From Tersicoccus solisilvae (GTDB taxonomy: Bacteria > Actinomycetota > Actinomycetes > Actinomycetales > Micrococcaceae), in contig NZ_BMJI01000001.1 of NCBI RefSeq assembly GCF_014643255.1, positions 124,001 through 188,000 of the forward strand: a DNA stretch of 64,000 nucleotides, given 5' to 3'. The notes under the pieces are model-generated. The model was not told where the DNA came from and made no database searches. It worked only from the letters and a program-made list of their open reading frames with translations. Position 1 is the stretch's first letter. Every line of letters starts with the position of its first letter. The translations under genes were made by a program, and so were the position numbers. Shown in pieces: positions 1 through 64,000 of this stretch.

Positions 1-140
1 CGACCGCCGGCCTGCTCGAGCGGGACGAACCGGGCGTCGAGGGTGATCCCGTCGAGCAGCCCGAGCACCGCGGCGGCGTGCTGCTCGACGGTTCGGGCGG
101 CGTGGGGCCAGGGATCCTGGCCGGTGGGTGCGGGAGTCAT
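1..140 (-). CDS. moeA: MoeA-like molybdopterin molybdotransferase, N-terminus only (runs off left edge)
   Basis: The ATG at 138-140 opens a frame that continues past base 1, leaving about 46 residues. The start (MTPAPTGQDPWPHAARTVEQ) with the following AVLGLLDG and RFVPLEQAGGR resembles the N-terminal helix of MoeA/gephyrin E domains, where a conserved His opens the protein and a proline-rich stretch leads to the LxxALGR-type motif. MoeA inserts molybdate into adenylylated molybdopterin. The neighbouring molybdate and Moco genes support the call. A second, complete moeA lies at 7507-8877, so the strain appears to carry two paralogues. Only a short piece is visible, so another family with a similar N-terminus is possible. 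Confidence 0.6.
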   Translation of the reverse strand, partial: MTPAPTGQDPWPHAARTVEQHAAAVLGLLDGITLDARFVPLEQAGG

Positions 141-265
141 CGCCTCCGAGCGTACCGACGTCGCTCGCCGCCCGCCGTCCCGCCAGCTCGCCAATAGACG
201 TTCGATCTGACCCCGATTCAGGCCTCGATGCGACATCTCTTGACGAGCTGGGGTGACGGAACGGG

Positions 266-580
266 TCAGGTGGTCAGCTTGAGCCCGATCACGCAGCCGA
301 CGATGCCGGCGACGAGCAGCAGCCGGACGATCGAGGCGGGTTCGGCGCCGGTCGCCATGCCCCAGACCACCGTCAGCGACGCGCCGATCCCCACCCAGAC
401 GGCATACGCGGTACCGGTCGGCAGCTCGCGCATCGCCCACGCCAGGCCGGCCATGCTGCCGATCAGGCCGACACCGAAGACGACGGTCGGACCCAGCTTG
501 CTGAAACCTTCCGACCGGCCGAGGGCGGTGGCCCACACGGCCTCCAGCACTCCCGAGATCACCAGGACGATCCACGACAT
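266..580 (-). CDS. gdx: Guanidinium exporter of the SMR family (Gdx/SugE type)
   Basis: A 104-residue, four-helix protein of the usual SMR length. The proton/substrate-coupling Glu13 sits in SGVLEAVWA, followed by GRSEGF and the LPTGTAYAVWVGIGA segment typical of the Gdx branch rather than the polyaromatic drug-pumping EmrE branch. SMR proteins work as antiparallel dimers in the cytoplasmic membrane, exchanging protons for substrate. The start at 580 is chosen over an in-frame ATG 15 codons upstream because AGGAGG (587-592) sits six bases before it. The upstream start would lie inside the guanidine riboswitch immediately 5' of the ribosome site. The riboswitch supports guanidinium as the physiological substrate. 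Confidence 0.9.
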   Translation of the reverse strand: MSWIVLVISGVLEAVWATALGRSEGFSKLGPTVVFGVGLIGSMAGLAWAMRELPTGTAYAVWVGIGASLTVVWGMATGAEPASIVRLLLVAGIVGCVIGLKLTT

Positions 581-592
581 CACGCACCTCCT

Positions 593-636
593 GCGGGCCG
601 TCTTGTCGCTCGCCGGGTACGGCACCCCTCGTCCGG
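593..636 (-). promoter_or_regulatory. Guanidine-III (ykkC-III) riboswitch
   Basis: Reading the minus strand from 636, the RNA begins CCGGACGAGGGGUGCCGUAC, continues CCGGCGAGCGACAAGACGGC and ends CCGC. It follows the known class III guanidine aptamer closely: 5' CCGGACGAGG, GCCGUACCCGG, then ACAAGACGGC. P1 forms from the two CCGG-type arms, and GCCGU pairs with ACGGC to make the pseudoknot. The aptamer ends directly at the Shine-Dalgarno AGGAGG (587-592) of the Gdx exporter, so control of translation initiation is likely. The match is to remembered family sequence, not a covariance search. Confidence 0.9.
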
Positions 637-723
637 TGGCCCGGTCTCGGGCTTCTCCTCAGGCTCGCACGCCCCGATCACCGCGGCAACGCGTGGTGGC
701 CAGTCTCACCACCGGATGACCCG

Positions 724-1545
724 TCACCGCCACCGCACGGCGAGCCGGCCGGCGAACCGTGCGGCCACGAGCACGACGAGGTAGATCGCCACGAGCATGA
801 GGCACACGCCGAGCGCCTGGTCCGGTCGCGCCGAGTTCAGCGCGAGGGAGATCTGCAGTGGGAGGGTCCGGGTCTGCCCGTCGATGCTGCCGGCGAAGGT
901 GATGGTCGCGCCGTACTCCCCCAGCGAGCGCGCGAACGCCAGCAGGGTGCCGACCAGGATGCCGGGAGCTGCCAGGGGGACGGTGATGTGCCGGAGGATC
1001 TGCCCGGCGGACGCGCCGCAGGTCGCGGCGGAGAGCTCGAGCTCCTCGTCGATCCCCGCGAGCGCCGTCATCACGGAGACGACGAAGAACGGCAGCGAGA
1101 CGAACACCTGCACGATGACGACGGCGGCCGGACTGAACCCGACGCGGATGCCGACGGCGTCGAGCAGGGAGCCGAACAGGCCGAACCGGCCCCAGAAGAA
1201 CAGCAGCACGAGGCCGGAGACGACCGGGGAGAGCACGAGCGGGACGAGCAGGGCGCCGCGGGCCAGGTCGACGGCGGTACCGCGCAACCGGGTCATCAGC
1301 ACCGCGACGGGCACGCCGAGCAGCACGCAGACCCCGGTGGACAGGGCGGCGGTCGCGAGCGACAGGGCGAGGGAGCGCTGCACCTCGGGCTCGGCGAGCA
1401 GGCCGGGCAGCTGCGCCCACGGCACGTTGAGCAGCAGCCCGGCGATCGGCCCGAGCGTCAGGGCAAGCGCGACCGCGAACGGCACCCACAGCCACGTCGG
1501 CGTCGTCGCACGCTGCAGACGGCGACCGTGGAGGCGACCGCTCAC
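724..1545 (-). CDS. modB: Molybdate ABC transporter permease ModB
   Basis: A 273-residue integral membrane protein with about six hydrophobic helices and the binding-protein-dependent permease (EAA) loop CGASAGQILRHITVPLAAPG in the C-terminal half. The segment SLGEYGATITFAGSI is characteristic of molybdate/tungstate and sulfate permeases. The GTG start at 1543-1545 lies 46 bases after modA, so the two genes are probably co-transcribed. The ATPase partner ModC is not encoded downstream: the next gene is the riboswitch-controlled SMR exporter. ATP hydrolysis must therefore come from a gene elsewhere. Confidence 0.9.
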   Translation of the reverse strand: MSGRLHGRRLQRATTPTWLWVPFAVALALTLGPIAGLLLNVPWAQLPGLLAEPEVQRSLALSLATAALSTGVCVLLGVPVAVLMTRLRGTAVDLARGALLVPLVLSPVVSGLVLLFFWGRFGLFGSLLDAVGIRVGFSPAAVVIVQVFVSLPFFVVSVMTALAGIDEELELSAATCGASAGQILRHITVPLAAPGILVGTLLAFARSLGEYGATITFAGSIDGQTRTLPLQISLALNSARPDQALGVCLMLVAIYLVVLVAARFAGRLAVRWR

Positions 1546-1591
1546 GCGTCCCCGCGGGCGAGGTCGCGTGCGGAGCGGGAGTCTGCCGGCC

Positions 1592-2395
1592 TCACGACGA
1601 GGCGTCGAACCCGGCGCGGGCGAACACCGCGCGCGCCTCGGGCCCGGTCAGCCACGCCTCGAACTCGGCGGCGGCCGGCCGCGCGGCGCCGTCCTTCGTC
1701 AGCGCGACCGGATACGGGTTGCCGCCGGCGTCGGGCAGATCGATGACGCGGACCTTGTCCCCGGCGCTGGTGGCATCGGTGCGATAGACCAGCGCCGCCT
1801 GCACCTGGCCCGAGGTGAGCTTGGTGAGCGCGCCGCGCACGTTCTCCTCCTCGGTCGTCGCCGACGGCGTCACCTTCTCCTTCGACAGGACCTCCCGGCT
1901 GACCCGGCCGCAGGGGACGTCGGCCGCGCAGATCGCGGTCCGCACACCGTCGCGCTCGAGGTCGGCCAGGGACGTGATGCCGGCCGACGGGTCGACGGCG
2001 AGCACGAGGTGGTTGACGGCGACGACGGTCGGGTCCCCGGCGAGGATGTCCGTGCCGGTCAGGGGTTGCAGCGACTCCTGGTCGGCGGTCAGCAGGACGT
2101 CGGCGTCGGCTCCGGCGATCAGCTGGCTCACCAGCGCCTGGCTGCCGGCGAGGTTGAACCGGACCTCGACGCCGGGATGGGAGGCCCGGTAGGCGTCGGC
2201 CAGCTGCGGCCCGACGTCGGTCAGCGACGCGGCGGCGAAGACGGTGATGGTCTGCTGCCCGGTCGACTGGCCGGTCCCTGAACCCGCCGGCCCGGTGCCA
2301 CCCGTCGTCGCCGCGCACGCGGTCAGCAGCAGGGCGGCCGCCACGGAGAGGGCGCGTACCGGCAGGACCACGGCACGGGCGGGGCGGGGCGTCAT
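1592..2395 (-). CDS. modA: Molybdate-binding lipoprotein ModA
   Basis: A 267-residue solute-binding protein. An N-terminal hydrophobic signal ends in the lipobox LTAC, with Cys27 as the predicted lipidated residue, followed by a Gly/Thr/Ser linker. The mature part starts ITVFAAASLTDV, the ModA signature whose Ser contacts the oxyanion. Later FNLAGSQALVSQL, ADADVLLTAD and QAALVYRTDA are further family segments. It would sit on the outer face of the membrane and deliver molybdate to ModB. It is the first gene of modAB and is divergent from the ArsR-like regulator at 2521, with 125 bases between. Confidence 0.93.
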   Translation of the reverse strand: MTPRPARAVVLPVRALSVAAALLLTACAATTGGTGPAGSGTGQSTGQQTITVFAAASLTDVGPQLADAYRASHPGVEVRFNLAGSQALVSQLIAGADADVLLTADQESLQPLTGTDILAGDPTVVAVNHLVLAVDPSAGITSLADLERDGVRTAICAADVPCGRVSREVLSKEKVTPSATTEEENVRGALTKLTSGQVQAALVYRTDATSAGDKVRVIDLPDAGGNPYPVALTKDGAARPAAAEFEAWLTGPEARAVFARAGFDASS

Positions 2396-2456
2396 ATCCC
2401 CATGCTAGGCGGGCGCCGAGCCGCCGGACCCGGATCGCGACAGAACTGAAAGGCTC

Positions 2457-2485
2457 TTGCAGGTCGACTGATCGACCGCTACGAT
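2457..2485 (+). promoter_or_regulatory. Promoter of the ArsR-like regulator/MFS operon
   Basis: TTGCAG (2457-2462) and TACGAT (2480-2485) are separated by 17 bases, a good sigma-70 type spacing. A perfect inverted repeat, GGTCGA-CTGA-TCGACC (2462-2477), occupies the spacer, and a second perfect dyad begins at the -10. Transcription should start near 2492. Confidence 0.6.
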
Positions 2486-2505
2486 CTGAAAGACCATTTC
2501 AGATC
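2483..2505 (+). promoter_or_regulatory. Operator: perfect 9-bp inverted repeat at the transcription start
   Basis: GATCTGAAA-GACCA-TTTCAGATC is a perfect dyad overlapping the -10 hexamer and the expected start site, just before the regulator gene. A partial copy, GAACTGAAAG, lies about 40 bases upstream on the same strand. It is placed to let the downstream winged-helix protein repress itself and the MFS pump. The cognate protein is inferred from position only. Confidence 0.65.
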
Positions 2506-2520
2506 ATGGGAGCAGTCGTC

Positions 2521-3090
2521 ATGCAGGAACGTCGCCCGAATCTCACCGACCCGGCGGTCCTCGATGCTCTGGCGCACCCGCTCCGCCTCGACGTCCTCAC
2601 CTTCCTCGGCTCGGAGGGCCCCGCCACCGCCTCGCAGTGCGCCCGCGCCGTCGGGGACACTCCGTCGAACTGCAGCTATCACCTGCGCGTGCTCGCCTCG
2701 CACGGACTGGTGGAGCCGGACGCTTCCGGGGACGGCCGGTCGCGCCCGTGGCGCGCCACCATCACCGGATTCACGACGGACGCCGTCGACCCGGCCGATG
2801 CCGCCGGCGCCCAGGAACTCGTGGCCGCGTCCGTCGAGCTCGACCACCATCTGACCCGCGAGTACCTGCGCGGACGGGACCAGGTCCCCGAGCCGTGGCG
2901 GGAGGTCGACGCGCACGCCGCCTACGGCCTGGCCCTGTCGCCGAGCGAACTGACCGACATCGTCCGACGGATCGACGACGTCGTCCGCCCCTACATCCAG
3001 GCGACGCGCCAGGATCCTCCCGACGACGCCGAGCACGTGCACCTGACCATCAATGCCTTCCCCCGGATCGCCTTCCGACGCGCGCGATGA
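2521..3090 (+). CDS. ArsR-type winged-helix transcriptional regulator
   Basis: A 189-residue protein. Residues about 8-80 form an ArsR-like winged helix: LDALAHPLRLDVLTFL, then SQCARAVGDTPSNCSYHLRV as recognition region, then LVEPDASGDGRSRPW as the wing. The C-terminal part is a helical domain typical of HTH_20 proteins that control drug exporters. ATG 2521 is preferred over ATG 2506 because GGGAG (2508-2512) lies eight bases before it and 2506 falls beside the operator. The stop overlaps the ATG of the MFS gene by four bases (ATGA), so the pair forms one operon. No Cys/His metal site is evident, so the ligand is unknown. Confidence 0.85.
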   Translation: MQERRPNLTDPAVLDALAHPLRLDVLTFLGSEGPATASQCARAVGDTPSNCSYHLRVLASHGLVEPDASGDGRSRPWRATITGFTTDAVDPADAAGAQELVAASVELDHHLTREYLRGRDQVPEPWREVDAHAAYGLALSPSELTDIVRRIDDVVRPYIQATRQDPPDDAEHVHLTINAFPRIAFRRAR

Positions 3091-4367
3091 CATCTCCCGA
3101 CCTCGGCACGGCGGTGCCGGCGACCCGGGGCGCCGGCACCGCGATGGCCGTCCCGGCCTTCCGTCGACTCTGGCTCGCCGGACTGATCTCCGACGCCGGC
3201 GACTGGCTGATGCTGATCGCTCTGCCCCTGGTCGTGCTCCACCTGACCGGATCCGCGGTCGGGACGTCGCTGGCGTTCCTGCTCGGGCTCCTGCCGCCGG
3301 TACTGCTGGCGCCCGTCGTCGCTCGCACCGTCGATCGCCTTCCGCACCGGCGCGTGATGGCCGTCGCCACGCTCGCTCAGGCGGCGGGCCTCCTGCCGCT
3401 GCTGACGGTGCACGATCACGCCGACCTGCCCGTCGTCTACGGCGTCATCGTCGTTCAGGCCGCTCTCGCGGCGTTCTTCGAACCGGCCAAGAGCTCCCTC
3501 CTGCCGACGCTCGTCGGTTCCGACCGCGTGACGTCCGCGAACGCGTTGACCGGCCTCAACAACGACCTGGGCCGGATCATCGGCGGCCCGCTCGGCGGCG
3601 TGCTGCTCGCAGCCGCAAGTCTCAGCGCCGTCGCACTCGTCGATCTCGGCACCTATCTGGTGGCCGCCGCCCTCGTCCTGAGTCTGCCTCGCCAGCGAGA
3701 AGGGGGCCCGTCCCGCACCCGGCGGCGCCGATCCGGCGTGCCGGGCCGACGGGACGGCGGCATCCTGGGGGCGTTCCGCGACCCGGCGACGCGCAGCGTG
3801 GTGGTGGTCGAGACCGCCGCGTCGGTCGCCCAGGGCCTCTTCGTCGTGCTCTTCGTCTTCTTCGTCACCGACGTCATCGAGGGAACGGACGCCGATGTCG
3901 GGCTCCTCCGGGGTGTCCAGGCCGTCGGAGCCATCGCGGCGGGCAGCGTGCTGGGCATTCTCGGCGCCCGACTGAACGCGCTCCGCCTCATGCTCACCGG
4001 CATCGTCGCGTTCACGGTCCTGACCGCGATCGTCTGGAACCTGTCGTTCGCCACCCACGCGGTGCCCGTGTATGCCGTCCTGTTCGGCGCCATCGGCGCT
4101 CCGGCGGTGCTGATGAGCGCCGGCTCGACGAGTCTCGTGCAGCAGAGGTCGGACGCCTCGCGACGGGGAAGCGCGTTCGCCGCCCTGGGGCTCGGACAAG
4201 CCGCCGGGCAGGCGGTGGGCCTGATCGTCGCGGGAGTCCTCCAGGAGCGCGTCGGCACCCTGCCGCTCCTGGAGCTCCAGGCCGGTGCGTACGCCGTTGC
4301 CGCCGTCCTCGCTCTCCTGCTGCTCCCCCGCACCGTCAGCGCGGTGCGCCGCCCGCTGCCGCTGTAA
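3087..4367 (+). CDS. MFS drug exporter controlled by the upstream regulator
   Basis: A 426-residue, 12-helix major facilitator protein of the MFS_3/Bcr-like group often paired with ArsR regulators. Helix 1 contains FRRLWLAGLISDAGDWLM, a signature of macrolide and enterobactin-type exporters, and the cytoplasmic 2-3 loop has RTVDRLPHRR. The ATG at 3087 overlaps the regulator stop by four bases, arguing for translational coupling. It is probably an efflux pump in the cytoplasmic membrane induced by the same small molecule that releases the regulator. The substrate cannot be read from sequence. Confidence 0.85.
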   Translation: MTSPDLGTAVPATRGAGTAMAVPAFRRLWLAGLISDAGDWLMLIALPLVVLHLTGSAVGTSLAFLLGLLPPVLLAPVVARTVDRLPHRRVMAVATLAQAAGLLPLLTVHDHADLPVVYGVIVVQAALAAFFEPAKSSLLPTLVGSDRVTSANALTGLNNDLGRIIGGPLGGVLLAAASLSAVALVDLGTYLVAAALVLSLPRQREGGPSRTRRRRSGVPGRRDGGILGAFRDPATRSVVVVETAASVAQGLFVVLFVFFVTDVIEGTDADVGLLRGVQAVGAIAAGSVLGILGARLNALRLMLTGIVAFTVLTAIVWNLSFATHAVPVYAVLFGAIGAPAVLMSAGSTSLVQQRSDASRRGSAFAALGLGQAAGQAVGLIVAGVLQERVGTLPLLELQAGAYAVAAVLALLLLPRTVSAVRRPLPL

Positions 4368-4368
4368 G

Positions 4369-4382
4369 TTACTGGCGAGTAG
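4369..4382 (+). promoter_or_regulatory. Possible TetR-type operator dyad before the thioesterase gene
   Basis: TTACTGGCGAGTAG contains TACT and AGTA arms around a GGCG core and lies in the 25-base gap before the thioesterase start. Similar TACT-N4-AGTA dyads occur before actinobacterial lipid metabolism genes, but this is a single imperfect site. Confidence 0.3.
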
Positions 4383-4392
4383 TGTTGTCGTC

Positions 4393-4938
4393 ATGCACCT
4401 GCTGCTGCGCACGCTCTACTGGCTGATCACCTCCCGGCGACGTCCGCCGCTGTCCATCTGGGACACCTCCACCGTGCCGATGCGCGCCCGGCTGACCGAC
4501 ATCGACATCGCCCGGCACATCAACAACGGCATGTACTTCTCCCTGTTCGACCTGGGTCGCTTCGACCTGCTGGTGCGCGCCGGCATGTGGGACGTGATGC
4601 GCAAGCGCGGCTGGTCCCCCGTGGTGCAGGCCGAGACCATCACCTTCCGGAGGTCCGTGGTGCTCGGCCAGCGATTCACGCAGGAGACGAAGATTCTCGG
4701 GATGGACGAGAAGTGCATCTACGTGGAGCAGCGGATCGTCGTCGACGGGGAGATCTACGTGCGGGCGTACATCGCGACCCGGCTGCTCTCCCGGTCCGGG
4801 CCGGTGTCCAACGAGGACATCCTGGCCGCGATCGGCGAGCGGCTCCCGGCCGACCGCGTGGTGCCGACGTGGCTGCACGAATGGCGCGAGCGGACCGCCC
4901 TGCCCGGCTCCCGCAAGCCCGCGCCGCACGTCTGGTGA
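4393..4938 (+). CDS. Hotdog-fold acyl-CoA thioesterase-like protein
   Basis: A 181-residue protein of the 4-hydroxybenzoyl-CoA thioesterase/FabZ-like hotdog superfamily. The motif DIDIARHINNGMYFSLFDLG matches the family active-site helix, where Asp/Asn and Gly-Met-Tyr bind the thioester. A following beta sheet (VVQAETITFRRSVVLGQRFT) completes the single hotdog. An N-terminal hydrophobic stretch (MHLLLRTLYWLITSRR) may tether it to the membrane. It follows the MFS gene by 25 bases but has its own putative operator, so it may be independent. The substrate is unknown. ATG 4393 is the first start after the MFS stop. Confidence 0.75.
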   Translation: MHLLLRTLYWLITSRRRPPLSIWDTSTVPMRARLTDIDIARHINNGMYFSLFDLGRFDLLVRAGMWDVMRKRGWSPVVQAETITFRRSVVLGQRFTQETKILGMDEKCIYVEQRIVVDGEIYVRAYIATRLLSRSGPVSNEDILAAIGERLPADRVVPTWLHEWRERTALPGSRKPAPHVW

Positions 4939-5000
4939 CCGGCCGGCCGGCGCAGGGCAACCGGCAGCAGACTGCCCAGGCGACGCCGTAGCATGGGCGA

Positions 5001-6086
5001 ATGGCAGTGTCCCTCGGCATCCCGCGCGTCCTCCCGACCGCCGGCGTGCCGGAACGCGGCGGCCTGACCGACCGGTACGGCCGGGTGGCCACCGACCTGC
5101 GGCTGTCCCTGACGGACAAGTGCAACCTGCGCTGCACGTACTGCATGCCGGCCGACGGGATGGACTGGCTGCCCCGCGCGCAGCTGCTCACCGCCGGCGA
5201 GATCACCCGGCTCGTCGGCATCGCCGTCGACACCCTCGGCGTCGTCGAACTCCGCCTGACCGGCGGCGAACCGCTGATCCGCCCCGACCTGGAGGACGTC
5301 GTCGCCGGCGTCCGGGGCCGCCACCCGGATCTGCCGATCTCCCTGACCACCAACGGCGTCGGCCTGGACCGCCGCGCAGCGTCCCTGCGTGACGCCGGCC
5401 TGAGCCGGATCAACATCTCGCTGGATACCCTGTGCCCCGAGACCTTCGCCGCACTGTCCCGCCGGAACCTGCTCGAGCGGACCCTGGCGGGGATCGCCGC
5501 CGCGGACGCCGCCGGGCTGTCCCCGGTGAAGATCAACGCCGTGCTGATGCGCGGGGTCAACGAGGACGAGGCCGGCGAGCTGGCCGCGTGGTGCCTGGCG
5601 CGCGGCTACGAACTGCGGTTCATCGAGCAGATGCCGCTGGACGCGGACCACGGCTGGCGGCGGGACACCATGGTCACGGCCGCGCAGATCCGGGCCCACC
5701 TGGAGCGCGACTTCGCCCTGACCCCGCACCCGGCCAAGCGCGACGGGGCACCCGCCGAGCGCTACACGGCCGTCGCCCGGCGCGACCCCGCCGTGCACGG
5801 CACCCTCGGCATCATCGCTTCGGTCACCGAGCCGTTCTGCGCCGACTGCAAGCGCACCCGATTGACGGCCGACGGCAAGGTCCGCAGCTGCCTCTTCTCC
5901 CACGAGGAGGTGGACCTGCTGCACCTGCTGCGCGGCGGGGCCGACGACGAGCAGCTTGCCCAGCGCTGGCGGCAGGCGATGTGGGTCAAACCCCTCGCCC
6001 ACGGCACCGAGTCCCCCGGCACGGAAGGCCTGGACGCCTCCGGCTACGTGCAGCCGGACCGTTCGATGAGCGCGATCGGCGGCTGA
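5001..6086 (+). CDS. moaA: GTP 3',8-cyclase MoaA
   Basis: A 361-residue radical SAM enzyme that performs the first step of molybdopterin synthesis, converting GTP to 3',8-cyclo-7,8-dihydro-GTP. The N-terminal SAM cluster is C41-x3-C45-x2-C48 (CNLRCTYC). The second [4Fe-4S] site is C280-x2-C283-x13-C297 in FCADCKRTRL...SC, as in MoaA. The LTGGEPLIR and INISLDTL segments are typical, and the C-terminal Gly-Gly needed by the family is present. It starts a tight operon: moaD begins two bases after its stop. Confidence 0.96.
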   Translation: MAVSLGIPRVLPTAGVPERGGLTDRYGRVATDLRLSLTDKCNLRCTYCMPADGMDWLPRAQLLTAGEITRLVGIAVDTLGVVELRLTGGEPLIRPDLEDVVAGVRGRHPDLPISLTTNGVGLDRRAASLRDAGLSRINISLDTLCPETFAALSRRNLLERTLAGIAAADAAGLSPVKINAVLMRGVNEDEAGELAAWCLARGYELRFIEQMPLDADHGWRRDTMVTAAQIRAHLERDFALTPHPAKRDGAPAERYTAVARRDPAVHGTLGIIASVTEPFCADCKRTRLTADGKVRSCLFSHEEVDLLHLLRGGADDEQLAQRWRQAMWVKPLAHGTESPGTEGLDASGYVQPDRSMSAIGG

Positions 6087-6088
6087 GC

Positions 6089-6346
6089 GTGAAGGTCAAC
6101 TACTACGCGGCGGCGGCGGCCGCGGCCGGGACGACGGCGGAGACCGTCGACGCCGACGGCCTGACGCTGGGTGCCCTCAAGGCGCAACTCACGGCGGCGC
6201 ATCCGCCGCTGCCGGGTCAGCCACGGCTCGAGGACGTGCTCGCGCGCTCCTCGTTCCTGCTCGACGGGATGGCGGGCCGCGACGACGCGCGAACGCTCGA
6301 CGGGGTGAGCGCCCTCGACGTGCTGCCGCCCTTCGCCGGGGGATAG
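6089..6346 (+). CDS. moaD: Molybdopterin synthase small subunit MoaD
   Basis: An 85-residue ubiquitin-fold sulfur carrier (MoaD/ThiS). It starts VKVNYYAAAAAAAG and ends VLPPFAGG; the terminal Gly-Gly is the site of thiocarboxylation by a MoeB-type activator. With MoaE it would transfer two sulfurs to cyclic pyranopterin. The GTG start at 6089 follows the moaA stop by two bases. No moaE or moaC is present in this window, so these must lie elsewhere. Confidence 0.9.
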   Translation: MKVNYYAAAAAAAGTTAETVDADGLTLGALKAQLTAAHPPLPGQPRLEDVLARSSFLLDGMAGRDDARTLDGVSALDVLPPFAGG

Positions 6347-6359
6347 GCGGCGGATCGAG

Positions 6360-7115
6360 ATGGACACCGTCCCCGGCCCCGGGCCGTACGGCCCGCCCGA
6401 CGGCATCGAGTTGGACGCGATCGTCCTCGCCGGTGGTCGCGGCTCCCGGCTCGGCGGCATCGACAAGGCCGCTCTGACCCTGGACGGGAAACCGCTGCTG
6501 GACCGGGCGCTGGACGCCGTCGACGGGGTGGCGGGCACCGTGGTGGTCGTGGGTCCGGAACGGGTGCTGGCCTCCGGGGAGGACGCCGCGCGGATCACGG
6601 CGTCGCGCAGCGGAACAGACCCGGCCGGGGCAGCGCGGTTGAGAACCGCCCGGGAGGATCCGCCGTACGGGGGCCCGGCGGCCGCCACCGCCGCGGGCCT
6701 GGCGGCGCTCGACCCGGACCGGGACGGGGACGCCTGGGTGCTGCTGCTCTCCTGCGACCTCGTGCACCCGGCCGCGGCCGTCGCCGCGCTGGTGCCCGCC
6801 GTCCGGACCGCGGCCCGGGAAGCCGGCACCGCCGTGGACGCCGTCGTCGGCGTCGACCCGGACGGTCGCCGCCAGCCGCTGACCGCGGTGTATCGCCGTC
6901 GCGCGCTGGTGGCCGCCGTGGCCGAGCTGGTGGACTCGGGCGGCGGATCCACGGGCGCGTCGATGCGGGCACTGATCGCGCCCTTGACGTGCGTCGATGT
7001 GCTGCTGACCCGGGCGGAGAGCGCGGACGTGGATACCGTGGAGGATGCGCTCCGGACCGGAGTGCGCCTGCCGGACGACCCGACCCGGCCGCCCCGACCC
7101 GAGGAGGACGCATGA
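6360..7115 (+). CDS. mobA: Molybdenum cofactor guanylyltransferase MobA-like
   Basis: A 251-residue nucleotidyltransferase. The signature LAGGRGSRLGGIDKA at residues about 22-36 is the GTP/CTP-binding loop with the catalytic Lys, and LLLSCDLVHP holds the metal-binding Asp. PPYGGPAAATAAGL matches the family's GPLAG-like loop. It attaches GMP (or CMP) to Moco for DMSO-reductase-type enzymes. Proline-rich stretches at both ends are longer than usual. Its stop overlaps the next ATG by four bases. Confidence 0.87.
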   Translation: MDTVPGPGPYGPPDGIELDAIVLAGGRGSRLGGIDKAALTLDGKPLLDRALDAVDGVAGTVVVVGPERVLASGEDAARITASRSGTDPAGAARLRTAREDPPYGGPAAATAAGLAALDPDRDGDAWVLLLSCDLVHPAAAVAALVPAVRTAAREAGTAVDAVVGVDPDGRRQPLTAVYRRRALVAAVAELVDSGGGSTGASMRALIAPLTCVDVLLTRAESADVDTVEDALRTGVRLPDDPTRPPRPEEDA

Positions 7116-7510
7116 GCGAGCGCGAGAAGGACGAGATCCTGCAGGACTGGGTCACGCGCCTGGCCGAGCAGCTGGGCGTCCCGCTGGACCAGGTGCCCGT
7201 CGACGACATCCTCGCCCTCGCCGGCGTCGCCGCGCACCGGGTGATCCGCCCCGCCGCCCCGCTGACCACGTACATCGTGGGCTTCGCCGCCGGTCTGGCC
7301 GCGGCGGGTGGCCGGACGGACCGGCCGGGACCGGTGATGGGCGTGTACGACGACGCCGCGCGCCGGCTGGCGGAGAAGGTCGCGAGCGAGCGGGACGCCG
7401 CGGGGGGATCCACGGAGCGCGCGGGGGCGGACGGAGGCTCGACTGGGACGTCCGATGCTCCGGTCCAGCGGGGCACGGACGGCGGGGTCACGGGCGAGCC
7501 CGCTCCGTGA
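7112..7510 (+). CDS. DUF6457-type protein in the Moco operon
   Basis: A 132-residue protein of a small actinobacterial family of unknown function usually found next to MobA/MoeA. The first 90 residues are predicted helical and soluble ([48 protein letters not shown]); the tail is Gly/Ser/Thr-rich and disordered. It overlaps both mobA and moeA by four bases, so the three products are made in step. A role as a Moco-insertion or transfer helper is plausible from context only. Confidence 0.75.
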   Translation: MSEREKDEILQDWVTRLAEQLGVPLDQVPVDDILALAGVAAHRVIRPAAPLTTYIVGFAAGLAAAGGRTDRPGPVMGVYDDAARRLAEKVASERDAAGGSTERAGADGGSTGTSDAPVQRGTDGGVTGEPAP

Positions 7511-8877
7511 GCGGCACCTCCCGGCCACCCGAATCGCCGACCCGCGCCTCTCCGCGCCCGTCGGCCCCGCCCGCTCCCTCCTGGCAGGCCGCCCGGGCGC
7601 TCGCGTACGCCGCCGCCCCGCTGCTGCCCGCCCGGACGGTGCCGCTCGCCGCGGCGCTGGGCCGCCCGCTCGTCACCGACCTCACCGCACCGGTCGACCT
7701 GCCCCACTACGCCTCCTCGGCGATGGACGGCTGGGCCGTCGCCGGCGCCGGACCGTGGCGGCTGCAGACGACGACGGCGCCCTCCCACGGCGTCACCGCG
7801 CCCCTGATCGCGGGGGACGCCGTGCCGATCCTCACCGGCGGGGCGGTGCCCGAGGGCGCCACCGCGGTGCTGCGCAGCGAGCACGGCCGCGTCGAGCCGG
7901 TGGCGGCACGCGACGACGCGGATCCCCCCGAGACGCCCGGCGCGACGCTCATCGACGTCGGCCCGGTACCCGTGCCCCCGGACGCCCACATCCGGCTGTC
8001 CGGCGAGGAGGCCCTGGCCGGCGACGTGCTGATCCGCGCCGGTGAGATGCTGACGCCGGCGCACCTGGCCCTCGCCGCCGTCGCCGGTGCCGACACCCTC
8101 ACCGTCCGACCCACCCCGGCCGTCACCGCCCTGCTGACGGGGGACGAGGTGATCACCGCCGGCATCCCGGCGCCCGGACAGGTCCGCGACGCCTTCGGGC
8201 CCGTCCTGCCCGGCGTCCTCGAGCTGCTCGGTGGTCGTGCCACCGCCGTGCACCGGCTGCCCGACGACCGTGCCGCCGTGACGACGGCGCTGGCCGGGGC
8301 CGCGGCCGACGTCGTCGTCACCACCGGTGGCACCGGCCGCTCGACCGCCGACCACGTCCGCGCCGGCCTGCTCGACCTCGGCGCCGAGCTGATCATCGAC
8401 GGCATCGACGTCCGGCCGGGCCACCCTGCCGTCCTCGCCCGGCTCCCGGACGGACCGCTCGTCGTCGCCCTGCCGGGCAACCCCCTTGCCGCCATGCTCA
8501 CGCTGCTCACGCTCGCCGAACCGGTGCTCGCCGGGCTGCTCGGCCGGCCGCGGCCCGGATCGGTGCTCGCGCGCAGTACCGTCGACCTGCCGCCGGGGCG
8601 CACCACGCGACTGGTCCCGGCCCGCCGGGAAGCCGGCACCGACGGCGTCGTCCCGTGCGGCCACACCGGCGCCGGGATGCTGCGGGGACTCGCGGAGGCG
8701 GACGTCGTCCTCGTCGTCCCTGCCCGCGGGCTGATCGCGTGGCGGGAGGCGGAGGCCGTCGCGCTGCCGTGGCAGCGGCGGCACGTCGACGGCGAATTGC
8801 CGGGTGCCGCCCCGGAGACGTGGGGCAGCGACGGCACGGCGGCGGCGGTCGAGCGGATCGAGGGTCCGCGGATCTGA
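7507..8877 (+). CDS. moeA: Molybdopterin molybdotransferase MoeA
   Basis: A 456-residue MoeA. It carries LPHYASSAMDGWAV (the conserved SAMDGxA loop), an LTGDEVI core segment, TTGGTGRSTADHVRAGL (MPT-binding domain) and ALPGNPLAAMLTLLTL (GNP motif). The enzyme uses molybdate to displace AMP from MPT-AMP. The GTG start at 7507 overlaps the DUF6457 stop by four bases. It closes the moaA-moaD-mobA-DUF6457-moeA operon. It is the second moeA of the window; two copies may serve Mo versus W or different enzyme families. Confidence 0.92.
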   Translation: MSGTSRPPESPTRASPRPSAPPAPSWQAARALAYAAAPLLPARTVPLAAALGRPLVTDLTAPVDLPHYASSAMDGWAVAGAGPWRLQTTTAPSHGVTAPLIAGDAVPILTGGAVPEGATAVLRSEHGRVEPVAARDDADPPETPGATLIDVGPVPVPPDAHIRLSGEEALAGDVLIRAGEMLTPAHLALAAVAGADTLTVRPTPAVTALLTGDEVITAGIPAPGQVRDAFGPVLPGVLELLGGRATAVHRLPDDRAAVTTALAGAAADVVVTTGGTGRSTADHVRAGLLDLGAELIIDGIDVRPGHPAVLARLPDGPLVVALPGNPLAAMLTLLTLAEPVLAGLLGRPRPGSVLARSTVDLPPGRTTRLVPARREAGTDGVVPCGHTGAGMLRGLAEADVVLVVPARGLIAWREAEAVALPWQRRHVDGELPGAAPETWGSDGTAAAVERIEGPRI

Positions 8878-8904
8878 GACCGGCCGGCGGCGCACCGGAG
8901 CAAC

Positions 8905-8986
8905 GGCTACACCGAGTGTGACGCATGGGGCCGCTGAGGCGTCGCTGTCGCCACACCCGTCCCAGGAGTCACACTCGGTGTAGCCA
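8905..8986. repeat. 17-bp perfect inverted repeat with 48-base loop
   Basis: GGCTACACCGAGTGTGA (8905-8921) and TCACACTCGGTGTAGCC (8970-8986) are perfect reverse complements. They lie between the convergent moeA and phosphoesterase genes. The stem is much longer, and the loop far larger, than in an ordinary terminator. It may act as a bidirectional terminator or be a REP-like palindromic element. No other feature was seen between 8878 and 9097. Confidence 0.8.
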
Positions 8987-9097
8987 TCGGACCGTCGAGC
9001 ATCCTGAGAGAGCGCCGACAGACCGCAGCTCTGAGCCGTAGCGGCGTACCGGAGCACGAACGCGCCCACCGCCACGCCGTCGGCACAGGCACCCGTG

Positions 9098-9610
9098 TCA
9101 GCGCGGCGGCAGGGGAATGATCTCGTGCCGCACCAGGCGGCCGTCCTCGATGTCCAGCTGCCCGAACGTCGCCCGCGGCTGCCGGCGCTTGTCCGTCGGG
9201 GAGCCCGGGTTGAACAGGGGGACCGCGCCGTCGGGCTCGTCCAGCGGGATGTGGGAGTGCCCGAAGACGACTAGGTCGGCGTCGGCGAACCGGCGGCGCA
9301 TCCGCCGGTCCCGGCCCTGCTTCGGGCCGGCGTCGTGGATCATCGCCACCCGCAGCCCGGCGAGATCGAGGTCGAGGGTCTCCGGCACGCCGGTCCCCCA
9401 GGCCGCCACGTCGTCGCCGTCGTTGTTGCCGCGCACGACGTGCAGCGGGGCGTGGGTGGCGAGCTCGTCCAGCACCGTCGGCGCGCACACGTCGCCGGCG
9501 TGCAGGATCAGGTCGGCACCGGCCAGCGGCGCACGCAACCCCGCGGGGATGCCCATCCAGAACCGCGGGGCGTGGGTGTCGGAGAGGACGAGGACCCGCA
9601 GGCGCGTCAT
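9098..9610 (-). CDS. YfcE/MJ0936-type metallophosphoesterase
   Basis: A 170-residue calcineurin-like phosphoesterase with the dinuclear metal motifs in order: LSDTHA, HAGDV, RGNNDGDD, MIHDAG and FGHSHI, then NPGSPTDKR at the end. These match the YfcE family, which hydrolyses simple phosphodiesters in the cytosol. The ATG at 9610 overlaps the stop of the upstream Nudix gene (ATGA), so the two form an operon. The physiological substrate is not known. Confidence 0.88.
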   Translation of the reverse strand: MTRLRVLVLSDTHAPRFWMGIPAGLRAPLAGADLILHAGDVCAPTVLDELATHAPLHVVRGNNDGDDVAAWGTGVPETLDLDLAGLRVAMIHDAGPKQGRDRRMRRRFADADLVVFGHSHIPLDEPDGAVPLFNPGSPTDKRRQPRATFGQLDIEDGRLVRHEIIPLPPR

Positions 9611-10173
9611 CGGGTCCGCTCCACGCTGCCGGTGTGGACGTCGAACCGGCCGCGCCGGTGATCGTCGATCCAGTCCTGCAGGACGCGGCGCACGCTGTGG
9701 AAGGCGAGCCGGTCCCAGGGGATCTCGTCCAACCCGACCAGCGCGTTCTCGATGGTCTCCGGACCGGGCGCGAGATCGAGGTCGAGCAGTCGCGCCCGGT
9801 AGAACAGGTGGACCTGGCGCACCCGCACCGCGTCGAGGACGGCGAACAGCCCCTCGAGCTCGATCCGCGCGCCGGCCTCCTCCCGGGTCTCCCGTGCCGC
9901 GCCCTCGGCCGCCGTCTCCCCCACCTCCATGAACCCCGCCGGCAGCGTCCAGTAGCCCCGGCGCGGCTCGATCGCCCGCCGGCAGAGCAGGATCCGGGGC
10001 TGCCCGTCCTCGCCCGTCCACACGGGCACCGTGCCGACGACGTTGAGGGGATTGACGTAGTCGACGTACCCGCAGTGGGGACACACGGCGCGGGACCGGT
10101 CCTCCAGCGGCGGGATGCGCTGCTCGACGGCGTGGCCGCAGCGGCGGCAGAAGTGGATCTCGGGGACGGCCAT
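9607..10173 (-). CDS. Zinc-ribbon Nudix hydrolase
   Basis: About 188 residues from the chosen ATG (10173). An in-frame ATG nine codons upstream (10200) is possible, but MAVPEIHFCRRCG fits the usual family start. Cys pairs CRRCG and CPHCG form a zinc ribbon as in NADH pyrophosphatase-like Nudix proteins. The Nudix box is GFMEVGETAAEGAARETREEAG-type, with all catalytic Glu residues present. It likely cleaves a nucleoside diphosphate derivative. The segment ALVGLDEIPWDRLAF closes the fold. It is translationally coupled to the phosphoesterase. Confidence 0.85.
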   Translation of the reverse strand: MAVPEIHFCRRCGHAVEQRIPPLEDRSRAVCPHCGYVDYVNPLNVVGTVPVWTGEDGQPRILLCRRAIEPRRGYWTLPAGFMEVGETAAEGAARETREEAGARIELEGLFAVLDAVRVRQVHLFYRARLLDLDLAPGPETIENALVGLDEIPWDRLAFHSVRRVLQDWIDDHRRGRFDVHTGSVERTR

Positions 10174-10260
10174 GCCCCAGCGTCTCATCCGTACGGCCAT
10201 CCGCGGAGGCCCGACGACGTCACCCGGCGGCGGCTCCGTCCGGTGACGGCGCCGCCGGGC

Positions 10261-10812
10261 TCAGCGGGAGGCGATCTGCACCCAGACACCGATCGCGAAC
10301 GTGCTGACGGCGAGGCACCCGCAGCCGAACTCGACGAGGATGCCCAGGCCCGTGGCCTTGACCGCGGTCCAGCTCGTGCTCAGCGCGGCCCGCAGATCGC
10401 GTTGCCGGGCCAGCTCGCTCAGCAGCAGGCCGGCGACGAAGCCGACCAGCAGGCCGACCACCGGGATGAGGAACGCGCCGACGACGGCGGCGACGAGCCC
10501 GATGACGATCGACCGGTTGGGGATCTGCCGCGCCTTCAAGCGTCTGCCGGTGAGCACCCAGCCGGCCGACATGCCCGCCGCGGCGAGCACGGTGCCGACG
10601 GCGAAGACCACCCAGCCCGTCGTCGAGCCCATGCCGATCGCCCAGACCAGCAGGCCGACGACGATCAGCACGCTGCCCGGCAGGACGGGGACGACGATGC
10701 CGAGCAGACCCACGAGCAGGGCGAGCGCCGCGATCACCGTCACGACCACCTGTCCCGAGGTCATCGGCGGAGCCGCGGCGGCGAGGTCCGCGGGCAGCAG
10801 AACGGGCGTCAT
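10261..10812 (-). CDS. DUF456 family membrane protein
   Basis: A 183-residue protein with about four to five glycine-rich hydrophobic helices. The glycine-zipper-like stretches (LLGIVVPVLPGSVLIVVGL; VVGAFLIPVVGLLVGFVAG) are typical of DUF456, a conserved bacterial family without assigned function. It stands alone between the Nudix and threonine aldolase genes on the same strand. Nothing in the sequence gives a substrate or partner. Confidence 0.8.
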   Translation of the reverse strand: MTPVLLPADLAAAAPPMTSGQVVVTVIAALALLVGLLGIVVPVLPGSVLIVVGLLVWAIGMGSTTGWVVFAVGTVLAAAGMSAGWVLTGRRLKARQIPNRSIVIGLVAAVVGAFLIPVVGLLVGFVAGLLLSELARQRDLRAALSTSWTAVKATGLGILVEFGCGCLAVSTFAIGVWVQIASR

Positions 10813-10850
10813 GGCCGCATCGTCTCACGACCGCGCCCGTCGCCGGCGTC

Positions 10851-11993
10851 CTACCGGGCCAGTTCCTCGGCGAGCGCGGCGACGAACGCGTCGACGTCGG
10901 CCTCGGTGGTGTCCCAGGAGCACATCCAGCGCACCTCGCCGGTGTGCTCGTCCCAGTCGTAGAACCGGAACCGGGCGCGCAACCGCTCGGCGACGTCGCG
11001 GTCCAGCACGGCGAACACGGCGTTGGCCTGCGTCGGCTGGGTGAGCCGTACGCCGTCCAGCGGCTCGACCCCGGCCCGGAGCCGCCTCGCCATGGCGTTG
11101 GCGTGCCGGGCGGAGGTCAGCCAGAGGTCGCCCTCGTAGAGGGCGACGAGCTGGGCGGAGATGTACCGCATCTTGGACGCCAGCTGCATGTCCATCTTGC
11201 GCAGGTACGGCAGGGCGGTGGCCAGCTCCGGGTCGAACACGACGACGGCCTCGCCGAACATCAGGCCGTTCTTCGTGCCGCCGAACGAGATGGCGTCCAC
11301 CCCGGCGTCCCGGGTGAAGGCCCCCAGTCCCTCGCCGAGGGTGGCGGCCGCGTTGGCCAGTCGTGCCCCGTCCAGGTGCAGCTTCATACCACGCTCGTGC
11401 ACGTGGTCCGCGATCGCGCGGATCTCGTCCCCCGTGTAGCAGGTGCCCATCTCGGTGGTCTGCGTGATGGACACGGCCAGCGGCTGCGCCCGGTGCTCGT
11501 CGCCCCAGCCCCACGCCTGGCGGTCGATCAGCTCGGGGGTGAGCTTGCCGTCCGGCGTCGGCACGGTCAGCAGCTTCAGCCCGCCGACCCGCTCGGGCGC
11601 GGCGTTCTCGTCCACGTTGATGTGGGCCGTCTCGGCGCAGACGACGGCGCCCCAACGCGGCAGGAGGGACTGCAGGGAGACCACATTGGCGCCCGTGCCG
11701 TTGAACACGGGGAAGGCGAACGTCGGGGTGCCGAAGTGCCTGCCGAGCACCTCCTGCAGCCGCTCGGTGTACTCGTCCTCGCCGTAGGAGATCTGGTGGC
11801 CGGCGTTGGCGCCGACGACGGCGTCGAGCACCTCGGGGTGCACGCCGGCGTAGTTGTCGGAGGCGAAGGTGCGCGCGTGGCCCGGCGGCAGGTCGCTGCC
11901 GGGCGCCTGCTCGCTGGTGGACAGGGGGGCGAAGGCGGCCTCGGAGTGCTCGCTCGCCTCGGAACCGTGGGCGACGCGCGGGAGATCAGTCAC
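10851..11993 (-). CDS. Low-specificity L-threonine aldolase (PLP enzyme)
   Basis: A 380-residue fold-type I PLP enzyme of the beta-eliminating lyase family. RTFASDNYAGVHPEVL is the family N-terminus, HLDGARLANAAATLG holds the Asp that contacts the PLP ring, and SFGGTKNGL contains the Schiff-base Lys. It would split L-threonine to glycine and acetaldehyde in the cytosol. An N-terminal 45-residue Ser/Ala/Glu-rich extension precedes the core. The GTG at 11993 (VTDLPRV) is preferred; an ATG 12 codons upstream (12029) cannot be excluded. Confidence 0.9.
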   Translation of the reverse strand: MTDLPRVAHGSEASEHSEAAFAPLSTSEQAPGSDLPPGHARTFASDNYAGVHPEVLDAVVGANAGHQISYGEDEYTERLQEVLGRHFGTPTFAFPVFNGTGANVVSLQSLLPRWGAVVCAETAHINVDENAAPERVGGLKLLTVPTPDGKLTPELIDRQAWGWGDEHRAQPLAVSITQTTEMGTCYTGDEIRAIADHVHERGMKLHLDGARLANAAATLGEGLGAFTRDAGVDAISFGGTKNGLMFGEAVVVFDPELATALPYLRKMDMQLASKMRYISAQLVALYEGDLWLTSARHANAMARRLRAGVEPLDGVRLTQPTQANAVFAVLDRDVAERLRARFRFYDWDEHTGEVRWMCSWDTTEADVDAFVAALAEELAR

Positions 11994-12050
11994 CCGACTA
12001 CTGTGACCGATACCGCACGGATCGCCCAATCGCGCCCCGGCTGCGCACGG

Positions 12051-12878
12051 TCAGGACCAGAAGATCGGCAACGCCTCGGGGTGGCGCGCATGCACGATCG
12101 CGAGGAACACGACGACGTCGAACAGCAGGTGCACGCACAGCACGTAGAGCAGCGACCTGGTGCGCATGAACAGGTACCCCTGCAGCAGCGCGAACGGGAT
12201 GGTCAGGGCCGGGCCCCACGCCTGGTAGCCGAGCTCCCAGAGGAAGCTGACGAAGACGACCGTCGTCAGCACGTTGGCGGGCCAGAACGAGAAGTGCCGG
12301 GCCAGCAGCGCGAACACGGTGCAGATGAAGAAGAACTCGTCCCACGAGCCCATGTAGGTCACGCCGACGAGGAACCGGGCGACCTCGGTGCCGTCGGCCA
12401 GCGGCGGCCAGTTCAGGTAGGCGCCGCTGCGCACGAAGTACAGCGGCAGCACCACCCACCCGATCGCGGGGACGGCGACGAGGTAGGCGATCATCCCCCG
12501 CGTCCACCGCTCGCCCGAGAGCCACCGGAACCGGATGGCGTGATCGCCGTACCCGAACCGGGAGAGCAGGTAGGGGATCGCGACGGCCAGGGTGAGCACC
12601 GTGCCCAGCAGCACGATGTTGACCCAGCCGACGTCGGCCCGCACGGAGACCGTCGAGACGATCACCAGTCCGACGGCGATCAGCAGCAGGTCCCGCAGCA
12701 GCACCCGGTCCAGCCCGACGCAGACCGCGAGGCCGGCCGCCATCGTCAGGTAGCCCACGGGCCGCCAGTCGAACGCGAACAGGAACAGTCCGGAAAGGCA
12801 GACCAGCACCGCCGGCACCAGCGCCGGGGTCCACCCGGGCCGGCGCGGCCCTGCTCCGGTCACCTCCATGGACGCCAT
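12051..12878 (-). CDS. CPBP-like intramembrane protein, catalytic motifs degenerate
   Basis: A 275-residue membrane protein with about eight helices. The C-terminal half resembles the CPBP/Abi intramembrane protease fold: SWDEFFFICTVFALLARHF occupies the place of the EExxxR motif, and VCHVHLLFD-like CVHLLFDVVVF the place of the last HxxxN/D motif. The first motif has D-E instead of E-E and lacks the Arg, so proteolytic activity is doubtful. The start is taken at ATG 12878 (MASMEV); ATG 12869 is an alternative. It is divergent from the secreted transpeptidase-like gene. Confidence 0.6.
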   Translation of the reverse strand: MASMEVTGAGPRRPGWTPALVPAVLVCLSGLFLFAFDWRPVGYLTMAAGLAVCVGLDRVLLRDLLLIAVGLVIVSTVSVRADVGWVNIVLLGTVLTLAVAIPYLLSRFGYGDHAIRFRWLSGERWTRGMIAYLVAVPAIGWVVLPLYFVRSGAYLNWPPLADGTEVARFLVGVTYMGSWDEFFFICTVFALLARHFSFWPANVLTTVVFVSFLWELGYQAWGPALTIPFALLQGYLFMRTRSLLYVLCVHLLFDVVVFLAIVHARHPEALPIFWS

Positions 12879-12957
12879 TCTGCCCGGGCCGGGCGCGGCT
12901 AGGATGAGGCGCAGGTCTCGATCGGTGCCGCGCACCACTGCCCTGGGGAAGTCACTC

Positions 12958-14475
12958 GTGAAGCACACGCTCGCGGCGCGCGCCGCCACCTCCGCCCTCC
13001 GGACCGCCGTCGCCGCGCTCGTCGCCGGGTGCCTGCTGACCGTCGGCCTGGCGGCCGACGTCGTCACGGCGCCCCACGCGTCCGCCACCGGGCCCGCGGA
13101 TCCCTGCGTGGCGTTGAACGCCAACGCCGTCCGGTTCAACGTGCACGGCGCCCCGCGGGTCACGTTCGCGGTGGCCGCCGGCCGGAACAGCTCGTACGTC
13201 ACCATCACCCACTGCGCCCGCACGGCATCGGGCTACGTCAGGCAGTGGGGCACGGACGGGTGGGCCGGCGCCAACGGCTTCTCCGCCCCCAACGCCGCCT
13301 GGGAGAACACCTTCCGCTCCCCGACCGGCTCCTTCACCATGACGGAGGCGCTCGGCCGGGCGAATCCCGGCACCCGGCTGGCGTACCACACGGTCAAGCC
13401 GGCCAGCCGGTGGGGCGGCGAGCGCGGCGCCACCTACAACCAGTACTTCGAGGGCGCCGGCGGCGAGTCCGACGAGAACCTTCACACCCTCATGAACGAG
13501 GGTTACTACGAGCAGGCGGCGGTGATCAACTGGAACCGCCGGCCCGACATGGACACCCGGCAGGGCGCCTCGTTCGCCATCTTCTTCCACGCCGGCTGGA
13601 CGAAGTCGGCCGGCTGCATCTCGACGCACCTCTGGGCCGTCACCCGCCTGCTGCAGGGGGCGACGCCGGGCGACCGCATCGTCATGGGCGCCGCCTCGGA
13701 CCTGTTCACCACCGCGACGGCGGGAGACGGGGCGGCGCGGTATCTGGTGCCGACGACGACGGACGCCATCCGCAGCGCCGGTGACGTGCTCGCCGTCGAC
13801 GCCGGCGGCGTGCTGTGGAACTACCCGGCGCACGGCAACACCACCCTCGCCGTGCGGCGGTCCCTGGGCGCGGGGTGGGGAACGGCCCGGTCCCTGCACG
13901 TCGTGGACTGGGACGGCGACGGGCGGTTCGACGTCGTCGCCCTCTTCCGCAGCGGCGTGCTCACCGTCTACCCGGGCACCGCGGGGGGCTCCCTCGGCCC
14001 GGCCCGGGTGCTGGCCCGGAACTGGGCCGGCCGGACCGTCGTCGCCGGCTGGTGGGGCAGCGGACGCGCCGTGCTGGCGCGCGACGACGCCTCCGGCGTG
14101 CTCACCGAGTACCGTCGGGCGGCCGGCGACGGGCTCGCGGCCGGACGCCGGATCGGTGGCGGCTGGCAGGGGCTGCGGCTGACGCTGGTGGACTGGGACG
14201 GCGACGGGTATGGCGACGTCCTCGCCACACGCCCCAACGGGGAGCTCGCGCTGTACCGGGGCGCGGCGACCGGGACCTTCCGCGCCGAGGCGCGACCGGT
14301 CCTCGGCGCCGGGTGGCGGTCCGTCACGGCGGTGACGCCCTTGTACGCGTTCGGCGGCACGGGCTCCCGCGGCATCACCGGGCGGTGGGCGGACGGGACG
14401 CTGCACTACTACCCGTCGACCGGTGGCCGGGTCGTCATCGGCGGCGGCTGGTCGCCGTACCACCTGGCGGGCTGA
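12958..14475 (+). CDS. Secreted L,D-transpeptidase-like protein with FG-GAP/VCBS repeats
   Basis: A 505-residue exported protein. The N-terminus has a signal peptide (RTAVAALVAGCLLTVGLAA, cleavage probably near ASA-TGP). Residues about 50-260 form a YkuD-like domain with FAIFFHAGWTKSAGCIS, where His and the SxGC cysteine are the catalytic pair of this short-spaced subfamily. The C-terminal 240 residues hold FG-GAP/VCBS-type repeats with calcium-loop motifs DWDGDGRFD and DWDGDGYGD. It probably acts at or outside the cell wall. The GTG at 12958 with GGGGAAG before it is preferred; ATG 12904 would add 18 residues. Confidence 0.82.
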   Translation: MKHTLAARAATSALRTAVAALVAGCLLTVGLAADVVTAPHASATGPADPCVALNANAVRFNVHGAPRVTFAVAAGRNSSYVTITHCARTASGYVRQWGTDGWAGANGFSAPNAAWENTFRSPTGSFTMTEALGRANPGTRLAYHTVKPASRWGGERGATYNQYFEGAGGESDENLHTLMNEGYYEQAAVINWNRRPDMDTRQGASFAIFFHAGWTKSAGCISTHLWAVTRLLQGATPGDRIVMGAASDLFTTATAGDGAARYLVPTTTDAIRSAGDVLAVDAGGVLWNYPAHGNTTLAVRRSLGAGWGTARSLHVVDWDGDGRFDVVALFRSGVLTVYPGTAGGSLGPARVLARNWAGRTVVAGWWGSGRAVLARDDASGVLTEYRRAAGDGLAAGRRIGGGWQGLRLTLVDWDGDGYGDVLATRPNGELALYRGAATGTFRAEARPVLGAGWRSVTAVTPLYAFGGTGSRGITGRWADGTLHYYPSTGGRVVIGGGWSPYHLAG

Positions 14476-14490
14476 CCCCGGTCGCCCTCA

Positions 14491-14507
14491 CCCGGCCGCC
14501 GGCCGGG
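14491..14507 (+). terminator. GC hairpin after the transpeptidase-like gene
   Basis: CCCGGCC-GCC-GGCCGGG forms a perfect 7-bp stem with a 3-base loop, 15 bases after the stop. There is no T tract, as is usual in this GC-rich background. Confidence 0.5.
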
Positions 14508-14605
14508 CGACGGCCGAGGCGTGAACGCCGTCACGTGCGGAATGCGCACCGGTGGCGACGTCGTTGGCATCACCAGCAGCCCTGTCGTCCCGAACCGGAG
14601 GTACC

Positions 14606-15706
14606 GTGACCGTCCCCGCCCTCTTCGAACCCCTGACCCTGCGCGATCTGACCGTGGCCCACCGCGGGTGGGTCGCCCCGATGTGCCAGTACTCGTGCGA
14701 CCCCGTCGAGGCTCCCGGTGTGCCCACCGACTGGCATCTGGTGCACCTGGGCGGATTCGCCGTCGGCGGCGCCGCGATGATCATCACCGAGGCCACCGCG
14801 GTCAACCCCGAGGGCCGGATCTCCCCGCAGGACACGGGCATCTGGAACGACGAGCAGGCCGCCGCGTGGCGCCGTATCGTCGAGTTCGTCCACAGCCACG
14901 GCATCGACGCGAAGATCGGCGTCCAGCTCGCCCACGCGGGCCGGAAGGCCTCGACCTATCCGCCGTTCGCCGACCGGCACGGTTCCGTGCCGGTGTCCGA
15001 GCACGGCTGGGCGACCCTGGCCCCGACCGACGCCGCGTTCGACGGCTACGCCGCGCCGAGCGCGATGACCGAGGACCAGATTCTCGCGGTCGTCGACGAC
15101 TTCGCCGCCGCCGCGGCCCGGGCGGTCGACGCCGGCTTCGACACCGTCGAGTTGCACGCGGCCCACGGGTACCTGCTGCACGAGTTCCTCAGCCCCCTGG
15201 TCAACGACCGCGCCGACGGGTGGGGCGGCAACGACGAGGGCCGGATGCGGCTGCCGCTGGCGGTGATCGACGCCGTCCGTGCCACGCTGCCCGACGGGAT
15301 GCCGCTGCTGATGCGCATCTCGGCGAGCGACTGGGAGGACATCGAGGCCGACCTGACGTTCTCGTCCCGGTTCGTCTCCCTGGCTCACGAGCACGGTGTC
15401 GACCTCGTGGACGTCAGCTCCGCCGGGAATCTGGCCGCCCCGAAGGTGCGCGGCGGCGCGGGGTACCAGACCGGCTTCGCCGAGCGGATCCGGCGGGACA
15501 CCAAGGTGCCCACCTCGACCGTCGGCATGATCACCGACCCCGTGCAGGCCGAGCACATCCTGCTCTCCGGGCAGGCGGACGTCGTCACGATCGCGCGGGC
15601 GGCGCTGGCCGACCCCCGTTGGTGGCTGCGCGCCGCCCACCGGCTCGGCCACGACCTGACCTGGGTGCCGCAGTACCAGCGGGTCAGCCCGTCCCGCGTC
15701 TACTGA
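14606..15706 (+). CDS. Old Yellow Enzyme, YqjM-type NADPH-dependent ene reductase
   Basis: A 366-residue FMN-dependent TIM-barrel protein. APMCQYS near the N-terminus with its Cys, QLAHAGRKAS, and HAAHGYLLHEFLSPLVNDR are hallmarks of the thermophilic-like/YqjM class, which reduces activated C=C bonds. The VDLVDVSSAGN and VVTIARAALADPRW segments bind the FMN phosphate. The GTG at 14606 is favoured by GGAGGT eight bases upstream. It stands alone, ending at a large nested inverted repeat shared with the convergent ABC exporter genes. A role in electrophile or oxidative stress detoxification is usual for this family. Confidence 0.92.
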   Translation: MTVPALFEPLTLRDLTVAHRGWVAPMCQYSCDPVEAPGVPTDWHLVHLGGFAVGGAAMIITEATAVNPEGRISPQDTGIWNDEQAAAWRRIVEFVHSHGIDAKIGVQLAHAGRKASTYPPFADRHGSVPVSEHGWATLAPTDAAFDGYAAPSAMTEDQILAVVDDFAAAAARAVDAGFDTVELHAAHGYLLHEFLSPLVNDRADGWGGNDEGRMRLPLAVIDAVRATLPDGMPLLMRISASDWEDIEADLTFSSRFVSLAHEHGVDLVDVSSAGNLAAPKVRGGAGYQTGFAERIRRDTKVPTSTVGMITDPVQAEHILLSGQADVVTIARAALADPRWWLRAAHRLGHDLTWVPQYQRVSPSRVY

Positions 15707-15728
15707 CCCGCAGGCTCCCTCCCTCGCC

Positions 15729-15793
15729 GACTGGTCACTACCTGACGGTTTCCCGCCGCACTCCGTCGCGGAACCGTCATCGAGTGACCAGTC
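15729..15793. repeat. Nested inverted repeat between convergent genes
   Basis: Outer arms GACTGGTCACT (15729-15739) and AGTGACCAGTC (15783-15793) and inner arms GACGGTT (15744-15750) and AACCGTC (15772-15778) are perfect complements. Together they give a 65-base, two-tier hairpin between the OYE and ABC permease stops. It is probably a bidirectional terminator, possibly a dispersed palindromic repeat. Confidence 0.8.
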
Positions 15794-15817
15794 AGCGGGG
15801 TGGCGCGAGCGGGGAGG

Positions 15818-16681
15818 TCAGCGGGAGCTGATCCGCTGGAACTTCCGCACGCAGAGCGGGACGAACACGGCGAGCAGCACGACGGCGCCGATCAGCACGG
15901 TCGGCACCGGGTGCTGCATCGGCCACGCGTCCGGCACCGGCGCCGAGCCGAGATTGCCGAACAGCTCCCGGGCCGCCTGCACGAGCGCCGACACCGGGTT
16001 CCAGTTCGCGATGAACTCGAGCGGGCCGGGCAGCGTCTGGGACTGGACGAACGCGTTGGAGATGAACGTCAGCGGGAACAGGATCATGAACGAGGCGTTG
16101 TTGATCGCCTCCGGGGACCGGACGGACATGCCGATCAGTGCCATCACCCAGCTGAACGCGTAGCCGAACAACAGCAACAGCGCCACGCCGCCGAGGAACG
16201 ACCACACCGACGTCGTGAACCGCCAGCCGACGAGGAAGCCGGTGCCGATCATGATCACCATCGAGATGGCGTTGAGCACGAGGTCGCCGTTGGTCCGTCC
16301 GATCAGCACGGCCGCGGGGCTCATCGGCAGCGTGCGGAACCGGTCGATGATGCCCTCCTTGAGGTCCTGCGCCATGGCGGACCCGGAGAACGTCGCGCCG
16401 AACACGATGGTCTGCCCGAAGATGCCGGCCATCAGGAACTGCGTGTAGTCGGTGCCCTGTACGCGGATCGAGCCGCCGTACACCTGGCTGAACAGCAGCA
16501 CGAACATGATCGGCTGCAGCACCGCGAAGATCAGCATGTCCGGGGTGCGCTTGATCTTCAGCAGGTTGCGCCAGGTGACCGTCCACCCGTCGGCGGCCAG
16601 GGTCTGCAGGCCGCCGGTGACCGTCGGGGTCAGCGGCGCCGTCGCCGTGGTCGGCGCCGTTCCCGTCACTGCGCTCATCAT
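15818..16681 (-). CDS. ABC-2 type exporter permease (DrrB-like)
   Basis: A 287-residue membrane protein with six helices. The N-terminal region WRNLLKIKRTPDMLIFAVLQ precedes TM1, and FRTLPMSPAAVLIGRT is the coupling loop conserved in DrrB/YhhJ-type permeases; FISNAFVQSQTLPGPLEFIANWNPVS is the usual C-terminal motif. Its start codon overlaps the stop of the upstream ATPase gene, so both subunits are made together. The pair would export a drug, lipid or polyketide-like molecule. No biosynthetic gene beside it reveals the substrate. Confidence 0.9.
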   Translation of the reverse strand: MMSAVTGTAPTTATAPLTPTVTGGLQTLAADGWTVTWRNLLKIKRTPDMLIFAVLQPIMFVLLFSQVYGGSIRVQGTDYTQFLMAGIFGQTIVFGATFSGSAMAQDLKEGIIDRFRTLPMSPAAVLIGRTNGDLVLNAISMVIMIGTGFLVGWRFTTSVWSFLGGVALLLLFGYAFSWVMALIGMSVRSPEAINNASFMILFPLTFISNAFVQSQTLPGPLEFIANWNPVSALVQAARELFGNLGSAPVPDAWPMQHPVPTVLIGAVVLLAVFVPLCVRKFQRISSR

Positions 16682-17892
16682 CGCTCCGCTCCGGCCCGAT
16701 GCCGGGCCCGTTCCCGAGGACGTTCCCCGTCGGGGGGATCGTCCGTCATGACGCCCCCGGTCTCGGGGTGCGCGTCGGCGCCGTCCGGCGCGGGGCCGGC
16801 GATGCCGGTGGTCGCCCCGGCGATCGCCCCTCCGGGTGACCCGGTGTCCGCCGTGTCGCCGTCGGGCGCGCCACCGTCCTCGTGGTCGTCTCGTCGCCCC
16901 CGCTTCCGCCGCGCGCCGGCCTGCTCGTCGTCGGCGTCGGACTCCTCGGCCATGTGGCCGGTCAGCTGGAGGAACACGTCGTCCAGGGTGGGGCGGCGGA
17001 TCCCGGCGTCGTGCACCCGCACCCCCGCCGCGTCGAGGTCGGCGAGCACCCGCTGCAGGGCGACGGGGCCGTGCTCGACGGCGACGTCGACCTGCCGGCC
17101 GGAGCCGTCCACCCGCGGCTCCCCCTCGCCGTGGCGGAGCATGATGTCCCGTACCGCGGCCATGTCGGCGGGGTCGACCAGCGTCGCCGCCACCCGGTGG
17201 CCGCCGACCTGCGCCTTCAGTTCGTCGGCGGTGCCCTCGGCGATCACCCGGCCGGCGTCGATCACCGAGATCTCATCGGCCAGCTGGTCCGCCTCCTCGA
17301 GGTACTGCGTCGTCAGCAGGACGGTGGTGCCGCCGCCGACCAGGTCCCGGATCACGTCCCACAGCCCGAGCCGGCTGCGGGGGTCCAGCCCCGTGGTCGG
17401 CTCGTCGAGGAACAGCACCTGCGGGTTGATGACGAGCGCGCCGGCGAGGTCGATGCGCCGCCGCATGCCGCCGGAGAAGCCCTTGACCGGCCGATCCCCG
17501 GCCTCGGCCAGCCCGAACACGTCGATGAGCTCCTTCGCCCGGGCGCGCGCCCGCTTCCGGCCGAGGTGGTAGAGCCGGCCGACCATCTCGAGGTTCTCCA
17601 GGCCGGTGAGGTTCTCGTCGACGGCGGAGTACTGGCCGGAGACGCCGATGATGCTGCGGATCCGTTGCGGATGCCGGCGGACGTCGATGTCGTTGATGCT
17701 CGCCGATCCCGCGTCGGCCTGGATCAGGGTGGTCAGGACCTTCACGACGGTGGTCTTGCCGGCGCCGTTGGGACCGAGCAGGCCGCGCACCGTGCCCGCC
17801 TCGACGGTGAGGTCCACCCCGGTCAAGGCGTGCACGGGTCCGGAGCGGGAGGCGTAGGTCTTGGTGATGCCGCGGGTCTGGATCGTGGCCAT
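16678..17892 (-). CDS. ABC exporter ATPase (DrrA-like) with long charged tail
   Basis: A 404-residue nucleotide-binding subunit. It has Walker A GPNGAGKTT, Q-loop region, signature FSGGMRRR, Walker B VLFLDEPTTGLDPRS and the DrrA-type C-terminal domain with DAGVRVHDAGIRRPTLDDVF. After about residue 315, roughly 90 residues of Asp/Glu/Gly/Pro/Arg-rich, apparently disordered sequence follow, longer than usual. The ATG at 17892 has GAGGAC before it. A putative promoter with an overlapping TetR-like operator lies 56-72 bases upstream. It is the first gene of the two-gene exporter operon. Confidence 0.92.
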   Translation of the reverse strand: MATIQTRGITKTYASRSGPVHALTGVDLTVEAGTVRGLLGPNGAGKTTVVKVLTTLIQADAGSASINDIDVRRHPQRIRSIIGVSGQYSAVDENLTGLENLEMVGRLYHLGRKRARARAKELIDVFGLAEAGDRPVKGFSGGMRRRIDLAGALVINPQVLFLDEPTTGLDPRSRLGLWDVIRDLVGGGTTVLLTTQYLEEADQLADEISVIDAGRVIAEGTADELKAQVGGHRVAATLVDPADMAAVRDIMLRHGEGEPRVDGSGRQVDVAVEHGPVALQRVLADLDAAGVRVHDAGIRRPTLDDVFLQLTGHMAEESDADDEQAGARRKRGRRDDHEDGGAPDGDTADTGSPGGAIAGATTGIAGPAPDGADAHPETGGVMTDDPPDGERPRERARHRAGAER

Positions 17893-17924
17893 GACGTCCT
17901 CACGATTGTGGCAGGGATCGTCTC

Positions 17925-17953
17925 ATCCTAGGGACGACCACGCCCCGGTGTAC
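17925..17953 (-). promoter_or_regulatory. Candidate promoter of the DrrAB-like operon
   Basis: On the minus strand TAGGAT (17925-17930) is a good -10, with GTACAC (17948-17953) as a weak -35, 17 bases away. The -35 lies inside the ATGTGAACGCTGTACAC dyad, so the protein bound there would block RNA polymerase. Confidence 0.45.
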
Positions 17954-17964
17954 AGCGTTCACAT
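17948..17964 (-). promoter_or_regulatory. TetR-like operator, copy 1
   Basis: Minus-strand ATGTGAACGCTGTACAC is a near-palindrome (GTGAAC-GCT-GTACAC) of the type bound by TetR repressors of exporters. An almost identical 17-mer occurs at 25540-25556. No TetR gene is in the window. Confidence 0.5.
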
Positions 17965-18029
17965 CGCCACCGGCGCAGGGCTGCGGACAGCCGCGGTCCG
18001 CGGCGCGCGATGTCTGGTTGAGTGGACCC

Positions 18030-18401
18030 ATGCGCACTCGCATCGGCGGCTCCCTGGCCGCGCTCGGCATCCTTGCCGTCACGCTCACCGGCTGCCGGAC
18101 GAGTTCGTGGACCGAGGACTGCGCCACCGACGGCGAGCTGCGCCGCTGCACGATCTCCGTGTCGGGTACCGCGTTCCACGACCTCCCGTTTCCCGTCTCC
18201 GGCCCGGTGCAGGGCGCCGTCGCCGACCGCTTCCGGCTGGAACAGGCGGGGTCCGGTACCGCGCGTTTCTCGGCCGGCGGCACGGACGGCGAGACCCTGA
18301 CGTGCGAACGCGGTCAGCGGGTCGAGGTGGGCGACAGCCGGATCACCTGCACCGAGGTCGGGGACACCTCGCTGCGGTTCGTCATCGAACGGGACCGGTG
18401 A
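18030..18401 (+). CDS. Small secreted lipoprotein of unknown function
   Basis: A 123-residue protein. The signal peptide RTRIGGSLAALGILAVTLTG ends in the lipobox LTGC, with Cys22 as lipidation site. The mature domain has four further cysteines (around EDCATDGELRRCTIS, TLTCERGQ and RITCTEVGD), consistent with two disulfides, and a beta-rich pattern. No family was recognised. It lies alone between the exporter promoter and the ku gene. ATG 18030 is chosen because the signal peptide starts there; an ATG four codons upstream is possible. Confidence 0.7.
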   Translation: MRTRIGGSLAALGILAVTLTGCRTSSWTEDCATDGELRRCTISVSGTAFHDLPFPVSGPVQGAVADRFRLEQAGSGTARFSAGGTDGETLTCERGQRVEVGDSRITCTEVGDTSLRFVIERDR

Positions 18402-18413
18402 CGGCCCGGCCGG

Positions 18414-19295
18414 TCAGGCGCCCTTCTTCTTCGACGACGTCGCACGGGACCGCGATCCCGACGACGCGGCCGCCTTCTTCTCCGCTCCGCCCCCACCGCG
18501 TTTGCGGTCGATGCTCTTCTTCAGCGCCTCCATCAGGTCGACGACGTCGCCGCCCTCGTCGGACTCCTCCTCGTCGGCCTTGCCGAACGTGGTGGCGGTG
18601 TCGAACGCGTCGCCCTGCTCGAGCTTCTCGTCGATGAGGTGCTGCAACTCGGCCTGGTAGTCGTCCTCGAACTCCTCCGGGTGGAAGTCCCCGCTGAACT
18701 GCTCGACCAGCGCGGCGGACATCTTCAGCTCCTGCGGGGAGATCTTCGCGCGGCTGGAGACGGCGGGGAAGTCGACCTCGCGCACCTCGTCGGCCCACAG
18801 CATGCCCTGCAGCACCATCACCTTGCCCCGGGTCCGCAGCGCGCCGAGCCGGGTCTTCTGCCGCAGCGAGAACTTCACGATGGCGGTCTGGTCCGCCTTC
18901 TCCAGCGTCTCGCGCAGCAGCAGGTAGGACTTGGGCGACTTGCCCACCGGCTCGAGGAAGTACGGCTTCTCGAACATGATGGGGTCGACCTGGTCGTTCG
19001 GCACGAACTGCACGACGTCGATCTCGTTGTGCTCCGCGGCGGGCAGGGACTTGAAGTCCTCGTCCGTGACGATCACGGTGCGGTCGCCGTCGTCGTAGGC
19101 CTTGTCGATGTGCTGGTACTCGACCTTCTCCCCGCACACCTCGCAGCGCCGCTCGTACCGGATGCGGCCGCCGTCGGCGTCGTGAACCTGGTGGAACTTC
19201 ACGTCGTGGTCCTCGGTGGCGCCGTACAGCTTCACCGGCACGTTCACCAGTCCGAACGTGATGGCACCGGTCCAGATGGGTCTCATGGGCATCAT
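18414..19295 (-). CDS. ku: Ku, DNA end-binding protein for non-homologous end joining
   Basis: A 293-residue bacterial Ku. It starts MMPMRPIWTGAITFGLVNVPVKLY, the invariant Ku N-terminus, then RRCEVCGEKVEY, VDPIMFEKPYFLEP, and ends with the Lys/Arg/Ser-rich tail GSRSRATSSKKKGA typical of actinobacterial Ku. The homodimer threads onto double-strand breaks and recruits LigD. The gene is divergent from ligD with 85 bases between starts, so the two can share a control region. The start is taken at ATG 19295; ATG 19292 or 19286 are equally possible. A frame-open upstream extension is not conserved. Confidence 0.95.
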   Translation of the reverse strand: MMPMRPIWTGAITFGLVNVPVKLYGATEDHDVKFHQVHDADGGRIRYERRCEVCGEKVEYQHIDKAYDDGDRTVIVTDEDFKSLPAAEHNEIDVVQFVPNDQVDPIMFEKPYFLEPVGKSPKSYLLLRETLEKADQTAIVKFSLRQKTRLGALRTRGKVMVLQGMLWADEVREVDFPAVSSRAKISPQELKMSAALVEQFSGDFHPEEFEDDYQAELQHLIDEKLEQGDAFDTATTFGKADEEESDEGGDVVDLMEALKKSIDRKRGGGGAEKKAAASSGSRSRATSSKKKGA

Positions 19296-19380
19296 TGAAA
19301 CACCACGGCGTTCACGCCGTACAGGAACGGACGACCGGACGGCGGCAGCGGCGGTCGGCGCGGCACCGGAGGGAGGCAGG

Positions 19381-21885
19381 ATGGCGGCGGCCCAGCAGAC
19401 GGTCGAGATCGGCGGACGGCGGCTGCGGGTGAGCAACCTGGAGAAGGTGCTCTACCCCGCGACCGGGACCACGAAGGCCGAGGTGCTGCACTACTACGCC
19501 CAGGTCGCCCGTGTGCTCATCCCGCAGGCCGCGTGGCGCCCGGTGACCCGTAAACGCTGGGTCAACGGCGTCGGCACCGCGGCCGAGCCCGGCCAGGTGT
19601 TCTTCCGCAAGGACCTGGAGGACGCCGCGCCGGAGTGGATCCCGCGCGGGCGGATCGAGCACCGCACCAGCGCCAACGTCTATCCCCTGGCCAACGAACC
19701 GGCGGTCCTGGCGTGGTTCGGCCAGCTCGCTGCCCTGGAGATCCACACCCCGCAGTGGCGCTTCGACCCGACGTTCCGGGCCCGGAACCCGGACCGGATG
19801 GTGCTGGATCTGGACCCCGGGCCCGGCGCCGGCCTGGCCGAGTGCGCCGAGGTGGCGCGGCTCTGCCGGCAGATCCTGGACGCGATGGCGCTCGACGCGG
19901 TGCCCGTGACCTCCGGTTCCAAGGGCATCCACCTCTACGCCGAGCTGGACGGCTCGGTCAGCTCCGAGCAGGTCAGCCAGGTGGCGCACGAACTGGCCCG
20001 GGCCCTGGAGGCGGATCACCCCGACCTCGTCGTCAGCGACATGAAGAAGACGCTGCGCGCCGGCAAGGTGCTCGTGGACTGGAGCCAGAACAACGCCAAC
20101 AAGACCACGGTGTGCCCCTACTCGCTGCGCGGGCGCGAGCACCCGACGGTCGCCGCACCCCGGACCTGGGACGAGCTGGACGACCCCGACCTGGACCACC
20201 TGGACCTGGAGGCGGTGCTGGAACGGGTAGCCGACGGGCTGGACCCGATCGCCGCGCAGGGCTGGGTCGGCTCGCTCACCACGGAGAACGTCGGCGCCGA
20301 TGAGCCCGGCGACGAGGACGCGGGCGCGGACCTGCTCGCCACCTACCGGGCCAAGCGGGACGCGGGGAAGACCCCCGAGCCGGTGCCGCAGAGACCGGCC
20401 CGCGGCACCCACGGGCGGCCGTCCGCCGCCTCCGACGCGGACAACCCGCCCACCTTCGTCATCCAGGAGCATCACGCCCGGCGGCTGCACTGGGACTTCC
20501 GGCTCGAGCACGCCGGGGTCCTCGTCTCCTGGGCGGTGCCGAAGGGCCCGCCGCTGAGCACCAGCGAGAACCGGCTGGCGGTCCAGACCGAGGACCACCC
20601 GCTCGAGTACGGCACCTTCGCGGGCACCATTCCGCAGGGCGAGTACGGCGGCGGCGAGGTCACCATCTGGGACCACGGCACCTATGAGCTCGAGAAGTGG
20701 CGCGACGGCAAGGAGGTCATCGCCGTCGTGCACGGGCAGCCCGACGGCGGCCTCGGCGGGGTGCCCCGGCGGTTCGCCTTCATCCACGCGACCGGCATGG
20801 GCGGCGACGCGAAGAACTGGCTGCTGCACCTGATGAAGGAGCAGCCCGGCGGAGAGGGACACGCCGACGACGCCGCGACGGACGGGGACACCGAGCCGCC
20901 CGCCACCGTGGACGCCGTCGCCCCGATGCTCGCGAGCGCCGGGACGGTCGAGGACCTGCGCGGGGCCGACTGGGCGTTCGAGATGAAGTGGGACGGCGTC
21001 CGGGTGATCGCCACGGTGACGACCGACGGCGTGACCCTGGCCGCCCGCCACGGGACCGACATCACCGCCACCTACCCGGAGCTGGCCGAGCTCGCCGACC
21101 GGCTCGACCCGGACGTGCTCGCCGCCGGCCCGGTGGTCCTCGACGGCGAGGTGGTCGCCCTCGGCGCCGGCAACCGGCCGGACTTCGGGCGGCTGCAGAA
21201 CCGGATGGGCCTGACCCGGCCGCGGGACGTCACCGCCGCGATGCGCCGCACCCCCGTGCACGTCATGCTCTTCGACGTGCTGCACCTGGGCGGGCAGAGC
21301 CTGCTGCGCACCCCGTACCGGAAGCGTCGGACGCTGCTCGCCGAGGCGGTGCGCGAGGGCGGTCACGTGCACGTGCCGGACGCGTTCGACGGCGACGTCG
21401 AGGAGGCGGTCGAGGCGAGCCAGGAGCTGAAACTGGAGGGCGTCGTCGCCAAGAAGATCAGCAGCGTCTACCAGCCGGGACAGCGGGCCCGCACGTGGAT
21501 CAAGCTGAAGAACCAGACGCACCAGGAGGTCGTCGTGATCGGGTGGCGCGCCGGCAGGGGGGGCCGGACCGGCGGCATCGGCTCGGTGCTGGTCGCGGTG
21601 CCGGACGAGGACGGGGTGCTGCGGTACGCGGGCCGGGTCGGCAGCGGCCTGAACGACGAGACCCTGACCCGGATGGCCCGCGACTTCGCCTCGGCGACCC
21701 GGACGACCCCGGCCGCGGAGGGGGTCCCCGCCGCCGATGCGAGGGACGCGACGTGGGTGCGCGCGGACCGGGTCGCCGAGGTGAGCTACGGCGAACTGAC
21801 CCGCGACCACCGGCTGCGTCACCCGGTGTGGCGGGGCTGGCGGCCGGACAAGGACCCGGCCGACGTCGGCTGGGAGAAGCCCTGA
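19381..21885 (+). CDS. ligD: ATP-dependent DNA ligase LigD with polymerase, phosphoesterase and ligase domains
   Basis: An 834-residue multifunctional NHEJ enzyme in the mycobacterial order Pol-PE-Lig. The primase-polymerase domain (about 1-300) has MVLDLDPGPG with the catalytic DxD and VTSGSKGIHLYAEL. The 3'-phosphoesterase domain (about 356-490) has HHARRLHWDFRLEH and EYGTFAGTIPQGEYGGG. The ligase domain starts near 510, with the adenylated Lys in FEMKWDGVR (about residue 537). The OB fold carries KLEGVVAKK, TWIKLKN and RVGSGL. GGGAGGCAGG before ATG 19381 fixes the start. It works with the divergent ku. Confidence 0.96.
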   Translation: MAAAQQTVEIGGRRLRVSNLEKVLYPATGTTKAEVLHYYAQVARVLIPQAAWRPVTRKRWVNGVGTAAEPGQVFFRKDLEDAAPEWIPRGRIEHRTSANVYPLANEPAVLAWFGQLAALEIHTPQWRFDPTFRARNPDRMVLDLDPGPGAGLAECAEVARLCRQILDAMALDAVPVTSGSKGIHLYAELDGSVSSEQVSQVAHELARALEADHPDLVVSDMKKTLRAGKVLVDWSQNNANKTTVCPYSLRGREHPTVAAPRTWDELDDPDLDHLDLEAVLERVADGLDPIAAQGWVGSLTTENVGADEPGDEDAGADLLATYRAKRDAGKTPEPVPQRPARGTHGRPSAASDADNPPTFVIQEHHARRLHWDFRLEHAGVLVSWAVPKGPPLSTSENRLAVQTEDHPLEYGTFAGTIPQGEYGGGEVTIWDHGTYELEKWRDGKEVIAVVHGQPDGGLGGVPRRFAFIHATGMGGDAKNWLLHLMKEQPGGEGHADDAATDGDTEPPATVDAVAPMLASAGTVEDLRGADWAFEMKWDGVRVIATVTTDGVTLAARHGTDITATYPELAELADRLDPDVLAAGPVVLDGEVVALGAGNRPDFGRLQNRMGLTRPRDVTAAMRRTPVHVMLFDVLHLGGQSLLRTPYRKRRTLLAEAVREGGHVHVPDAFDGDVEEAVEASQELKLEGVVAKKISSVYQPGQRARTWIKLKNQTHQEVVVIGWRAGRGGRTGGIGSVLVAVPDEDGVLRYAGRVGSGLNDETLTRMARDFASATRTTPAAEGVPAADARDATWVRADRVAEVSYGELTRDHRLRHPVWRGWRPDKDPADVGWEKP

Positions 21886-21915
21886 TGCCCCGGGACGGCG
21901 TCGGTTTCGACCGCG

Positions 21916-22548
21916 TCAGCGCAGCAGCGGCAGCCAGACGAGCGCAACGGCGACGCCGAGAAGACCGCCGACGATCACCTGCCCGCGGGTGTGCACCCGC
22001 ATCCGCACGCGGGACCACCCCACCACCACGGGCACGGTGAGCATCATCCACCACGGCCCGCCGAGCCACCCGGCCAACGTGACGGCGACCGAGGCGGCGA
22101 CCGCGGTGTGGGCCGAGATCTTCCACCAGAGGTTGACCAGGAGCACGGCCACGAGTCCGGTGGCGATGCCGCCCATGACGACGAACAGCGCGTGCGGCGC
22201 CCGCAGCAGCACGAGCAGCACCATGCCGACGCCGCCGGAGACCAGGGTGCCCACGTACACCGGCGTCCGTTCGGTCCGTTCGGGCACGTAGTGCCCGCTC
22301 AGCCGGCCGCGGCGGGCGAGCACGACGATCACCGCCATCGGCGCCACGATGGTGAACCCGATCGCGACCGCCGCGGCGAGCACGGTGCGCCCGCTCACCC
22401 CGGAGGCGAGTGCGGCGATCGCCATCAGCAGCGACGCGAGGAACGGCGGGGCGAGCACCTCCGACGCCGCCCGGGCGATCCGGTCCACAGCGGTGTGCGG
22501 CGTCGCGGCGACCGGGCCCGAGGCGGCGCGGCCGGGGAGGTCCGGCAC
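21916..22548 (-). CDS. Divergent PAP2-like membrane protein
   Basis: A 210-residue protein with about five helices. The arrangement GHYVPERTERTP, WWKISAHTAVAASV and VGWSRVRMRVHTRGQVIVGG echoes the three PAP2 phosphatase motifs (KxxxxxxRP, PSGH, SRxxxxxHxxxD), but the final Asp is replaced by Gln. It resembles phosphatidic-acid phosphatase-like proteins that may not be active. The GTG at 22548 begins two bases after the AI-2E permease stop, so they are likely co-transcribed. Convergent with ligD, 30 bases apart. Confidence 0.7.
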   Translation of the reverse strand: MPDLPGRAASGPVAATPHTAVDRIARAASEVLAPPFLASLLMAIAALASGVSGRTVLAAAVAIGFTIVAPMAVIVVLARRGRLSGHYVPERTERTPVYVGTLVSGGVGMVLLVLLRAPHALFVVMGGIATGLVAVLLVNLWWKISAHTAVAASVAVTLAGWLGGPWWMMLTVPVVVGWSRVRMRVHTRGQVIVGGLLGVAVALVWLPLLR

Positions 22549-22550
22549 GG

Positions 22551-23888
22551 TCAGTCGGCCGGGCGGGTGGCGTCGGACGGGGACGGGCTGCTCGAGATGA
22601 ACGCGTTCACCCACCGGGCCCGGGGGTCCGCGTCCACCAGCAGGGCCTTGACCAGCAGGGTCGCCGGAAGGGCGACGAGGGCGCCGATCCAACCCAGTAC
22701 CCAGTACCAGAACATCAACGAGAGGAACGACATCGCCGGCGTCACGCCGACGGACTGCCCGGTGAACTTGGGCTGGATGATCGACTGGATGACGAAGTTG
22801 AGCAGGCTGTACGCGATCACCACGGCGAGCGCGGCCCACCAGCCGCCGTCGAGCAGGGCGAGCAGCGCGGGCGGGACCAGGCCGATCACGAACCCGATGT
22901 TGGGGATGTAGTTGGTGAGGAAGGCGAGCACGCCCCACGCCCAGACCAGCGGCACGCCGATCACCGACAGGGCGACGACGTCGAGCACGGCCACGATGAG
23001 GCCGAACACCGTGGTGACGAGCCAGTAGCGGCGCACGCCGACGGCGAAGGCCCCCAGCGCCGCGGTGATGTGCGGCCGGTTCCGCGCGACCAGCCCGAGC
23101 CGGCCCGGCAGGGACATCGAGTCCAGCGCGAGGAAGAACACGGCGAGGATCAGCGTGGCCACCGCGCCGCTGACGGCGGTGACATTGGAGAGCACCGGCG
23201 TCAGCAGGCTCATCACGCTGCCGGCGTTGAAGCCGCTCAGTCCCTGCTGGATCACGGAGGTGCTGATGCCGAGCCCGTCCAGCCAGGCCAGCGCGTCGCG
23301 CCAGAGCGCGACGAACTCGGCGTTGTGGCTCGGCAGTTCGACGACGAGTTCGCTGACCGCCCAGCCGGCGAGCAGGAAGAAGCCGAGGATGATGCCGACG
23401 ACGATGACGAGGGAGACGGTCGCGGCCACGAACCGGTGCACGTGCTGCTCGAGCCAACGCTGCAGCGGGTAGACCACGATCAGCAGGTTCAGGCCGAGAA
23501 AGACGGGCGCGACGACGTCCTTCGCCGCCTGCACGAAGAACAGGACGACCATCAGGCCGGCCAGGCCGAGGACCACGGTGAGGAACCGCGGGGTGCGCCG
23601 GTGCGGTGCGACGGCGCGGTCGCCGGCAGGGTCGCCGGCAGGGTCGCCGGTTCGATCACCCGCTCCCCCGGTGTGCGGATCGGCCCGCGGGGCCGCCCCC
23701 GGCACGGCGGCGGGGCCCACGGCAGCGGGGACGGCGGACGCCGCCGAGTCGGGGGTCGGCCCGGATCCGGTCGCCGGCCGGTCCGCCGGTGTCGCGCCGT
23801 GCACCGGCTCGCTCTCCCGGTCGGCGCGGGTGCCGGCATCCGCCGGCGCCGGGTCGGGCCGGGCGCCGGGCTGGTCGCGGTCGCTCAT
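22551..23888 (-). CDS. AI-2E family permease (YdiK/TqsA-like)
   Basis: A 445-residue protein. The first 110 residues are Ala/Pro/Asp-rich and disordered, with a GDPAGDPAGD micro-repeat. The rest has the eight-helix AI-2E topology with FVQAAKDVVAPVFLGL, the long amphipathic loop, LTNYIPNIGFVIGLVPPALLALL and VIQPKFTGQSVGVTPAMSFLSLMFW, which are family hallmarks. Members export autoinducer-like or small metabolites or run as Na+/H+ antiporters; which applies is unknown. The ATG at 23888 has GGAGGACC before it and overlaps the SRAP stop by four bases. Confidence 0.9.
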   Translation of the reverse strand: MSDRDQPGARPDPAPADAGTRADRESEPVHGATPADRPATGSGPTPDSAASAVPAAVGPAAVPGAAPRADPHTGGAGDRTGDPAGDPAGDRAVAPHRRTPRFLTVVLGLAGLMVVLFFVQAAKDVVAPVFLGLNLLIVVYPLQRWLEQHVHRFVAATVSLVIVVGIILGFFLLAGWAVSELVVELPSHNAEFVALWRDALAWLDGLGISTSVIQQGLSGFNAGSVMSLLTPVLSNVTAVSGAVATLILAVFFLALDSMSLPGRLGLVARNRPHITAALGAFAVGVRRYWLVTTVFGLIVAVLDVVALSVIGVPLVWAWGVLAFLTNYIPNIGFVIGLVPPALLALLDGGWWAALAVVIAYSLLNFVIQSIIQPKFTGQSVGVTPAMSFLSLMFWYWVLGWIGALVALPATLLVKALLVDADPRARWVNAFISSSPSPSDATRPAD

Positions 23889-24604
23889 GCGTGGTCCTCC
23901 AGCGGTTGGATCAGGGTGGCGTCCACGGGGTCGACGGTGCGGCTGTTGTTGACCTTCCGGTCCACCGGGTAGTGCGTCACGGTCGAGGCCACCCGGGCCG
24001 ACGTGTCCTCGAGCATCCCCACCAGCTCCGTGGCCGCTCTCCCCTCGACGGGCTCGGGGTCCAGCCACCGCTGCCAGGTGTCCGGCGGGAGGAAGACGGG
24101 CATCCGGTCGTGCACCTCACCCGAGGCGTCCGTCGCCTCGCGGGTGATGATGGCGAAGCTGACCGCCCACCGGTCTCCCTCCTTGCGGGCCGCACCGACG
24201 GCGGCCGCGGCGAGCAGGCCCGAGGGACCGTCCGGGCCGTACAGGTAGTGGGGCTGCTTGCCGTCGTCCCGCTGCTCCCACTCGAAGTAGCCGCTCATCG
24301 GCACGATCGCGCGCGCGCCGGCGAAGGCGCGCTTGAAGAGGCCGTTCGTGGCGACGGTCTCGAGCCGGGCATTGATCGGGGCCCGGCCGCCGGGCTTGCC
24401 CCAGGACGGGCTGAAGCCCCAGCTGGCGGGCTCGAGCTCGCGCTTGAACTCGCCGTCTCGGCCCCGGTGCTCCCGCACGATCGGGGCCACCATGGTCGGG
24501 GCCAGGCTGAAGGTGGGCCGCCAGTCCTGGGCCCGTCCCCCGTCGGCGACGAAGGCCTGGATCAGGTCGTCGACGTCCTTGTCCATCGCGAAGCGTCCGC
24601 ACAT
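23885..24604 (-). CDS. SOS response-associated peptidase, SRAP/YedK (HMCES-like)
   Basis: A 239-residue SRAP protein. After removal of Met1, Cys2 of MCGRFAMD is the residue that forms a thiazolidine crosslink with abasic sites in single-stranded DNA. NARLETVA, SGYFEWE (catalytic Glu) and VHDRMPVFLPPDTWQRWL (catalytic His) complete the active site. It protects AP sites at stalled replication forks. It is the first gene of an SRAP, AI-2E, PAP2-like string and is near the end-joining genes. Confidence 0.95.
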   Translation of the reverse strand: MCGRFAMDKDVDDLIQAFVADGGRAQDWRPTFSLAPTMVAPIVREHRGRDGEFKRELEPASWGFSPSWGKPGGRAPINARLETVATNGLFKRAFAGARAIVPMSGYFEWEQRDDGKQPHYLYGPDGPSGLLAAAAVGAARKEGDRWAVSFAIITREATDASGEVHDRMPVFLPPDTWQRWLDPEPVEGRAATELVGMLEDTSARVASTVTHYPVDRKVNNSRTVDPVDATLIQPLEDHA

Positions 24605-24645
24605 GCCCCCATTGTGCCGCCCGTCGGGGCGCGGGCCTCGGCCCG

Positions 24646-25467
24646 CTACCGGGCAGCGGTCTGCTGACCCGCCTGCTCGGCGGTGGACTGGTCGCCCTTC
24701 TGCTGCGGGGAGACCAGCTGGAACCGCTCACCGTCGGGACCGGCCGCACTGAGGATCCGGCCGAACTCGAAGTCCGAGGGCTGATCCGTCACCGTGCCGC
24801 CCGCCTCGGCGATGGTCCCGACGGCGTCGTCGACGTCGGCCACCATGAAGGCGACGTTCCACGCCGAACCGCCGGCTCCCGCGCCCTCCCCGATGCCGCC
24901 GGCGGGCCGCTCGCCGCCGTCCACGGAGAACATGGCGTACCGCATGCCGCCCATGTCCAGGTCCTCGTACGTGAAGCCGAAGACGGCCTGGTAGAAGCGG
25001 CGTGCGGCGCCGTCGTCGGTGCTCATCACATCGTTCCAGGCGATCGTCCCCGGCTCGTCGACGGCGTCGAACCCGGTGTGCGAGCCCGACTGCCAGACGC
25101 CGAAGGAGGCGCCCGTCGGGTCGACGAACACGGCCATCGACCCCATCTCGGGGATCTGCATCGGCGCGGCGGTGACCTGGCCGCCGTTCGCCGTCACCGC
25201 GGCCGCGGTGGCGTCGATGTCGTCGGTGGCGAGGTAGGTGGTCCAGACGGTGGGGGCGCCTCCCATGCCCTCCATCATCGGGCTCAGCCCGGCGACCACC
25301 CGGCCGTCGGCCATGGCGTTGCAGTAGCCGCCGAACTCGGCGACCGACTCCGTGTACTCCCAGCCGAGGACGGCGCGGTAGAAGGTCTGGCTGCGGCCCA
25401 GGTCGGGCACCATGATGTCGACCCAGCAGGGGGTGCCGGCGGGCCACTTCTCGGGATGTGCGCTCAT
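24646..25467 (-). CDS. Two-domain VOC (glyoxalase-like) protein
   Basis: A 273-residue protein with two tandem vicinal-oxygen-chelate domains. The first starts TPCWVDIMVPDLGRSQTFYR and the second TIAWNDVMSTDDGAARRFYQ. Both have the betaalphabetabetabeta pattern ending GASFGVWQ and GERFQLVSP. Such twin-VOC proteins include glyoxalases, dioxygenases and 27 kDa antigen-like proteins; metal ligands are not clear enough to choose. The last 20 residues are Gln-rich. It is divergent from the MBL-fold gene, and the intergenic region holds copy 2 of the TetR-like operator. Confidence 0.85.
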   Translation of the reverse strand: MSAHPEKWPAGTPCWVDIMVPDLGRSQTFYRAVLGWEYTESVAEFGGYCNAMADGRVVAGLSPMMEGMGGAPTVWTTYLATDDIDATAAAVTANGGQVTAAPMQIPEMGSMAVFVDPTGASFGVWQSGSHTGFDAVDEPGTIAWNDVMSTDDGAARRFYQAVFGFTYEDLDMGGMRYAMFSVDGGERPAGGIGEGAGAGGSAWNVAFMVADVDDAVGTIAEAGGTVTDQPSDFEFGRILSAAGPDGERFQLVSPQQKGDQSTAEQAGQQTAAR

Positions 25468-25539
25468 GGGGAATCAGGCCTTTCTGCGCGATCGGGTCCA
25501 GGGAGGGGTGGACACCGCCGCGGCCGGTGCGGCCGCCAA

Positions 25540-25556
25540 TGTGAACGCTGTCCACT
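25540..25556 (+). promoter_or_regulatory. TetR-like operator, copy 2
   Basis: ATGTGAACGCTGTCCAC differs by one base from the operator before the DrrAB-like exporter. It sits between the divergent VOC and MBL genes, 73 bases from the VOC start and 127 from the MBL start, so it could control either. Confidence 0.5.
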
Positions 25557-25682
25557 TGGTGATGTCCCTCACAGTAGAGGATCGGCGCGACGTCGACAAG
25601 AGACTCCTCCGAGCCTTCCGGGCCCACGGATCCGCCGGGTACAGTCGATCAAAAGACAGCATGCTGATGAAGGGAGCGCGAC

Positions 25683-26426
25683 ATGTTCCATCCCCACGAG
25701 GCCGAGGGCGTGCACCGCGTGGAGCACGCCCGGGTCAACTGCTATCTGATCGAGGACGGTCCCCGGGTGCTGCTGGTCGACGCGGGCCTGCCGGCGATGT
25801 GGCCCATGGTCCGGGCGGCGTTGCGGAGCCTGGGCCGTTCCCCGCGTGACATCGAGGCGCTGGCGATCACGCACGGGCACTTCGACCACCTCGGGTTCGC
25901 GCTGCGGTTGCAGCAGGACCTCGACGTCCCCGTGTTGATCGATCCGGCCGACGCCTGGATCGCCGCCCACCCCTACCGGTACCGGCACGAGCGCGCCCGT
26001 CCCTTCTACCCGATCCGGTACCCGGCCAGCATCCCCGTGCTCGGCCGGATGACCCTGGCCGGCGCCCTGGCGGTCCGGGGCGTGACGAGCATGCGCCCGC
26101 TCGACGTCGAGGCGGCCGCCACCCTGCCGGGCGCACCGGTGCCGGTGGCGACGCCCGGACACACGGCGGGACACCTCGCGCTGCACCTGCCCGATCGCGG
26201 CGTGGTGATCACGGGGGATGCCCTGGTCACGCTCGACCCCTACACCGGGGCCTCGGGTCCGCAGATCGTCTCCGCCGCGGCGACCGCGGACACCCGGCAG
26301 GCCCTCGCCTCCCTGGACGCGATCGCCGCGCTGGACGCCGACATCGCCCTGCCCGGACACGGTGACCCGTTCCGCGGTCGCGTGGCCGACGCGGTCGCCA
26401 CCGCCCGGCACCGGCCCGTCACGTGA
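25683..26426 (+). CDS. MBL-fold metallo-hydrolase
   Basis: A 247-residue metallo-beta-lactamase-fold protein. Zinc motifs: THGHFDHLGF (HxHxDH), PGHTAGHLAL, TGDALVTLDP and LPGHGDPF. The length and HERARPF insertion resemble glyoxalase II/lactonase-like hydrolases. GGGAG eight bases before the ATG supports the start. It ends before the strong terminator shared with the convergent tRNA-Leu. The substrate is not determinable from sequence. Confidence 0.9.
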   Translation: MFHPHEAEGVHRVEHARVNCYLIEDGPRVLLVDAGLPAMWPMVRAALRSLGRSPRDIEALAITHGHFDHLGFALRLQQDLDVPVLIDPADAWIAAHPYRYRHERARPFYPIRYPASIPVLGRMTLAGALAVRGVTSMRPLDVEAAATLPGAPVPVATPGHTAGHLALHLPDRGVVITGDALVTLDPYTGASGPQIVSAAATADTRQALASLDAIAALDADIALPGHGDPFRGRVADAVATARHRPVT

Positions 26427-26538
26427 GCCGCCGCAGTTCCACGTCCTGGTGAGTAAGAACACGGTCCCTGATGGACAAGGGGTCCGTCGCCCGCCGCCCA
26501 CGGCTCCGGGGCGAACCCGACGTCGGCGTGCCCGGACA

Positions 26539-26578
26539 CGACGAAGGCCCCTCCCGAACCCGGGAGGGGCCTTCGTCG
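26539..26578. terminator. Bidirectional terminator, 18-bp perfect stem
   Basis: CGACGAAGGCCCCTCCCG (26539-26556), loop AACC, then its exact complement (26561-26578). It lies between the MBL hydrolase stop and the 3' end of the convergent tRNA-Leu. Confidence 0.85.
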
Positions 26579-26579
26579 C

Positions 26580-26666
26580 TGGTGCGCGAGGGGGGACTTG
26601 AACCCCCACGCCCTTTCGAGCACTGGCACCTGAAGCCAGCGCGTCTGCCAATTCCGCCACTCGCGC
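26580..26666 (-). tRNA. tRNA-Leu (anticodon CAG)
   Basis: Acceptor arms GCGCGAG (26660-26666) and CTCGCGC (26584-26590) pair perfectly, followed by an encoded ACCA end. The D-loop GGCGGAATTGGCAGACGCGC, the anticodon CAG at 26630-26632 within CTTCAGG, a long variable arm (class II) and the GGTTCAAGTCC T-arm are all present. It decodes CTG, the dominant Leu codon in this genome. Confidence 0.97.
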
Positions 26667-26915
26667 CAGTGGCTCCCCTTCCGCTTCGAGCCCGTACGGG
26701 ACGTTGCGACCGGAGAACAGCAGAAACCAGCATAGCCCAGACCCGCACCGATCGCCTAAACGGCGTCCCTACCGCGGGGCGGGACGCGCCGAGCCCGACC
26801 CCCGGTCCGCTCAGCCCACGCCAGTAGTATCGGGAGCGACGCTCTGTACACTGCTGCGAGTCGTGCCCGGGACCGGGTTCGACGACGCCCGCACCCGCCG
26901 ACAGGAGGACCGCCC

Positions 26916-27686
26916 ATGGGACGGCTCGACGACGTCGAACGACGCCTCGAGAAAATCGTCCGCGGCGTGTTCTCCCGTGGTGGCGGCCGCCAGGTGGAGC
27001 CGGTCGAGATCGCCAGCGCGCTGCGCCGCGAGATGGACCACAAGGCGATCGCGCTGACGGAGGGCCGCACCATCACCCCGAACGTCTTCGACGCCCGCCT
27101 CTCCGACGCCGACTTCGAGAAGGCGCAGGAGTGGGGCACGCCCCTGGCCGAGGAGCTGTGCGAGGTCGTGATCAAGCACGCGCAGAGCCAGGGGTACGCG
27201 CTGCTCGGACCCGTCCGCTTCTCGTTCCGGCACGACCCGGTGCTGCGCACGGGGGTGTTCGAGATCGACTCGAAGACCGAGAAGCAGCAGAACCGGCAGC
27301 GGGGCCAGCGGGGCACCGGAACGGGACGGGCCGGGTCGCGCGGCGGCTCCGTCACCGGCGGCCCCTGGCGCGCCGAGGTCGAGCAGAAGCGACCTGTGCT
27401 CGAGATCCACGGGCAGCGTTACTCGCTCAACGCGCCCACCATCGTGCTCGGCCGCTCGTCGGAGGCGGACATCCTCGTCGACGACACCGGCGTCTCCCGC
27501 AAGCACCTGCAGATCCACACCCAGGACGGTCAGAGCGAGGCCGTCGATCTCGGCTCCACCAACGGCAGCTACGTCAACGGGCAGAAGATCGTCGGCAGCG
27601 CCCCCCTCGCGGACGGCTCGGTGATCTCGATGGGCCGCACGAAGATCACGTTCCGGCTGCTGCCGCCGCGGGACGGGGGCCACTGA
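26916..27686 (+). CDS. fhaA: FhaA: DUF3662 and FHA domain protein
   Basis: A 256-residue cytosolic protein. The N-terminal DUF3662 domain (about 1-125) begins MGRLDDVERRLEKIVRGVFS. A Gln/Gly/Arg-rich linker leads to a C-terminal FHA domain (about 165-250) with LGRSSEADI, VSRKHLQI and GSTNGSYVNG, the phosphothreonine-binding loops. In mycobacteria FhaA binds phosphorylated MviN and PknB to regulate peptidoglycan synthesis. It is the first gene of the fhaA-fhaB-pstP-rodA-pbpA-pknA-pknB operon. GGAGGACC precedes the ATG. Confidence 0.95.
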   Translation: MGRLDDVERRLEKIVRGVFSRGGGRQVEPVEIASALRREMDHKAIALTEGRTITPNVFDARLSDADFEKAQEWGTPLAEELCEVVIKHAQSQGYALLGPVRFSFRHDPVLRTGVFEIDSKTEKQQNRQRGQRGTGTGRAGSRGGSVTGGPWRAEVEQKRPVLEIHGQRYSLNAPTIVLGRSSEADILVDDTGVSRKHLQIHTQDGQSEAVDLGSTNGSYVNGQKIVGSAPLADGSVISMGRTKITFRLLPPRDGGH

Positions 27687-27687
27687 C

Positions 27688-28155
27688 ATGGGCGAACTGA
27701 CCGCCACCGTGCTCCGCTTCGCGTTCCTGGCGCTGCTGTGGGTGCTGATCTTCTCCGTGCTCGTCGCGATGCGCCGCGACCTGGCGGTCGGCCGGAAGGC
27801 GCGGACCACCGCGAGCTCCCGCGGTGCGGCGGCCGGCTCCGAGGCGCCCGCCGCTCCGCCCCGCCCGCAGGTCCGCCGCCTCGTCGTCGTCGAGGGGCCG
27901 CAGGAGGGCACCGTGATCGACCTGAGCGGCCCGGTCATGATGGGACGCGCCCAGGAGTCCACCCTCGTGCTCGAGGACGACTACGCCTCGGGCCGCCATG
28001 CCCGCCTGTTCCCGCAGGGCAGCCGCTGGTTCCTCGAGGACCTCGGCTCCACGAACGGCACCTTCGTGAACGACCAGCAGCTCACGCGCGCCGTGCCGAT
28101 CGAGCCCGGTACCCCCATTCGGATCGGTAAGACGGTCATCGAATTGAGGCCGTGA
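27688..28155 (+). CDS. fhaB: FhaB (FipA): membrane-anchored FHA protein
   Basis: A 155-residue protein. One N-terminal transmembrane helix (LRFAFLALLWVLIFSVLVAM) is followed by a short Ala-rich linker and an FHA domain with MMGRAQESTL, ASGRHARLF and GSTNGTFVNDQQL. In mycobacteria the homologue helps recruit FtsZ/FtsQ and PBP2 after phosphorylation by PknA. It starts one base after fhaA and overlaps pstP by four bases. Confidence 0.95.
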   Translation: MGELTATVLRFAFLALLWVLIFSVLVAMRRDLAVGRKARTTASSRGAAAGSEAPAAPPRPQVRRLVVVEGPQEGTVIDLSGPVMMGRAQESTLVLEDDYASGRHARLFPQGSRWFLEDLGSTNGTFVNDQQLTRAVPIEPGTPIRIGKTVIELRP

Positions 28156-29870
28156 TGGCCCTGGTCCTGCGCTACGCGGCGCGATCCGACGTCGGCAAGG
28201 TCCGCGCGAAGAACGACGACTCCGCCTATGCGGGTCAGTACCTCGCGGTGGTCGCCGACGGCATGGGCGGCCACGTCGGCGGGGACGTCGCCTCCGCGTC
28301 CACGGTGCTCGACCTCGTCCATCTGGACCACCACAAACACGACGACGACGCCGGCACGGTGCTCGCCGACGAGATCCAGACGGCGAACTCCCTGCTCAAC
28401 GAGTTGGTCGACGCGAATCCGCGACTGGCCGGCATGGGCACCACCGTCACGGCGCTGCTGCTGACCGGGCAGACCCTCCGGTTCGCCCACATCGGCGACT
28501 CCCGGGCCTACCGCCTGCGCGACGGTGTGTTCGAACAGATGAGCATCGACCACACGTTCGTGCAGCGCCTCATCGACGAGGGCCGGCTGCGGCCGGAGGA
28601 CGCCGAGTACCACCCGCACAAGAACGTGCTGATGCGCGTGCTCGGGGATGTGGACGCCAGCCCCGAACTGGACCTGCACGAGTACGACACCCGGGTCGGC
28701 GACCGGTGGCTGCTCTGCTCGGACGGACTGACGGCCGTGGTGCCCAGCGGCGTCCTGAGCGACATCGTCCGCGGCGGCGGCCGGCTGCAGGACATCGTCG
28801 ACACCCTCGTCGACCTCACGCTCGAGGGGGGCGCCCCCGACAACGTCACCGTCGTCATGATCGAGGTCGCGGAGGGCGACCCCGGGGACACCCGCACCTC
28901 CCGGCTGGCGGCGCTGCCGCCCTCCGCCCTGCGGGTCACCCCGCGCGGCGCCCGCCGGGGCCGGCGCGACGAGGGCGAGGCCACCGGCGCCCACCCCGTC
29001 ACGCGTCCCGCCGGTGGCGCCGAGACCGAGGCGGACCGGAGCAGCACGCCGGTCGTCACCAGCGAGACCGGCCCCGCCGGGGAACGCGCGGCCGAGGCCG
29101 TCAGCGCCGGTGCCCTGCGTGAGGAGCTGGCCGGCCATCCGCACGTCCTCGTCGGAGCGGCGGCACTGGCGACGGAGACCGGCCGGCTCCCCACCGTCGC
29201 CAAGCGCAGCGTCGACCGGCAGGCCGCCGCCCTGCTGCGTCACCGCGACGACGGCGACGACGGGGGGGACGGCACCGGGACACCGCACCGCCGGCGCTCC
29301 CGCCGTCCCCTGTACGCCGTCGTCGCCGTCATCTGCCTGCTGGCGCTGGTCGCGGCCGCCGGCTGGGGCTACGCGTGGACGCAGACCCGCTACTACGTCG
29401 GCGAGTCCGACGGCGAGGTCGCCATCTACAACGGCGTCTCGCAGACCCTCGGTCCGATCCGGCTCGCGCACGTGGAGACCCGTACCGGCATCACCGTCTC
29501 CTCCCTGCCCGAGTACTCGCAGGAGCGGGTGCGGATGACGGTGCCCGCCGACAGCACCGACCGGGCGCAACAGATCATCGCGGATCTGCGTCTGCCCGGA
29601 CCGGACAACCCGCTGCCCACCCCGAGCTGCAGTCCGAGCCCGTCGCCCGGCGCCTCCGGATCGGCCCGCCCGTCGGCCGGCGCCTCCTCGTCGCCGCGCT
29701 CGTCCACCGAGTCGCGCGGGCAGCCCACCCGCAGCCCGAGCCCGTCGCCCAGCGCCACCGCGAGCAGCCCGAACGGGTCGGCCTCCGCGAGCGGCCGGCC
29801 GCGGGCCACCACCGGCACACCCTCCGCCACCCCGACCCCGTCCGTGACCCCTTGTGGAGGGCAGCGCTGA
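28152..29870 (+). CDS. pstP: PP2C-type Ser/Thr phosphatase PstP
   Basis: A 572-residue membrane phosphatase. The catalytic domain (about 1-240) has GKVRAKNDDSAY, VVADGMGGHVGGDVAS, GTTVTALL, HIGDSRAYRLRDG, LLCSDGLT and GGAPDNVTVV, all metal- or phosphate-binding PP2C motifs. A long Ala/Glu-rich juxtamembrane segment precedes the single helix (about 384-410, PLYAVVAVICLLALVAAAGW). The extracytoplasmic tail is rich in Ser/Pro repeats. It reverses PknA/PknB phosphorylation of division and cell wall proteins. It is translationally coupled to its neighbours. Confidence 0.95.
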   Translation: MMALVLRYAARSDVGKVRAKNDDSAYAGQYLAVVADGMGGHVGGDVASASTVLDLVHLDHHKHDDDAGTVLADEIQTANSLLNELVDANPRLAGMGTTVTALLLTGQTLRFAHIGDSRAYRLRDGVFEQMSIDHTFVQRLIDEGRLRPEDAEYHPHKNVLMRVLGDVDASPELDLHEYDTRVGDRWLLCSDGLTAVVPSGVLSDIVRGGGRLQDIVDTLVDLTLEGGAPDNVTVVMIEVAEGDPGDTRTSRLAALPPSALRVTPRGARRGRRDEGEATGAHPVTRPAGGAETEADRSSTPVVTSETGPAGERAAEAVSAGALREELAGHPHVLVGAAALATETGRLPTVAKRSVDRQAAALLRHRDDGDDGGDGTGTPHRRRSRRPLYAVVAVICLLALVAAAGWGYAWTQTRYYVGESDGEVAIYNGVSQTLGPIRLAHVETRTGITVSSLPEYSQERVRMTVPADSTDRAQQIIADLRLPGPDNPLPTPSCSPSPSPGASGSARPSAGASSSPRSSTESRGQPTRSPSPSPSATASSPNGSASASGRPRATTGTPSATPTPSVTPCGGQR

Positions 29871-31312
29871 TGTCCCAGCTGTACACCGCGCCGCGGTCGC
29901 GCCGGAACACCGAACTCGTGCTGCTCGTGCTGGCCCTGGCCATCGCGATCGGCGCGGACGTGCTCGTCACCCTCAACCTCGAGCAACCCTTTGGGTCCGC
30001 GTGGCTCACCCGGACGATCGTGTTCGCGGCGCTCCCGTTGGCGCTGCACGTCGTGCTGCGGCTGCGCGCGAAGTATGCCGACCCGGTCATCCTTCCGGTC
30101 GTGACGGCGCTCAACGGCGTCGGGCTGACCATGATCCACCGGCTCGACATCGCCAAGGGCGACGACGCCGCCAGCCGGCAGCTGGTCTGGATGGCCGTCG
30201 CCGTCGTCGCGGCCGGGGTGGTGCTGTGGCTGGTGCGCGACCACCGGGTGCTGCGCCGGTACACGTACATCTCCCTCGTCGTCAGCGCCGTTCTGCTGCT
30301 GCTGCCCCTGCTGCCGGGCATCGGCCAGGAGATCAACGGCGCACGGGTGTGGATCACCGTCGGCATCGGCTCGTTCCAGCCCGGCGAGATCGCCAAGATC
30401 ACCCTCGCCGTGTTCTTCGCCGGTTACCTCTCGACGAACCGGGATCTCATCCTGTTGGCCGGGAAGAAGATCGGTCCCCTGCAGCTCCCGCGGGCCCGGG
30501 ACCTGGCCCCCATGCTGGTGGCGTGGGTGATCGGCCTGGGCATCCTCGTGCTGCAGCGGGACATCGGCATGTCCGTCATGTTCTTCACCCTGTTCATGGT
30601 GATGGTCTACGTGGCCACCAGCCGGGCCAGCTGGATCCTCATCGGCCTGGCCCTGGTGGTGGCCGGCGGCCTGTTCGCCTATCAGACGATGGGGCACGTG
30701 CAGGCCCGCGTGGACGGCTGGCGCAACGCGTTCGACCCCGACGTGTTCAACGCCCCCGGCGGCAGCTGGCAGATCGTCCAGGGCCTGTTCGGGCTGGCCA
30801 ACGGCGGCTTGTTCGGCACCGGCCTCGGGCTGGGCCGGCCGGACCTGGTGACGTTCGCCAACTCGGACATGATCGTCGCCGCACTCGGTGAGGAGATCGG
30901 GCTGATCGGCGTCGTCGGCCTCGTGCTGCTCTACGTCATCCTCGTCTCCCGCGGCATGCGGGCCGCCCTGGGCACCCGCGACGCCTTCGGCAAGCTGCTG
31001 GCCTGCGGACTGGCCTTCGTCCTGGCCGTGCAGTGCTTCGTGATCATGGGCGGCGTCACCCGGCTGATCCCCCTGACGGGGCTCACCACCCCGTTCATGT
31101 CCGCCGGAGGCTCGTCCCTGCTCGCGAACTGGATCATCGTGGCGCTGCTGCTGCTGATCTCCAACGCCGCCCGCCGGCCGGCGCCCACGGGCCCCATCCG
31201 GGAGAGCGACCTGCCGTCGTCGGGCATCGACGTCGTCGAACCGCGCACCGCCGCGACCGCCACCCCCGGTTCCGGGCTGAACCGCACTCGTCAAGGAGGG
31301 GGCACCCCGTGA
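29870..31312 (+). CDS. rodA: SEDS glycosyltransferase RodA/FtsW
   Basis: A 480-residue, ten-helix SEDS protein that polymerises lipid II in cell wall growth. Conserved features: INGARVWITVGIGSFQPGEIAKITLAVFFAGYL, VLQRDIGMSVMFF with the catalytic Asp region, GLGRPDLVTFANSDMIVAALGEEIG, and ITRLIPLTGLTTPFMSAGGSSLLANW-type C-terminal motif. The ATG overlaps the pstP stop by one base. It forms a synthase pair with the adjacent PbpA. Confidence 0.95.
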   Translation: MSQLYTAPRSRRNTELVLLVLALAIAIGADVLVTLNLEQPFGSAWLTRTIVFAALPLALHVVLRLRAKYADPVILPVVTALNGVGLTMIHRLDIAKGDDAASRQLVWMAVAVVAAGVVLWLVRDHRVLRRYTYISLVVSAVLLLLPLLPGIGQEINGARVWITVGIGSFQPGEIAKITLAVFFAGYLSTNRDLILLAGKKIGPLQLPRARDLAPMLVAWVIGLGILVLQRDIGMSVMFFTLFMVMVYVATSRASWILIGLALVVAGGLFAYQTMGHVQARVDGWRNAFDPDVFNAPGGSWQIVQGLFGLANGGLFGTGLGLGRPDLVTFANSDMIVAALGEEIGLIGVVGLVLLYVILVSRGMRAALGTRDAFGKLLACGLAFVLAVQCFVIMGGVTRLIPLTGLTTPFMSAGGSSLLANWIIVALLLLISNAARRPAPTGPIRESDLPSSGIDVVEPRTAATATPGSGLNRTRQGGGTP

Positions 31313-32748
31313 ATCAGGCCATCCGCCACACCTGGGTCGTGGCCGCCGCGCTGCTCGTGCTCGTCCTCGGCTCCCTCACCTACGTCCAGTTCTTCGAGGC
31401 CGGCCGCCTGCAGGCGAACCCGTGGAACAGCCGGAACCTGCTGCAGCAGTTCTCCAGCAACCGGGGCCCGATCCTTGTCGACGGCCAGCAGATCGCCTAC
31501 TCGCAGCGCAGCAACGACCAGTACGACTACCAGCGCGTCTACCGGGACCCGCAGCTGTACGCGCCGCTGACCGGGTTCTACTCGCTGCTGAACATGACCG
31601 GCCTCGAGCAGGAGCTCAACCCCCTGCTGACGGGCAGCTCGGACCAGCTCTTCTACGACCGGATCACGCAGATCCTCTCGGGGAACCAGCCGCGCGGCGC
31701 GTCGGTGGAACTGACCATCGATCCTGCGCTGCAGAAGCTCGCCTACGACGCGCTCGGCGACCAGAAGGGCGCGATCGTGGCCCTTAACCCGAAGACCGGC
31801 GAGATCCTCGCCATGGTCTCCAAGCCCAGCTACGACCCCAACGCGATCGCCACCCACAACACGAACCAGGCGCGACAGGCGTACGAGGCCCTCGCGCAGA
31901 ACGAGGCCAACCCGCTGTTCAACCGCGCAATCGGCGGCAACCTGTACTCCCCCGGCTCGGTGTTCAAGATCATCGACACCGCCGCGGCCCTGGAGTCCGG
32001 CAAGTACGACGCCGACAGCGTGCTGGACAACCCGGCCGAGCTGGACCTGCCGGGCACGTCCGCGACGCTGCCCAACTACCGGTACGGCGGCTGCGCCGCC
32101 CGCACCAAGGTCGACTTCTCCTTCGCGCTCGAGCAGTCCTGCAACACGCCGTTCGCCTCGATCGCCATGAACCTCGGCCAGGACGCGATCGCGAACGAGG
32201 CGAAGAAGTTCGGTTTCGGGGAGCCGCTGAAGGTCCCCCTGACGGTCACGCCGTCGACCTTCCCCGAGAACCTCAACGACGCGCAGCTGGCCCAGAGCTC
32301 CATCGGCCAGTTCGACGTGCGCGTCACGCCGCTGCAGGTCGCCATGATGTCGGCCGCCATCGCCAACAACGGGGTGCAGATGAAGCCCAACCTGATCAAG
32401 ACCGTGCGGGCCCCCGACCTGACGCCGGTCAGTACGTTCAAGCCGGAGCAGCTGCGCACCGCGACCAGCCAGCAGACCGCGACGCAGATCAAGGACTGGA
32501 TGGTCAACGTGGTGGACCAGGGCATCGCCAACGCCGCGGCCGTGCCGGGCGTGAAGGTGGCGGGCAAGACCGGCACCGCGGAGCTGACCGTCGGAGGCGG
32601 GAACAACGCCTGGTTCACCGGGTTCGCGCCGGCCGACGACCCGCAGATCGCGGTGGCGATCGTCGTGGAGAATGTTGATGTGCTCACGGGGGTATCCCTG
32701 ACCAGTCCGACGGCGAAGAAGCTCTTTGAGGCGGTGTTGAACAAGTGA
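31309..32748 (+). CDS. pbpA: Penicillin-binding protein PbpA (class B transpeptidase)
   Basis: A 479-residue class B PBP with a short cytoplasmic tail and one N-terminal helix ([19 protein letters not shown]). The transpeptidase motifs are SPGSVFK (active Ser), SCN (SxN) and KTGTAEL (KTG). The dimerisation region between about 40 and 140 is short, as in actinobacterial PbpA. The GTG start overlaps the rodA stop, and AAGGAGGGGGC lies just before it. It crosslinks the glycan made by RodA. Confidence 0.95.
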
Positions 32749-34670
32749 GGCCCACCGGAGGCATCACCCTGGGCGACCGGTACGAGCTGACCGATCGGAT
32801 CGCCATCGGCGGCATGGGCGAGGTGTGGAAGGCCCGCGACAAGGTGCTCGGACGCATCGTCGCGATCAAGATCCTCAAGGAGGAGTACACCGGCGACCCC
32901 GGTTTCCTCGAGCGGTTCCGCGCCGAGGCCCGGCACACCGCGCTGCTGAATCACCCCGGCATCGCCAACGTCTTCGACTACGGCGAGGAGGAGGGCTCGG
33001 CCTACCTGGTGATGGAGTACGTGCCCGGCCAGCCCCTCTCCACCATCATCGAACGCGAGCGCGTGCTCTCCCCCGACCGGGCGCTGACCATCATCGGGCA
33101 GACCGCACGGGCGCTGTCCGCGGCGCACGCCAAGGGCCTCGTGCACCGGGACGTGAAGCCCGGGAACCTGATGATCACGCCGGACAACCGGGTCAAGGTC
33201 ACCGACTTCGGCATCGCCCGGCTCGCGGACCAGGTGCCGTTGACGGCGACCGGGCAGGTGATGGGCACGGCCCAGTACCTCTCGCCGGAGCAGGCGACCG
33301 GGCAGACCGCCACCGGCTCCTCCGACATCTACTCGCTCGGCGTCATCGGGTACGAGCTGGTGTCGGGGCACCGGCCCTTCACCGGGGAGTCGCAGATCGC
33401 GATCGCGCTGGCCCAGGTCAACGACGACCCGCCGCCGCTGGACGCATCGATCCCGGCGCCGGTGCGTGCCCTGCTGATGTCCATGCTGTCGAAGGACCCC
33501 AAGCAGCGTCCCGCCAGTGCCAGCGCGCTGGCGGCCGCGGTCGACGCGATCCGGGCCGGCAAGCACGACGACGCCCTCCGGGCCGTCCCCACCCTGGCCG
33601 CCTTCGGCCTCGGCGCGGGCCCGGCGACCGGGCGCACCGAGGCGCTGCGGCGACCGGCCACCGCTCGCACCAGGGCCGTGACCACCGCCCGGGACCGTGC
33701 CCCCAGCACCGCGTCGCTGCCCGTCGCGGGCGCCGCCGCGGCGGGAGGGGTGTCCGCCTCGCGGGCCGCCGCACCCGGGCGGGAGGAGCAGCGCTGGGAC
33801 GATCGGCAGGACGCCGGCCGGGACCGGCGCCGGTCCCGCAGCCCGTGGACGTGGCCCCTGGTCGCCCTGATCGTCCTGCTGCTGTTGATCCTGGTCGCCA
33901 CGCTCGCCACCAACGGCCTCTTCAACGGGCGCGCGTCGAGCCCCGGCACCACCACGACGGTCACCGCCCCGTCCAGCACCGCGCCGAGCTCGCCGACGGT
34001 GACGTCGACGACCCCGAGCCCGACGACGACCACCACGACCTCGACCACGGTGGACGTGCGGGCCGCGGCCTACGAGGGACGCCCGATCGGCGAGGTCCGC
34101 GCCGAGCTCGAGCAGCTCGGGCTGCAGGTGCGACCCGATCCGCAGCCCTCCGACGACGTGGCCGCGAACCTCGTGACCGGGCTCGCCCCGACCGGCACGC
34201 TCGAGAAGGGCTCGGCCGTCACCGTCACCTACTCCACCGGTCCCGAGCAGGTCACCGTGCCGCGTGACCTGGTCGGCAGCACCCGGGCCCAGGCCCAGTC
34301 CGCCCTGCAGGAGCTGGGACTGCGGTACGCCGAGCAGGTCGTCGCGAGCGACCGGCCGGCTGGTACCGTCGTGGAGGTCCCGGACGCCGGCCAGGAGGTC
34401 GACCCGGGGTCGACGGTCACCGTGCGCGTGTCCCGCGGACCGACACCGACGCCGACGACGCCCACCGCATCGCCGTCGCCCAGCGCATCCTCCCCGAGCG
34501 CCCAGAACGGCAACGGCAACGGCTCCTCCAACGGGGCCACCGGCCGCGGCCAGGCCAGCAACGGCAACGGGGCCGCCACCGGGGCCGCCGCGGAACCGAG
34601 CCCGGCACGCACGAACGCGGCGGCCGAGCCCGCGGCGGGCGCGACGCCGAGCCGCGGTACCCGGGGCTGA
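32745..34670 (+). CDS. pknA: Ser/Thr protein kinase, PknA position, with two PASTA domains
   Basis: A 641-residue receptor kinase. The kinase domain (about 10-270) has [21 protein letters not shown] with the ATP-binding Lys, [11 protein letters not shown] and DFGIARL. One membrane helix lies at about 364-390 ([20 protein letters not shown]). The outside part has two PASTA repeats (about 435-500 and 503-568), then a low-complexity Asn/Gly/Ala tail. Mycobacterial PknA lacks PASTA domains, so the extracellular sensor here differs. GTG start overlaps the pbpA stop. Confidence 0.93.
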
Positions 34671-34735
34671 CGCGGGGAGGATCGCGGACGACGACGGAGG
34701 CACCAGGGGACACGATCGAAGGGAACACCGGATCC

Positions 34736-36862
34736 GTGAGCGAAGCGCGGCTGCTCAACGACCGTTACCGGGTCGACGGGCTGATCGGGCGCGGCGGCAT
34801 GGCCGACGTGCACGCCGGGCACGACACGCGCCTCGGCCGGCCCGTCGCGATCAAGCTGCTCCGCTCCGACCTGGCCCGCGATCCGAGCTTCCAGTCCCGG
34901 TTCCGGCGTGAGGCGCAGGCGGTTGCCGCGCTGAACCACCCGAACATCGTCGGGGTCTTCGACACCGGCGAGGAGCTCATCGTCGACGCCGCCGGGCGCT
35001 CCGTCGAGGCCCCGTTCATCGTGATGGAGTACATCACCGGGCACACGCTCCGCCAGCTGATCACCGACCGGCGGCTGCGCACCGACGACGCCCTGGTCCA
35101 CGCCGACGGCGTGCTCGCCGCGCTGCAGTACAGCCACGATGCGGGCATCGTCCACCGGGACATCAAACCGGCCAACGTCATGGTCACGGACGAGGGCACC
35201 GTCAAGGTGATGGATTTCGGCATCGCCCGGGCGATGGAGGACTCCGCCGCGACGCTGACCCAGACCCAGGCCGTGCTCGGCACCGCCGCCTACCTCTCCC
35301 CCGAGCAGGCGCGCGGCGAGAAGGTGGATGCCCGCAGCGACCTCTACTCGGCGGCGTGCCTCGTCTACGAGATGCTCACCGGTCGGCCCCCGTTCCGCGG
35401 CGAGTCCGCCGTCTCCGTCGCCTACCAGCACGTGCGCGAGCTGCCGCCCGCGCCGAGTTCCGTCAACCCCGAGGTGTCCCCCGCCCTCGACTCCGTGCTG
35501 ATGCACGGCCTGGAGAAGGACCGGCAGGACCGGTTCCAGGACGCGGCCGAGTTCCGGGAGGCCCTGCGGGACGCCGCGCGCGGGATCGTCTACGAGCCGC
35601 TCGTCTCCGGCGTCGACGAGGACACCGCCCAGATGCCGCCCTCGAGCGTCACCGGCTCGCCCCGGCGGTCCGGCGGGGAGGCGGGCCGGACGGCGAGGGG
35701 CGCCGGGCTCATCGGCGGTGCGGCCGCGTTCGCCGCGGCAGAGGCCTCCGATCCGCCGGCGATCGAGGAACCGGGCCGGGCCCGGACGGCGGGCGCCTCG
35801 CGCGCCCGGACGCGGTCGCCGTCGCCGGCGACGGTCGCCCTGCCCCGCGCGGACCCGGTCGACGCGGCCGGGAACGACGAGGCGGAGGACACGACGGGGG
35901 AACCGCTCGTGCTGCCCGTCGGCACCGACGACGACCTGCACCCCGACACCCGGGCGCGCCGGCGCGCGTGGCTGATCACCGGCATCATCGCGCTCGTCCT
36001 CGTCCTCGGCGCCGTCGCCGTCTACTTCACCAACGTCCTCATCGCCCGCTCGGCGCCCCCGGAGACGGTCACCGTCCCGGCCGTGGCCAACATGAGCCAG
36101 GCCGACGCATCCAGCGCCCTGTTCAACGCCAACCTGCAGATCCGGGTCGACCACGCCACCAGCACGACGGTGAAGAACGGCGACGCGATCAGCACCGACC
36201 CCAGGACCGGCGCCCAGGTGAGCCCCCGCACGGTGGTCACCCTGCTCATCTCCCGCGGTCCCGCGACCGTGACGCTGCCGGCCGGCCTCGCGGGCCGCCC
36301 CGCGGACGAGGTCCGGGACGAGCTCCGCCAGCTGGGCCTCGACCCGTCCCGGACCAACACGACGAACAGCGCCACGGTGGGCGAGGGCGCCCTGATCGGC
36401 ACCGTGCCCGCCCTCGGCACCAAGGTCCCCGCCGGCAGCCGGGTCGACCTGGTGGTCTCGACGGGCAAGGTGACGATGCCCCAGCTGGTCGGGCTGACCG
36501 AGGCCCAGGCCCGGGCGAAGCTGGCCGCCGCGGACGTCGCCCTCCCGGTGACCGTGCGGGCCGCCGAGAACAGTGTGGTGAAGCCGGGCACGGTCACGGC
36601 GCAGTCCGCGCCGGCGAACGGGAACGTCGATCAGGGGTCCACCGTGACCATCACGATCGCGAAGGCCCCGAAGGAGACGGCCTCGCCGTCCCCGTCACCG
36701 AGCGATTCGGCCGGCCCCGGTCCCGGCGCGCCCGGCAGTCCGAGCCCCGAACCGACGTCGAGCTCCCCCTCGCGTGCGAGCTCGACCTCGAACGATGGCG
36801 GCCGCGGCACCGGTCGGAGCGAAGCCCCCGGCCAGCAGAAGAAGACGGCCGGCCGCGGCTGA
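34736..36862 (+). CDS. pknB: Ser/Thr protein kinase PknB with three PASTA domains
   Basis: A 708-residue receptor kinase ending the operon. Kinase domain about 10-275: [45 protein letters not shown] and the APE-like YLSPEQARG activation segment, which is autophosphorylated in this family. The helix at about 412-433 (AWLITGIIALVLVLGAVAVYF) leads to three PASTA units (about 441-506, 509-577, 578-645) that bind muropeptides or lipid II, and a Ser/Pro-rich tail. It is 65 bases downstream of the first kinase with a GTG start. Confidence 0.95.
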   Translation: MSEARLLNDRYRVDGLIGRGGMADVHAGHDTRLGRPVAIKLLRSDLARDPSFQSRFRREAQAVAALNHPNIVGVFDTGEELIVDAAGRSVEAPFIVMEYITGHTLRQLITDRRLRTDDALVHADGVLAALQYSHDAGIVHRDIKPANVMVTDEGTVKVMDFGIARAMEDSAATLTQTQAVLGTAAYLSPEQARGEKVDARSDLYSAACLVYEMLTGRPPFRGESAVSVAYQHVRELPPAPSSVNPEVSPALDSVLMHGLEKDRQDRFQDAAEFREALRDAARGIVYEPLVSGVDEDTAQMPPSSVTGSPRRSGGEAGRTARGAGLIGGAAAFAAAEASDPPAIEEPGRARTAGASRARTRSPSPATVALPRADPVDAAGNDEAEDTTGEPLVLPVGTDDDLHPDTRARRRAWLITGIIALVLVLGAVAVYFTNVLIARSAPPETVTVPAVANMSQADASSALFNANLQIRVDHATSTTVKNGDAISTDPRTGAQVSPRTVVTLLISRGPATVTLPAGLAGRPADEVRDELRQLGLDPSRTNTTNSATVGEGALIGTVPALGTKVPAGSRVDLVVSTGKVTMPQLVGLTEAQARAKLAAADVALPVTVRAAENSVVKPGTVTAQSAPANGNVDQGSTVTITIAKAPKETASPSPSPSDSAGPGPGAPGSPSPEPTSSSPSRASSTSNDGGRGTGRSEAPGQQKKTAGRG

Positions 36863-36867
36863 TCGGC

Positions 36868-37506
36868 TCACTGGCTGATCAGCGGGCTCATCCCGGCGGC
36901 GCGCTCGGCCGCACCGGTCAGTCCGAGCGACTCCAGCCAGGTGCCGAGCATCTGGTAGCCGCCCTCGGTGAGCACCGACTCCGGGTGGAACTGCACGCCC
37001 CACAGCGGCGCCGTGCGGTGCGCCAGCCCCATGATGATGCCGCTCGGGGTGGTCGCCGTGACCTCCAGCGCCTCGGGCACGGTCGTCGCGTCGGCCGCGA
37101 GCGAGTGGTAGCGGGTGGCCGTCAGCGGGCTCGGCAGCCCCGCGAACACCGTCGCCCCGTCGTGCACCACCTCGGACGTCTTGCCGTGCATCAGCTCCGC
37201 GGCGTGCCCCACGGTCCCGCCATAGGCCTCGGCGAGCGCCTGGTGGCCCAGGCAGACGCCCAGCATCGGCTTGGCGTGGTCCCCGCACCAGCGGATCAGG
37301 TCGACGCAGACGCCCGCGTCCGCCGGCGCCCCCGGACCCGGGGAGACGAGCACGCCGTCGCGCTCCTGCGCCAGGCGGGCGGCCTCGGCGAGGTCGACGT
37401 CGTCGTTGCGTACGACCAGGGTCTCCGCGCCCAGCTGCTGCAGGTAGCCGACCAGCGTGTAGACGAAGCTGTCGTAGTTGTCGATGACGAGGATGCGGGT
37501 GCTCAT
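36868..37506 (-). CDS. pabA: Class I glutamine amidotransferase TrpG/PabA
   Basis: A 212-residue amidotransferase subunit of anthranilate or aminodeoxychorismate synthase. RILVIDNYDSFVYTL is the N-terminus, VSPGPGAPAD the oxyanion loop, GVCLGHQAL holds the catalytic Cys, and WGVQFHPESVLTEGG the catalytic His-Glu. It supplies ammonia to a TrpE/PabB partner that is not in the window. The position beside pknB and crgA is the conserved actinobacterial location annotated as trpG or pabA. It is convergent with pknB. Confidence 0.92.
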   Translation of the reverse strand: MSTRILVIDNYDSFVYTLVGYLQQLGAETLVVRNDDVDLAEAARLAQERDGVLVSPGPGAPADAGVCVDLIRWCGDHAKPMLGVCLGHQALAEAYGGTVGHAAELMHGKTSEVVHDGATVFAGLPSPLTATRYHSLAADATTVPEALEVTATTPSGIIMGLAHRTAPLWGVQFHPESVLTEGGYQMLGTWLESLGLTGAAERAAGMSPLISQ

Positions 37507-37724
37507 CGAGGTGGTTCCTTCGCGAGAGGGTCACGGCCGCCCGGCCGCCCCTCCAGACAAGCACGCCGCGCCCGTGCAGCGCCAGCCGGGACGTGCGCGG
37601 TTCACGGCGGGCGCACGCCCCCGTTGGCTACACTGACCAGTTGAACGAGTGCAGCTGAACCCGTGTGACGTCCGGTGGGCGCGCACCGGGACGACAGGGC
37701 GGCCAGACCGCCCGAGGAGGAGAC

Positions 37725-38021
37725 GTGGCCGAGTCCGAAGCAACCCGGAGCGGGGACCCGGCTCGCCGCGCGGCGGCGGAGAAGGTCCGCGAGCGCAAGC
37801 GTGAGCGCGAGGCGCGGGCCCAGGCGCGCCGCACCGGCCCCAACCCCACCTGGTACAAGGTGCTCATGGTCACCCTGATGATCCTCGGCCTGCTCTGGGT
37901 GATCGTCTTCTACGCGACGCTCGGCCAGTGGCCCGTGCCGACGATCGGCGCCTGGAACATCGTCATCGGCTTCGGCATCGCCATGATCGGGTTCATCATG
38001 ACCACCCGCTGGCGCGGCTGA
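37725..38021 (+). CDS. crgA: Cell division protein CrgA
   Basis: A 98-residue protein. A basic cytoplasmic N-terminus (RRAAAEKVRERKREREARAQ) is followed by two transmembrane helices (WYKVLMVTLMILGLLWVIVF and WNIVIGFGIAMIGFIMTTRW), the CrgA layout. GPNPTWYK is the conserved entry into helix 1. CrgA coordinates FtsZ, FtsI and PBP recruitment in actinobacteria. GTG 37725 is selected because GAGGAGGAGAC sits just upstream. It is divergent from pabA; a TACACT -10-like hexamer occurs at 37629-37634. Confidence 0.92.
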   Translation: MAESEATRSGDPARRAAAEKVRERKREREARAQARRTGPNPTWYKVLMVTLMILGLLWVIVFYATLGQWPVPTIGAWNIVIGFGIAMIGFIMTTRWRG

Positions 38022-38038
38022 CGCCGGCTCGTCCCGGT

Positions 38039-38056
38039 CCGGGCGCCGGCGCCCGG
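38039..38056. terminator. 18-bp perfect palindrome between crgA and the lipoprotein gene
   Basis: CCGGGCGCCGGCGCCCGG is its own reverse complement and lies in the 48-base gap between two convergent genes, where a bidirectional terminator is expected. Confidence 0.5.
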
Positions 38057-38069
38057 TCGCCGTGGCGGG

Positions 38070-38975
38070 TCAGGCCGTCGCGCCGCCCCCGGCGGCCGCC
38101 GTGGTCAGCGCCTTCGTCGCGAGCTGACCGAGTTCGGCCAGGTCGGACGCGTCCGACGGCTTGCCGACGCCTGAGACCGTGACCATCCGGTTGCCCTTCC
38201 AGGCGGAGAGCTGCGTCATGACGACCGTGACCCCCGAGGTGGACTGGGTGTTCAGCACCGCCACGGAGTCGTCGCCGACCCGGTCCATCGTCAGGGGCGT
38301 CAGGGTCTGGCTGACCGTCTGCTTCGCCGACTTCAGGGTGACCTTCGCGCACGTCTGCAGCAGCTCGCGTGCACCCGTCACCCGGGACTTGAGCTCGTCC
38401 GGATCCTTGCCGATGACGAGGGCGACGACCACCTTGCCGCCCGTGGCCGTGGCCATGCCGACCCCCGCCGTCTCCGGCACGGAACTGGCCTTGAGCGACA
38501 GCTCCTTGCACGCGGCGGGGGTGACGACGGCGGACCTCGCCGCGGCGTTGGCCGCGCTGGTCGCCTGCCGGACCTGCTTCGCGGACATCGGCGTCAGCTT
38601 GCCCCCGGTCGGCGTCCGCACCTTGCTCAGCACGGAGGCGACCATCTCGTCGTTCGCGGCGCCGGCCTCCGCGCCCGCCCCGGCGGTCGCCTCGGGACTG
38701 GCGCTCTCGCCGGTGCCGGCACTCCCGCTCGGGCTCGCGCTCTCGCCGGCATCGGCGCCGGTGCTCGGGCTCTCACTCGAGCCGGCACTCTCGCTCGGGC
38801 TCGCGGACGCGCTCGACGCGGCGCCCGACGCGCTGCTCGACCCCCCCGTCACGGCCCCACTGCCCCCGCATCCGCTCAGCAGCAGGACGGCGACGACACC
38901 GGTGGCGACGCCGACGGCGGCGCGGGTGGTGGTCTGGGTGGTGGCGCGGCTCAGAGCACGGGCTGACGGTGACAT
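38070..38975 (-). CDS. Secreted lipoprotein with Ser/Ala/Gly/Glu-rich linker, function unknown
   Basis: A 301-residue protein. The N-terminal helix VGVATGVVAVLLLSGC gives a lipobox with Cys36. About 75 residues of low-complexity Ser/Ala/Gly/Pro/Glu follow (SASPSESAGSSESPSTG), then a compact domain of about 180 residues with two conserved-looking Cys (PAACKELSL and LLQTCAKV). The domain resembles PknH-sensor-like or lipoprotein domains of actinobacteria only in outline; I do not assign it. It is divergent from the Asp23 operon. Confidence 0.7.
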   Translation of the reverse strand: MSPSARALSRATTQTTTRAAVGVATGVVAVLLLSGCGGSGAVTGGSSSASGAASSASASPSESAGSSESPSTGADAGESASPSGSAGTGESASPEATAGAGAEAGAANDEMVASVLSKVRTPTGGKLTPMSAKQVRQATSAANAAARSAVVTPAACKELSLKASSVPETAGVGMATATGGKVVVALVIGKDPDELKSRVTGARELLQTCAKVTLKSAKQTVSQTLTPLTMDRVGDDSVAVLNTQSTSGVTVVMTQLSAWKGNRMVTVSGVGKPSDASDLAELGQLATKALTTAAAGGGATA

Positions 38976-39262
38976 GGATCCCCCTCCACGGACGCGTCCG
39001 GCTCCAGCGGCAGGTCGCTGCCCCGATCGTATCGGCGCTGGTCAGGGCTGACAATGCCGCCGCACCGGCGCCGCGTCGCCGGCTCCCGGCGTGCCCACGG
39101 GGAGCGCACCGGAACCCGCCCGAGCCCACCCATGCCGCCGGCGTCGGCACCGCGGCCCACGCCGCCGGTCGTCCCGGGCGGACGCGCCTCGATTCTGTCG
39201 GTACCGGCGGTTAGCGTGGTCCCATCGCCGCCGCCCCGCGCGGCCGGACGGGAGGAGGGGAT

Positions 39263-39967
39263 GTGAGTCATCCCGAACACGAGGACGTCGCCGATCATCG
39301 GCCGGGGGCCGTGATCCCCGAACCCACGCTCGCCCCGCAGATCCCGCGCCCACCGGAGCCGGTGGCCGCGCCGGAGACCGCCCCGACCGTCGCGACGACG
39401 CCCACCGGGGCGGCCACGATCCCGTCCGTCGCGACGACGCCCACCACCGCGCAGACGCTGCCCGGCGCCACGGCCCCGACCGTCCCGGCACCCGGTGCGA
39501 CCGCCGTCGACGCGCCCGGATCCACGGCCGTGCCGGTCGTCACGACGCCGCCGGCGCCCACCGGGCTGGAACGGGGCGCCACCACGGTCTCCGAGACGGC
39601 GATCACGAAGGTCGTCGGCGTCGCCGTCCGCCAGGTGCCCGGCGTGCACGCACTCGGCAGCAACGCCGCCCGCGCGCTCGGTCAGATCCGGGACGCCGTC
39701 GGCCAGTCCGACCACGCGCAGGGCGTCTCCGTGGAGGTCGGCGAGCGCCGGGTCGCCGTCGACGTCACCCTCGTGGCCGGATACCCGTGGCCCCTGCAGG
39801 ACGTCGCCCGCAACGTCCGTGCCGCGGTCTACGATGCTGTCGAAGGGCTGATCGGCAAGGACGTCGCCGAGGTGAACGTGACGATCACGGACATCGACGT
39901 CCCCGAGCTCGACCGGGCTCCGGCCGGGCGGCCCGCCGCCGAAACGAAGGAGCGACGCATCCCATGA
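39263..39967 (+). CDS. Asp23/Gls24 family envelope protein with Pro/Thr-rich N-terminus
   Basis: A 234-residue protein. The first 105 residues are low complexity (repeated ATTPTGAAT, VATTPTT). The Asp23/Gls24 domain starts GATTVSETAITKVVGVAVRQVPGVHALG and continues with VAVDVTLVAGYPWPLQDVARNVRAAVYDAVEGLIG and EVNVTITDIDVPEL. In Gram-positives Asp23 forms membrane-associated films held by AmaP and responds to envelope or alkaline stress. It is gene 1 of five overlapping genes; GTG start with GGAGGGGAT before it. Confidence 0.88.
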   Translation: MSHPEHEDVADHRPGAVIPEPTLAPQIPRPPEPVAAPETAPTVATTPTGAATIPSVATTPTTAQTLPGATAPTVPAPGATAVDAPGSTAVPVVTTPPAPTGLERGATTVSETAITKVVGVAVRQVPGVHALGSNAARALGQIRDAVGQSDHAQGVSVEVGERRVAVDVTLVAGYPWPLQDVARNVRAAVYDAVEGLIGKDVAEVNVTITDIDVPELDRAPAGRPAAETKERRIP

Positions 39968-40155
39968 GTCCGACCGTGACCGGCCTCGCCGTCGGCGCCG
40001 TCCTGGCCGTCGTCGCTCTTGCCTGGGGTTTTTGGGGCTTCCTGCTCGCCGTGGTGTTCATGCTCATCGGCGCGATCGCGGGCCGGGTCGCCGAGGGTCG
40101 CCTCGACCTGCGCGCCGTCGCGGACTCGCTGCGCGGCAAGCGCTCGTCCTCGTGA
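39964..40155 (+). CDS. Small DUF2273-like membrane protein
   Basis: A 63-residue protein with two hydrophobic stretches (GLAVGAVLAVVALAWGFWGF; LLAVVFMLIGAIAGRVAEG) and a basic Ser-rich end. Small proteins of this kind (DUF2273) accompany Asp23 and AmaP in many Gram-positives. It overlaps the genes on both sides by four bases. Confidence 0.8.
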   Translation: MSPTVTGLAVGAVLAVVALAWGFWGFLLAVVFMLIGAIAGRVAEGRLDLRAVADSLRGKRSSS

Positions 40156-40532
40156 CGGTGGCCGACGACCGGACCGCCACCGGCGCCCTGCCCGGTCACA
40201 CCCGCATCACCCAGCAGGCCATCGCCCGCGTGGTGGCCATCGTCGCCGCCGAGGAGTTCGACGTGCCGGTGGCCGCCGTGCGCACCCGGCTGCTCGACGA
40301 CGCCGGTCGGCTGCACCTGCAGATCGCGCTGCCCGTGCGGGCTCCGTCCCTGCTGGACCTCGCCCGGGACCAGGGACGCGGACCCGGGTCCGCCGACACG
40401 CTGATCCAGCGTTCGGAGCGGGCCCGCGCGGTCATCGCCCGCCGATCCGGACAGCTCACCGGCGCCGTCGTCGGCCGCGTCGACGTGGACCTGACGGGCA
40501 TCCACCGGCCGGCCCCGGGACGGCTGGCGTGA
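40152..40532 (+). CDS. Second Asp23/Gls24-like protein
   Basis: A 126-residue protein with a short Asp23-like fold: TRITQQAIARVVAIVAAEEFDVPVAAVRTRL, a beta strand pair (GRLHLQIALPVRAP), then a helix and GAVVGRVDVDLTGIHRP at the end. The same helix-strand order is seen in the larger Asp23 protein two genes upstream, so the operon encodes two paralogues. GTG start, four-base overlaps on both sides. Confidence 0.7.
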   Translation: MTVADDRTATGALPGHTRITQQAIARVVAIVAAEEFDVPVAAVRTRLLDDAGRLHLQIALPVRAPSLLDLARDQGRGPGSADTLIQRSERARAVIARRSGQLTGAVVGRVDVDLTGIHRPAPGRLA

Positions 40533-41110
40533 CCGAGGACCGCCGCACCCGCCGGTTGTTGCGCCGCGAGACCCACTCCTCCCGCAGCGTGCCCTCCGTG
40601 CTCACGGCCGTCGTCGTGCTGATCCTGCTGCTCTGGCTGTTCCTGGAGACGGCGCTCTCCGTGACGGGCGCCCCGCCGATCCTGCTCTCCCCGGTCACCG
40701 CGGCGCAGTGGCTGGCGGACCTGCCGCGGCACGCCCCCGGTGCCGTGCTGGCCGCCGCCGGACTGGCGCTGGCGCTCGTGGGACTGCTGTTGCTCGCCCT
40801 GGCCCTGCTCCCGGGGAACCGGCCCCGCTACGTCGTCACGGACGAGCGCAGCGCGATCATCGTCGACTACGAGGTGGTCGCGTCGGCCGCGTCGCGGGTC
40901 GCCCGCACCGCCGCTGCGGTGTCGACGGACCAGGTGCACACCTGGGCCTCGCGCCGCCGGATCGAGGTGCAGGTGCATCCCACGTCCGGGCTGCCCGTCG
41001 ACGAGGAGGCGGTCCGCCGCGCGGTCGAACGCGAGCTCGCCTCCTACGAACTGGATCCGATGCCGGCGGTCACCGTCGAGGTCTCCACCCGTGGGGCGGT
41101 GGGCGTGTGA
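40529..41110 (+). CDS. DUF6286-type membrane protein of the Asp23 cluster
   Basis: A 193-residue protein with two transmembrane helices (SVLTAVVVLILLLWLFLETAL and GAVLAAAGLALALVGLLLLALAL) followed by a cytoplasmic or external domain with an Asp23-like betaalpha pattern (IEVQVHPTSGLPVDEEAVRRAVERELASYELDP). It matches the actinobacterial DUF6286 family found beside Asp23 and AmaP. A scaffold or anchor role is inferred from context. Confidence 0.75.
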   Translation: MTEDRRTRRLLRRETHSSRSVPSVLTAVVVLILLLWLFLETALSVTGAPPILLSPVTAAQWLADLPRHAPGAVLAAAGLALALVGLLLLALALLPGNRPRYVVTDERSAIIVDYEVVASAASRVARTAAAVSTDQVHTWASRRRIEVQVHPTSGLPVDEEAVRRAVERELASYELDPMPAVTVEVSTRGAVGV

Positions 41111-41718
41111 GGAACACCCCCCGCGGTCTCAACCGCGTGCTGCTGGCCCTCGTCGGACTCGTGCTGCTGGCTGCCGGCGCGCTCGTCGCCGCCGCCGGGT
41201 TCAGCGCCGACGTCTCGCAGGGCTGGCTCGTGGTCGCGCAGCGACGCTGGGACGACCTGGTCGGCCTCGTCCGGTCGACGCCGATGCCGGGCGGCGAGGT
41301 CAGCTGGATCTCCCTCGGCCTGCTCGTGGTGCTGGTGGCGCTCGTCGTCCTCATGCTCGTGTGGATCTTCTCCCAGGGCGGCGGGCGTACCAACCAGGTG
41401 GCGATCGGATTCCACGACGGCGACCTGCCCGGCCGGACGCGGATCCGCACGTCGCTGGTCGCCGACGCCGTCGACCAGTCTCTGGACCGCGACGAACAGG
41501 TGCTGTCCTCCCAGGTCAGCAGCTGGAAGGCCGGGAACGCCGACGGACTGAACATCCGGCTGCAGGTCCGCAAGGGAGTCTGGCTGAGCGACACGCTCGC
41601 GACCGCGCGCGACCTCGTGACCGGCCTGGACCGGTTGACCGGCACCCGGGTGCCCGTCCTGGTCCGGATCAGCAGCGGGGCGCGCGCCCGCCTGTCCCGC
41701 ACCGAACGGGTCCAGTGA
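41107..41718 (+). CDS. amaP: AmaP-like membrane anchor of Asp23
   Basis: A 203-residue protein with two N-terminal helices (RVLLALVGLVLLAAGALVAAAG; SWISLGLLVVLVALVVLMLVW) and a cytoplasmic domain ending in VRISSGARARLSRTERVQ. AmaP tethers Asp23 to the membrane in Staphylococcus. It overlaps the preceding gene by four bases and ends the five-gene operon at the palindrome shared with tag. Confidence 0.82.
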   Translation: MRNTPRGLNRVLLALVGLVLLAAGALVAAAGFSADVSQGWLVVAQRRWDDLVGLVRSTPMPGGEVSWISLGLLVVLVALVVLMLVWIFSQGGGRTNQVAIGFHDGDLPGRTRIRTSLVADAVDQSLDRDEQVLSSQVSSWKAGNADGLNIRLQVRKGVWLSDTLATARDLVTGLDRLTGTRVPVLVRISSGARARLSRTERVQ

Positions 41719-41723
41719 CCCGC

Positions 41724-41747
41724 GCCTGACCGCCGCGGCGGTCAGGC
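41724..41747. terminator. 24-bp perfect palindrome between AmaP and Tag genes
   Basis: GCCTGACCGCCGCGGCGGTCAGGC equals its reverse complement; as RNA it folds into a 10-bp stem with a CGCG loop. It overlaps the stop codon of tag and serves convergent transcripts. Confidence 0.6.
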
Positions 41748-42350
41748 CCAGATTCCCGACGTGCCGCGCCGGTGGCTGCCCAGCAGGTGCGTGTCGATGA
41801 TCCCGACCGCTTCCATCAGCGCGAACATCGTGGTCGGTCCCACGAAGCGGAAGCCTCGCGCCCGCAGCGCGGCGGAGAGGGCCCGTGACTCGGCCGAGGT
41901 GGTGGGGATCTCCGCGTGGGTCCGGGGCTCGGGCGTCACCGGGGGCCGGAAGGACCAGATCAGCGCCGGCAGGCCGCCGTCGGCGCGCAGCGACACCGTG
42001 GCGCGGGCGTTGCCGATGGTCGCCAGGATCTTCGCCCGGTTGCGCACGATGCCGGCGTCGGCCAGCAGCCGCTCGACGTCGTCGTCGTCGTCGAAGGCCG
42101 CGACCGCGTCGGGGTCGAAGCCCGCGAAGGCCGCCCGGAAGGCCGGGCGCTTGCGCAGGATCGTGGCCCAGGACAGGCCGGACTGGAACGCCTCGAGGCT
42201 GAGCCGCTCGAACAGGCCGCGCTCGTCCCGCACCGGCATGCCCCACTCGCGGTCGTAGTAGTCCCGCAGCAACGGGTCGACCGCCGCCCATCGCGGGCGG
42301 GCGAGGCCGTCGAGGCCGACGACGACGTCGTCGGGGCTCGGCTCAGGCAC
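41742..42350 (-). CDS. tag: DNA-3-methyladenine glycosylase I (Tag), zinc ligands lost
   Basis: A 202-residue Tag homologue: YYDREWGMPVRDERGLFERLSLEAFQSGLSW, ILRKRPAFRAAFAGFDPDAV, IVRNRAKILATIGNARA, WSFRPP, PTTSAESRALSAALRARGFRFVGPTTMFALMEAVGIIDTHL all follow E. coli Tag. Three of the four residues of the E. coli zinc snap are missing: the N-terminal Cys, the His of YHDNEWG (here Tyr-Tyr-Asp) and the C-terminal Cys (here Ser-His). It probably still excises 3-methyladenine, with the ends held differently. The start overlaps the stop of the upstream unknown gene by eight bases. Confidence 0.9.
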   Translation of the reverse strand: MPEPSPDDVVVGLDGLARPRWAAVDPLLRDYYDREWGMPVRDERGLFERLSLEAFQSGLSWATILRKRPAFRAAFAGFDPDAVAAFDDDDDVERLLADAGIVRNRAKILATIGNARATVSLRADGGLPALIWSFRPPVTPEPRTHAEIPTTSAESRALSAALRARGFRFVGPTTMFALMEAVGIIDTHLLGSHRRGTSGIWA

Positions 42351-42972
42351 CCGCCCCTCCGTGGGCGACCGGGGCGGGAGTGTCGTCCTCCGGCGCGGTG
42401 AGCCGGGCGAGGAGCGGCGCGAGCGCGGCGGCGGCCGCCGCTCGCGAGTCGGCGTCCGCCGGCGAGACGGTCAAGGCGTGGTACTCGGCCGCGAGCAGCC
42501 GGGCGAGCTCGGCGGCGGCCACAGCGGGGACCGGCGTGCGGCCCGGGGCGCTGGCCACGATCCGCCGGGTCACGCGCGCACGCAGCGACGCCAGGGCGGG
42601 CGTGAGCACCGGCGGCGAGCCGATGGTGGCCCGGTTGGCGGCGAAGGCCTGGTCGAAGTACAACAGCAGTCCGCCGAGCCGCCAGTCGTCCGACCGGGAC
42701 ACGAGGTGCTCCAGCACCGTGGTGCACCCGCTGTTGAAGGCGACCACGAAGGTGGACTCGTCCATCCTCAGCAGCAGTTCGCGCAACCGCCGACGTCGTC
42801 CGAGCACGTCGTCACGGAGCTCGGGGGCCAGGCGCTCGACGTCCGGAGGCGATCCGGGCGTCCCCACCGCGGCGAGCAGCGTCGGCAGCCAGGCCGCTTC
42901 GGTCTCACGAGCATCGCCGGCGAGGATGATCAGGCGGCCCGCCGGCCACGTCACCGCGTGCGTCGGAGTCAT
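42343..42972 (-). CDS. Unknown protein coupled to Tag
   Basis: A 209-residue soluble protein that I do not recognise. It starts MTPTHAVTWPAGRLIILAGD, has ESTFVVAFNSGCTTVLEHLV and LLLYFDQAFAANRATIG in the middle, and a C-terminal Ala-rich helical half. The beta-strand/turn pattern RLIILAGDA and VVAFNSGC recalls an alpha/beta hydrolase core with an altered nucleophile elbow, but this is weak. Its eight-base overlap with tag implies one transcript. ATG 42972 is chosen; ATG 42999 would add nine residues. Confidence 0.6.
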   Translation of the reverse strand: MTPTHAVTWPAGRLIILAGDARETEAAWLPTLLAAVGTPGSPPDVERLAPELRDDVLGRRRRLRELLLRMDESTFVVAFNSGCTTVLEHLVSRSDDWRLGGLLLYFDQAFAANRATIGSPPVLTPALASLRARVTRRIVASAPGRTPVPAVAAAELARLLAAEYHALTVSPADADSRAAAAAALAPLLARLTAPEDDTPAPVAHGGAGA

Positions 42973-43222
42973 GCGCTCATGGTAGGCCGAGCAGCGCACC
43001 CACAGCGGACGTGGCCGTTCGGTGACGCGAGGTGGCGTTCAGGTCACGACGAGCGCACGCTCGGGCGCGGGGGTGATAGTCCTCCGGGGCAGGTTTCGCC
43101 ACCGCGACGCGCCGGTTGTGCGGCACTTCACAGTCGCAGTCCCTCGTCGGCCTGGATCGGCGTCAGGACGCGGATCCAGGGGGGCGCGGCCGGTGCCCTC
43201 GCCGTCGCTCGATCACAGAAAG

Positions 43223-44152
<930 letters not shown>

Positions 44153-44196
44153 TCACGCGGTGCCTCCCGTCGCCGACGGGACCCGTGTTCGGCACA

Positions 44197-44230
44197 GAAG
44201 CGCCGCACTCCTGCCGGAGTGCGGCGCTTC
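44197..44230. terminator. Bidirectional terminator, 15-bp perfect stem
   Basis: GAAGCGCCGCACTCC (44197-44211), loop TGCC, exact complement (44216-44230), between the rpf and MHS transporter stops. Confidence 0.85.
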
Positions 44231-44242
44231 GTCGTCGCCGGC

Positions 44243-45562
44243 TCAGCGCTGCCCGAACCGCCGGCGGCAGAGGACGATGCCGACGAGCGAGATGACGCCG
44301 ACCACCGCGTAGTAGTAGCCCGGGGCCATCAGCGTGCCGAGCGCGCTGATCAGCGCGGTCAGGATCAGCGGTGCGAGGCCGCCGAACAACGTCACGCCGA
44401 AGTTGTAGGCGATGGACATGCCCGTCGTGCGGATCCGGGTAGGGAACATCGCCGCCAGCAGGGCAGGCAGCGGCCCGAAGTAGAACGCCATCAGCAGGCC
44501 CAGCACCACCTGCACGAGCGTGAGCACGGCGACCGTGGGCACGGCGACGATGAGCGCGAACAGCGGCACGGCCAGCACGACCGCCGCCACGGACGCGACC
44601 GTCATCACCCGCGCCGGGCCGACCCGGTCGGCGAGGGTGCCGACGAACGGGCAGCCGACCAGCGTGACGATCCCGGAGATGATGCCCCCGAGGTATCCCG
44701 CCCACGCCGGCAGGTGCAGGTTGGACACCGCGAAGGTGGGCATGAACAGGATCAGGTACACGGAGATCGACGCCAGCCCCACGGTGGCGGTGGCCGTCAG
44801 CCAGCGCGGCGCGTGATGGACGAGCGTCTGGCCCAGCGGCGAGGACTCCACCCGGTCCGCGACCGCGGTGAACTCGGGGGTCTCGTCCAGCCGCAGCCGG
44901 ATGTACAGGCCGACCGGACCGATCAGCAGCCCGAACAGGAACGGCACTCGCCAGCCCCAGCTGTACAGCGCGTCGTGACTGATCATGGTGTTCAGGGCCA
45001 AGCCGAACAGCGAGGCCAGCAGCATCGCCGCCCCCTGGGTGGCCACCTGCCAGGACCCGTAGAACGCCTTCCGGTCCGGTGCGTTCTCGATCAGGAACGC
45101 CGTCGCCGTGCCGAACTCCCCGCCGGCGGAGAACCCCTGCAGCAACCGGGAGAGCAGGATGACGAGCGCCGCGGCCGGTCCGATCAGCTGCGCGGTCGGG
45201 GCGAACGCCATCAGCGCGGTGCCGAGCATCATCAGCCCGATGGTGAGGGTGAGCGCCTTCTTCCGCCCGCGCCGATCGGCGTAGCTGCCCAGCACCATGG
45301 CGCCGACCGGGCGGATCAGGTACGAGACGGCGAACGTCCCGAACGTCAGCAGCAGGCCCAGGACGGCGCCCTGCTCACCCGCCGACGGGAAGAACAGGGC
45401 GGAGATGACGACGGCCAGGGAGGCGTAGACGATGATGTCGAACCACTCGAGGGCGTTGCCGATGGAGGAGGCGATGACGGCGCGGCGCGCGGTCGCGCGT
45501 TGCGCCGCGGACACCGGCGGGGCGGTGGCCGGGTGCGCGGCGGGGGTGGATCGGTGCTGCAT
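44243..45562 (-). CDS. MHS-type major facilitator (metabolite:H+ symporter)
   Basis: A 439-residue, 12-helix transporter of the ProP/ShiA/KgtP (MHS) family. The N-terminal SIGNALEWFDIIVYASLAVVIS is the family hallmark (usually GNxxEWxDF). RPVGAMVLGSYADRRGRKKALTLTI is the 2-3 loop, and FSAGGEFGTATAFLIENAPDRKAFYGSW another conserved segment. It likely imports a small organic acid or betaine. It follows the ArgE-like gene by 57 bases on the same strand, so it may bring in that enzyme's substrate; AAGGAG precedes the ATG. Confidence 0.88.
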   Translation of the reverse strand: MQHRSTPAAHPATAPPVSAAQRATARRAVIASSIGNALEWFDIIVYASLAVVISALFFPSAGEQGAVLGLLLTFGTFAVSYLIRPVGAMVLGSYADRRGRKKALTLTIGLMMLGTALMAFAPTAQLIGPAAALVILLSRLLQGFSAGGEFGTATAFLIENAPDRKAFYGSWQVATQGAAMLLASLFGLALNTMISHDALYSWGWRVPFLFGLLIGPVGLYIRLRLDETPEFTAVADRVESSPLGQTLVHHAPRWLTATATVGLASISVYLILFMPTFAVSNLHLPAWAGYLGGIISGIVTLVGCPFVGTLADRVGPARVMTVASVAAVVLAVPLFALIVAVPTVAVLTLVQVVLGLLMAFYFGPLPALLAAMFPTRIRTTGMSIAYNFGVTLFGGLAPLILTALISALGTLMAPGYYYAVVGVISLVGIVLCRRRFGQR

Positions 45563-45619
45563 GGCGGCTCCTTGCCGCTCGGGGTCACCCGCGCAGGTCC
45601 GGCGGGCGACGCGACGGGG

Positions 45620-46801
45620 TCAGGCGGTGACGTGGGCGAGCAGGGCGTCGAAGAACGCCTCGCAGGCGGCGATCTGGTCGAGCTCGATCCACTCGTTCGC
45701 GGTGTGCGCCTGGGCGATGTCGCCCGGCCCGCACACGATGGTGCCGATGCCGATGCCGGTGAACTGACCGGCCTCCGTGCCGTAGGTGACCTTCTCCTCG
45801 CTCGGCAGGCCGCCGAGCTCGGCGCCGAGACCCAGGACCGGGCTGCCGGCGGGCGTGTGCAGACCGGGCACCTGACCGACCACCTCGACGGTGACGCCGG
45901 CGTCCGGGTGCTCCGCCCGCATCCGGGCGTCGGTCTCGTCCAGGGCCGCCCGCACACGGTCGGTCACCTCGCCGGCGTCGAGCGCGGCCACGGTGCGGAA
46001 CTCGAACTCGAGCACGCACCGGTCCGGCACCGTGTTGGACGCGATGCCCCCGTGGACGAGGTTGACCCCGCCGGTGCTGAACGGCACGACGTAGCCCTCG
46101 TCGAACGGCCCGTCCTGGCGCCACCCGTCGACCAGGTCCGCGAACGCGACCGCGAACCGGGAGGCGTGGTGGATGGCGTTGACGCCGTCCGGGGTGAGGG
46201 AGGAGTGGGCGGCCACCCCGGTGAACGTCGCCCGGAACACGTTGACCGACTTGTGCTCGGCGATCACGCGCATGCTGGTCGGCTCGCCGACGATGCAGAA
46301 CTCGGGGTGGATGCCGCGGCGGTCCAGTTCCTCCACCAGCCGGCCGGCGCCCACGCAGCCGATCTCCTCGTCGTAGCTCAGCGCCAGGTGCACGGGTGTG
46401 GTCAGCTCCGCCTCGGCGATGCGCGGCAGCAGCGTCAACGCGGCGCCGATGTAGCTCTTCATGTCCGCCGCGCCGCGGCCGTAGAGCCGGCCGTCCCGGA
46501 CCTCGGCCGTGAAGGGGTCGGAGGACCAGGCCTGCCCGTCCACCGGCACGACGTCGGTGTGACCGGAGATGACGATGCCGCCGTCCGTGCCGCCGTCCGC
46601 GGCGGGGAAGGTCGCGAACAGGTTGGCCTTGGTGCCCTCCTCGTTCGGCACCAGCAGGGGTTCGACGCCGAGCCGCCGCACCTCCTCCGCCACCAGGTCG
46701 ATCAGCTCGAGGTTCGAGTTGCGGCTGGTGGTGTCGACGGCGATCAGCCGCCGCGTCCAGTCCAGGGAAGGCAGGTCCTGTTCGGCCGTCGCTGAGCTCA
46801 T
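45620..46801 (-). CDS. argE: M20 family acetylornithine deacetylase (ArgE-like)
   Basis: A 393-residue M20 metallopeptidase-fold deacylase. Metal motifs: ISGHTDVVPVDG, LYGRGAADMKS, SYDEEIGCVGAG, CIVGEPTS, and AHTANEWI at the end. The length and AAHSS lid region match ArgE, which removes acetyl from N2-acetylornithine. Other M20 acylases are possible because no arginine genes lie nearby. AGGAGGACGGATTCG before ATG 46801 fixes the start. Confidence 0.87.
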   Translation of the reverse strand: MSSATAEQDLPSLDWTRRLIAVDTTSRNSNLELIDLVAEEVRRLGVEPLLVPNEEGTKANLFATFPAADGGTDGGIVISGHTDVVPVDGQAWSSDPFTAEVRDGRLYGRGAADMKSYIGAALTLLPRIAEAELTTPVHLALSYDEEIGCVGAGRLVEELDRRGIHPEFCIVGEPTSMRVIAEHKSVNVFRATFTGVAAHSSLTPDGVNAIHHASRFAVAFADLVDGWRQDGPFDEGYVVPFSTGGVNLVHGGIASNTVPDRCVLEFEFRTVAALDAGEVTDRVRAALDETDARMRAEHPDAGVTVEVVGQVPGLHTPAGSPVLGLGAELGGLPSEEKVTYGTEAGQFTGIGIGTIVCGPGDIAQAHTANEWIELDQIAACEAFFDALLAHVTA

Positions 46802-46915
46802 CGAATCCGTCCTCCTGGTCTCGTCCGGCAGCGTTCCTGCTGGTCGTGGGCGTGCTGACGAGTCTACGCAGCCGCAGCAAGCACCCTGTCGATCCGTCCA
46901 TGCAAGACTGCGGGG

Positions 46916-47914
46916 GTGAGTGCGGTAGCGACGGCGTTCTGGGTGACGGGCTGCGGACGTGGTGAGTTGCGCCGCGAGGACCTGCCGGCCCCGGGCTCCG
47001 GGGAGGTGCTCGTGCGCACCCGGCACACGGGGATCAGCCGGGGCACCGAGACCACCGTGTTCCAGGACCGGGTGCCGCCCGAGGTCGCCGACCAGATGCG
47101 GGCGCCCCATCAGGAGGGCGAGTTCGGTGGCCCGGTCAAGTACGGCTATCTGAACGTCGGCGTCGTCGAGCGCGGACCGGCGGAGCTGACCGGCCGTACC
47201 GTGTTCAGCCTCGCCCCCCACCAGGATCTGCTGGTGCTGCCCGCCGCCGACGTGCACGTGGTGCCCGACGACGTGCCGGCGCGGCGCGCGGTGCTCGCCG
47301 GCACGGTCGAGACCGCGGTCAACGGCGTCTGGGAGGCCGGCCCGCGCCTGGGCGACCGCGTGGCCGTCGTCGGCGGCGGCATGGTCGGCGGGACGGTCGC
47401 GGCGCTGCTGGCCGGCTTCCCGCTGGACCGGCTGCAACTGGTGGACACCGATCCCCGCCGCCGCGCGCTGGCCGACGCCTTCGGCCTCGAGCTCGTCGCC
47501 CCGGACGACGCGGCCGGGGACTGCGACGTCGTCCTGCACGCCTCCGGGACCGAGGCGGGGCTCGCCACCGCCCTCGAGCTGGCCGGGGCGGACGCGACGG
47601 TGGTCGAGATGTCGTGGTTCGGCGTCCGCTCCCCCCGGGTGCCGCTCGGCGCCGCGTTCCACGCCCGTCGCCTGCAGTTGCGGGCCAGCCAGGTCGGCGA
47701 GGTCGCGCAGGCCCGGCGCGCGCGCCGCAGCCGCGCCGACCGGCTCGACCTGGCCCTGCGCACGCTCGCCGACGACCGGTTCGACGTCTTCCTCTCCGGC
47801 AGCAGCCCGTTCGCCGACCTGCCGGCCACGATGGCCCGGGTGACCGACCCGCAGTCGTCCACCCTGTGTCACGTCATCGACTACCCTGCCGTCGATCCCG
47901 AATCGAGGAGCTGA
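46916..47914 (+). CDS. Zinc-less MDR dehydrogenase of the pteridine-like cluster
   Basis: A 332-residue medium-chain dehydrogenase/reductase. The catalytic-domain segment reads TRHTGISRGTETTVF, where zinc enzymes have a Cys, and the GHE motif is replaced by GGPVKYGYLNVGVVE, so no catalytic zinc site remains. The nucleotide fold is intact: DRVAVVGGGMVGGTVAALL and LVDTDPRRR (Asp suggests NAD). It resembles the BchC-like branch that reduces or oxidises ring-bound side chains. Its stop is three bases before the PTPS-like gene. It starts a four-gene string with the PTPS-like protein, glycosyltransferase and methyltransferase. Confidence 0.8.
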   Translation: MSAVATAFWVTGCGRGELRREDLPAPGSGEVLVRTRHTGISRGTETTVFQDRVPPEVADQMRAPHQEGEFGGPVKYGYLNVGVVERGPAELTGRTVFSLAPHQDLLVLPAADVHVVPDDVPARRAVLAGTVETAVNGVWEAGPRLGDRVAVVGGGMVGGTVAALLAGFPLDRLQLVDTDPRRRALADAFGLELVAPDDAAGDCDVVLHASGTEAGLATALELAGADATVVEMSWFGVRSPRVPLGAAFHARRLQLRASQVGEVAQARRARRSRADRLDLALRTLADDRFDVFLSGSSPFADLPATMARVTDPQSSTLCHVIDYPAVDPESRS

Positions 47915-47917
47915 CCC

Positions 47918-48310
47918 GTGTACCGCCTGACCGTCCGCGACCACGTCATGATCGCCCACTCGCTGCCCGACCCGGCCTTCGGGCCGGCCCAGGGCCTGCA
48001 CGGCGCGACGTTCGTCGTCGAGGCGACGTTCCACCGCGCCGAGCTGAACGAACACGCCATCGTGCTCGACATCGGGGTCGCCACGGCGGCCCTGTCCGCC
48101 GTGCTCGCCGACCTGGCGTACCGCAACCTGGACGACCACCCGGACCTCGCGGGCGAGTTGACGACGACCGAGCGGCTCGCCCGGTTCGTCGCGGACCGGC
48201 TCGCGGGGCACCTGGCGGCCGAGCTGCCCGGGCACGGAGTGACCGAGCTGGACGTCGTGCTGCGGGAACACCCGGACGCGTGGGCCGGCTACACCCGGAG
48301 CCTGGACTGA
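47918..48310 (+). CDS. 6-pyruvoyl/6-carboxy-tetrahydropterin synthase-like protein, atypical metal site
   Basis: A 130-residue T-fold protein of the PTPS/QueD family. MYRLTVRDHVMIAHSLPD and GPAQGLHGATFVVEATF correspond to the AH and HGH zinc motifs, but the second His of HGH is Ala and no catalytic Cys precedes it. LDIGVATAALSAVLADLAYRNLDD and TTERLARFVADRL are family segments, and REHPDAWAGY holds the conserved Glu near the end. It likely acts on a pterin or triaminopyrimidine but not by the classic PTPS mechanism. GAGGAG precedes the GTG. Confidence 0.82.
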   Translation: MYRLTVRDHVMIAHSLPDPAFGPAQGLHGATFVVEATFHRAELNEHAIVLDIGVATAALSAVLADLAYRNLDDHPDLAGELTTTERLARFVADRLAGHLAAELPGHGVTELDVVLREHPDAWAGYTRSLD

Positions 48311-48346
48311 GCCCCCACGCATGACCCCGGTCGCACGAGGCCCGGC

Positions 48347-49504
48347 ATGAGCGCGGTGGACCGAGTGGCCCTGCTGACGCCGGCCAACGTCCGGCACCGC
48401 AGCGGGGGCACGCTGTTCAACCGCGCCGTCGCGGCCCACGCCGCCGCCCTGGGGCACCGGGTCGACGTCGTCCCGGTGCGCGGGCTCTGGCCGCGCCCGG
48501 ACCGGCAGGCGCCCGGGCGGGTGCTCGCCGCCGCGGCCGGCTATCGGCGGGTCCTGGTCGACGGCCTGATCGCGACCCGCAATCCGGCGGCGCTCACCGC
48601 CCTCGCCCGGCGCGGCGTGCACACCGGCCTGCTCGTCCACCTGCCCGAGCGACACGGGGGGACGGCTCAGGCCCGCGCCCTGGCCGCGGCCGACGTGGTC
48701 GTCGTCACCAGCGCCTGGACCGGGCGCTGGCTGCTGGCCCACGCCTGGCCGCTCACCCGCCGCCCCGCCGCGGACCTGATCGCGCGACTCGTCGTCGCCC
48801 GCCCGGGCAGCGCGCACCCCGGAGCGGCGGCCCGTCCCGCCACGCCCCCTCTCGCCCCGTCGGCCCGAGCCGGGTCACCGCGCATCGCCTGCGTGGCCGC
48901 GCTGACCCCGAACAAGAATCAGCTCGCCCTCGTGCGAGCGCTGGCCGAGACGACCGATGCCGCCTGGTCCGCCGAGTTCATCGGCAGCCGAACGGCCGAC
49001 CCGCGGCACGCCGCCCGCGTCCGGGACGCCGCGGCGCCGCTGGGCGATCGGGTCCGACTGACCGGGGAGCTCGACGCCGGCGCCCTGGACCGGCGTTGGC
49101 CGCACATCGACCTCCTCGTGCTGCCCTCCACCTGGGAGAGCTGGGGAATGGTCGTCACCGAGGCGCTGCGGCACGGCGTGCCCGCGCTCGTGGGCCGCGG
49201 CACCGGCGCCGCCGAGGCGCTGGCCGGTCCGCGCGGCAGCGGCGCGTGGCGGCACGCCCAACGGGCCGACCGGCGGGTTCGCGCCGACGCGCTCCCCGGG
49301 GCGGTGGTCGACCCCGAGGCCGACGCGATCGCCGCCGCCCTGCGCCCCTGGCTCACCGACCCCCAGCTGCGCACGCGGTGGCGGGACGCGGCCACCGACA
49401 CGCCGCTCCCCGGTTGGGACCCGGCGACGCGGGCCGTCCTGGACGCGATGCGACCGGCGTCGCGCACCGTCCCCACCCGGGCCGACGACCCTTTCGAAGG
49501 ATGA
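48347..49504 (+). CDS. GT4-like glycosyltransferase
   Basis: A 385-residue GT-B glycosyltransferase. N-terminal half: VALLTPANVRHRSGGTLFNRAVAAHAAALGH (acceptor domain glycine loop) and TGLLVHLPERHGG. C-terminal half: RIACVAALTPNKNQLALVRAL, RLTGELDAGAL, DLLVLPSTWESWGMVVTEALRHGVPALV, the nucleotide-sugar E-x7-E type motif of GT4. No membrane helix. It sits between the PTPS-like and methyltransferase genes, so a small-molecule acceptor such as a pteridine is plausible. Confidence 0.83.
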   Translation: MSAVDRVALLTPANVRHRSGGTLFNRAVAAHAAALGHRVDVVPVRGLWPRPDRQAPGRVLAAAAGYRRVLVDGLIATRNPAALTALARRGVHTGLLVHLPERHGGTAQARALAAADVVVVTSAWTGRWLLAHAWPLTRRPAADLIARLVVARPGSAHPGAAARPATPPLAPSARAGSPRIACVAALTPNKNQLALVRALAETTDAAWSAEFIGSRTADPRHAARVRDAAAPLGDRVRLTGELDAGALDRRWPHIDLLVLPSTWESWGMVVTEALRHGVPALVGRGTGAAEALAGPRGSGAWRHAQRADRRVRADALPGAVVDPEADAIAAALRPWLTDPQLRTRWRDAATDTPLPGWDPATRAVLDAMRPASRTVPTRADDPFEG

Positions 49505-49514
49505 CGAGGACACG

Positions 49515-50462
49515 ATGACGCAACTGGATCCCATCAGCGCCGACTGGCTCGCCCTGCGCGAGCACGCCGACGACCGGGCCCGCGGGGCGACGGTGGCCAC
49601 GTTGCTGCCGGCACTCGCCCGATCCCTGACCGGGTCGTCGGCGGCCGGGGACGGTCACGATCCCGACCGGGACGCCACGACCGCCCGGCCGCCCGTGCTG
49701 TGCGTCGACCTCGGGACCGGCACGGGAGCCAACCCGCGCTGGCTGATGCCCCGGCTTCCGGTCGATCAGACGTGGCTGCTCGTCGACCACGACGCCGGGC
49801 TGCTCGCCGAACTCGGCGAGCGGCTGGCCGGGACGGCGGTGCCGTGGGAGCCGGTGGACTCCGACGTCGCGCACCTGCGTGGCGTCCTCGCCGCGCACCG
49901 GCGCCCGGACCAGGGGGTGCTGGTGACGTGTGCGGCCCTGCTGGACCTGCTCGACGCCGCGACGGTGCACGACCTCGCCGGAATCCTGCGGGAGGCGCGG
50001 GCGCACGGGCTGTTCAGCCTGAGCGTGGACGGCAGCGTCGACCTGAGCCCGGCGGATCCGCTCGACGACGCGATCCAGGCCGCGTTCAACGCCCATCAGC
50101 AGCGGCACGGGCACCTCGGCCCCGACGGCATCCGGACGCTGCGCGACGCCCTGGACGACGGCGACGGCGCCGGCGCCGGCAGCACCGTCACCGTGCAGCA
50201 GACGGACTGGCGGCTCGACGCCGCCGAGTCCGAGGATCGGGCCCTGATCGAACGACTGCTGCGGGACCGCGCGGACGCGGTGCGGGATCAGGTGGCCCGC
50301 ACCGCGGCCGAACGACCGGGCACCGGGGCCGAACGGACCGGGGTGGACCTGAGCGGGGCCGACGTCGATGCCTGGCTGTCGGGCCGGCTCGCGGCCGTCC
50401 GCGCCGGTGCGCTGCGGGTTCGGGTCGGGCACCAGGACCTGCTGGTCACCCCGGCGCGCTGA
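49515..50462 (+). CDS. Class I SAM-dependent methyltransferase
   Basis: A 315-residue protein. The SAM-binding motif I is VLCVDLGTGTGANPRWLMPRL (about 62-82), followed by WLLVDHDAGLLAELGERL (motif post-I, acidic residue for ribose) and GVLVTCAALLDLLDAATVHDL. The C-terminal part has DTDWRLDAAESEDRALIERLLRDRADAVRD-like helices and VRVGHQDLLVTPAR. GAAGGATGACGAGGACACG precedes ATG. It is ten bases after the glycosyltransferase and closes the run. Confidence 0.82.
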   Translation: MTQLDPISADWLALREHADDRARGATVATLLPALARSLTGSSAAGDGHDPDRDATTARPPVLCVDLGTGTGANPRWLMPRLPVDQTWLLVDHDAGLLAELGERLAGTAVPWEPVDSDVAHLRGVLAAHRRPDQGVLVTCAALLDLLDAATVHDLAGILREARAHGLFSLSVDGSVDLSPADPLDDAIQAAFNAHQQRHGHLGPDGIRTLRDALDDGDGAGAGSTVTVQQTDWRLDAAESEDRALIERLLRDRADAVRDQVARTAAERPGTGAERTGVDLSGADVDAWLSGRLAAVRAGALRVRVGHQDLLVTPAR

Positions 50463-50486
50463 GCCCGCATCGCGCCTCCTCGGGGA

Positions 50487-50503
50487 CCGGGCTCGCAGCC
50501 CGG
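50487..50503. terminator. GC hairpin at the end of the methyltransferase gene
   Basis: CCGGGCT-CGC-AGCCCGG, a perfect 7-bp stem, lies between convergent stops (50462 and 50506). Confidence 0.5.
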
Positions 50504-50505
50504 GC

Positions 50506-50910
50506 TCAGCGGCTCGGGTCGTCGTCCTCGTCGGCGCCGTGGTCGGTCAGGTAGCGCTCACCCGACTCGGTCTCGTGCAGCTCGTAGGCCGTCGACGCGG
50601 TCGCGGTCGCATCGTCCCGCTCCTGCCGCGCCCGCTCGCTCATCGGCTCGTCGACCGGCGACCACTCGGGATCGCCCCAGATGGCGCCGAGACCCTTCGA
50701 CCCCGTGGTGGGTGCGCCGGTGACGAACTCCTCGCCGTCCTCGCCGCGCGCCAGCTCGTCGTCACCGCGAACGCGGGTCTCGCCCTCGTCGGCCGCGCGC
50801 CCCGGGTCGATGCCGGGACTGGTGCGGGGCGGCCATCCCGTGGCCTCCTCGTCGGCCGCCGGATCGGGTCCCTCGGTGCTCTCGGGATGCTGCGGGTTTC
50901 TCCTGCTCAT
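50506..50910 (-). CDS. Acidic, probably disordered hypothetical protein
   Basis: A 134-residue protein rich in Asp, Glu, Gly and Arg without hydrophobic core or recognised domain. SPVDEPMSERARQERDD and TESGERYLTDHG are its most structured-looking parts. GAGGAGGGCATC before ATG 50910 supports translation. Similar small acidic proteins of unknown role are common in Micrococcales. It lies between the methyltransferase and the membrane-protein gene. Confidence 0.6.
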   Translation of the reverse strand: MSRRNPQHPESTEGPDPAADEEATGWPPRTSPGIDPGRAADEGETRVRGDDELARGEDGEEFVTGAPTTGSKGLGAIWGDPEWSPVDEPMSERARQERDDATATASTAYELHETESGERYLTDHGADEDDDPSR

Positions 50911-51013
50911 GATGCCCTCCTCACCGGTCGCGGTCCTCACGTCCGGATCGATTCGAGATTCGAGAGATCTGGTCAGCCTTCCACAGTGCCTCGGCGGGCG
51001 CCACCATCGGCGA

Positions 51014-52174
51014 CTACCGGCCGTCCTCGGGGGTCGCCACGTCCGTCGCGTCCTCCTTCTGCGCCTGGTCCAGTTGCTCGATCAACCGATGACGTTCATT
51101 CTCCCTCCGCGAGTACGTCGCGCTGCGGATGGCCTGCTCGTCGTCGAAGCTGGAGCCCAGCGCGCCCGCCACGGTGCCCAGGGAGCTGGACAGCCAGGCC
51201 AGGTCCAGATAGTCCGTGACGTTGACCGGGTGGCCGAGCTGGCTGGTGAAGTAGCCGCCGTCGATCACGGCGAGGGCACCCACCAGCAGGATCAGGAACA
51301 GCGTCGCGTACATGATCATGGCGCCGAGCGTGAGGGTCACGACGGTGAAGGAGTTGTAGAGCACCGCGCGGCGCCGGGGAGCCGGCCCGCTCGGGCGTTC
51401 CCACAGGGAGTTGTGCGCGATCAGCCAGCTGACGAAGACCGCGACGGAGAAGAGGCTGATGCCGGTGAGCCGCGCACTGCTGAGCGCGTCCGACATCTCG
51501 TAGATGCTCGTGTAGAACACGCCGAAGGCGCCCACCGCAGCGGCGCCGGCGAGCGCACCGGAGAGGGAGGGCAGCAGCCGCCACGGCCGGTTGCTGCGGA
51601 CCATGCCGGCGAGCAGCTGCGTGTAGCCGCGCACCCCGCCCATCTCGAAGAGGGAGTTCTCCGCATCCGGCTCGGTGGTGCGGCGGATCGGCGCCAGCCG
51701 CGCCTCGACCGGGTTGTTGATCAGCACGGGGTCGACGTCGCCGACATCGTCGGCGAGCACCACCCGCAGGCCCTCGCGCACCACGCGGCGGGCTCGGCGC
51801 CGCACCCCGGCCACCCCGAGGGCGGGCACGGACACCAGGACGATCCGGTTGCCGTGGTCGAAGTCGCCGACCAGACCGGACCCGGCCGGGGTCAGTCGCG
51901 GCAGGTCCGTCAGGTAGACCACGGCGTACCACCCGTGCCGGTCGCGCAGCGTCTTCCCCGCCAGTTCCAGCGGGATCTCCCCGCGGTCGTTCAGCGGCAG
52001 GGACTCGATGACGGTCTGCACCTCGATGTCCACCTCGGGCCCGAGCGCGGTCTGGGCCGCCTCGTGCGCCGTCGCGGTGAGCGATGCGGCGATCCGTGCC
52101 GGGAAGCCCTCGTCGGCGACGACGCCGATGCGCACCCACTGCGGTGCACCGGGGGCGACCGCCGGTTCACCCAC
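51014..52174 (-). CDS. Four-helix membrane protein of unknown function
   Basis: About 386 residues. The first 180 form a soluble alpha/beta domain (VRIGVVADEGFPARIAASL, YAVVYLTDLPRLT, DFDHGNRIVLVSVPALG), the middle has about four helices (LSGALAGAAAVGAFGVFYTS; ISLFSVAVFVSWLIAHN; LTLGAMIMYATLFLILLVGAL), and the end is a charged helix. No family recognised beyond uncharacterised actinobacterial proteins. GTG 52174 overlaps the ribAD stop by eight bases; GTG 52201 is an alternative start. Coupling to ribAD hints at transport or signalling tied to that pathway. Confidence 0.65.
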   Translation of the reverse strand: MGEPAVAPGAPQWVRIGVVADEGFPARIAASLTATAHEAAQTALGPEVDIEVQTVIESLPLNDRGEIPLELAGKTLRDRHGWYAVVYLTDLPRLTPAGSGLVGDFDHGNRIVLVSVPALGVAGVRRRARRVVREGLRVVLADDVGDVDPVLINNPVEARLAPIRRTTEPDAENSLFEMGGVRGYTQLLAGMVRSNRPWRLLPSLSGALAGAAAVGAFGVFYTSIYEMSDALSSARLTGISLFSVAVFVSWLIAHNSLWERPSGPAPRRRAVLYNSFTVVTLTLGAMIMYATLFLILLVGALAVIDGGYFTSQLGHPVNVTDYLDLAWLSSSLGTVAGALGSSFDDEQAIRSATYSRRENERHRLIEQLDQAQKEDATDVATPEDGR

Positions 52175-53495
52175 CGAGGAGCCGCTCGCCCGGCGCGCCA
52201 CGACCGTCGGGGCGCAGGTCGAAGTGCACGCAGGTGTCCGGCCCGAGCGGGAAGGACACCGACGGGGGCCGGAGGGCGCCGTCGAGCCGGTCGGCGCCGG
52301 GGAACCGCACGCCGGGCACCCCGTCCCCGATCAGGACCGGCGCGAGGGTGAGGAACAGGTGGTCGATCGCGCCCGCGGCGAGGAAGCGGGAGACGGTGCG
52401 GCCGCCGCCCTCGATCAGCAGCCGGGTCAGGCCGCGCTCGGCCAGCCGGTTGACGATGGCGGCCGGCGCGAGGCCGTCGGGGCCGACCGGCAGCCGGACG
52501 ACGTCCACGTGGGGCGGCACGGCGGGAACCGCGGCGTCCGTACCGACCAGCCAGATGGTCGGGGCGGCGGGATCGGACAGCACGCGGGCTGCGGGGCTCG
52601 TCCGGGCGGTCGGGTCGATGACCACCCGTACCGGGTCGGTGCCCGGCACGGAACGGACGGTCAGCTGCGGGTCGTCGGCGGCGACCGTGCCGGCCCCGAC
52701 GACGACGGCGTCGACGAGGGCCCGCAGCCGGTGCAGGTGCTCCCGGTCCTCCACCGACGTCAGCTCCGCGCCGTCACCGCTGCGTGCCGCGATGAACCCG
52801 TCCGCGCTCTGGCCCATCTGGGCGATGACGACCGGCGCCGTCCCGGCGATGTCGTGATACCGGCCGAGGAGCTCGGGATCGGTGTCGGCGGCGGGGTCGT
52901 GCTGCATCCGGGCTCGCTTGGTGGCCAGGTAGCGCTCGTTCTCCGCGCGCGCGGGCACGACGAGGTTGTGCCGGCCGACCACCTCGATGCCGAGGGCCTC
53001 GAGCGCGAGCTGCTTGGCCGGGTTGCCCGAGAGCAGGCTGATCCGGGTGGCGCCGAGCGAGGCGAGGATGGCGGCCGCCGCGTGATAGGTGCGCGCGTCC
53101 TCCTCGTGCCCGAGGGCGAGGTTCGCATCCACCGTGTCCATCCCGGCGTCCTGCAGTTCGTAGGCGCGCAGCTTCTCCGCCAGGCCGATGCCGCGGCCCT
53201 CGTGTCCCCGCAGGTAGACGACGGCGCCGCGGCCGACGGCGGCGATCGTCGCCAGGGCCGCGTCCAGCTGGTCCCCGCAGTCGCAGCGCCAGGACCCGAA
53301 GCCGTCACCGGTGAGGCATTCCGAGTGCACCCGGACCATGGGCGGCCCGGCGACGTCGCTGGTCAGGTCACCCTGCGAGAGCACCACGTGTTCGATGCCG
53401 GCGTCGTCGATGAAGCCGAGCATGTCGAACACGCCGTGGCGGCACGGCAGGGACGTGGTGGCGACCCGGGTCACCACGGACGAGTGGGCGGTCAT
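52167..53495 (-). CDS. GTP cyclohydrolase II fused to RibD-type reductase domain
   Basis: A 442-residue fusion. Residues about 1-200 are RibA: VHSECLTGDGFGSWRCDCGDQLDAAL gives the three zinc Cys, and GHEGRGIGLAEKLRAYELQDAGMDTVDANLALG the catalytic Arg region. Residues about 215-430 are the RibD C-terminal reductase: VDAVVVGAGTVAADDPQLTVR, PVRVVIDPTAR, LLIEGGGRTVSRFLAAGAIDHLFLTLAPVLIGDG. The deaminase domain of RibD and RibB are absent, so it is not a complete riboflavin enzyme. It would open GTP to the diaminopyrimidine and could reduce its ribosyl group. Its genomic neighbours suggest a specialised pathway. Confidence 0.9.
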   Translation of the reverse strand: MTAHSSVVTRVATTSLPCRHGVFDMLGFIDDAGIEHVVLSQGDLTSDVAGPPMVRVHSECLTGDGFGSWRCDCGDQLDAALATIAAVGRGAVVYLRGHEGRGIGLAEKLRAYELQDAGMDTVDANLALGHEEDARTYHAAAAILASLGATRISLLSGNPAKQLALEALGIEVVGRHNLVVPARAENERYLATKRARMQHDPAADTDPELLGRYHDIAGTAPVVIAQMGQSADGFIAARSGDGAELTSVEDREHLHRLRALVDAVVVGAGTVAADDPQLTVRSVPGTDPVRVVIDPTARTSPAARVLSDPAAPTIWLVGTDAAVPAVPPHVDVVRLPVGPDGLAPAAIVNRLAERGLTRLLIEGGGRTVSRFLAAGAIDHLFLTLAPVLIGDGVPGVRFPGADRLDGALRPPSVSFPLGPDTCVHFDLRPDGRGAPGERLLGG

Positions 53496-53610
53496 GGGTG
53501 AAGCCTTCCACATCCGTCCGAACGCTCCCAAGGCGGCGGGCCCGGCCGCGACCGCCGGCGACGCCGGACCGGGCCTCCTCCCGGGGGCGTCGCCGACGTA
53601 GCATGGCGGG

Positions 53611-54444
53611 GTGGATCCGATCTGGGTGACGCTGGTGGCGACGTGGTGGGCCGTGCCGGTGGCGGCCGGTGCGGGCGTCGCCGGCTGGGCGGGCCTGCGG
53701 ACGCGGAGGACCTCCCGGACCCGGCGTCTGGAACTGGACGCCGCACGGTACGAGTTGCGCACCGCCCGCGCCGACGTGGCCCGCCGCCGAGCGGACGTGC
53801 AGGCCGCGCGTGCCGAGGTGGCGCGGATGGAGGCCGAGCAGCTGAGCACGCGCGCATCGGCGTCCGACGTCGCCGCCGCCCGTGGGGCGCTGCAGGCCTC
53901 GCAGTCGCACCGCCGGGCCGCCGCCGCGCGGGTCACGGCGCACCGGGCCGATGTACGCGCGGCTCGGGCGGCCCTGCCCGCGGCGCGCGCGAGCCGTGAC
54001 GCCCTGCCGGTCGCCCGGCTGCGGTCCGCGCACGACGCCGTGATCGCGCGCTGGATGGCGTACGAGACCGACCCCGCCGCGGCGGTCGCCCATCCGGAGA
54101 TGAGCGACCCGCAAGCACCGTTGACGGCGGCCTTCCTGCGCGAACAGGCGCGGGCGCACGCGCTGCGTCCCGCCTCGGCCGAGACGCCGATGACGCCGGC
54201 GGACTTCGCGGCGTACCGGGAGGCCGTCCGCCGCCTCGCCCGCGCGTTCGACGCCGCCGAGCAGCACGCCTTGCGCCGCTCGACGGGGCCGCAGATCGCC
54301 GGGCCGTGGAACGACCTCGCCCAGGAGCTCGTGCAGAACGCCCAGCGCGCGGTCGCTCGTTCGGCCGACGCCCTCGGCGGTGCGGCGGCCCGCGCTGCCG
54401 CGCGCGCGGCGGAGGGCCGGGACCGGCGTCGTCCCGGCACCTGA
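53611..54444 (+). CDS. Membrane-anchored coiled-coil protein
   Basis: A 277-residue protein. One N-terminal helix (VTLVATWWAVPVAAGAGVAGW) is followed by a long Ala/Arg/Glu heptad-like region (about 45-130: RYELRTARADVARRRADVQA and onward) that should form a coiled coil, then a helical C-terminus. No recognised family. GTG start; it is divergent from ribAD, with 115 bases between, in which no FMN riboswitch is visible. Confidence 0.6.
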   Translation: MDPIWVTLVATWWAVPVAAGAGVAGWAGLRTRRTSRTRRLELDAARYELRTARADVARRRADVQAARAEVARMEAEQLSTRASASDVAAARGALQASQSHRRAAAARVTAHRADVRAARAALPAARASRDALPVARLRSAHDAVIARWMAYETDPAAAVAHPEMSDPQAPLTAAFLREQARAHALRPASAETPMTPADFAAYREAVRRLARAFDAAEQHALRRSTGPQIAGPWNDLAQELVQNAQRAVARSADALGGAAARAAARAAEGRDRRRPGT

Positions 54445-54506
54445 CACCCGCGGCGGACGTCGTTGCCCGAGGCCGTCGTCGCCGACCCGAGCCCGGTCCG
54501 TCGTGC

Positions 54507-54530
54507 CGGCCCGCACGGGATCGCGGGCCG
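54507..54530. terminator. 8-bp GC hairpin between convergent genes
   Basis: CGGCCCGC (54507-54514) and GCGGGCCG (54523-54530) are perfect complements between the coiled-coil gene and the MerR regulator. Confidence 0.5.
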
Positions 54531-54536
54531 CCTCGA

Positions 54537-55307
54537 TCAGGCGCGGTCGCCCTCCACCCCGTCCGCGTACCGGCGCAGGGCGTCCCGGACGAACGCCGCG
54601 TTCGCGGCGCCGCCGTAGTGCGCCGCGAACCGGTCGTCGGCGACGTACAGCTCACCCAGGCCGCGCAGGTAGTCCGCGTCCGGAGCGCCGGTGCCGTGCC
54701 CGGGCGTGCCCGGGATGGAGGCCAGCCCGTCGGCGTGCCGGGCGGCGAGCGCCTGGGCGGTCTCCCCGGCCGGGTCCTCGCCGGCGTCGGCCGCGGCGGC
54801 CCAGTCCTGCTGCAGGCGTTCCTGTGCCCGCTGCCACCCGGCCCGCTCGTCGTCGGTCATGCCGCGCCACCAGGCGTCGGAGCTCCGGTAGGCCTCCTGC
54901 CCCCACCGCTGCTCCACCTCGTCCCGGTATCGCGTGTGGTCGAACCCGTGCAGTGCTTCCTCGGCCATCAGGTCATCTCCTCGTTCGAGGCGGCGCAGGG
55001 TGTTCTGCACCGCCGTGATCTGGTCGTCCAGTCGCTGCTGCTCGAGGCGGAGCCACCGCAGGTGGACCGTGAGGGCCTCACCGGGATCGGTCTGCCGTGC
55101 CATCACCTCGCGGATGCGGGGCAGACCCAGACCCAGCTGGCGCAGCAGCAGGATGCGCTGCAGGGCCAGCAGACCGGTCCGGTCGTAGTAGCGGTAGCCG
55201 TTGGCGCCGACCCGGCTCGGCTCGAGCAGGCCGACGTCCCCGTAGTGACGCAGCGTGCGGCTGGTGGTGCCGGCCAGCCGCGCGATCTGGTGGATGGACC
55301 ATTCCAT
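54537..55307 (-). CDS. MerR-family regulator with TipAS-type C-terminal domain
   Basis: A 256-residue regulator. The MerR DNA-binding part (about 1-75) is WSIHQIARLAGTTSRTLRHYGDVGLLEPSRVGANGYRYY. A coiled-coil dimer helix follows (LRLEQQRLDDQITAVQNTLRRLERG). The C-terminal domain (about 125-250) resembles TipAS: EVEQRWGQEAYRSSDAWWRGMTDDERAGWQ and HYGGAANAAFVRDALRRYADG, the fold that binds thiopeptide-like molecules. The promoter just upstream has a 19-bp spacer with a central dyad, so it is probably autoregulated. Confidence 0.92.
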   Translation of the reverse strand: MEWSIHQIARLAGTTSRTLRHYGDVGLLEPSRVGANGYRYYDRTGLLALQRILLLRQLGLGLPRIREVMARQTDPGEALTVHLRWLRLEQQRLDDQITAVQNTLRRLERGDDLMAEEALHGFDHTRYRDEVEQRWGQEAYRSSDAWWRGMTDDERAGWQRAQERLQQDWAAAADAGEDPAGETAQALAARHADGLASIPGTPGHGTGAPDADYLRGLGELYVADDRFAAHYGGAANAAFVRDALRRYADGVEGDRA

Positions 55308-55314
55308 GACGACC

Positions 55315-55345
55315 ACGGTAGGAGTTGACGCACCGTCAAGGTCAA
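55315..55345 (-). promoter_or_regulatory. MerR-type promoter/operator, apparently giving a leaderless mRNA
   Basis: Minus strand: TTGACC (55340-55345), 19-base spacer, TACCGT (55315-55320). The spacer holds the perfect dyad TTGACG-GTG-CGTCAA (55325-55339). The overlong spacer with a dyad is the hallmark of MerR-activated promoters. The ATG at 55307 is eight bases after the -10, so transcription would begin at or next to the start codon. Confidence 0.8.
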
Positions 55346-55363
55346 GAGGGGAGGATGCGGCCC

Positions 55364-56659
55364 TCAGTCCGGCAGCACGAGGAAGGCGGCGACCGCGGCG
55401 CCGAGCGCCGCGGCGTCGTCGACGTGGCACAGCTCCCGCGCGGAGTGCATGGAGAGCAGGCCGAGGCCGACGTCGATGGTGCGGATGCCGAGCCGGGTGG
55501 CCGTCAGCGGGCCGATGGTCGAGCCGCACGGGACGCCGTTGTGGGAGACGAACTCCTGGTACGGCACGCCGGCGGCGGCGCAGGCGCGGGCCCACACGGC
55601 GGTGCCGACGGCGTCGGTGGCGTAGCGCTGATTCGCGTTGAGCTTGAGCAGCGGACCGCCGCCCGGACGGGGCCGGTTGACCGGGTCGTGCCGGCCGGGC
55701 TGGTTGGGGTGCACCAGGTGCCCGGCGTCCGCGGACAGGCAGATCGACGCCGCGAGCGCCCGGCGGAAGGTGACCGCGTCGCCCCCCAGGCCCGCGGTGA
55801 TCCGCTCCAGCACGTCCGCGAGCAGCGGCCCGGAGGCCCCGGACCGGGACTGCGAGCCGAGCTCCTCGTGGTCGAAAGCGGCGAGGACGGGGATCGTCGA
55901 CCCGTCACCGGGCGCGGCGATGATCGCGCGCAGCCCCGCATGCACGGAGGAGAGATTGTCGAGCCGGCCGGAGGCGAGGAACTCCTCCGCCCCACCGAAG
56001 CGGCGCGGCGGCTGGGTGTCGGCGACGACGAGATCCCAGCCGACGACGTGATCGGGGTCGACGCCGCTGCCGCGCAGCACCCGGTCCATCAGCCCGCCGG
56101 GGTCACCGGCGCCCCAGATCGGCTGCACCCCGGTCTGCCGGTCCAGTGCCAGCCCGTCGTTGGCGGAGCGGTCCAGGTGGATGGCCAGCTGGGGGATGCG
56201 GGCGACGGGTCCGGTGGCGATCAGGTGCTCGCTCCCGCGCCGCGTGGTGACGCGGCCGGCGACGCACAGCTCCCGGTCCAGCCAGGAGTTCAGCAGCGGC
56301 CCGCCGTAGATCTCGACGGCGGCCTGCTGCCAGCCGAGGACGCCGACGTCGGGGTGCGGCTTGAGCATGAAACCCGGCGAATCGGTGTGGGCGCCGATCA
56401 CCCGGAAGCCGGTGCTCGGGCCGGCGGTCGAGGGCACCACCCAGGCCACCAGGGCGCCGTCCCGGATCACGAGATAGCGGCCGGGGCCGCGCCCGGACCA
56501 GTCGTCCCGCTCGTCGAGAGCGGTGAACCCGTGCTCGATCAGGCGCCGGGCGCCCTCCGCGGCCGCGTGGAAGGACGACGGAGCGGCGGTCACATACGCG
56601 GCCAGGTCCTCGATGTACGCGTCCACGTCGCCCGAGAGGGGCACAGCACCGTCCGTCAT
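55364..56659 (-). CDS. M18 family aminopeptidase (aspartyl aminopeptidase-like)
   Basis: A 431-residue M18 metallopeptidase. RVIGAHTDSPGFMLKP contains the first metal His-Asp, AFDHEELGSQSRSGA the catalytic Glu and metal Glu, DAGHLVHPNQPGRHDPVNRP and GSTIGPLTATRLGIRTIDVGLGLLSMHSARELCHV the remaining ligands. The enzymes form dodecamers and remove acidic N-terminal residues from peptides. It lies 64 bases downstream of the antiporter gene on the same strand. Confidence 0.93.
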   Translation of the reverse strand: MTDGAVPLSGDVDAYIEDLAAYVTAAPSSFHAAAEGARRLIEHGFTALDERDDWSGRGPGRYLVIRDGALVAWVVPSTAGPSTGFRVIGAHTDSPGFMLKPHPDVGVLGWQQAAVEIYGGPLLNSWLDRELCVAGRVTTRRGSEHLIATGPVARIPQLAIHLDRSANDGLALDRQTGVQPIWGAGDPGGLMDRVLRGSGVDPDHVVGWDLVVADTQPPRRFGGAEEFLASGRLDNLSSVHAGLRAIIAAPGDGSTIPVLAAFDHEELGSQSRSGASGPLLADVLERITAGLGGDAVTFRRALAASICLSADAGHLVHPNQPGRHDPVNRPRPGGGPLLKLNANQRYATDAVGTAVWARACAAAGVPYQEFVSHNGVPCGSTIGPLTATRLGIRTIDVGLGLLSMHSARELCHVDDAAALGAAVAAFLVLPD

Positions 56660-56723
56660 GGCTTCAGTCTAGGGACGCCGCGGAACGCCTCTCGCGCCGG
56701 CGACGGACGCCCGTGTGCGCCGT

Positions 56724-58601
56724 TCAACCGAGCAGTTCGTCCGGGTAGCACCAGAGCCACGCCTCGTTCGGCTCGATGCTGCGCATCACGGGGTGGCCGG
56801 TCTCGTCGTGGTGCCGGCGGGCGTGCGTCGCGGGCGAGGAGTCGCAGCACCCGACCTTGCCGCAGGTCAGACACATGCGCAGGTGGACGGTCGCCGTACC
56901 CTCGCGGTCGCAGTCGAGGCAGTGGTCGGCGTCCGCCTCCGGCTGGTCGCCGTCCCGCGCCGCCTCGAGGTGCTCGCACTCGCCCGCGATGCTGTCCGGG
57001 GTGACGACGTCGTCGTCCGCGTCCGCGTCCACGCCCTCCCCGGCGGCGAGCACCACGGCCTCTTCCATGTCGAGCGAGATCATCACGCGCTGCAGCACCT
57101 CGTGGTCCACGCCGCGGTCCGCGCGGATGCGGAGCGCCTCCTCCCGCTCGGCGCGCAGCATCTTGATCCGCAGCGCCCGGAAGGTCTGGGCCGGCGTCTT
57201 GTGCGTGGTCTGGGAGCCGAGCGCTTCCCACGAGCGGTTGATCCGCCGCTCCGCCATCCGCCGCAGCTCGTCGACGGTGTCGGGATCGAGCGCGTGCGCC
57301 TCGTCGATCTCGTCGAGGCGCTTCACCCCCGCCTCCATGACGCGCTGGACGGCGTGGGCCTCCTGGAGCGCGTCCTCGGAGCTGCCGGGCCCCCGCACCC
57401 CCATCAGCCGCGCGAACCACGGCAGCAGCGAGCCCTCGATCAGCAGGGACCCGACCGCCACGACCATGGCGACCAGGACGAGCACCTCGCGCTGCGGTGT
57501 CTCGGGCGGCAGGGCGAACGCCGCGGCCAGCGTGACCACACCACGCATTCCGGCGAAAGCCAGCACCGACGCCTCGGGCACGGACAGCGGCCGGCCCTCC
57601 GCCCCGCGACCCAGGACCACGGCGAAACGGGTCACGAAGACCCACACGAAGCGCAGCACGACGACGGCGACGAACACGGCGAGGCACACGAGCACCACCT
57701 CGATCACCCCGATCTCCGTGTCCGCCACGGCACCGATGATGGTCGACAGCTGCAGGCCGATGATGAGGAACACGAGATTCTCGAGCAGGAACTGCACGGT
57801 GCGCCAGTTGGTGGTCTGGCTGATCCGGCTCAGGGCGTTCTGCTGCATCGGCGACTTGTGGGCGATGATCAGCCCGGCGACGACCACGGCGAGCACACCC
57901 GAGGCATGGATGGCCTCGGCCGGCATGAACGCGAGCCACGGCGTGATCAGGGACAGGCCGGTGTTGACCGACGGGCTGGTGACCCGCTGGTGAACCTGGC
58001 CGACCACCCAGGCGACGACGAAACCGACGCCGGCGCCGCCGACGGCGCTGAGCAGGAAGCCGCCGGTGATCGAGCCGACCGTCGCCGCGCCGCTCATCGC
58101 CGCGATCGCCGTCGAGAGCAGGACCAGTGCGGTGGCGTCGTTGAGCAGGGACTCGCCCTCGAGCATGGTCAGCACCCGACGCGGCAGGCCGATGGTGCGC
58201 CCGATGGCCGTGGCCGAGACGGCGTCCGGCGGCGCCACGACCGCGCCGAGGGCGAACGCCGCAGCGAACCCGACGACGGGCAGCAGCCACCACACCGTGG
58301 CGCCGACCCCGAGTGCGGTGAAGGCCACCAGGCCCACGGAGAGCAGCAGGATCGGCCGTGCCTCGGAGCGGACGTCGAGCAGCGAGACCCCGATCGCGGA
58401 GGCGTAGAGCAGGGGCGGGAGCAGCCCGGTGAGGATGATCTCGGGGTCGATCGGCTCGTGAGGGACGAACGGCAGGAAGGAGGCCCCGATGCCGACGACG
58501 ACGAGGGCGAGCGGCGCCGCCACCCCGAGGCGGCTCGCCAGGGGGGCGACGACGAGGACCGTGCCCACCATGAGCAGGATCCAGATGCCCTCGACCATCA
58601 C
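56724..58601 (-). CDS. CPA1 Na+/H+ antiporter fused to a UBP-type zinc finger
   Basis: A 625-residue protein. Residues about 1-390 form the 12-helix CPA1/NhaP core: GLLPPLLYASAI, ALGAVVAPPDAVSATAIGR, MLEGESLLNDATALVL (ion-binding Asn-Asp region) and FAGMRGVVTLAAAFALP. A cytoplasmic helical region follows. The last 90 residues make a UBP-type zinc finger: CEHLEA, ADHCLDCDREG, LRMCLTCGKVGCCDSS, HARRHHDETGHPV, EAWLWCY. In eukaryotes this module reads the ubiquitin C-terminus; its bacterial partner is unknown. The domain may sense metal or a Gly-Gly-ended protein. Confidence 0.9.
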   Translation of the reverse strand: MMVEGIWILLMVGTVLVVAPLASRLGVAAPLALVVVGIGASFLPFVPHEPIDPEIILTGLLPPLLYASAIGVSLLDVRSEARPILLLSVGLVAFTALGVGATVWWLLPVVGFAAAFALGAVVAPPDAVSATAIGRTIGLPRRVLTMLEGESLLNDATALVLLSTAIAAMSGAATVGSITGGFLLSAVGGAGVGFVVAWVVGQVHQRVTSPSVNTGLSLITPWLAFMPAEAIHASGVLAVVVAGLIIAHKSPMQQNALSRISQTTNWRTVQFLLENLVFLIIGLQLSTIIGAVADTEIGVIEVVLVCLAVFVAVVVLRFVWVFVTRFAVVLGRGAEGRPLSVPEASVLAFAGMRGVVTLAAAFALPPETPQREVLVLVAMVVAVGSLLIEGSLLPWFARLMGVRGPGSSEDALQEAHAVQRVMEAGVKRLDEIDEAHALDPDTVDELRRMAERRINRSWEALGSQTTHKTPAQTFRALRIKMLRAEREEALRIRADRGVDHEVLQRVMISLDMEEAVVLAAGEGVDADADDDVVTPDSIAGECEHLEAARDGDQPEADADHCLDCDREGTATVHLRMCLTCGKVGCCDSSPATHARRHHDETGHPVMRSIEPNEAWLWCYPDELLG

Positions 58602-58643
58602 CCCTCCTCCCGTCCGGCGAGAGCCGTCACCGTCACGACCGGC

Positions 58644-59309
58644 TCAGGGGGCCGGCGTGGCCACGGCCGACTCGATCGGCGTGGGGCCGTCGGTGAAGCC
58701 GATGGTACGTCCGACCGACGCGGGCGTCGCCAGCGCGGCGGCGATGACGAGGGCGACGTTGGCCCGGGAGGACCCGGCACGCTCGCCCTGCGCGGCCGAC
58801 GGGTCCACCTCGATGGACCCGGTCGGCTCGTCCAGGGTCAGGGACCCGGGCGCGACGATCGTCCAGTCCAGGGAGCTGCGACGCAGGTAGGCGTCGGCGG
58901 CGGCCTTGGACTCGGCGTAGGCGTGGAAGCCGTCGGACGGGTCGATGCCGTGGTCCGGTCCGGCGCCGAGGTACGACACCATGACGTAGCGGCGGACACC
59001 GGCGGACGCGGCGGCGTCGATCGAGCGGATGGCCGCGTCCCGGTCGACGGCGTAGGTGCGCTCGGGGCTGCCGCCGCCGGCGCCGGCGGAGAAGACGACG
59101 GCGTCGTGCCCGGCCAGGCGCGCGGCGATCTCGTCGGTGCCCGCGGCCTCCAGGTCGAAGACGACGGGATCGGCGCCCGTGGCGGCCACCTCGTCGGTGT
59201 GATCCGGGTTCCGGAAGAGCGAGGTGACCCGGTGACCGGCGTCGGTCAGGTCACGGGCAAGCAGGAGGGCGACCTTGCCGTGGCCGCCGAGGATGGCGAT
59301 GCGGGACAT
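58644..59309 (-). CDS. NAD(P)-binding atypical SDR (NmrA/YwnB-like)
   Basis: A 221-residue Rossmann protein: RIAILGGHGKVALLLARDL (glycine-rich loop), VTSLFRNPDH (phosphate-contacting Arg), AVVFSAGAGGG, RRYVMVSYLGAG and YAESKAAADAYLRRSSLDWTIVAPGSL. Tyr-x-x-x-Lys is present in an atypical place. Members bind NADPH and serve as reductases or redox sensors. GGAGGAGAAGC before ATG 59309 fixes the start. It is 42 bases upstream of the antiporter gene on the same strand. Confidence 0.87.
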   Translation of the reverse strand: MSRIAILGGHGKVALLLARDLTDAGHRVTSLFRNPDHTDEVAATGADPVVFDLEAAGTDEIAARLAGHDAVVFSAGAGGGSPERTYAVDRDAAIRSIDAAASAGVRRYVMVSYLGAGPDHGIDPSDGFHAYAESKAAADAYLRRSSLDWTIVAPGSLTLDEPTGSIEVDPSAAQGERAGSSRANVALVIAAALATPASVGRTIGFTDGPTPIESAVATPAP

Positions 59310-59357
59310 GCTTCTCCTCCGTCTCAGTCGATGTGGGGTGTCCGGAGGCGGCAACAC

Positions 59358-59384
59358 GGGCCGGGATCATTCGATTCCCGGCCC
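59358..59384. terminator. Hairpin between the MHS transporter and SDR genes
   Basis: GGGCCGGGA (59358-59366) and TCCCGGCCC (59376-59384) form a 9-bp stem downstream of the MHS transporter on the minus strand. Confidence 0.6.
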
Positions 59385-59424
59385 GCGTGCTGTGCGGCGG
59401 CCGGTCCGGCCGCCGTCCCGCGTG

Positions 59425-61047
59425 TCAGCGGCTGGTCTCGAGCGTGCCCGCCTCGACCGTGCCCGCCTCGGGATGCGGCGTCGGATCGACCGGCGCCGTG
59501 GCGAACGGCAGGGCGTCCAGGTCCAGCCGGTCGTTCTCGTGCTGTCCGGCCACGAGCGCGGCGGCCTCCTCGTCGGACTGCACGTTCGGCATCGACCCGA
59601 GCATCGGCCGGCCCGCCGTCTCGGGCATCCGCCAGATGGCGATCAGACCGAGGACGGAGAAGAACATGAGGTACCAGGCCGGCACCATGTCCTGCCCGGT
59701 CAGCTCGATCAGGCCCTGCACCAGCAGCGGGGTGGTGCCGCCGAAGATCGCGACGGCGAAGTTGTACGCCACGCCCATCGCGCCGTATCGGCTGGCCGTG
59801 GGGAACAGCGCCGGCAGCGACGAGGCGAGGTTGGCGACGTACGGCATCACGCACAGCGCCACCAGGCACAGGCCGAGGATCGTCGACCACAGGGCGCCGA
59901 CGGCCAGCAGGCTGAACGCCGGGATCATCAGCACGATGGTGGCGATGGCCGCGACGGCGAGCACCGGGCGGCGGCCGAAGCGGTCCGACAGGCGACCGGT
60001 GAGGGGGATGCCCGCGGACATGGCGACCAGCACGGGGATGGTCAGCACGGTGCCGTGCAGGGCGTCGTACCCCAGCGTGTCCGTCAGGTAGGTCGGCATG
60101 TAGGAGGTCAGCGCGTAGCCGACGGTGTTGGCGGCGGCGACGAGGAACAGCGCGATGAGCAGCTCGCGCCAGTGGGCCCGCACGATGCCGGCGAGGCCGA
60201 GCCGCGGCTCGGTGGGCGCACCGGCACCGGCGGCCGCGGCGTCCTCCCGCAGCGCCTGGTTGGCCTCGAACTGCGGGGACTCCTCGATGCGCAACCGGAA
60301 GTAGAGCCCGATCAGGCCGATCGGACCGGCGATGAGGAACGGCCAGCGCCAGCCGCCGTCGAGCATCGCCGCCTCGCCGAGGGTGAGCTGGAAGATCGAC
60401 ACGGTGGCCGCGCCGATGGCGAAGCCGAGGTAGCTGCCGACGTCCAGCAGGGACGCCAGGAAGCCACGGCGCCGGTCCGGCGCGTACTCGGTGACGAAGG
60501 TCGTCGCCCCGGCGTACTCACCGCCGGTGGAGAAGCCCTGGACCATGCGCAGGAGCACCAGCAGCACGGGGGCGAGGACGCCCACCTGCTCGAAGGTCGG
60601 GAGCAGGCCGATGGCGAACGTGCCCGCGGCCATCATCAGCATGGTCACCGCGAGGGTGCGCTGCCGGCCGATCTTGTCGCCCAGGGGCCCGAACACGAGG
60701 CCGCCGAGCGGGCGCATCAGGAAGCTGACGGCGAAGGCGGCGAGGGAGGCCAACAACTGGGCGCCGGGGTCGTCGGCGGGGAAGAACACCTGGCCCATGG
60801 TGACCGCGAGGTAGCCGTAGATGCCGAAGTCGTACCACTCCATGGCGTTGCCGACGACGGTGCCGGTGACGGCCTTGCGCAGCTGGGGCCGGTCGACGAC
60901 GTTGACGTCCTCGACGGTCAGCTCACGGCGGCGGACGCGACGACCGGCACGGCCGTCGCCGCGGTGCTCGCGGCGCGGACGGTGCTCGTCGGCACCGGTC
61001 GCGACCGTGGGGGTGGCGCGCTTCGGACTGCTGGCTTCGGGCGGCAT
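59425..61047 (-). CDS. MHS-type transporter (ProP-like) with long termini
   Basis: A 540-residue MHS transporter: VGNAMEWYDFGIYGYLAVTMG, RPLGGLVFGPLGDKIGRQRTLAVTM, FSTGGEYAGATTFVTEYAPDRRRGF and MGVAYNFAVAIFGGTTPLL are all ProP/ShiA/citrate symporter features. The N-terminal 55 residues are Arg/Ala-rich; a 50-residue acidic tail follows helix 12. The substrate may be an osmolyte (betaine/proline) or dicarboxylate. ATG 61047 is preferred because GAGAGGCAGC is just upstream; ATG 61080 would add 11 residues. Confidence 0.88.
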   Translation of the reverse strand: MPPEASSPKRATPTVATGADEHRPRREHRGDGRAGRRVRRRELTVEDVNVVDRPQLRKAVTGTVVGNAMEWYDFGIYGYLAVTMGQVFFPADDPGAQLLASLAAFAVSFLMRPLGGLVFGPLGDKIGRQRTLAVTMLMMAAGTFAIGLLPTFEQVGVLAPVLLVLLRMVQGFSTGGEYAGATTFVTEYAPDRRRGFLASLLDVGSYLGFAIGAATVSIFQLTLGEAAMLDGGWRWPFLIAGPIGLIGLYFRLRIEESPQFEANQALREDAAAAGAGAPTEPRLGLAGIVRAHWRELLIALFLVAAANTVGYALTSYMPTYLTDTLGYDALHGTVLTIPVLVAMSAGIPLTGRLSDRFGRRPVLAVAAIATIVLMIPAFSLLAVGALWSTILGLCLVALCVMPYVANLASSLPALFPTASRYGAMGVAYNFAVAIFGGTTPLLVQGLIELTGQDMVPAWYLMFFSVLGLIAIWRMPETAGRPMLGSMPNVQSDEEAAALVAGQHENDRLDLDALPFATAPVDPTPHPEAGTVEAGTLETSR

Positions 61048-61187
61048 GCTGCCTCTCGGGTCGGTGACAAAACCCGTCAAGGGTAGCCGGAGGTGGACCG
61101 GACTGCCAGTTGGCCCGCGGACAGCAATCGTCCGCAGTCCAGCCCTGGGGCGGTCCGCACGGCCACCGCCTCGTCTACCCTCGCCGC

Positions 61188-61616
61188 ATGAGCACGCCTC
61201 CGGAGCCCCCTGCCGCCGACGCCGCCCAGCCGGTCCTCGACCTCGCCGGCGTCGTGCTCGACAGCGACGACCCGTCCGCCCTCGCGGACTTCTACCACCG
61301 GCTCCTCGGGTGGCCGTACGGGACCCGGGAACCGGAGTGGGTCACGCTGCGGGCACCGGCCGGGGCGGGCCTGTCCTTCCAGTACGAGGCCCGGTACCGG
61401 CCCCCGGTGTGGCCGGCCGGCGCGGGCGATCCGGCGATGATGGTTCACCTCGACCTCGCGGTGCGCGAACTCGCGCCCGCCGTCGCCCATGCCGTGGCCG
61501 TCGGTGCCCGGCTCGCGACGTTCCAGCCGCAGGAGGACGTGCGTGTGCTGCTCGATCCGGCCGGACACCCGTTCTGTCTGTTCCTGGAGGTCCCCGATCA
61601 CACCAACCGGGGCTGA
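61188..61616 (+). CDS. Single-domain VOC/glyoxalase-like protein
   Basis: A 142-residue glyoxalase-fold protein: LDLAGVVLDSDDPSALADFYHRLLGWP, WVTLRAPAGAGLSFQYEARY, MVHLDLAVRELAPAVAHAVAVGARLA and VLLDPAGHPFCLFLE. This 4a-type VOC layout is usual for actinobacterial proteins of unknown substrate. It ends at the intergenic DnaA-box cluster and is convergent with the MOSC gene. Confidence 0.85.
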   Translation: MSTPPEPPAADAAQPVLDLAGVVLDSDDPSALADFYHRLLGWPYGTREPEWVTLRAPAGAGLSFQYEARYRPPVWPAGAGDPAMMVHLDLAVRELAPAVAHAVAVGARLATFQPQEDVRVLLDPAGHPFCLFLEVPDHTNRG

Positions 61617-61618
61617 GC

Positions 61619-61831
61619 CCGTCCACAGCCTCCACAGGCCGTCTCGTCCACAGGTTGTGCACGATGTGGACAACCCGGGCGGTCAGGCGCGCACGACGAC
61701 GGCGGCGACGCGGGCCGCACGGCCCGAGGGCGCCCGCCTGCCCGGCTCGGGGGACGATCGGCGTCGCTCGCGTTCCGGGGCGAATGACAGCCGTGTAAGT
61801 TCTCCACACTGTGGACAACCCCTGTGGAGAA
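61619..61831. other. Cluster of DnaA-box-like sites
   Basis: High-GC DnaA-box consensus TTGTCCACA occurs exactly twice on the minus strand (61665-61673, 61810-61818). Near matches: TCGTCCACA 61644-61652, TTCTCCACA 61800-61808 and its reverse 61823-61831, CCGTCCACA 61619-61627, GCCTCCACA 61628-61636, TTGTGCACG 61655-61663. They form two groups separated by 126 GC-rich bases in the gap between convergent genes. No AT-rich unwinding element or dnaA/dnaN gene is present, so a DnaA-titrating or regulatory locus is more likely than oriC. Confidence 0.65.
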
Positions 61832-61842
61832 CGGGCTCACGA

Positions 61843-62538
61843 TCACCGGTCGGCGGTGCGTGAACGTCGGGCCAGGCTCCGCCGTGCCGTGTCGGAGAGG
61901 TCCTCCCCGGCCGCGTCCACCCGCGCGCGGGCCTGCGCGTCCCCCATCAGCGCGCGGAACAGGACGGGCACGGTCACCCCGTGCGCGGGCCGGTGGATCA
62001 CGGTCAGGGGCAGCTCCGCCCGCAACAGGCCCGGGCTGAGCACGCGCAAGTAGGCGCCGGTGCGCCCGCGCTCGGTGAACAACCGCAACCAGCCGGTCAC
62101 GCCCATCGCCGTGCGAAACGTGCCGCAGGGCACACGCGGGCCCGTGACCTGCAGTTCCACGTCACCGACCCGCCACCGCTCCCCCAGGATCGCCCCGTCG
62201 ACGTCGTAGCCGGCGGTCGTCAGGTTCTCGCCGAAGGCGCCCGGCGGCAGCGCCCGGCCCAGCCGCCCACCCCAGTGCTTCAGCTCCTCGAGGGCCACCG
62301 CGTACACGGCCTGGTCCGTGCCCCCGTGGTGCCGGGTGTCGCCGATGACGTCACCGGCCAACCCACTGCCCGCGGTCGAGGAGCGCGGCCCCGGGTCGGC
62401 GACGGCGACCGGCCCGGTCACCGGCCGCTTGTGGATCCCGGTGACGCGCCCGGACGCGGCGCGCGGACGCGGGGTGCCCGCCCCGACGTTCACGCTGACG
62501 ATCCTGCCGTGCGGCGTGGGTGACTCGGTGTGCTCCAT
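61843..62538 (-). CDS. YiiM-like MOSC domain protein
   Basis: A 231-residue MOSC protein: IVSVNVGAGTPRP start, GDVIGDTRHHGGTDQAVYAV, PPGAFGENLTTAGYD, GERWRVGDVELQVTGPRVPCGTF (the conserved Cys that can bind Moco) and a C-terminal helical domain. YiiM relatives bind molybdenum cofactor and reduce N-hydroxylated bases. This links it to the Moco genes at the other end of the window, though it is not adjacent. ATG 62538 is the first start. Confidence 0.9.
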   Translation of the reverse strand: MEHTESPTPHGRIVSVNVGAGTPRPRAASGRVTGIHKRPVTGPVAVADPGPRSSTAGSGLAGDVIGDTRHHGGTDQAVYAVALEELKHWGGRLGRALPPGAFGENLTTAGYDVDGAILGERWRVGDVELQVTGPRVPCGTFRTAMGVTGWLRLFTERGRTGAYLRVLSPGLLRAELPLTVIHRPAHGVTVPVLFRALMGDAQARARVDAAGEDLSDTARRSLARRSRTADR

Positions 62539-62625
62539 GCCCTCATCCTCGCCCCGGACGAGCGGCGGCGGCAGTACCGGTCGTAAACGCTTTCTCCCGT
62601 GTCAGCGCGCCCTTAGCATGGTGCC

Positions 62626-63336
62626 GTGGACTGGAGCGACTTCGACGCCGTCCTGTTCGACCTCGACGGCGTCCTGACCCCGACCGCGCAGATCCACCGG
62701 ACCGCGTGGGCGGAGATGTTCGACGCCTTCCTCGCCGGGCGCGATCAGCCGCCGTTCACCGACGCGGACTACTTCGCGCACGTGGACGGGCGGCCCCGCG
62801 CCGACGGGGTCCGGGCGTTCCTCGCCTCCCGCGGGATCGAACTGCCCGAGGGCGGCCCGGACGACCCCGAGGACGCCGAGACGGTGCACGGCCTGGGCAA
62901 CCGCAAGAACGCGGCCTTCAACGCCGTCCTCGCCCGCGACGGCATCGCCCCCTACCCCGGGTCCCGGCGGTTGCTCGACGCGCTGCGGGAGCGAGGCACC
63001 GCGCTGGCCGTCGTCTCGTCGTCCCGCAACGCGCGGCCCGTGCTGGAGGCCGCCGGGATCCGCGCGGACATCGACTGCGTCGTCGACGGGCTGACCGCCG
63101 CCGATGAGGACCTCGCGGGCAAGCCGGCGCCCGACACCTTCCTGCGCGCCGCGCACCTGCTCGGCGTGGACCCGGCCCGCGCCGTGGTCGTCGAGGACGC
63201 GACCTCCGGGGTCGCCGCCGGCCGGGCCGGGCGCTTCGGCCTGGTCCTCGGCGTGGACCGCGGCGCCGGAGCCGACACCCTGACCGACGCGGGAGCCGAC
63301 GTCGTCGTCACCGACCTGGACGAGGTGCTGCCATGA
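62626..63336 (+). CDS. pgmB: HAD-family beta-phosphoglucomutase-like enzyme
   Basis: A 236-residue HAD phosphatase/mutase: AVLFDLDGVLTPTAQIH (nucleophile Asp and acid/base Asp), VVSSSRNARPVL, GKPAPDTFLRAA (Lys) and AVVVEDATSGVAAGRAG (metal Asp). The cap domain and the SSRN loop fit beta-phosphoglucomutase rather than a simple phosphatase. It would convert beta-glucose 1-phosphate released by the GH65 enzyme encoded next, whose ATG overlaps its stop by four bases. GTG start. Confidence 0.9.
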   Translation: MDWSDFDAVLFDLDGVLTPTAQIHRTAWAEMFDAFLAGRDQPPFTDADYFAHVDGRPRADGVRAFLASRGIELPEGGPDDPEDAETVHGLGNRKNAAFNAVLARDGIAPYPGSRRLLDALRERGTALAVVSSSRNARPVLEAAGIRADIDCVVDGLTAADEDLAGKPAPDTFLRAAHLLGVDPARAVVVEDATSGVAAGRAGRFGLVLGVDRGAGADTLTDAGADVVVTDLDEVLP

Positions 63337-64000
63337 TCGCCGGACACACGGCCGGGGTGGAGAACGAGCCGGAGTCGTTCACCGACCCCCTGAACCGGGA
63401 CCGGTTCCCCGCCGACCCGTGGCGCCTGACGGAGACGTGGCCGACCACCGCGGACCTGCACCTGACCGAGACCCTGTTCGCCGTCGGCAACGGGTACCTG
63501 GGGATGCGGGACAACCCGCCGGAGGGCCGGGATGCGCACACCCACGGCACGTACATCAACGGGTTCCACGAGACGTGGGTGATCCGCCACGCCGAGTCGG
63601 CGTTCGGCTTCGCCAAGACCGGCCAGACGATGGTCAACGTCCCCGACGCGAAGCTGATGAAGCTCTACGTGGATGACGAGCCGCTGCTGCTGTCCGTGGC
63701 GGACCTCGAGCACTACGAGCGGTCCGTGGACTTCCGGGACGGCATCCTGCGGCGGAACCTGATCTGGCGCACGCCGGCGGGCAAGCGCGTGATGGTGGAG
63801 TCCTCGCGGATGATCTCGCTGGACCAGCGGCACCTGGCGGTGATGACGCTGAAGGTGACGATGCTCGACGGCGACGCCCCGGTGGCCGTCTCCTCCCAGA
63901 TACTCAACCGGCAGGACGGGGTCGACGAGTATCACGTGAGCGCCGCCGCGATGGGTGAGGGCGTGGATCCGCGCAAGTCCGCCCGGCTGTCCGCCCGGGT
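63333..64000 (+). CDS. GH65 disaccharide phosphorylase or hydrolase, N-terminal part (runs off right edge)
   Basis: The visible 222 residues are the N-terminal beta-sandwich of a GH65 protein: WRLTETWPTTADLHLTETLFAVGNGYLGMRDNPPEGRDAHTHGTYINGFHETW is typical of maltose/trehalose/kojibiose phosphorylases. VPDAKLMKLYVDDEPL and SSRMISLDQRHLAVMTLKVTM continue the fold. The catalytic barrel lies beyond the window. Coupling to beta-phosphoglucomutase argues for an inverting phosphorylase that gives beta-glucose 1-phosphate. Confidence 0.92.
   Translation, partial: MIAGHTAGVENEPESFTDPLNRDRFPADPWRLTETWPTTADLHLTETLFAVGNGYLGMRDNPPEGRDAHTHGTYINGFHETWVIRHAESAFGFAKTGQTMVNVPDAKLMKLYVDDEPLLLSVADLEHYERSVDFRDGILRRNLIWRTPAGKRVMVESSRMISLDQRHLAVMTLKVTMLDGDAPVAVSSQILNRQDGVDEYHVSAAAMGEGVDPRKSARLSAR

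Follow-up and report, generated by a model that had tools for sequence, protein, structure and literature searches.

A conserved and mobile gene set with GTP cyclohydrolase II that may direct synthesis of a membrane-anchored glycoconjugate

Introduction

The window (the whole 64,000-nucleotide stretch of the Tersicoccus solisilvae genome analysed here) contains a tight group of genes for a dehydrogenase, a protein resembling 6-pyruvoyltetrahydropterin synthase (PTPS), a glycosyltransferase and a methyltransferase, close to a gene that joins GTP cyclohydrolase II (GCH2) to a RibD-type reductase, and so raises the question of whether these genes form one pathway and what that pathway would make. 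The sequence-only reading had proposed a glycosylated, methylated pteridine or pyrimidine derived from GTP. We suggest that the genes are part of a mobile module, and whether it makes a glycoconjugate that is anchored in the membrane and has a head group derived from GTP is, in our judgement, an even call.

Results

The features of the locus are as follows.

46916–47914, + strand: MDR-type dehydrogenase, BchC-like, core gene (NCBIfam matches all far under cut-off)
47918–48310, + strand: PTPS-like T-fold protein of the SCO6650 subfamily, core gene (PF01242, 2.5e-21)
48347–49504, + strand: GT4 glycosyltransferase, core gene (PF00534, 4.5e-18)
49515–50462, + strand: class I SAM methyltransferase-like protein (assigned via the homologue L028:9602-10435)
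51014–52201, − strand: membrane protein outside the conserved set (BLAST against other loci)
52167–53495, − strand: RibAD, a fusion of GTP cyclohydrolase II and the RibD C-terminal reductase (PF00925, 2e-57; PF01872, 2.2e-38)

The order and coordinates of the four packed genes (46916–50462, +) were verified, as was the fusion on the opposite strand (52167–53495), and the four follow one another at distances of just 3, 36 and 10 bases, which suggests a single operon. The MDR protein gave nothing in a Pfam search at 1e-3, and its NCBIfam matches (HpnZ 1.5e-10, BchC 1.7e-9, TDH 4e-8) fall far under every cut-off, reaching 37.3 bits for BchC against an equivalog cut-off of 291.25; in an alignment of 15 sequences no invariant column is a Cys, and the protein is probably a BchC-like enzyme that lacks catalytic zinc. 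The methyltransferase-like protein itself gave nothing in the Pfam search, and its homologue (36% identical) matches Methyltransf_25 (PF13649). The membrane protein, earlier counted with the set, had no BLAST match at E 1e-5 to the proteins predicted for the other loci, and is therefore ruled out as a member.

The neighbourhood recurs in many genomes. Since the gene caller missed some genes (creatininases in L148, L149 and L153, for example), presence was counted by six-frame HMM searches (E≤1e-6), which in 98 distinct related loci (after dropping L105, a duplicate contig of L027) detected MDR in 98, PTPS in 98, GT4 in 94, the methyltransferase in 52, RibA in 43 (leaving out L036 and L075, whose matches are RibD_C), RibD_C in 43 and a creatininase in 16. 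Also within the conserved set are a CDP-alcohol phosphatidyltransferase (CDP-AP) and a flippase-like membrane protein (LPG_TM), found in 52 loci each, and sometimes (13 loci) an LTA-synthase-like sulfatase. MDR, PTPS, GT4, LPG_TM and CDP-AP are all present in 49 loci, 37 of them with RibA and 46 with RibA or RibD_C, and roughly every second one of the 98 loci, chiefly those of Arthrobacter and its relatives, shows only MDR–PTPS–GT4 within the stretch read. The co-occurrence of the cassette genes is not chance, and the expectation that they would be found together in other genomes is borne out.

The cassette is also present on plasmids of Streptomyces, Microbacterium, the gammaproteobacterium Thiodictyon and alphaproteobacteria, and is thus not restricted to actinobacteria; a search of phages gave no match. 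In Rhizobium SL42 and Peteryoungia the gene row runs sulfatase, LPG_TM, CDP-AP, RibA, MDR, PTPS, GT4, methyltransferase, RibD. Among seven annotated proteobacterial plasmid loci, CDP-AP lies near in three, RibA in three and RibD in six, as counted from PLSDB gene tables that are incomplete. Three proteobacterial copies have a cytochrome b gene, and the one tested is of the b561 type.

The window genome has its own CDP-AP and LPG_TM, which stand head to head on a different contig, C5; the former is 63% to the L077 protein and the latter 50% to the one in L121. This CDP-AP matches PF01066 at 3.7e-10 and has the catalytic motif of CDP-alcohol phosphatidyltransferases, D..DG..AR.(8)G...D...D, which is present in 46 of the 52 cluster members, the search having missed six. 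A neighbouring gene on C5 (L162:9287-10126), considered as a pathway phosphatase, is HisN (NCBIfam 296 bits against a cut-off of 275). Considering that the set includes CDP-AP, a flippase-like protein and an LTA-synthase-like sulfatase, we hold it more likely that the glycosylated, methylated pteridine or pyrimidine made from GTP is anchored to a phospholipid than that it is soluble. Against an anchored product stand the many loci with MDR–PTPS–GT4 only, the place of CDP-AP and LPG_TM on a separate contig in the window genome, the few plasmid loci with a CDP-AP nearby, and the fact that CDP-AP and LPG_TM belong to broad families whose substrates cannot be read from sequence.

The same genes could still make a glycosylated, methylated pteridine or ribitylaminopyrimidine that is soluble or secreted, with CDP-AP and LPG_TM serving export or another lipid, and to this we give a smaller but appreciable chance, since MDR–PTPS–GT4 is the most constant core and the Palleronia and SC52 plasmids carry MDR–PTPS–MT–RibD with no CDP-AP annotated nearby. 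Pterin glycosides are moreover known from cyanobacteria and from Chlorobium, according to PMC13259868 and PMC5683033, respectively. Against a soluble product, CDP-AP and LPG_TM occur jointly in 49 of the 98 loci, and the pair is found in alphaproteobacterial cassettes as well as in the window genome.

The Tyr of the KLRAY motif decides the product of GCH2; RibAD carries the motif with its Tyr, and thus has a riboflavin-type GCH2 domain. Besides RibAD, 28 loci have a Tyr-type cluster GCH2 (L036 and L075 were left out of this typing too), and all 28 have a RibD-type reductase. Fifteen clusters have a Tyr-less GCH2, and a creatininase-family gene is present in every one of these (a partial gene in L137) as against none of the 28 Tyr clusters. 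The Tyr-less GCH2s form one clade in the RibA tree, and consequently the creatininase pairing may be a single event. A strict swap of Tyr GCH2 plus RibD for Tyr-less GCH2 plus creatininase was weakened when a wider RibD model detected a reductase in four of the 15 Tyr-less clusters; with so few, the reduction step is not always encoded there. The three creatininases tested score 34–39 bits against the ArfB equivalog cut-off of 180 and are closer to MftE (~134 bits against 172).

The Streptomyces cluster GCH2s read KLxAM at the KLRAY position. SCO6655 of S. coelicolor is of the same Met type, being reportedly a GCH2 in which Met replaces the Tyr and whose reaction ends at the formylaminopyrimidine, whereas the window RibAD and the 28 Tyr-type enzymes should yield the diamino compound. 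The SCO6655 study (Spoonamore et al., 2006) is cited in PMC3509567, and the protein is mentioned once in PMC2853524. The gene numbers suggest that SCO6655 sits in the S. coelicolor copy of the cluster.

The structure model of the PTPS-like protein (pLDDT 94.2) is a T-fold, with a TM score of 0.94 and 53% identity to PDB 3d7j, the structure of S. coelicolor SCO6650, and lower scores against E. coli QueD entries (0.66–0.77) and animal PTPS (0.76–0.82). The family profile finds SCO6650/3d7j at 6e-59, and the window protein belongs to this subfamily. The PDB entries name 3d7j only ‘uncharacterized protein’ and ‘PTPS homolog’; the paper on it reportedly found neither zinc nor a catalytic triad nor any PTPS activity, and to our knowledge the function of SCO6650 had been unknown.

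PTPS and QueD enzymes have a catalytic Cys, a catalytic Asp-His dyad and zinc histidines, including those of the HGH motif. The window protein shares with them the T-fold and the Pfam PTPS domain but not these residues: in the alignments the Cys and the dyad are replaced by FGPAQ and L-x-Y-x-N-L-D, with Tyr68 in the position of the dyad His, and HGH has become HGA or HGV (HGAT in the window protein), so that one zinc His is gone. Y-x-[ND]-L runs throughout all aligned rows (the sole pattern miss, L096, reads YKNLN). Three rows missed in the family motif count, L094 (AHT), L128 and L144 (both FGPAR), all carry HGAT, and the lone HGH string in 99 frames (L032) is a read-through outside the aligned protein. 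Since the residues for the PTPS reaction are missing, ordinary PTPS side-chain chemistry is unlikely.

This loss, together with the RibD-type reductase in all 28 Tyr-type loci, would also suit a ribityl-diaminopyrimidine conjugate whose pyrimidine is never converted to a pteridine, with the PTPS-like protein merely binding the ring. This variant overlaps the other readings, splitting the chemistry only, and we give it about the same smaller but appreciable chance as the soluble product. Against it, MDR and T-fold genes are the most constant of all, which would be odd if the T-fold protein only binds.

It may be asked whether RibAD belongs to the set at all. It is the sole GCH2 match in the window genome, and a ribD, ribE, ribB, ribH operon on contig C6 has no ribA, so RibAD probably supplies riboflavin too; the earlier statement that the set comes without the other riboflavin genes holds for the neighbourhood. 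These two facts would be compatible with RibAD as a plain riboflavin GCH2 beside an unrelated sugar-modification operon by chance, a very improbable reading that is already contradicted by the neighbourhood data: of the 20 PTPS-bearing genomes of the order, 10 have a GCH2 no more than ~5 kb away from that gene, seven of these ten have a further GCH2 elsewhere, and the same adjacency is found in other families and another phylum. A single genomic copy is thus the situation here but not in those seven. At least two GCH2 matches are present in 10 of the 20 order genomes that carry a PTPS-like gene versus 8 of the 99 without it (one of the eight counted through a fragment), and more than one in 38 of the 41 genomes scanned, which represent 41 of 80 named loci (G511 only through a short fragment). 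In the RibA tree the GCH2s of the clusters are spread over several distinct groups, and GTP opening has therefore apparently been recruited repeatedly. In the same tree L177 is a riboflavin-type GCH2.

That the PTPS-like protein is QueD, in an operon for queuosine or a 7-deazapurine antibiotic, is hardly credible: plasmid records do label it 6-carboxytetrahydropterin synthase, but it scores 34 bits against the QueD equivalog (TIGR03367) cut-off of 89.25, the Cys, Asp-His and one zinc His are replaced, and QueE and QueC are absent among the annotated plasmid neighbours (in incomplete gene tables).

Discussion

The analyses presented here uphold a dedicated, conserved set that includes GTP opening, in the related loci and in the genomes of the order alike. 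A glycosylated, methylated GTP-derived product remains in keeping with such a set, but the first proposal had overlooked the lipid partners, the proteobacterial copies and the loss of PTPS residues. Our scheme starts from what was observed (gene content, conservation, the two-phylum cassette, the single GCH2, the set being split in this genome and the PTPS residue loss); past the opening of GTP we infer all chemical steps, the sequence in which they follow and the attachment to a lipid.

In the anchored-product scheme, GCH2 would convert GTP to 2,5-diamino-6-(5-phosphoribosylamino)pyrimidin-4-one, and the Tyr-less GCH2 of one clade would halt at the formylamino compound, from which the creatininase-family hydrolase would take off the formyl group. 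The RibD-type reductase would turn the ribosyl into a ribityl chain, and the BchC-like MDR enzyme may oxidize one side-chain hydroxyl to a ketone. The PTPS-like T-fold protein could hold the 2-amino-4-oxo ring and aid either closure of the ketone onto the 5-amino group or tautomerization, giving a dihydropteridine-type head group. CDP-AP would join the polyol (or its phosphate) with CDP-diacylglycerol, after which GT4 may add a sugar, the methyltransferase may methylate, LPG_TM may flip the product and the LTA-synthase-like sulfatase may modify it outside.

Parts of this scheme resemble known systems. Phosphatidylinositol mannoside synthesis likewise uses a CDP-alcohol phosphatidyltransferase, a GT4 glycosyltransferase and membrane steps, the difference here being the GTP-derived head group. 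GCH2 and RibD_C domains are shared with riboflavin RibA and RibD, but lumazine and riboflavin synthases are absent from the set. The GCH2 and creatininase-family partner of one clade resemble the two-step ring opening by archaeal ArfA and ArfB. Cyanobacterial and Chlorobium pteridine glycosides come from a GCH1–biopterin route that works without lipid genes; what they would have in common with our product is a glycosylated pterin. For SCO6650 we propose a pathway context. No described product of this gene combination was found in the open-licence literature, in line with the first reading, which knew of none.

Finally, the cassette is widespread, in two phyla and also on plasmids, and its members are annotated as if they had nothing to do with each other (‘6-carboxytetrahydropterin synthase’, ‘RibD family protein’). 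We tentatively suggest, at somewhat less than even confidence, that it specifies a bacterial membrane phospholipid of a new class, whose GTP-derived pteridine or ribitylaminopyrimidine head group, glycosylated and methylated, is made by GCH2 without GCH1. The lipid, spread between actinobacteria and proteobacteria by a mobile cassette, would perhaps be redox-active, in view of the cytochrome b gene in three proteobacterial copies. If the proposal is correct, a new lipid or cofactor would be named, the orphan Streptomyces enzymes SCO6650 and SCO6655 would gain a pathway, and GTP cyclohydrolase II would have a second use beside riboflavin.

Results

The gene set proposed in the sequence-only reading is present as described in the window genome (3.34 Mb, 116 contigs), in which the window covers 124001-188000 of contig C1, with the four plus-strand genes spaced by 3, 36 and 10 bases:

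46916-50462, + strand: MDR dehydrogenase, PTPS-like protein, GT4 glycosyltransferase and methyltransferase-like protein, in that gene order
52167-53495, − strand: fusion of GTP cyclohydrolase II (GCH2) with a RibD reductase domain (RibAD)

The membrane protein encoded between the plus-strand genes and RibAD, which had been counted as a member, has no relative among the compared loci and we no longer include it. On contig C5 (about 17.4-19.3 kb), genes for a CDP-alcohol phosphatidyltransferase (CDP-AP) and a flippase-like membrane protein (LPG_TM) lie head to head, the former 63% identical to its relative in locus L077 and the latter 50% to that in L121; they look like counterparts of the genes missing in the window, the set being split in this genome. 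The gene next to them was dropped as a pathway member, being HisN. Adjoining the region, 54537-55595 (−) encodes a regulator of the MerR type that carries a TipAS antibiotic-recognition domain, and 43358-44152 (+) encodes, on reading the translation by eye, a secreted-type protein with a QAAPVQ repeat run and a LysM-like C-terminus.

Within the order we compared 19 neighbourhoods (L025-L043), leaving out a twentieth (L044) that goes with a weak match, and to these we added the best 80 of 565 relatives in named species genomes; one contig is shared (L027 = L105), which gives 98 distinct loci. By six-frame HMM search of these loci, MDR and PTPS occur in 98/98 and GT4 in 94/98, so that the expected co-occurrence in other genomes is borne out; the methyltransferase (MT), LPG_TM and CDP-AP are each found in 52, RibA and RibD_C each in 43, a creatininase in 16 and an LTA-synthase-like protein in 13. 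‘RibA’ matches in L036 and L075 are both RibD_C and were not counted as RibA. The common layout is CDP-AP on the opposite strand, followed by MDR, PTPS, GT4, MT, LPG_TM, RibA and RibD, and Arthrobacter and its kin mostly have just MDR-PTPS-GT4 inside the stretch read. Hosts among the best 80 of 565 include Streptomyces, Micromonospora, Amycolatopsis, Actinomadura, Nocardiopsis, Pseudonocardia, Modestobacter and Thermoleophilia MAGs. In a phylum-wide sample, 102/396 genomes match the PTPS-like family profile at E≤0.001, nine of them at ≥195 bits and one at 112 bits over a partial length; the rest, at ≤93 bits, are probably other PTPS families.

The cassette is also carried on plasmids of Streptomyces fungicidicus, Microbacterium (59 kb, mobilizable), the gammaproteobacterium Thiodictyon and the alphaproteobacteria Methylosinus, Palleronia, Peteryoungia, Rhodobacteraceae SC52, Rhizobium SL42 and Neorhizobium; no match was found in the phage records searched. 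Rhizobium SL42 and Peteryoungia share the row sulfatase, LPG_TM, FkbM methyltransferase, CDP-AP, RibA, MDR, PTPS, GT4, MT, RibD and cytochrome b, the SL42 sulfatase matching PF00884 slightly under the cut-off and its cytochrome being of b561 type. Near the cassette in seven annotated proteobacterial loci are RibD (6/7), CDP-AP (3/7) and RibA (3/7). A cytochrome b gene in the proteobacterial copies L179, L184 and L186 (b561 type in L186) could point to a product with a redox function. Two Rhodobacterales plasmids (L183, L185) have a PfkB-type kinase/ribokinase gene near a reduced MDR-PTPS-MT-RibD cassette, and two Streptomyces linear plasmids (L187, L189) carry the PTPS-like gene without MDR, GT4 or the rest of the cassette, in a neighbourhood with genes for cupin and MBL-fold proteins and for a BTAD regulator.

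The PTPS-like family profile matches SCO6650 of Streptomyces coelicolor (PDB 3d7j) at E 6e-59, and the AlphaFold model (pLDDT 94.2) superposes on 3d7j with a TM-score of 0.94. In PTPS, the Cys region, the zinc-binding HGH and the His of LDHKNLD serve catalysis and metal binding; alignments of the PTPS-like family have FGPAQ at the Cys region, HGAT in place of HGH and Tyr68 in place of the catalytic His. The diagnostic motif is retained in 11 aligned plasmid sequences, one reading FGSAQ. Glu117, which we take to be the position of the PTPS Glu that binds the pterin ring, is invariant (17/17 aligned sequences). Since the PTPS residues are replaced and Glu117 is kept, the protein probably binds a 2-amino-4-oxo ring without performing the PTPS reaction.

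Cluster GCH2s are of two kinds. Among loci including the best 80 of 565, the Tyr of KLxAY is present in 28, as in the window RibAD, and replaced in 15 (Met in eight, His in six, Leu in one); a creatininase-family gene accompanies 15/15 Tyr-less loci (one partial) and 0/28 Tyr loci. Because creatininases are often encoded at other genomic sites (26/41 genomes), it is their position that counts, not their presence, and a genome-wide search confirmed that Streptomyces creatininases adjoin the cluster GCH2. SCO6655, a GCH2 of the Met type, reportedly stops at the formylamino compound, and a deformylating partner would suit such an enzyme; this role of the creatininase is only a lead, since the Tyr-less GCH2s form one clade (support 99/94) and three creatininases scored against ArfB were all under the cut-off. 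In the RibA tree, cluster GCH2s split over several groups: fused RibAD (with that of the window), Micromonospora-type, the Tyr-less clade and alphaproteobacterial. Placed in the Micromonospora-type group are 618-aa proteins from two genomes of the order (L164:7834-9690, G005; L166:6866-8722, G024) joining GCH2 to an acyl-CoA dehydrogenase-like domain (Pfam, L164).

Discussion

The absence of other riboflavin genes holds for the neighbourhood but not for the genome, where contig C6 (L003:5506-8558) carries a ribD-ribE-ribB-ribH operon without ribA, its ribD having the deaminase domain. RibAD is the sole GCH2 match in the genome and should therefore feed riboflavin too; relatives mostly differ in this. 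In the order sample (119 genomes including that of the window), 20 carry the PTPS-like gene, a 21st match (E 6.7e-4) being excluded, and in 10/20 a GCH2 lies within about 5 kb of it. Of these, 7/10 have a second GCH2 elsewhere and three, the window genome among them, lack one. At least two GCH2 matches occur in 10/20 genomes with the PTPS-like gene versus 8/99 without (one of the eight through a fragment).

The enzyme families are each known; as far as our searches show, their combination and product are undescribed in the open-licence literature searched, where no paper on the gene set was found, in line with the sequence-only reading, which knew of no characterized actinobacterial product of this combination. 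GTP opening by GCH2 is a well-grounded step of the putative pathway. From family knowledge, the RibD domain would perform a reduction; family and co-occurrence together suggest that MDR may oxidize the side chain, the PTPS-like protein may catalyse ring closure or tautomerization, CDP-AP may join the compound to a phospholipid, and glycosylation, methylation and flipping may complete the route. If C1' were reduced and C2' then oxidized, the ketone formed would be the one that arises from the rearrangement carried out by GTP cyclohydrolase I, and we speculate that this could be one dihydropterin route without GTP cyclohydrolase I.
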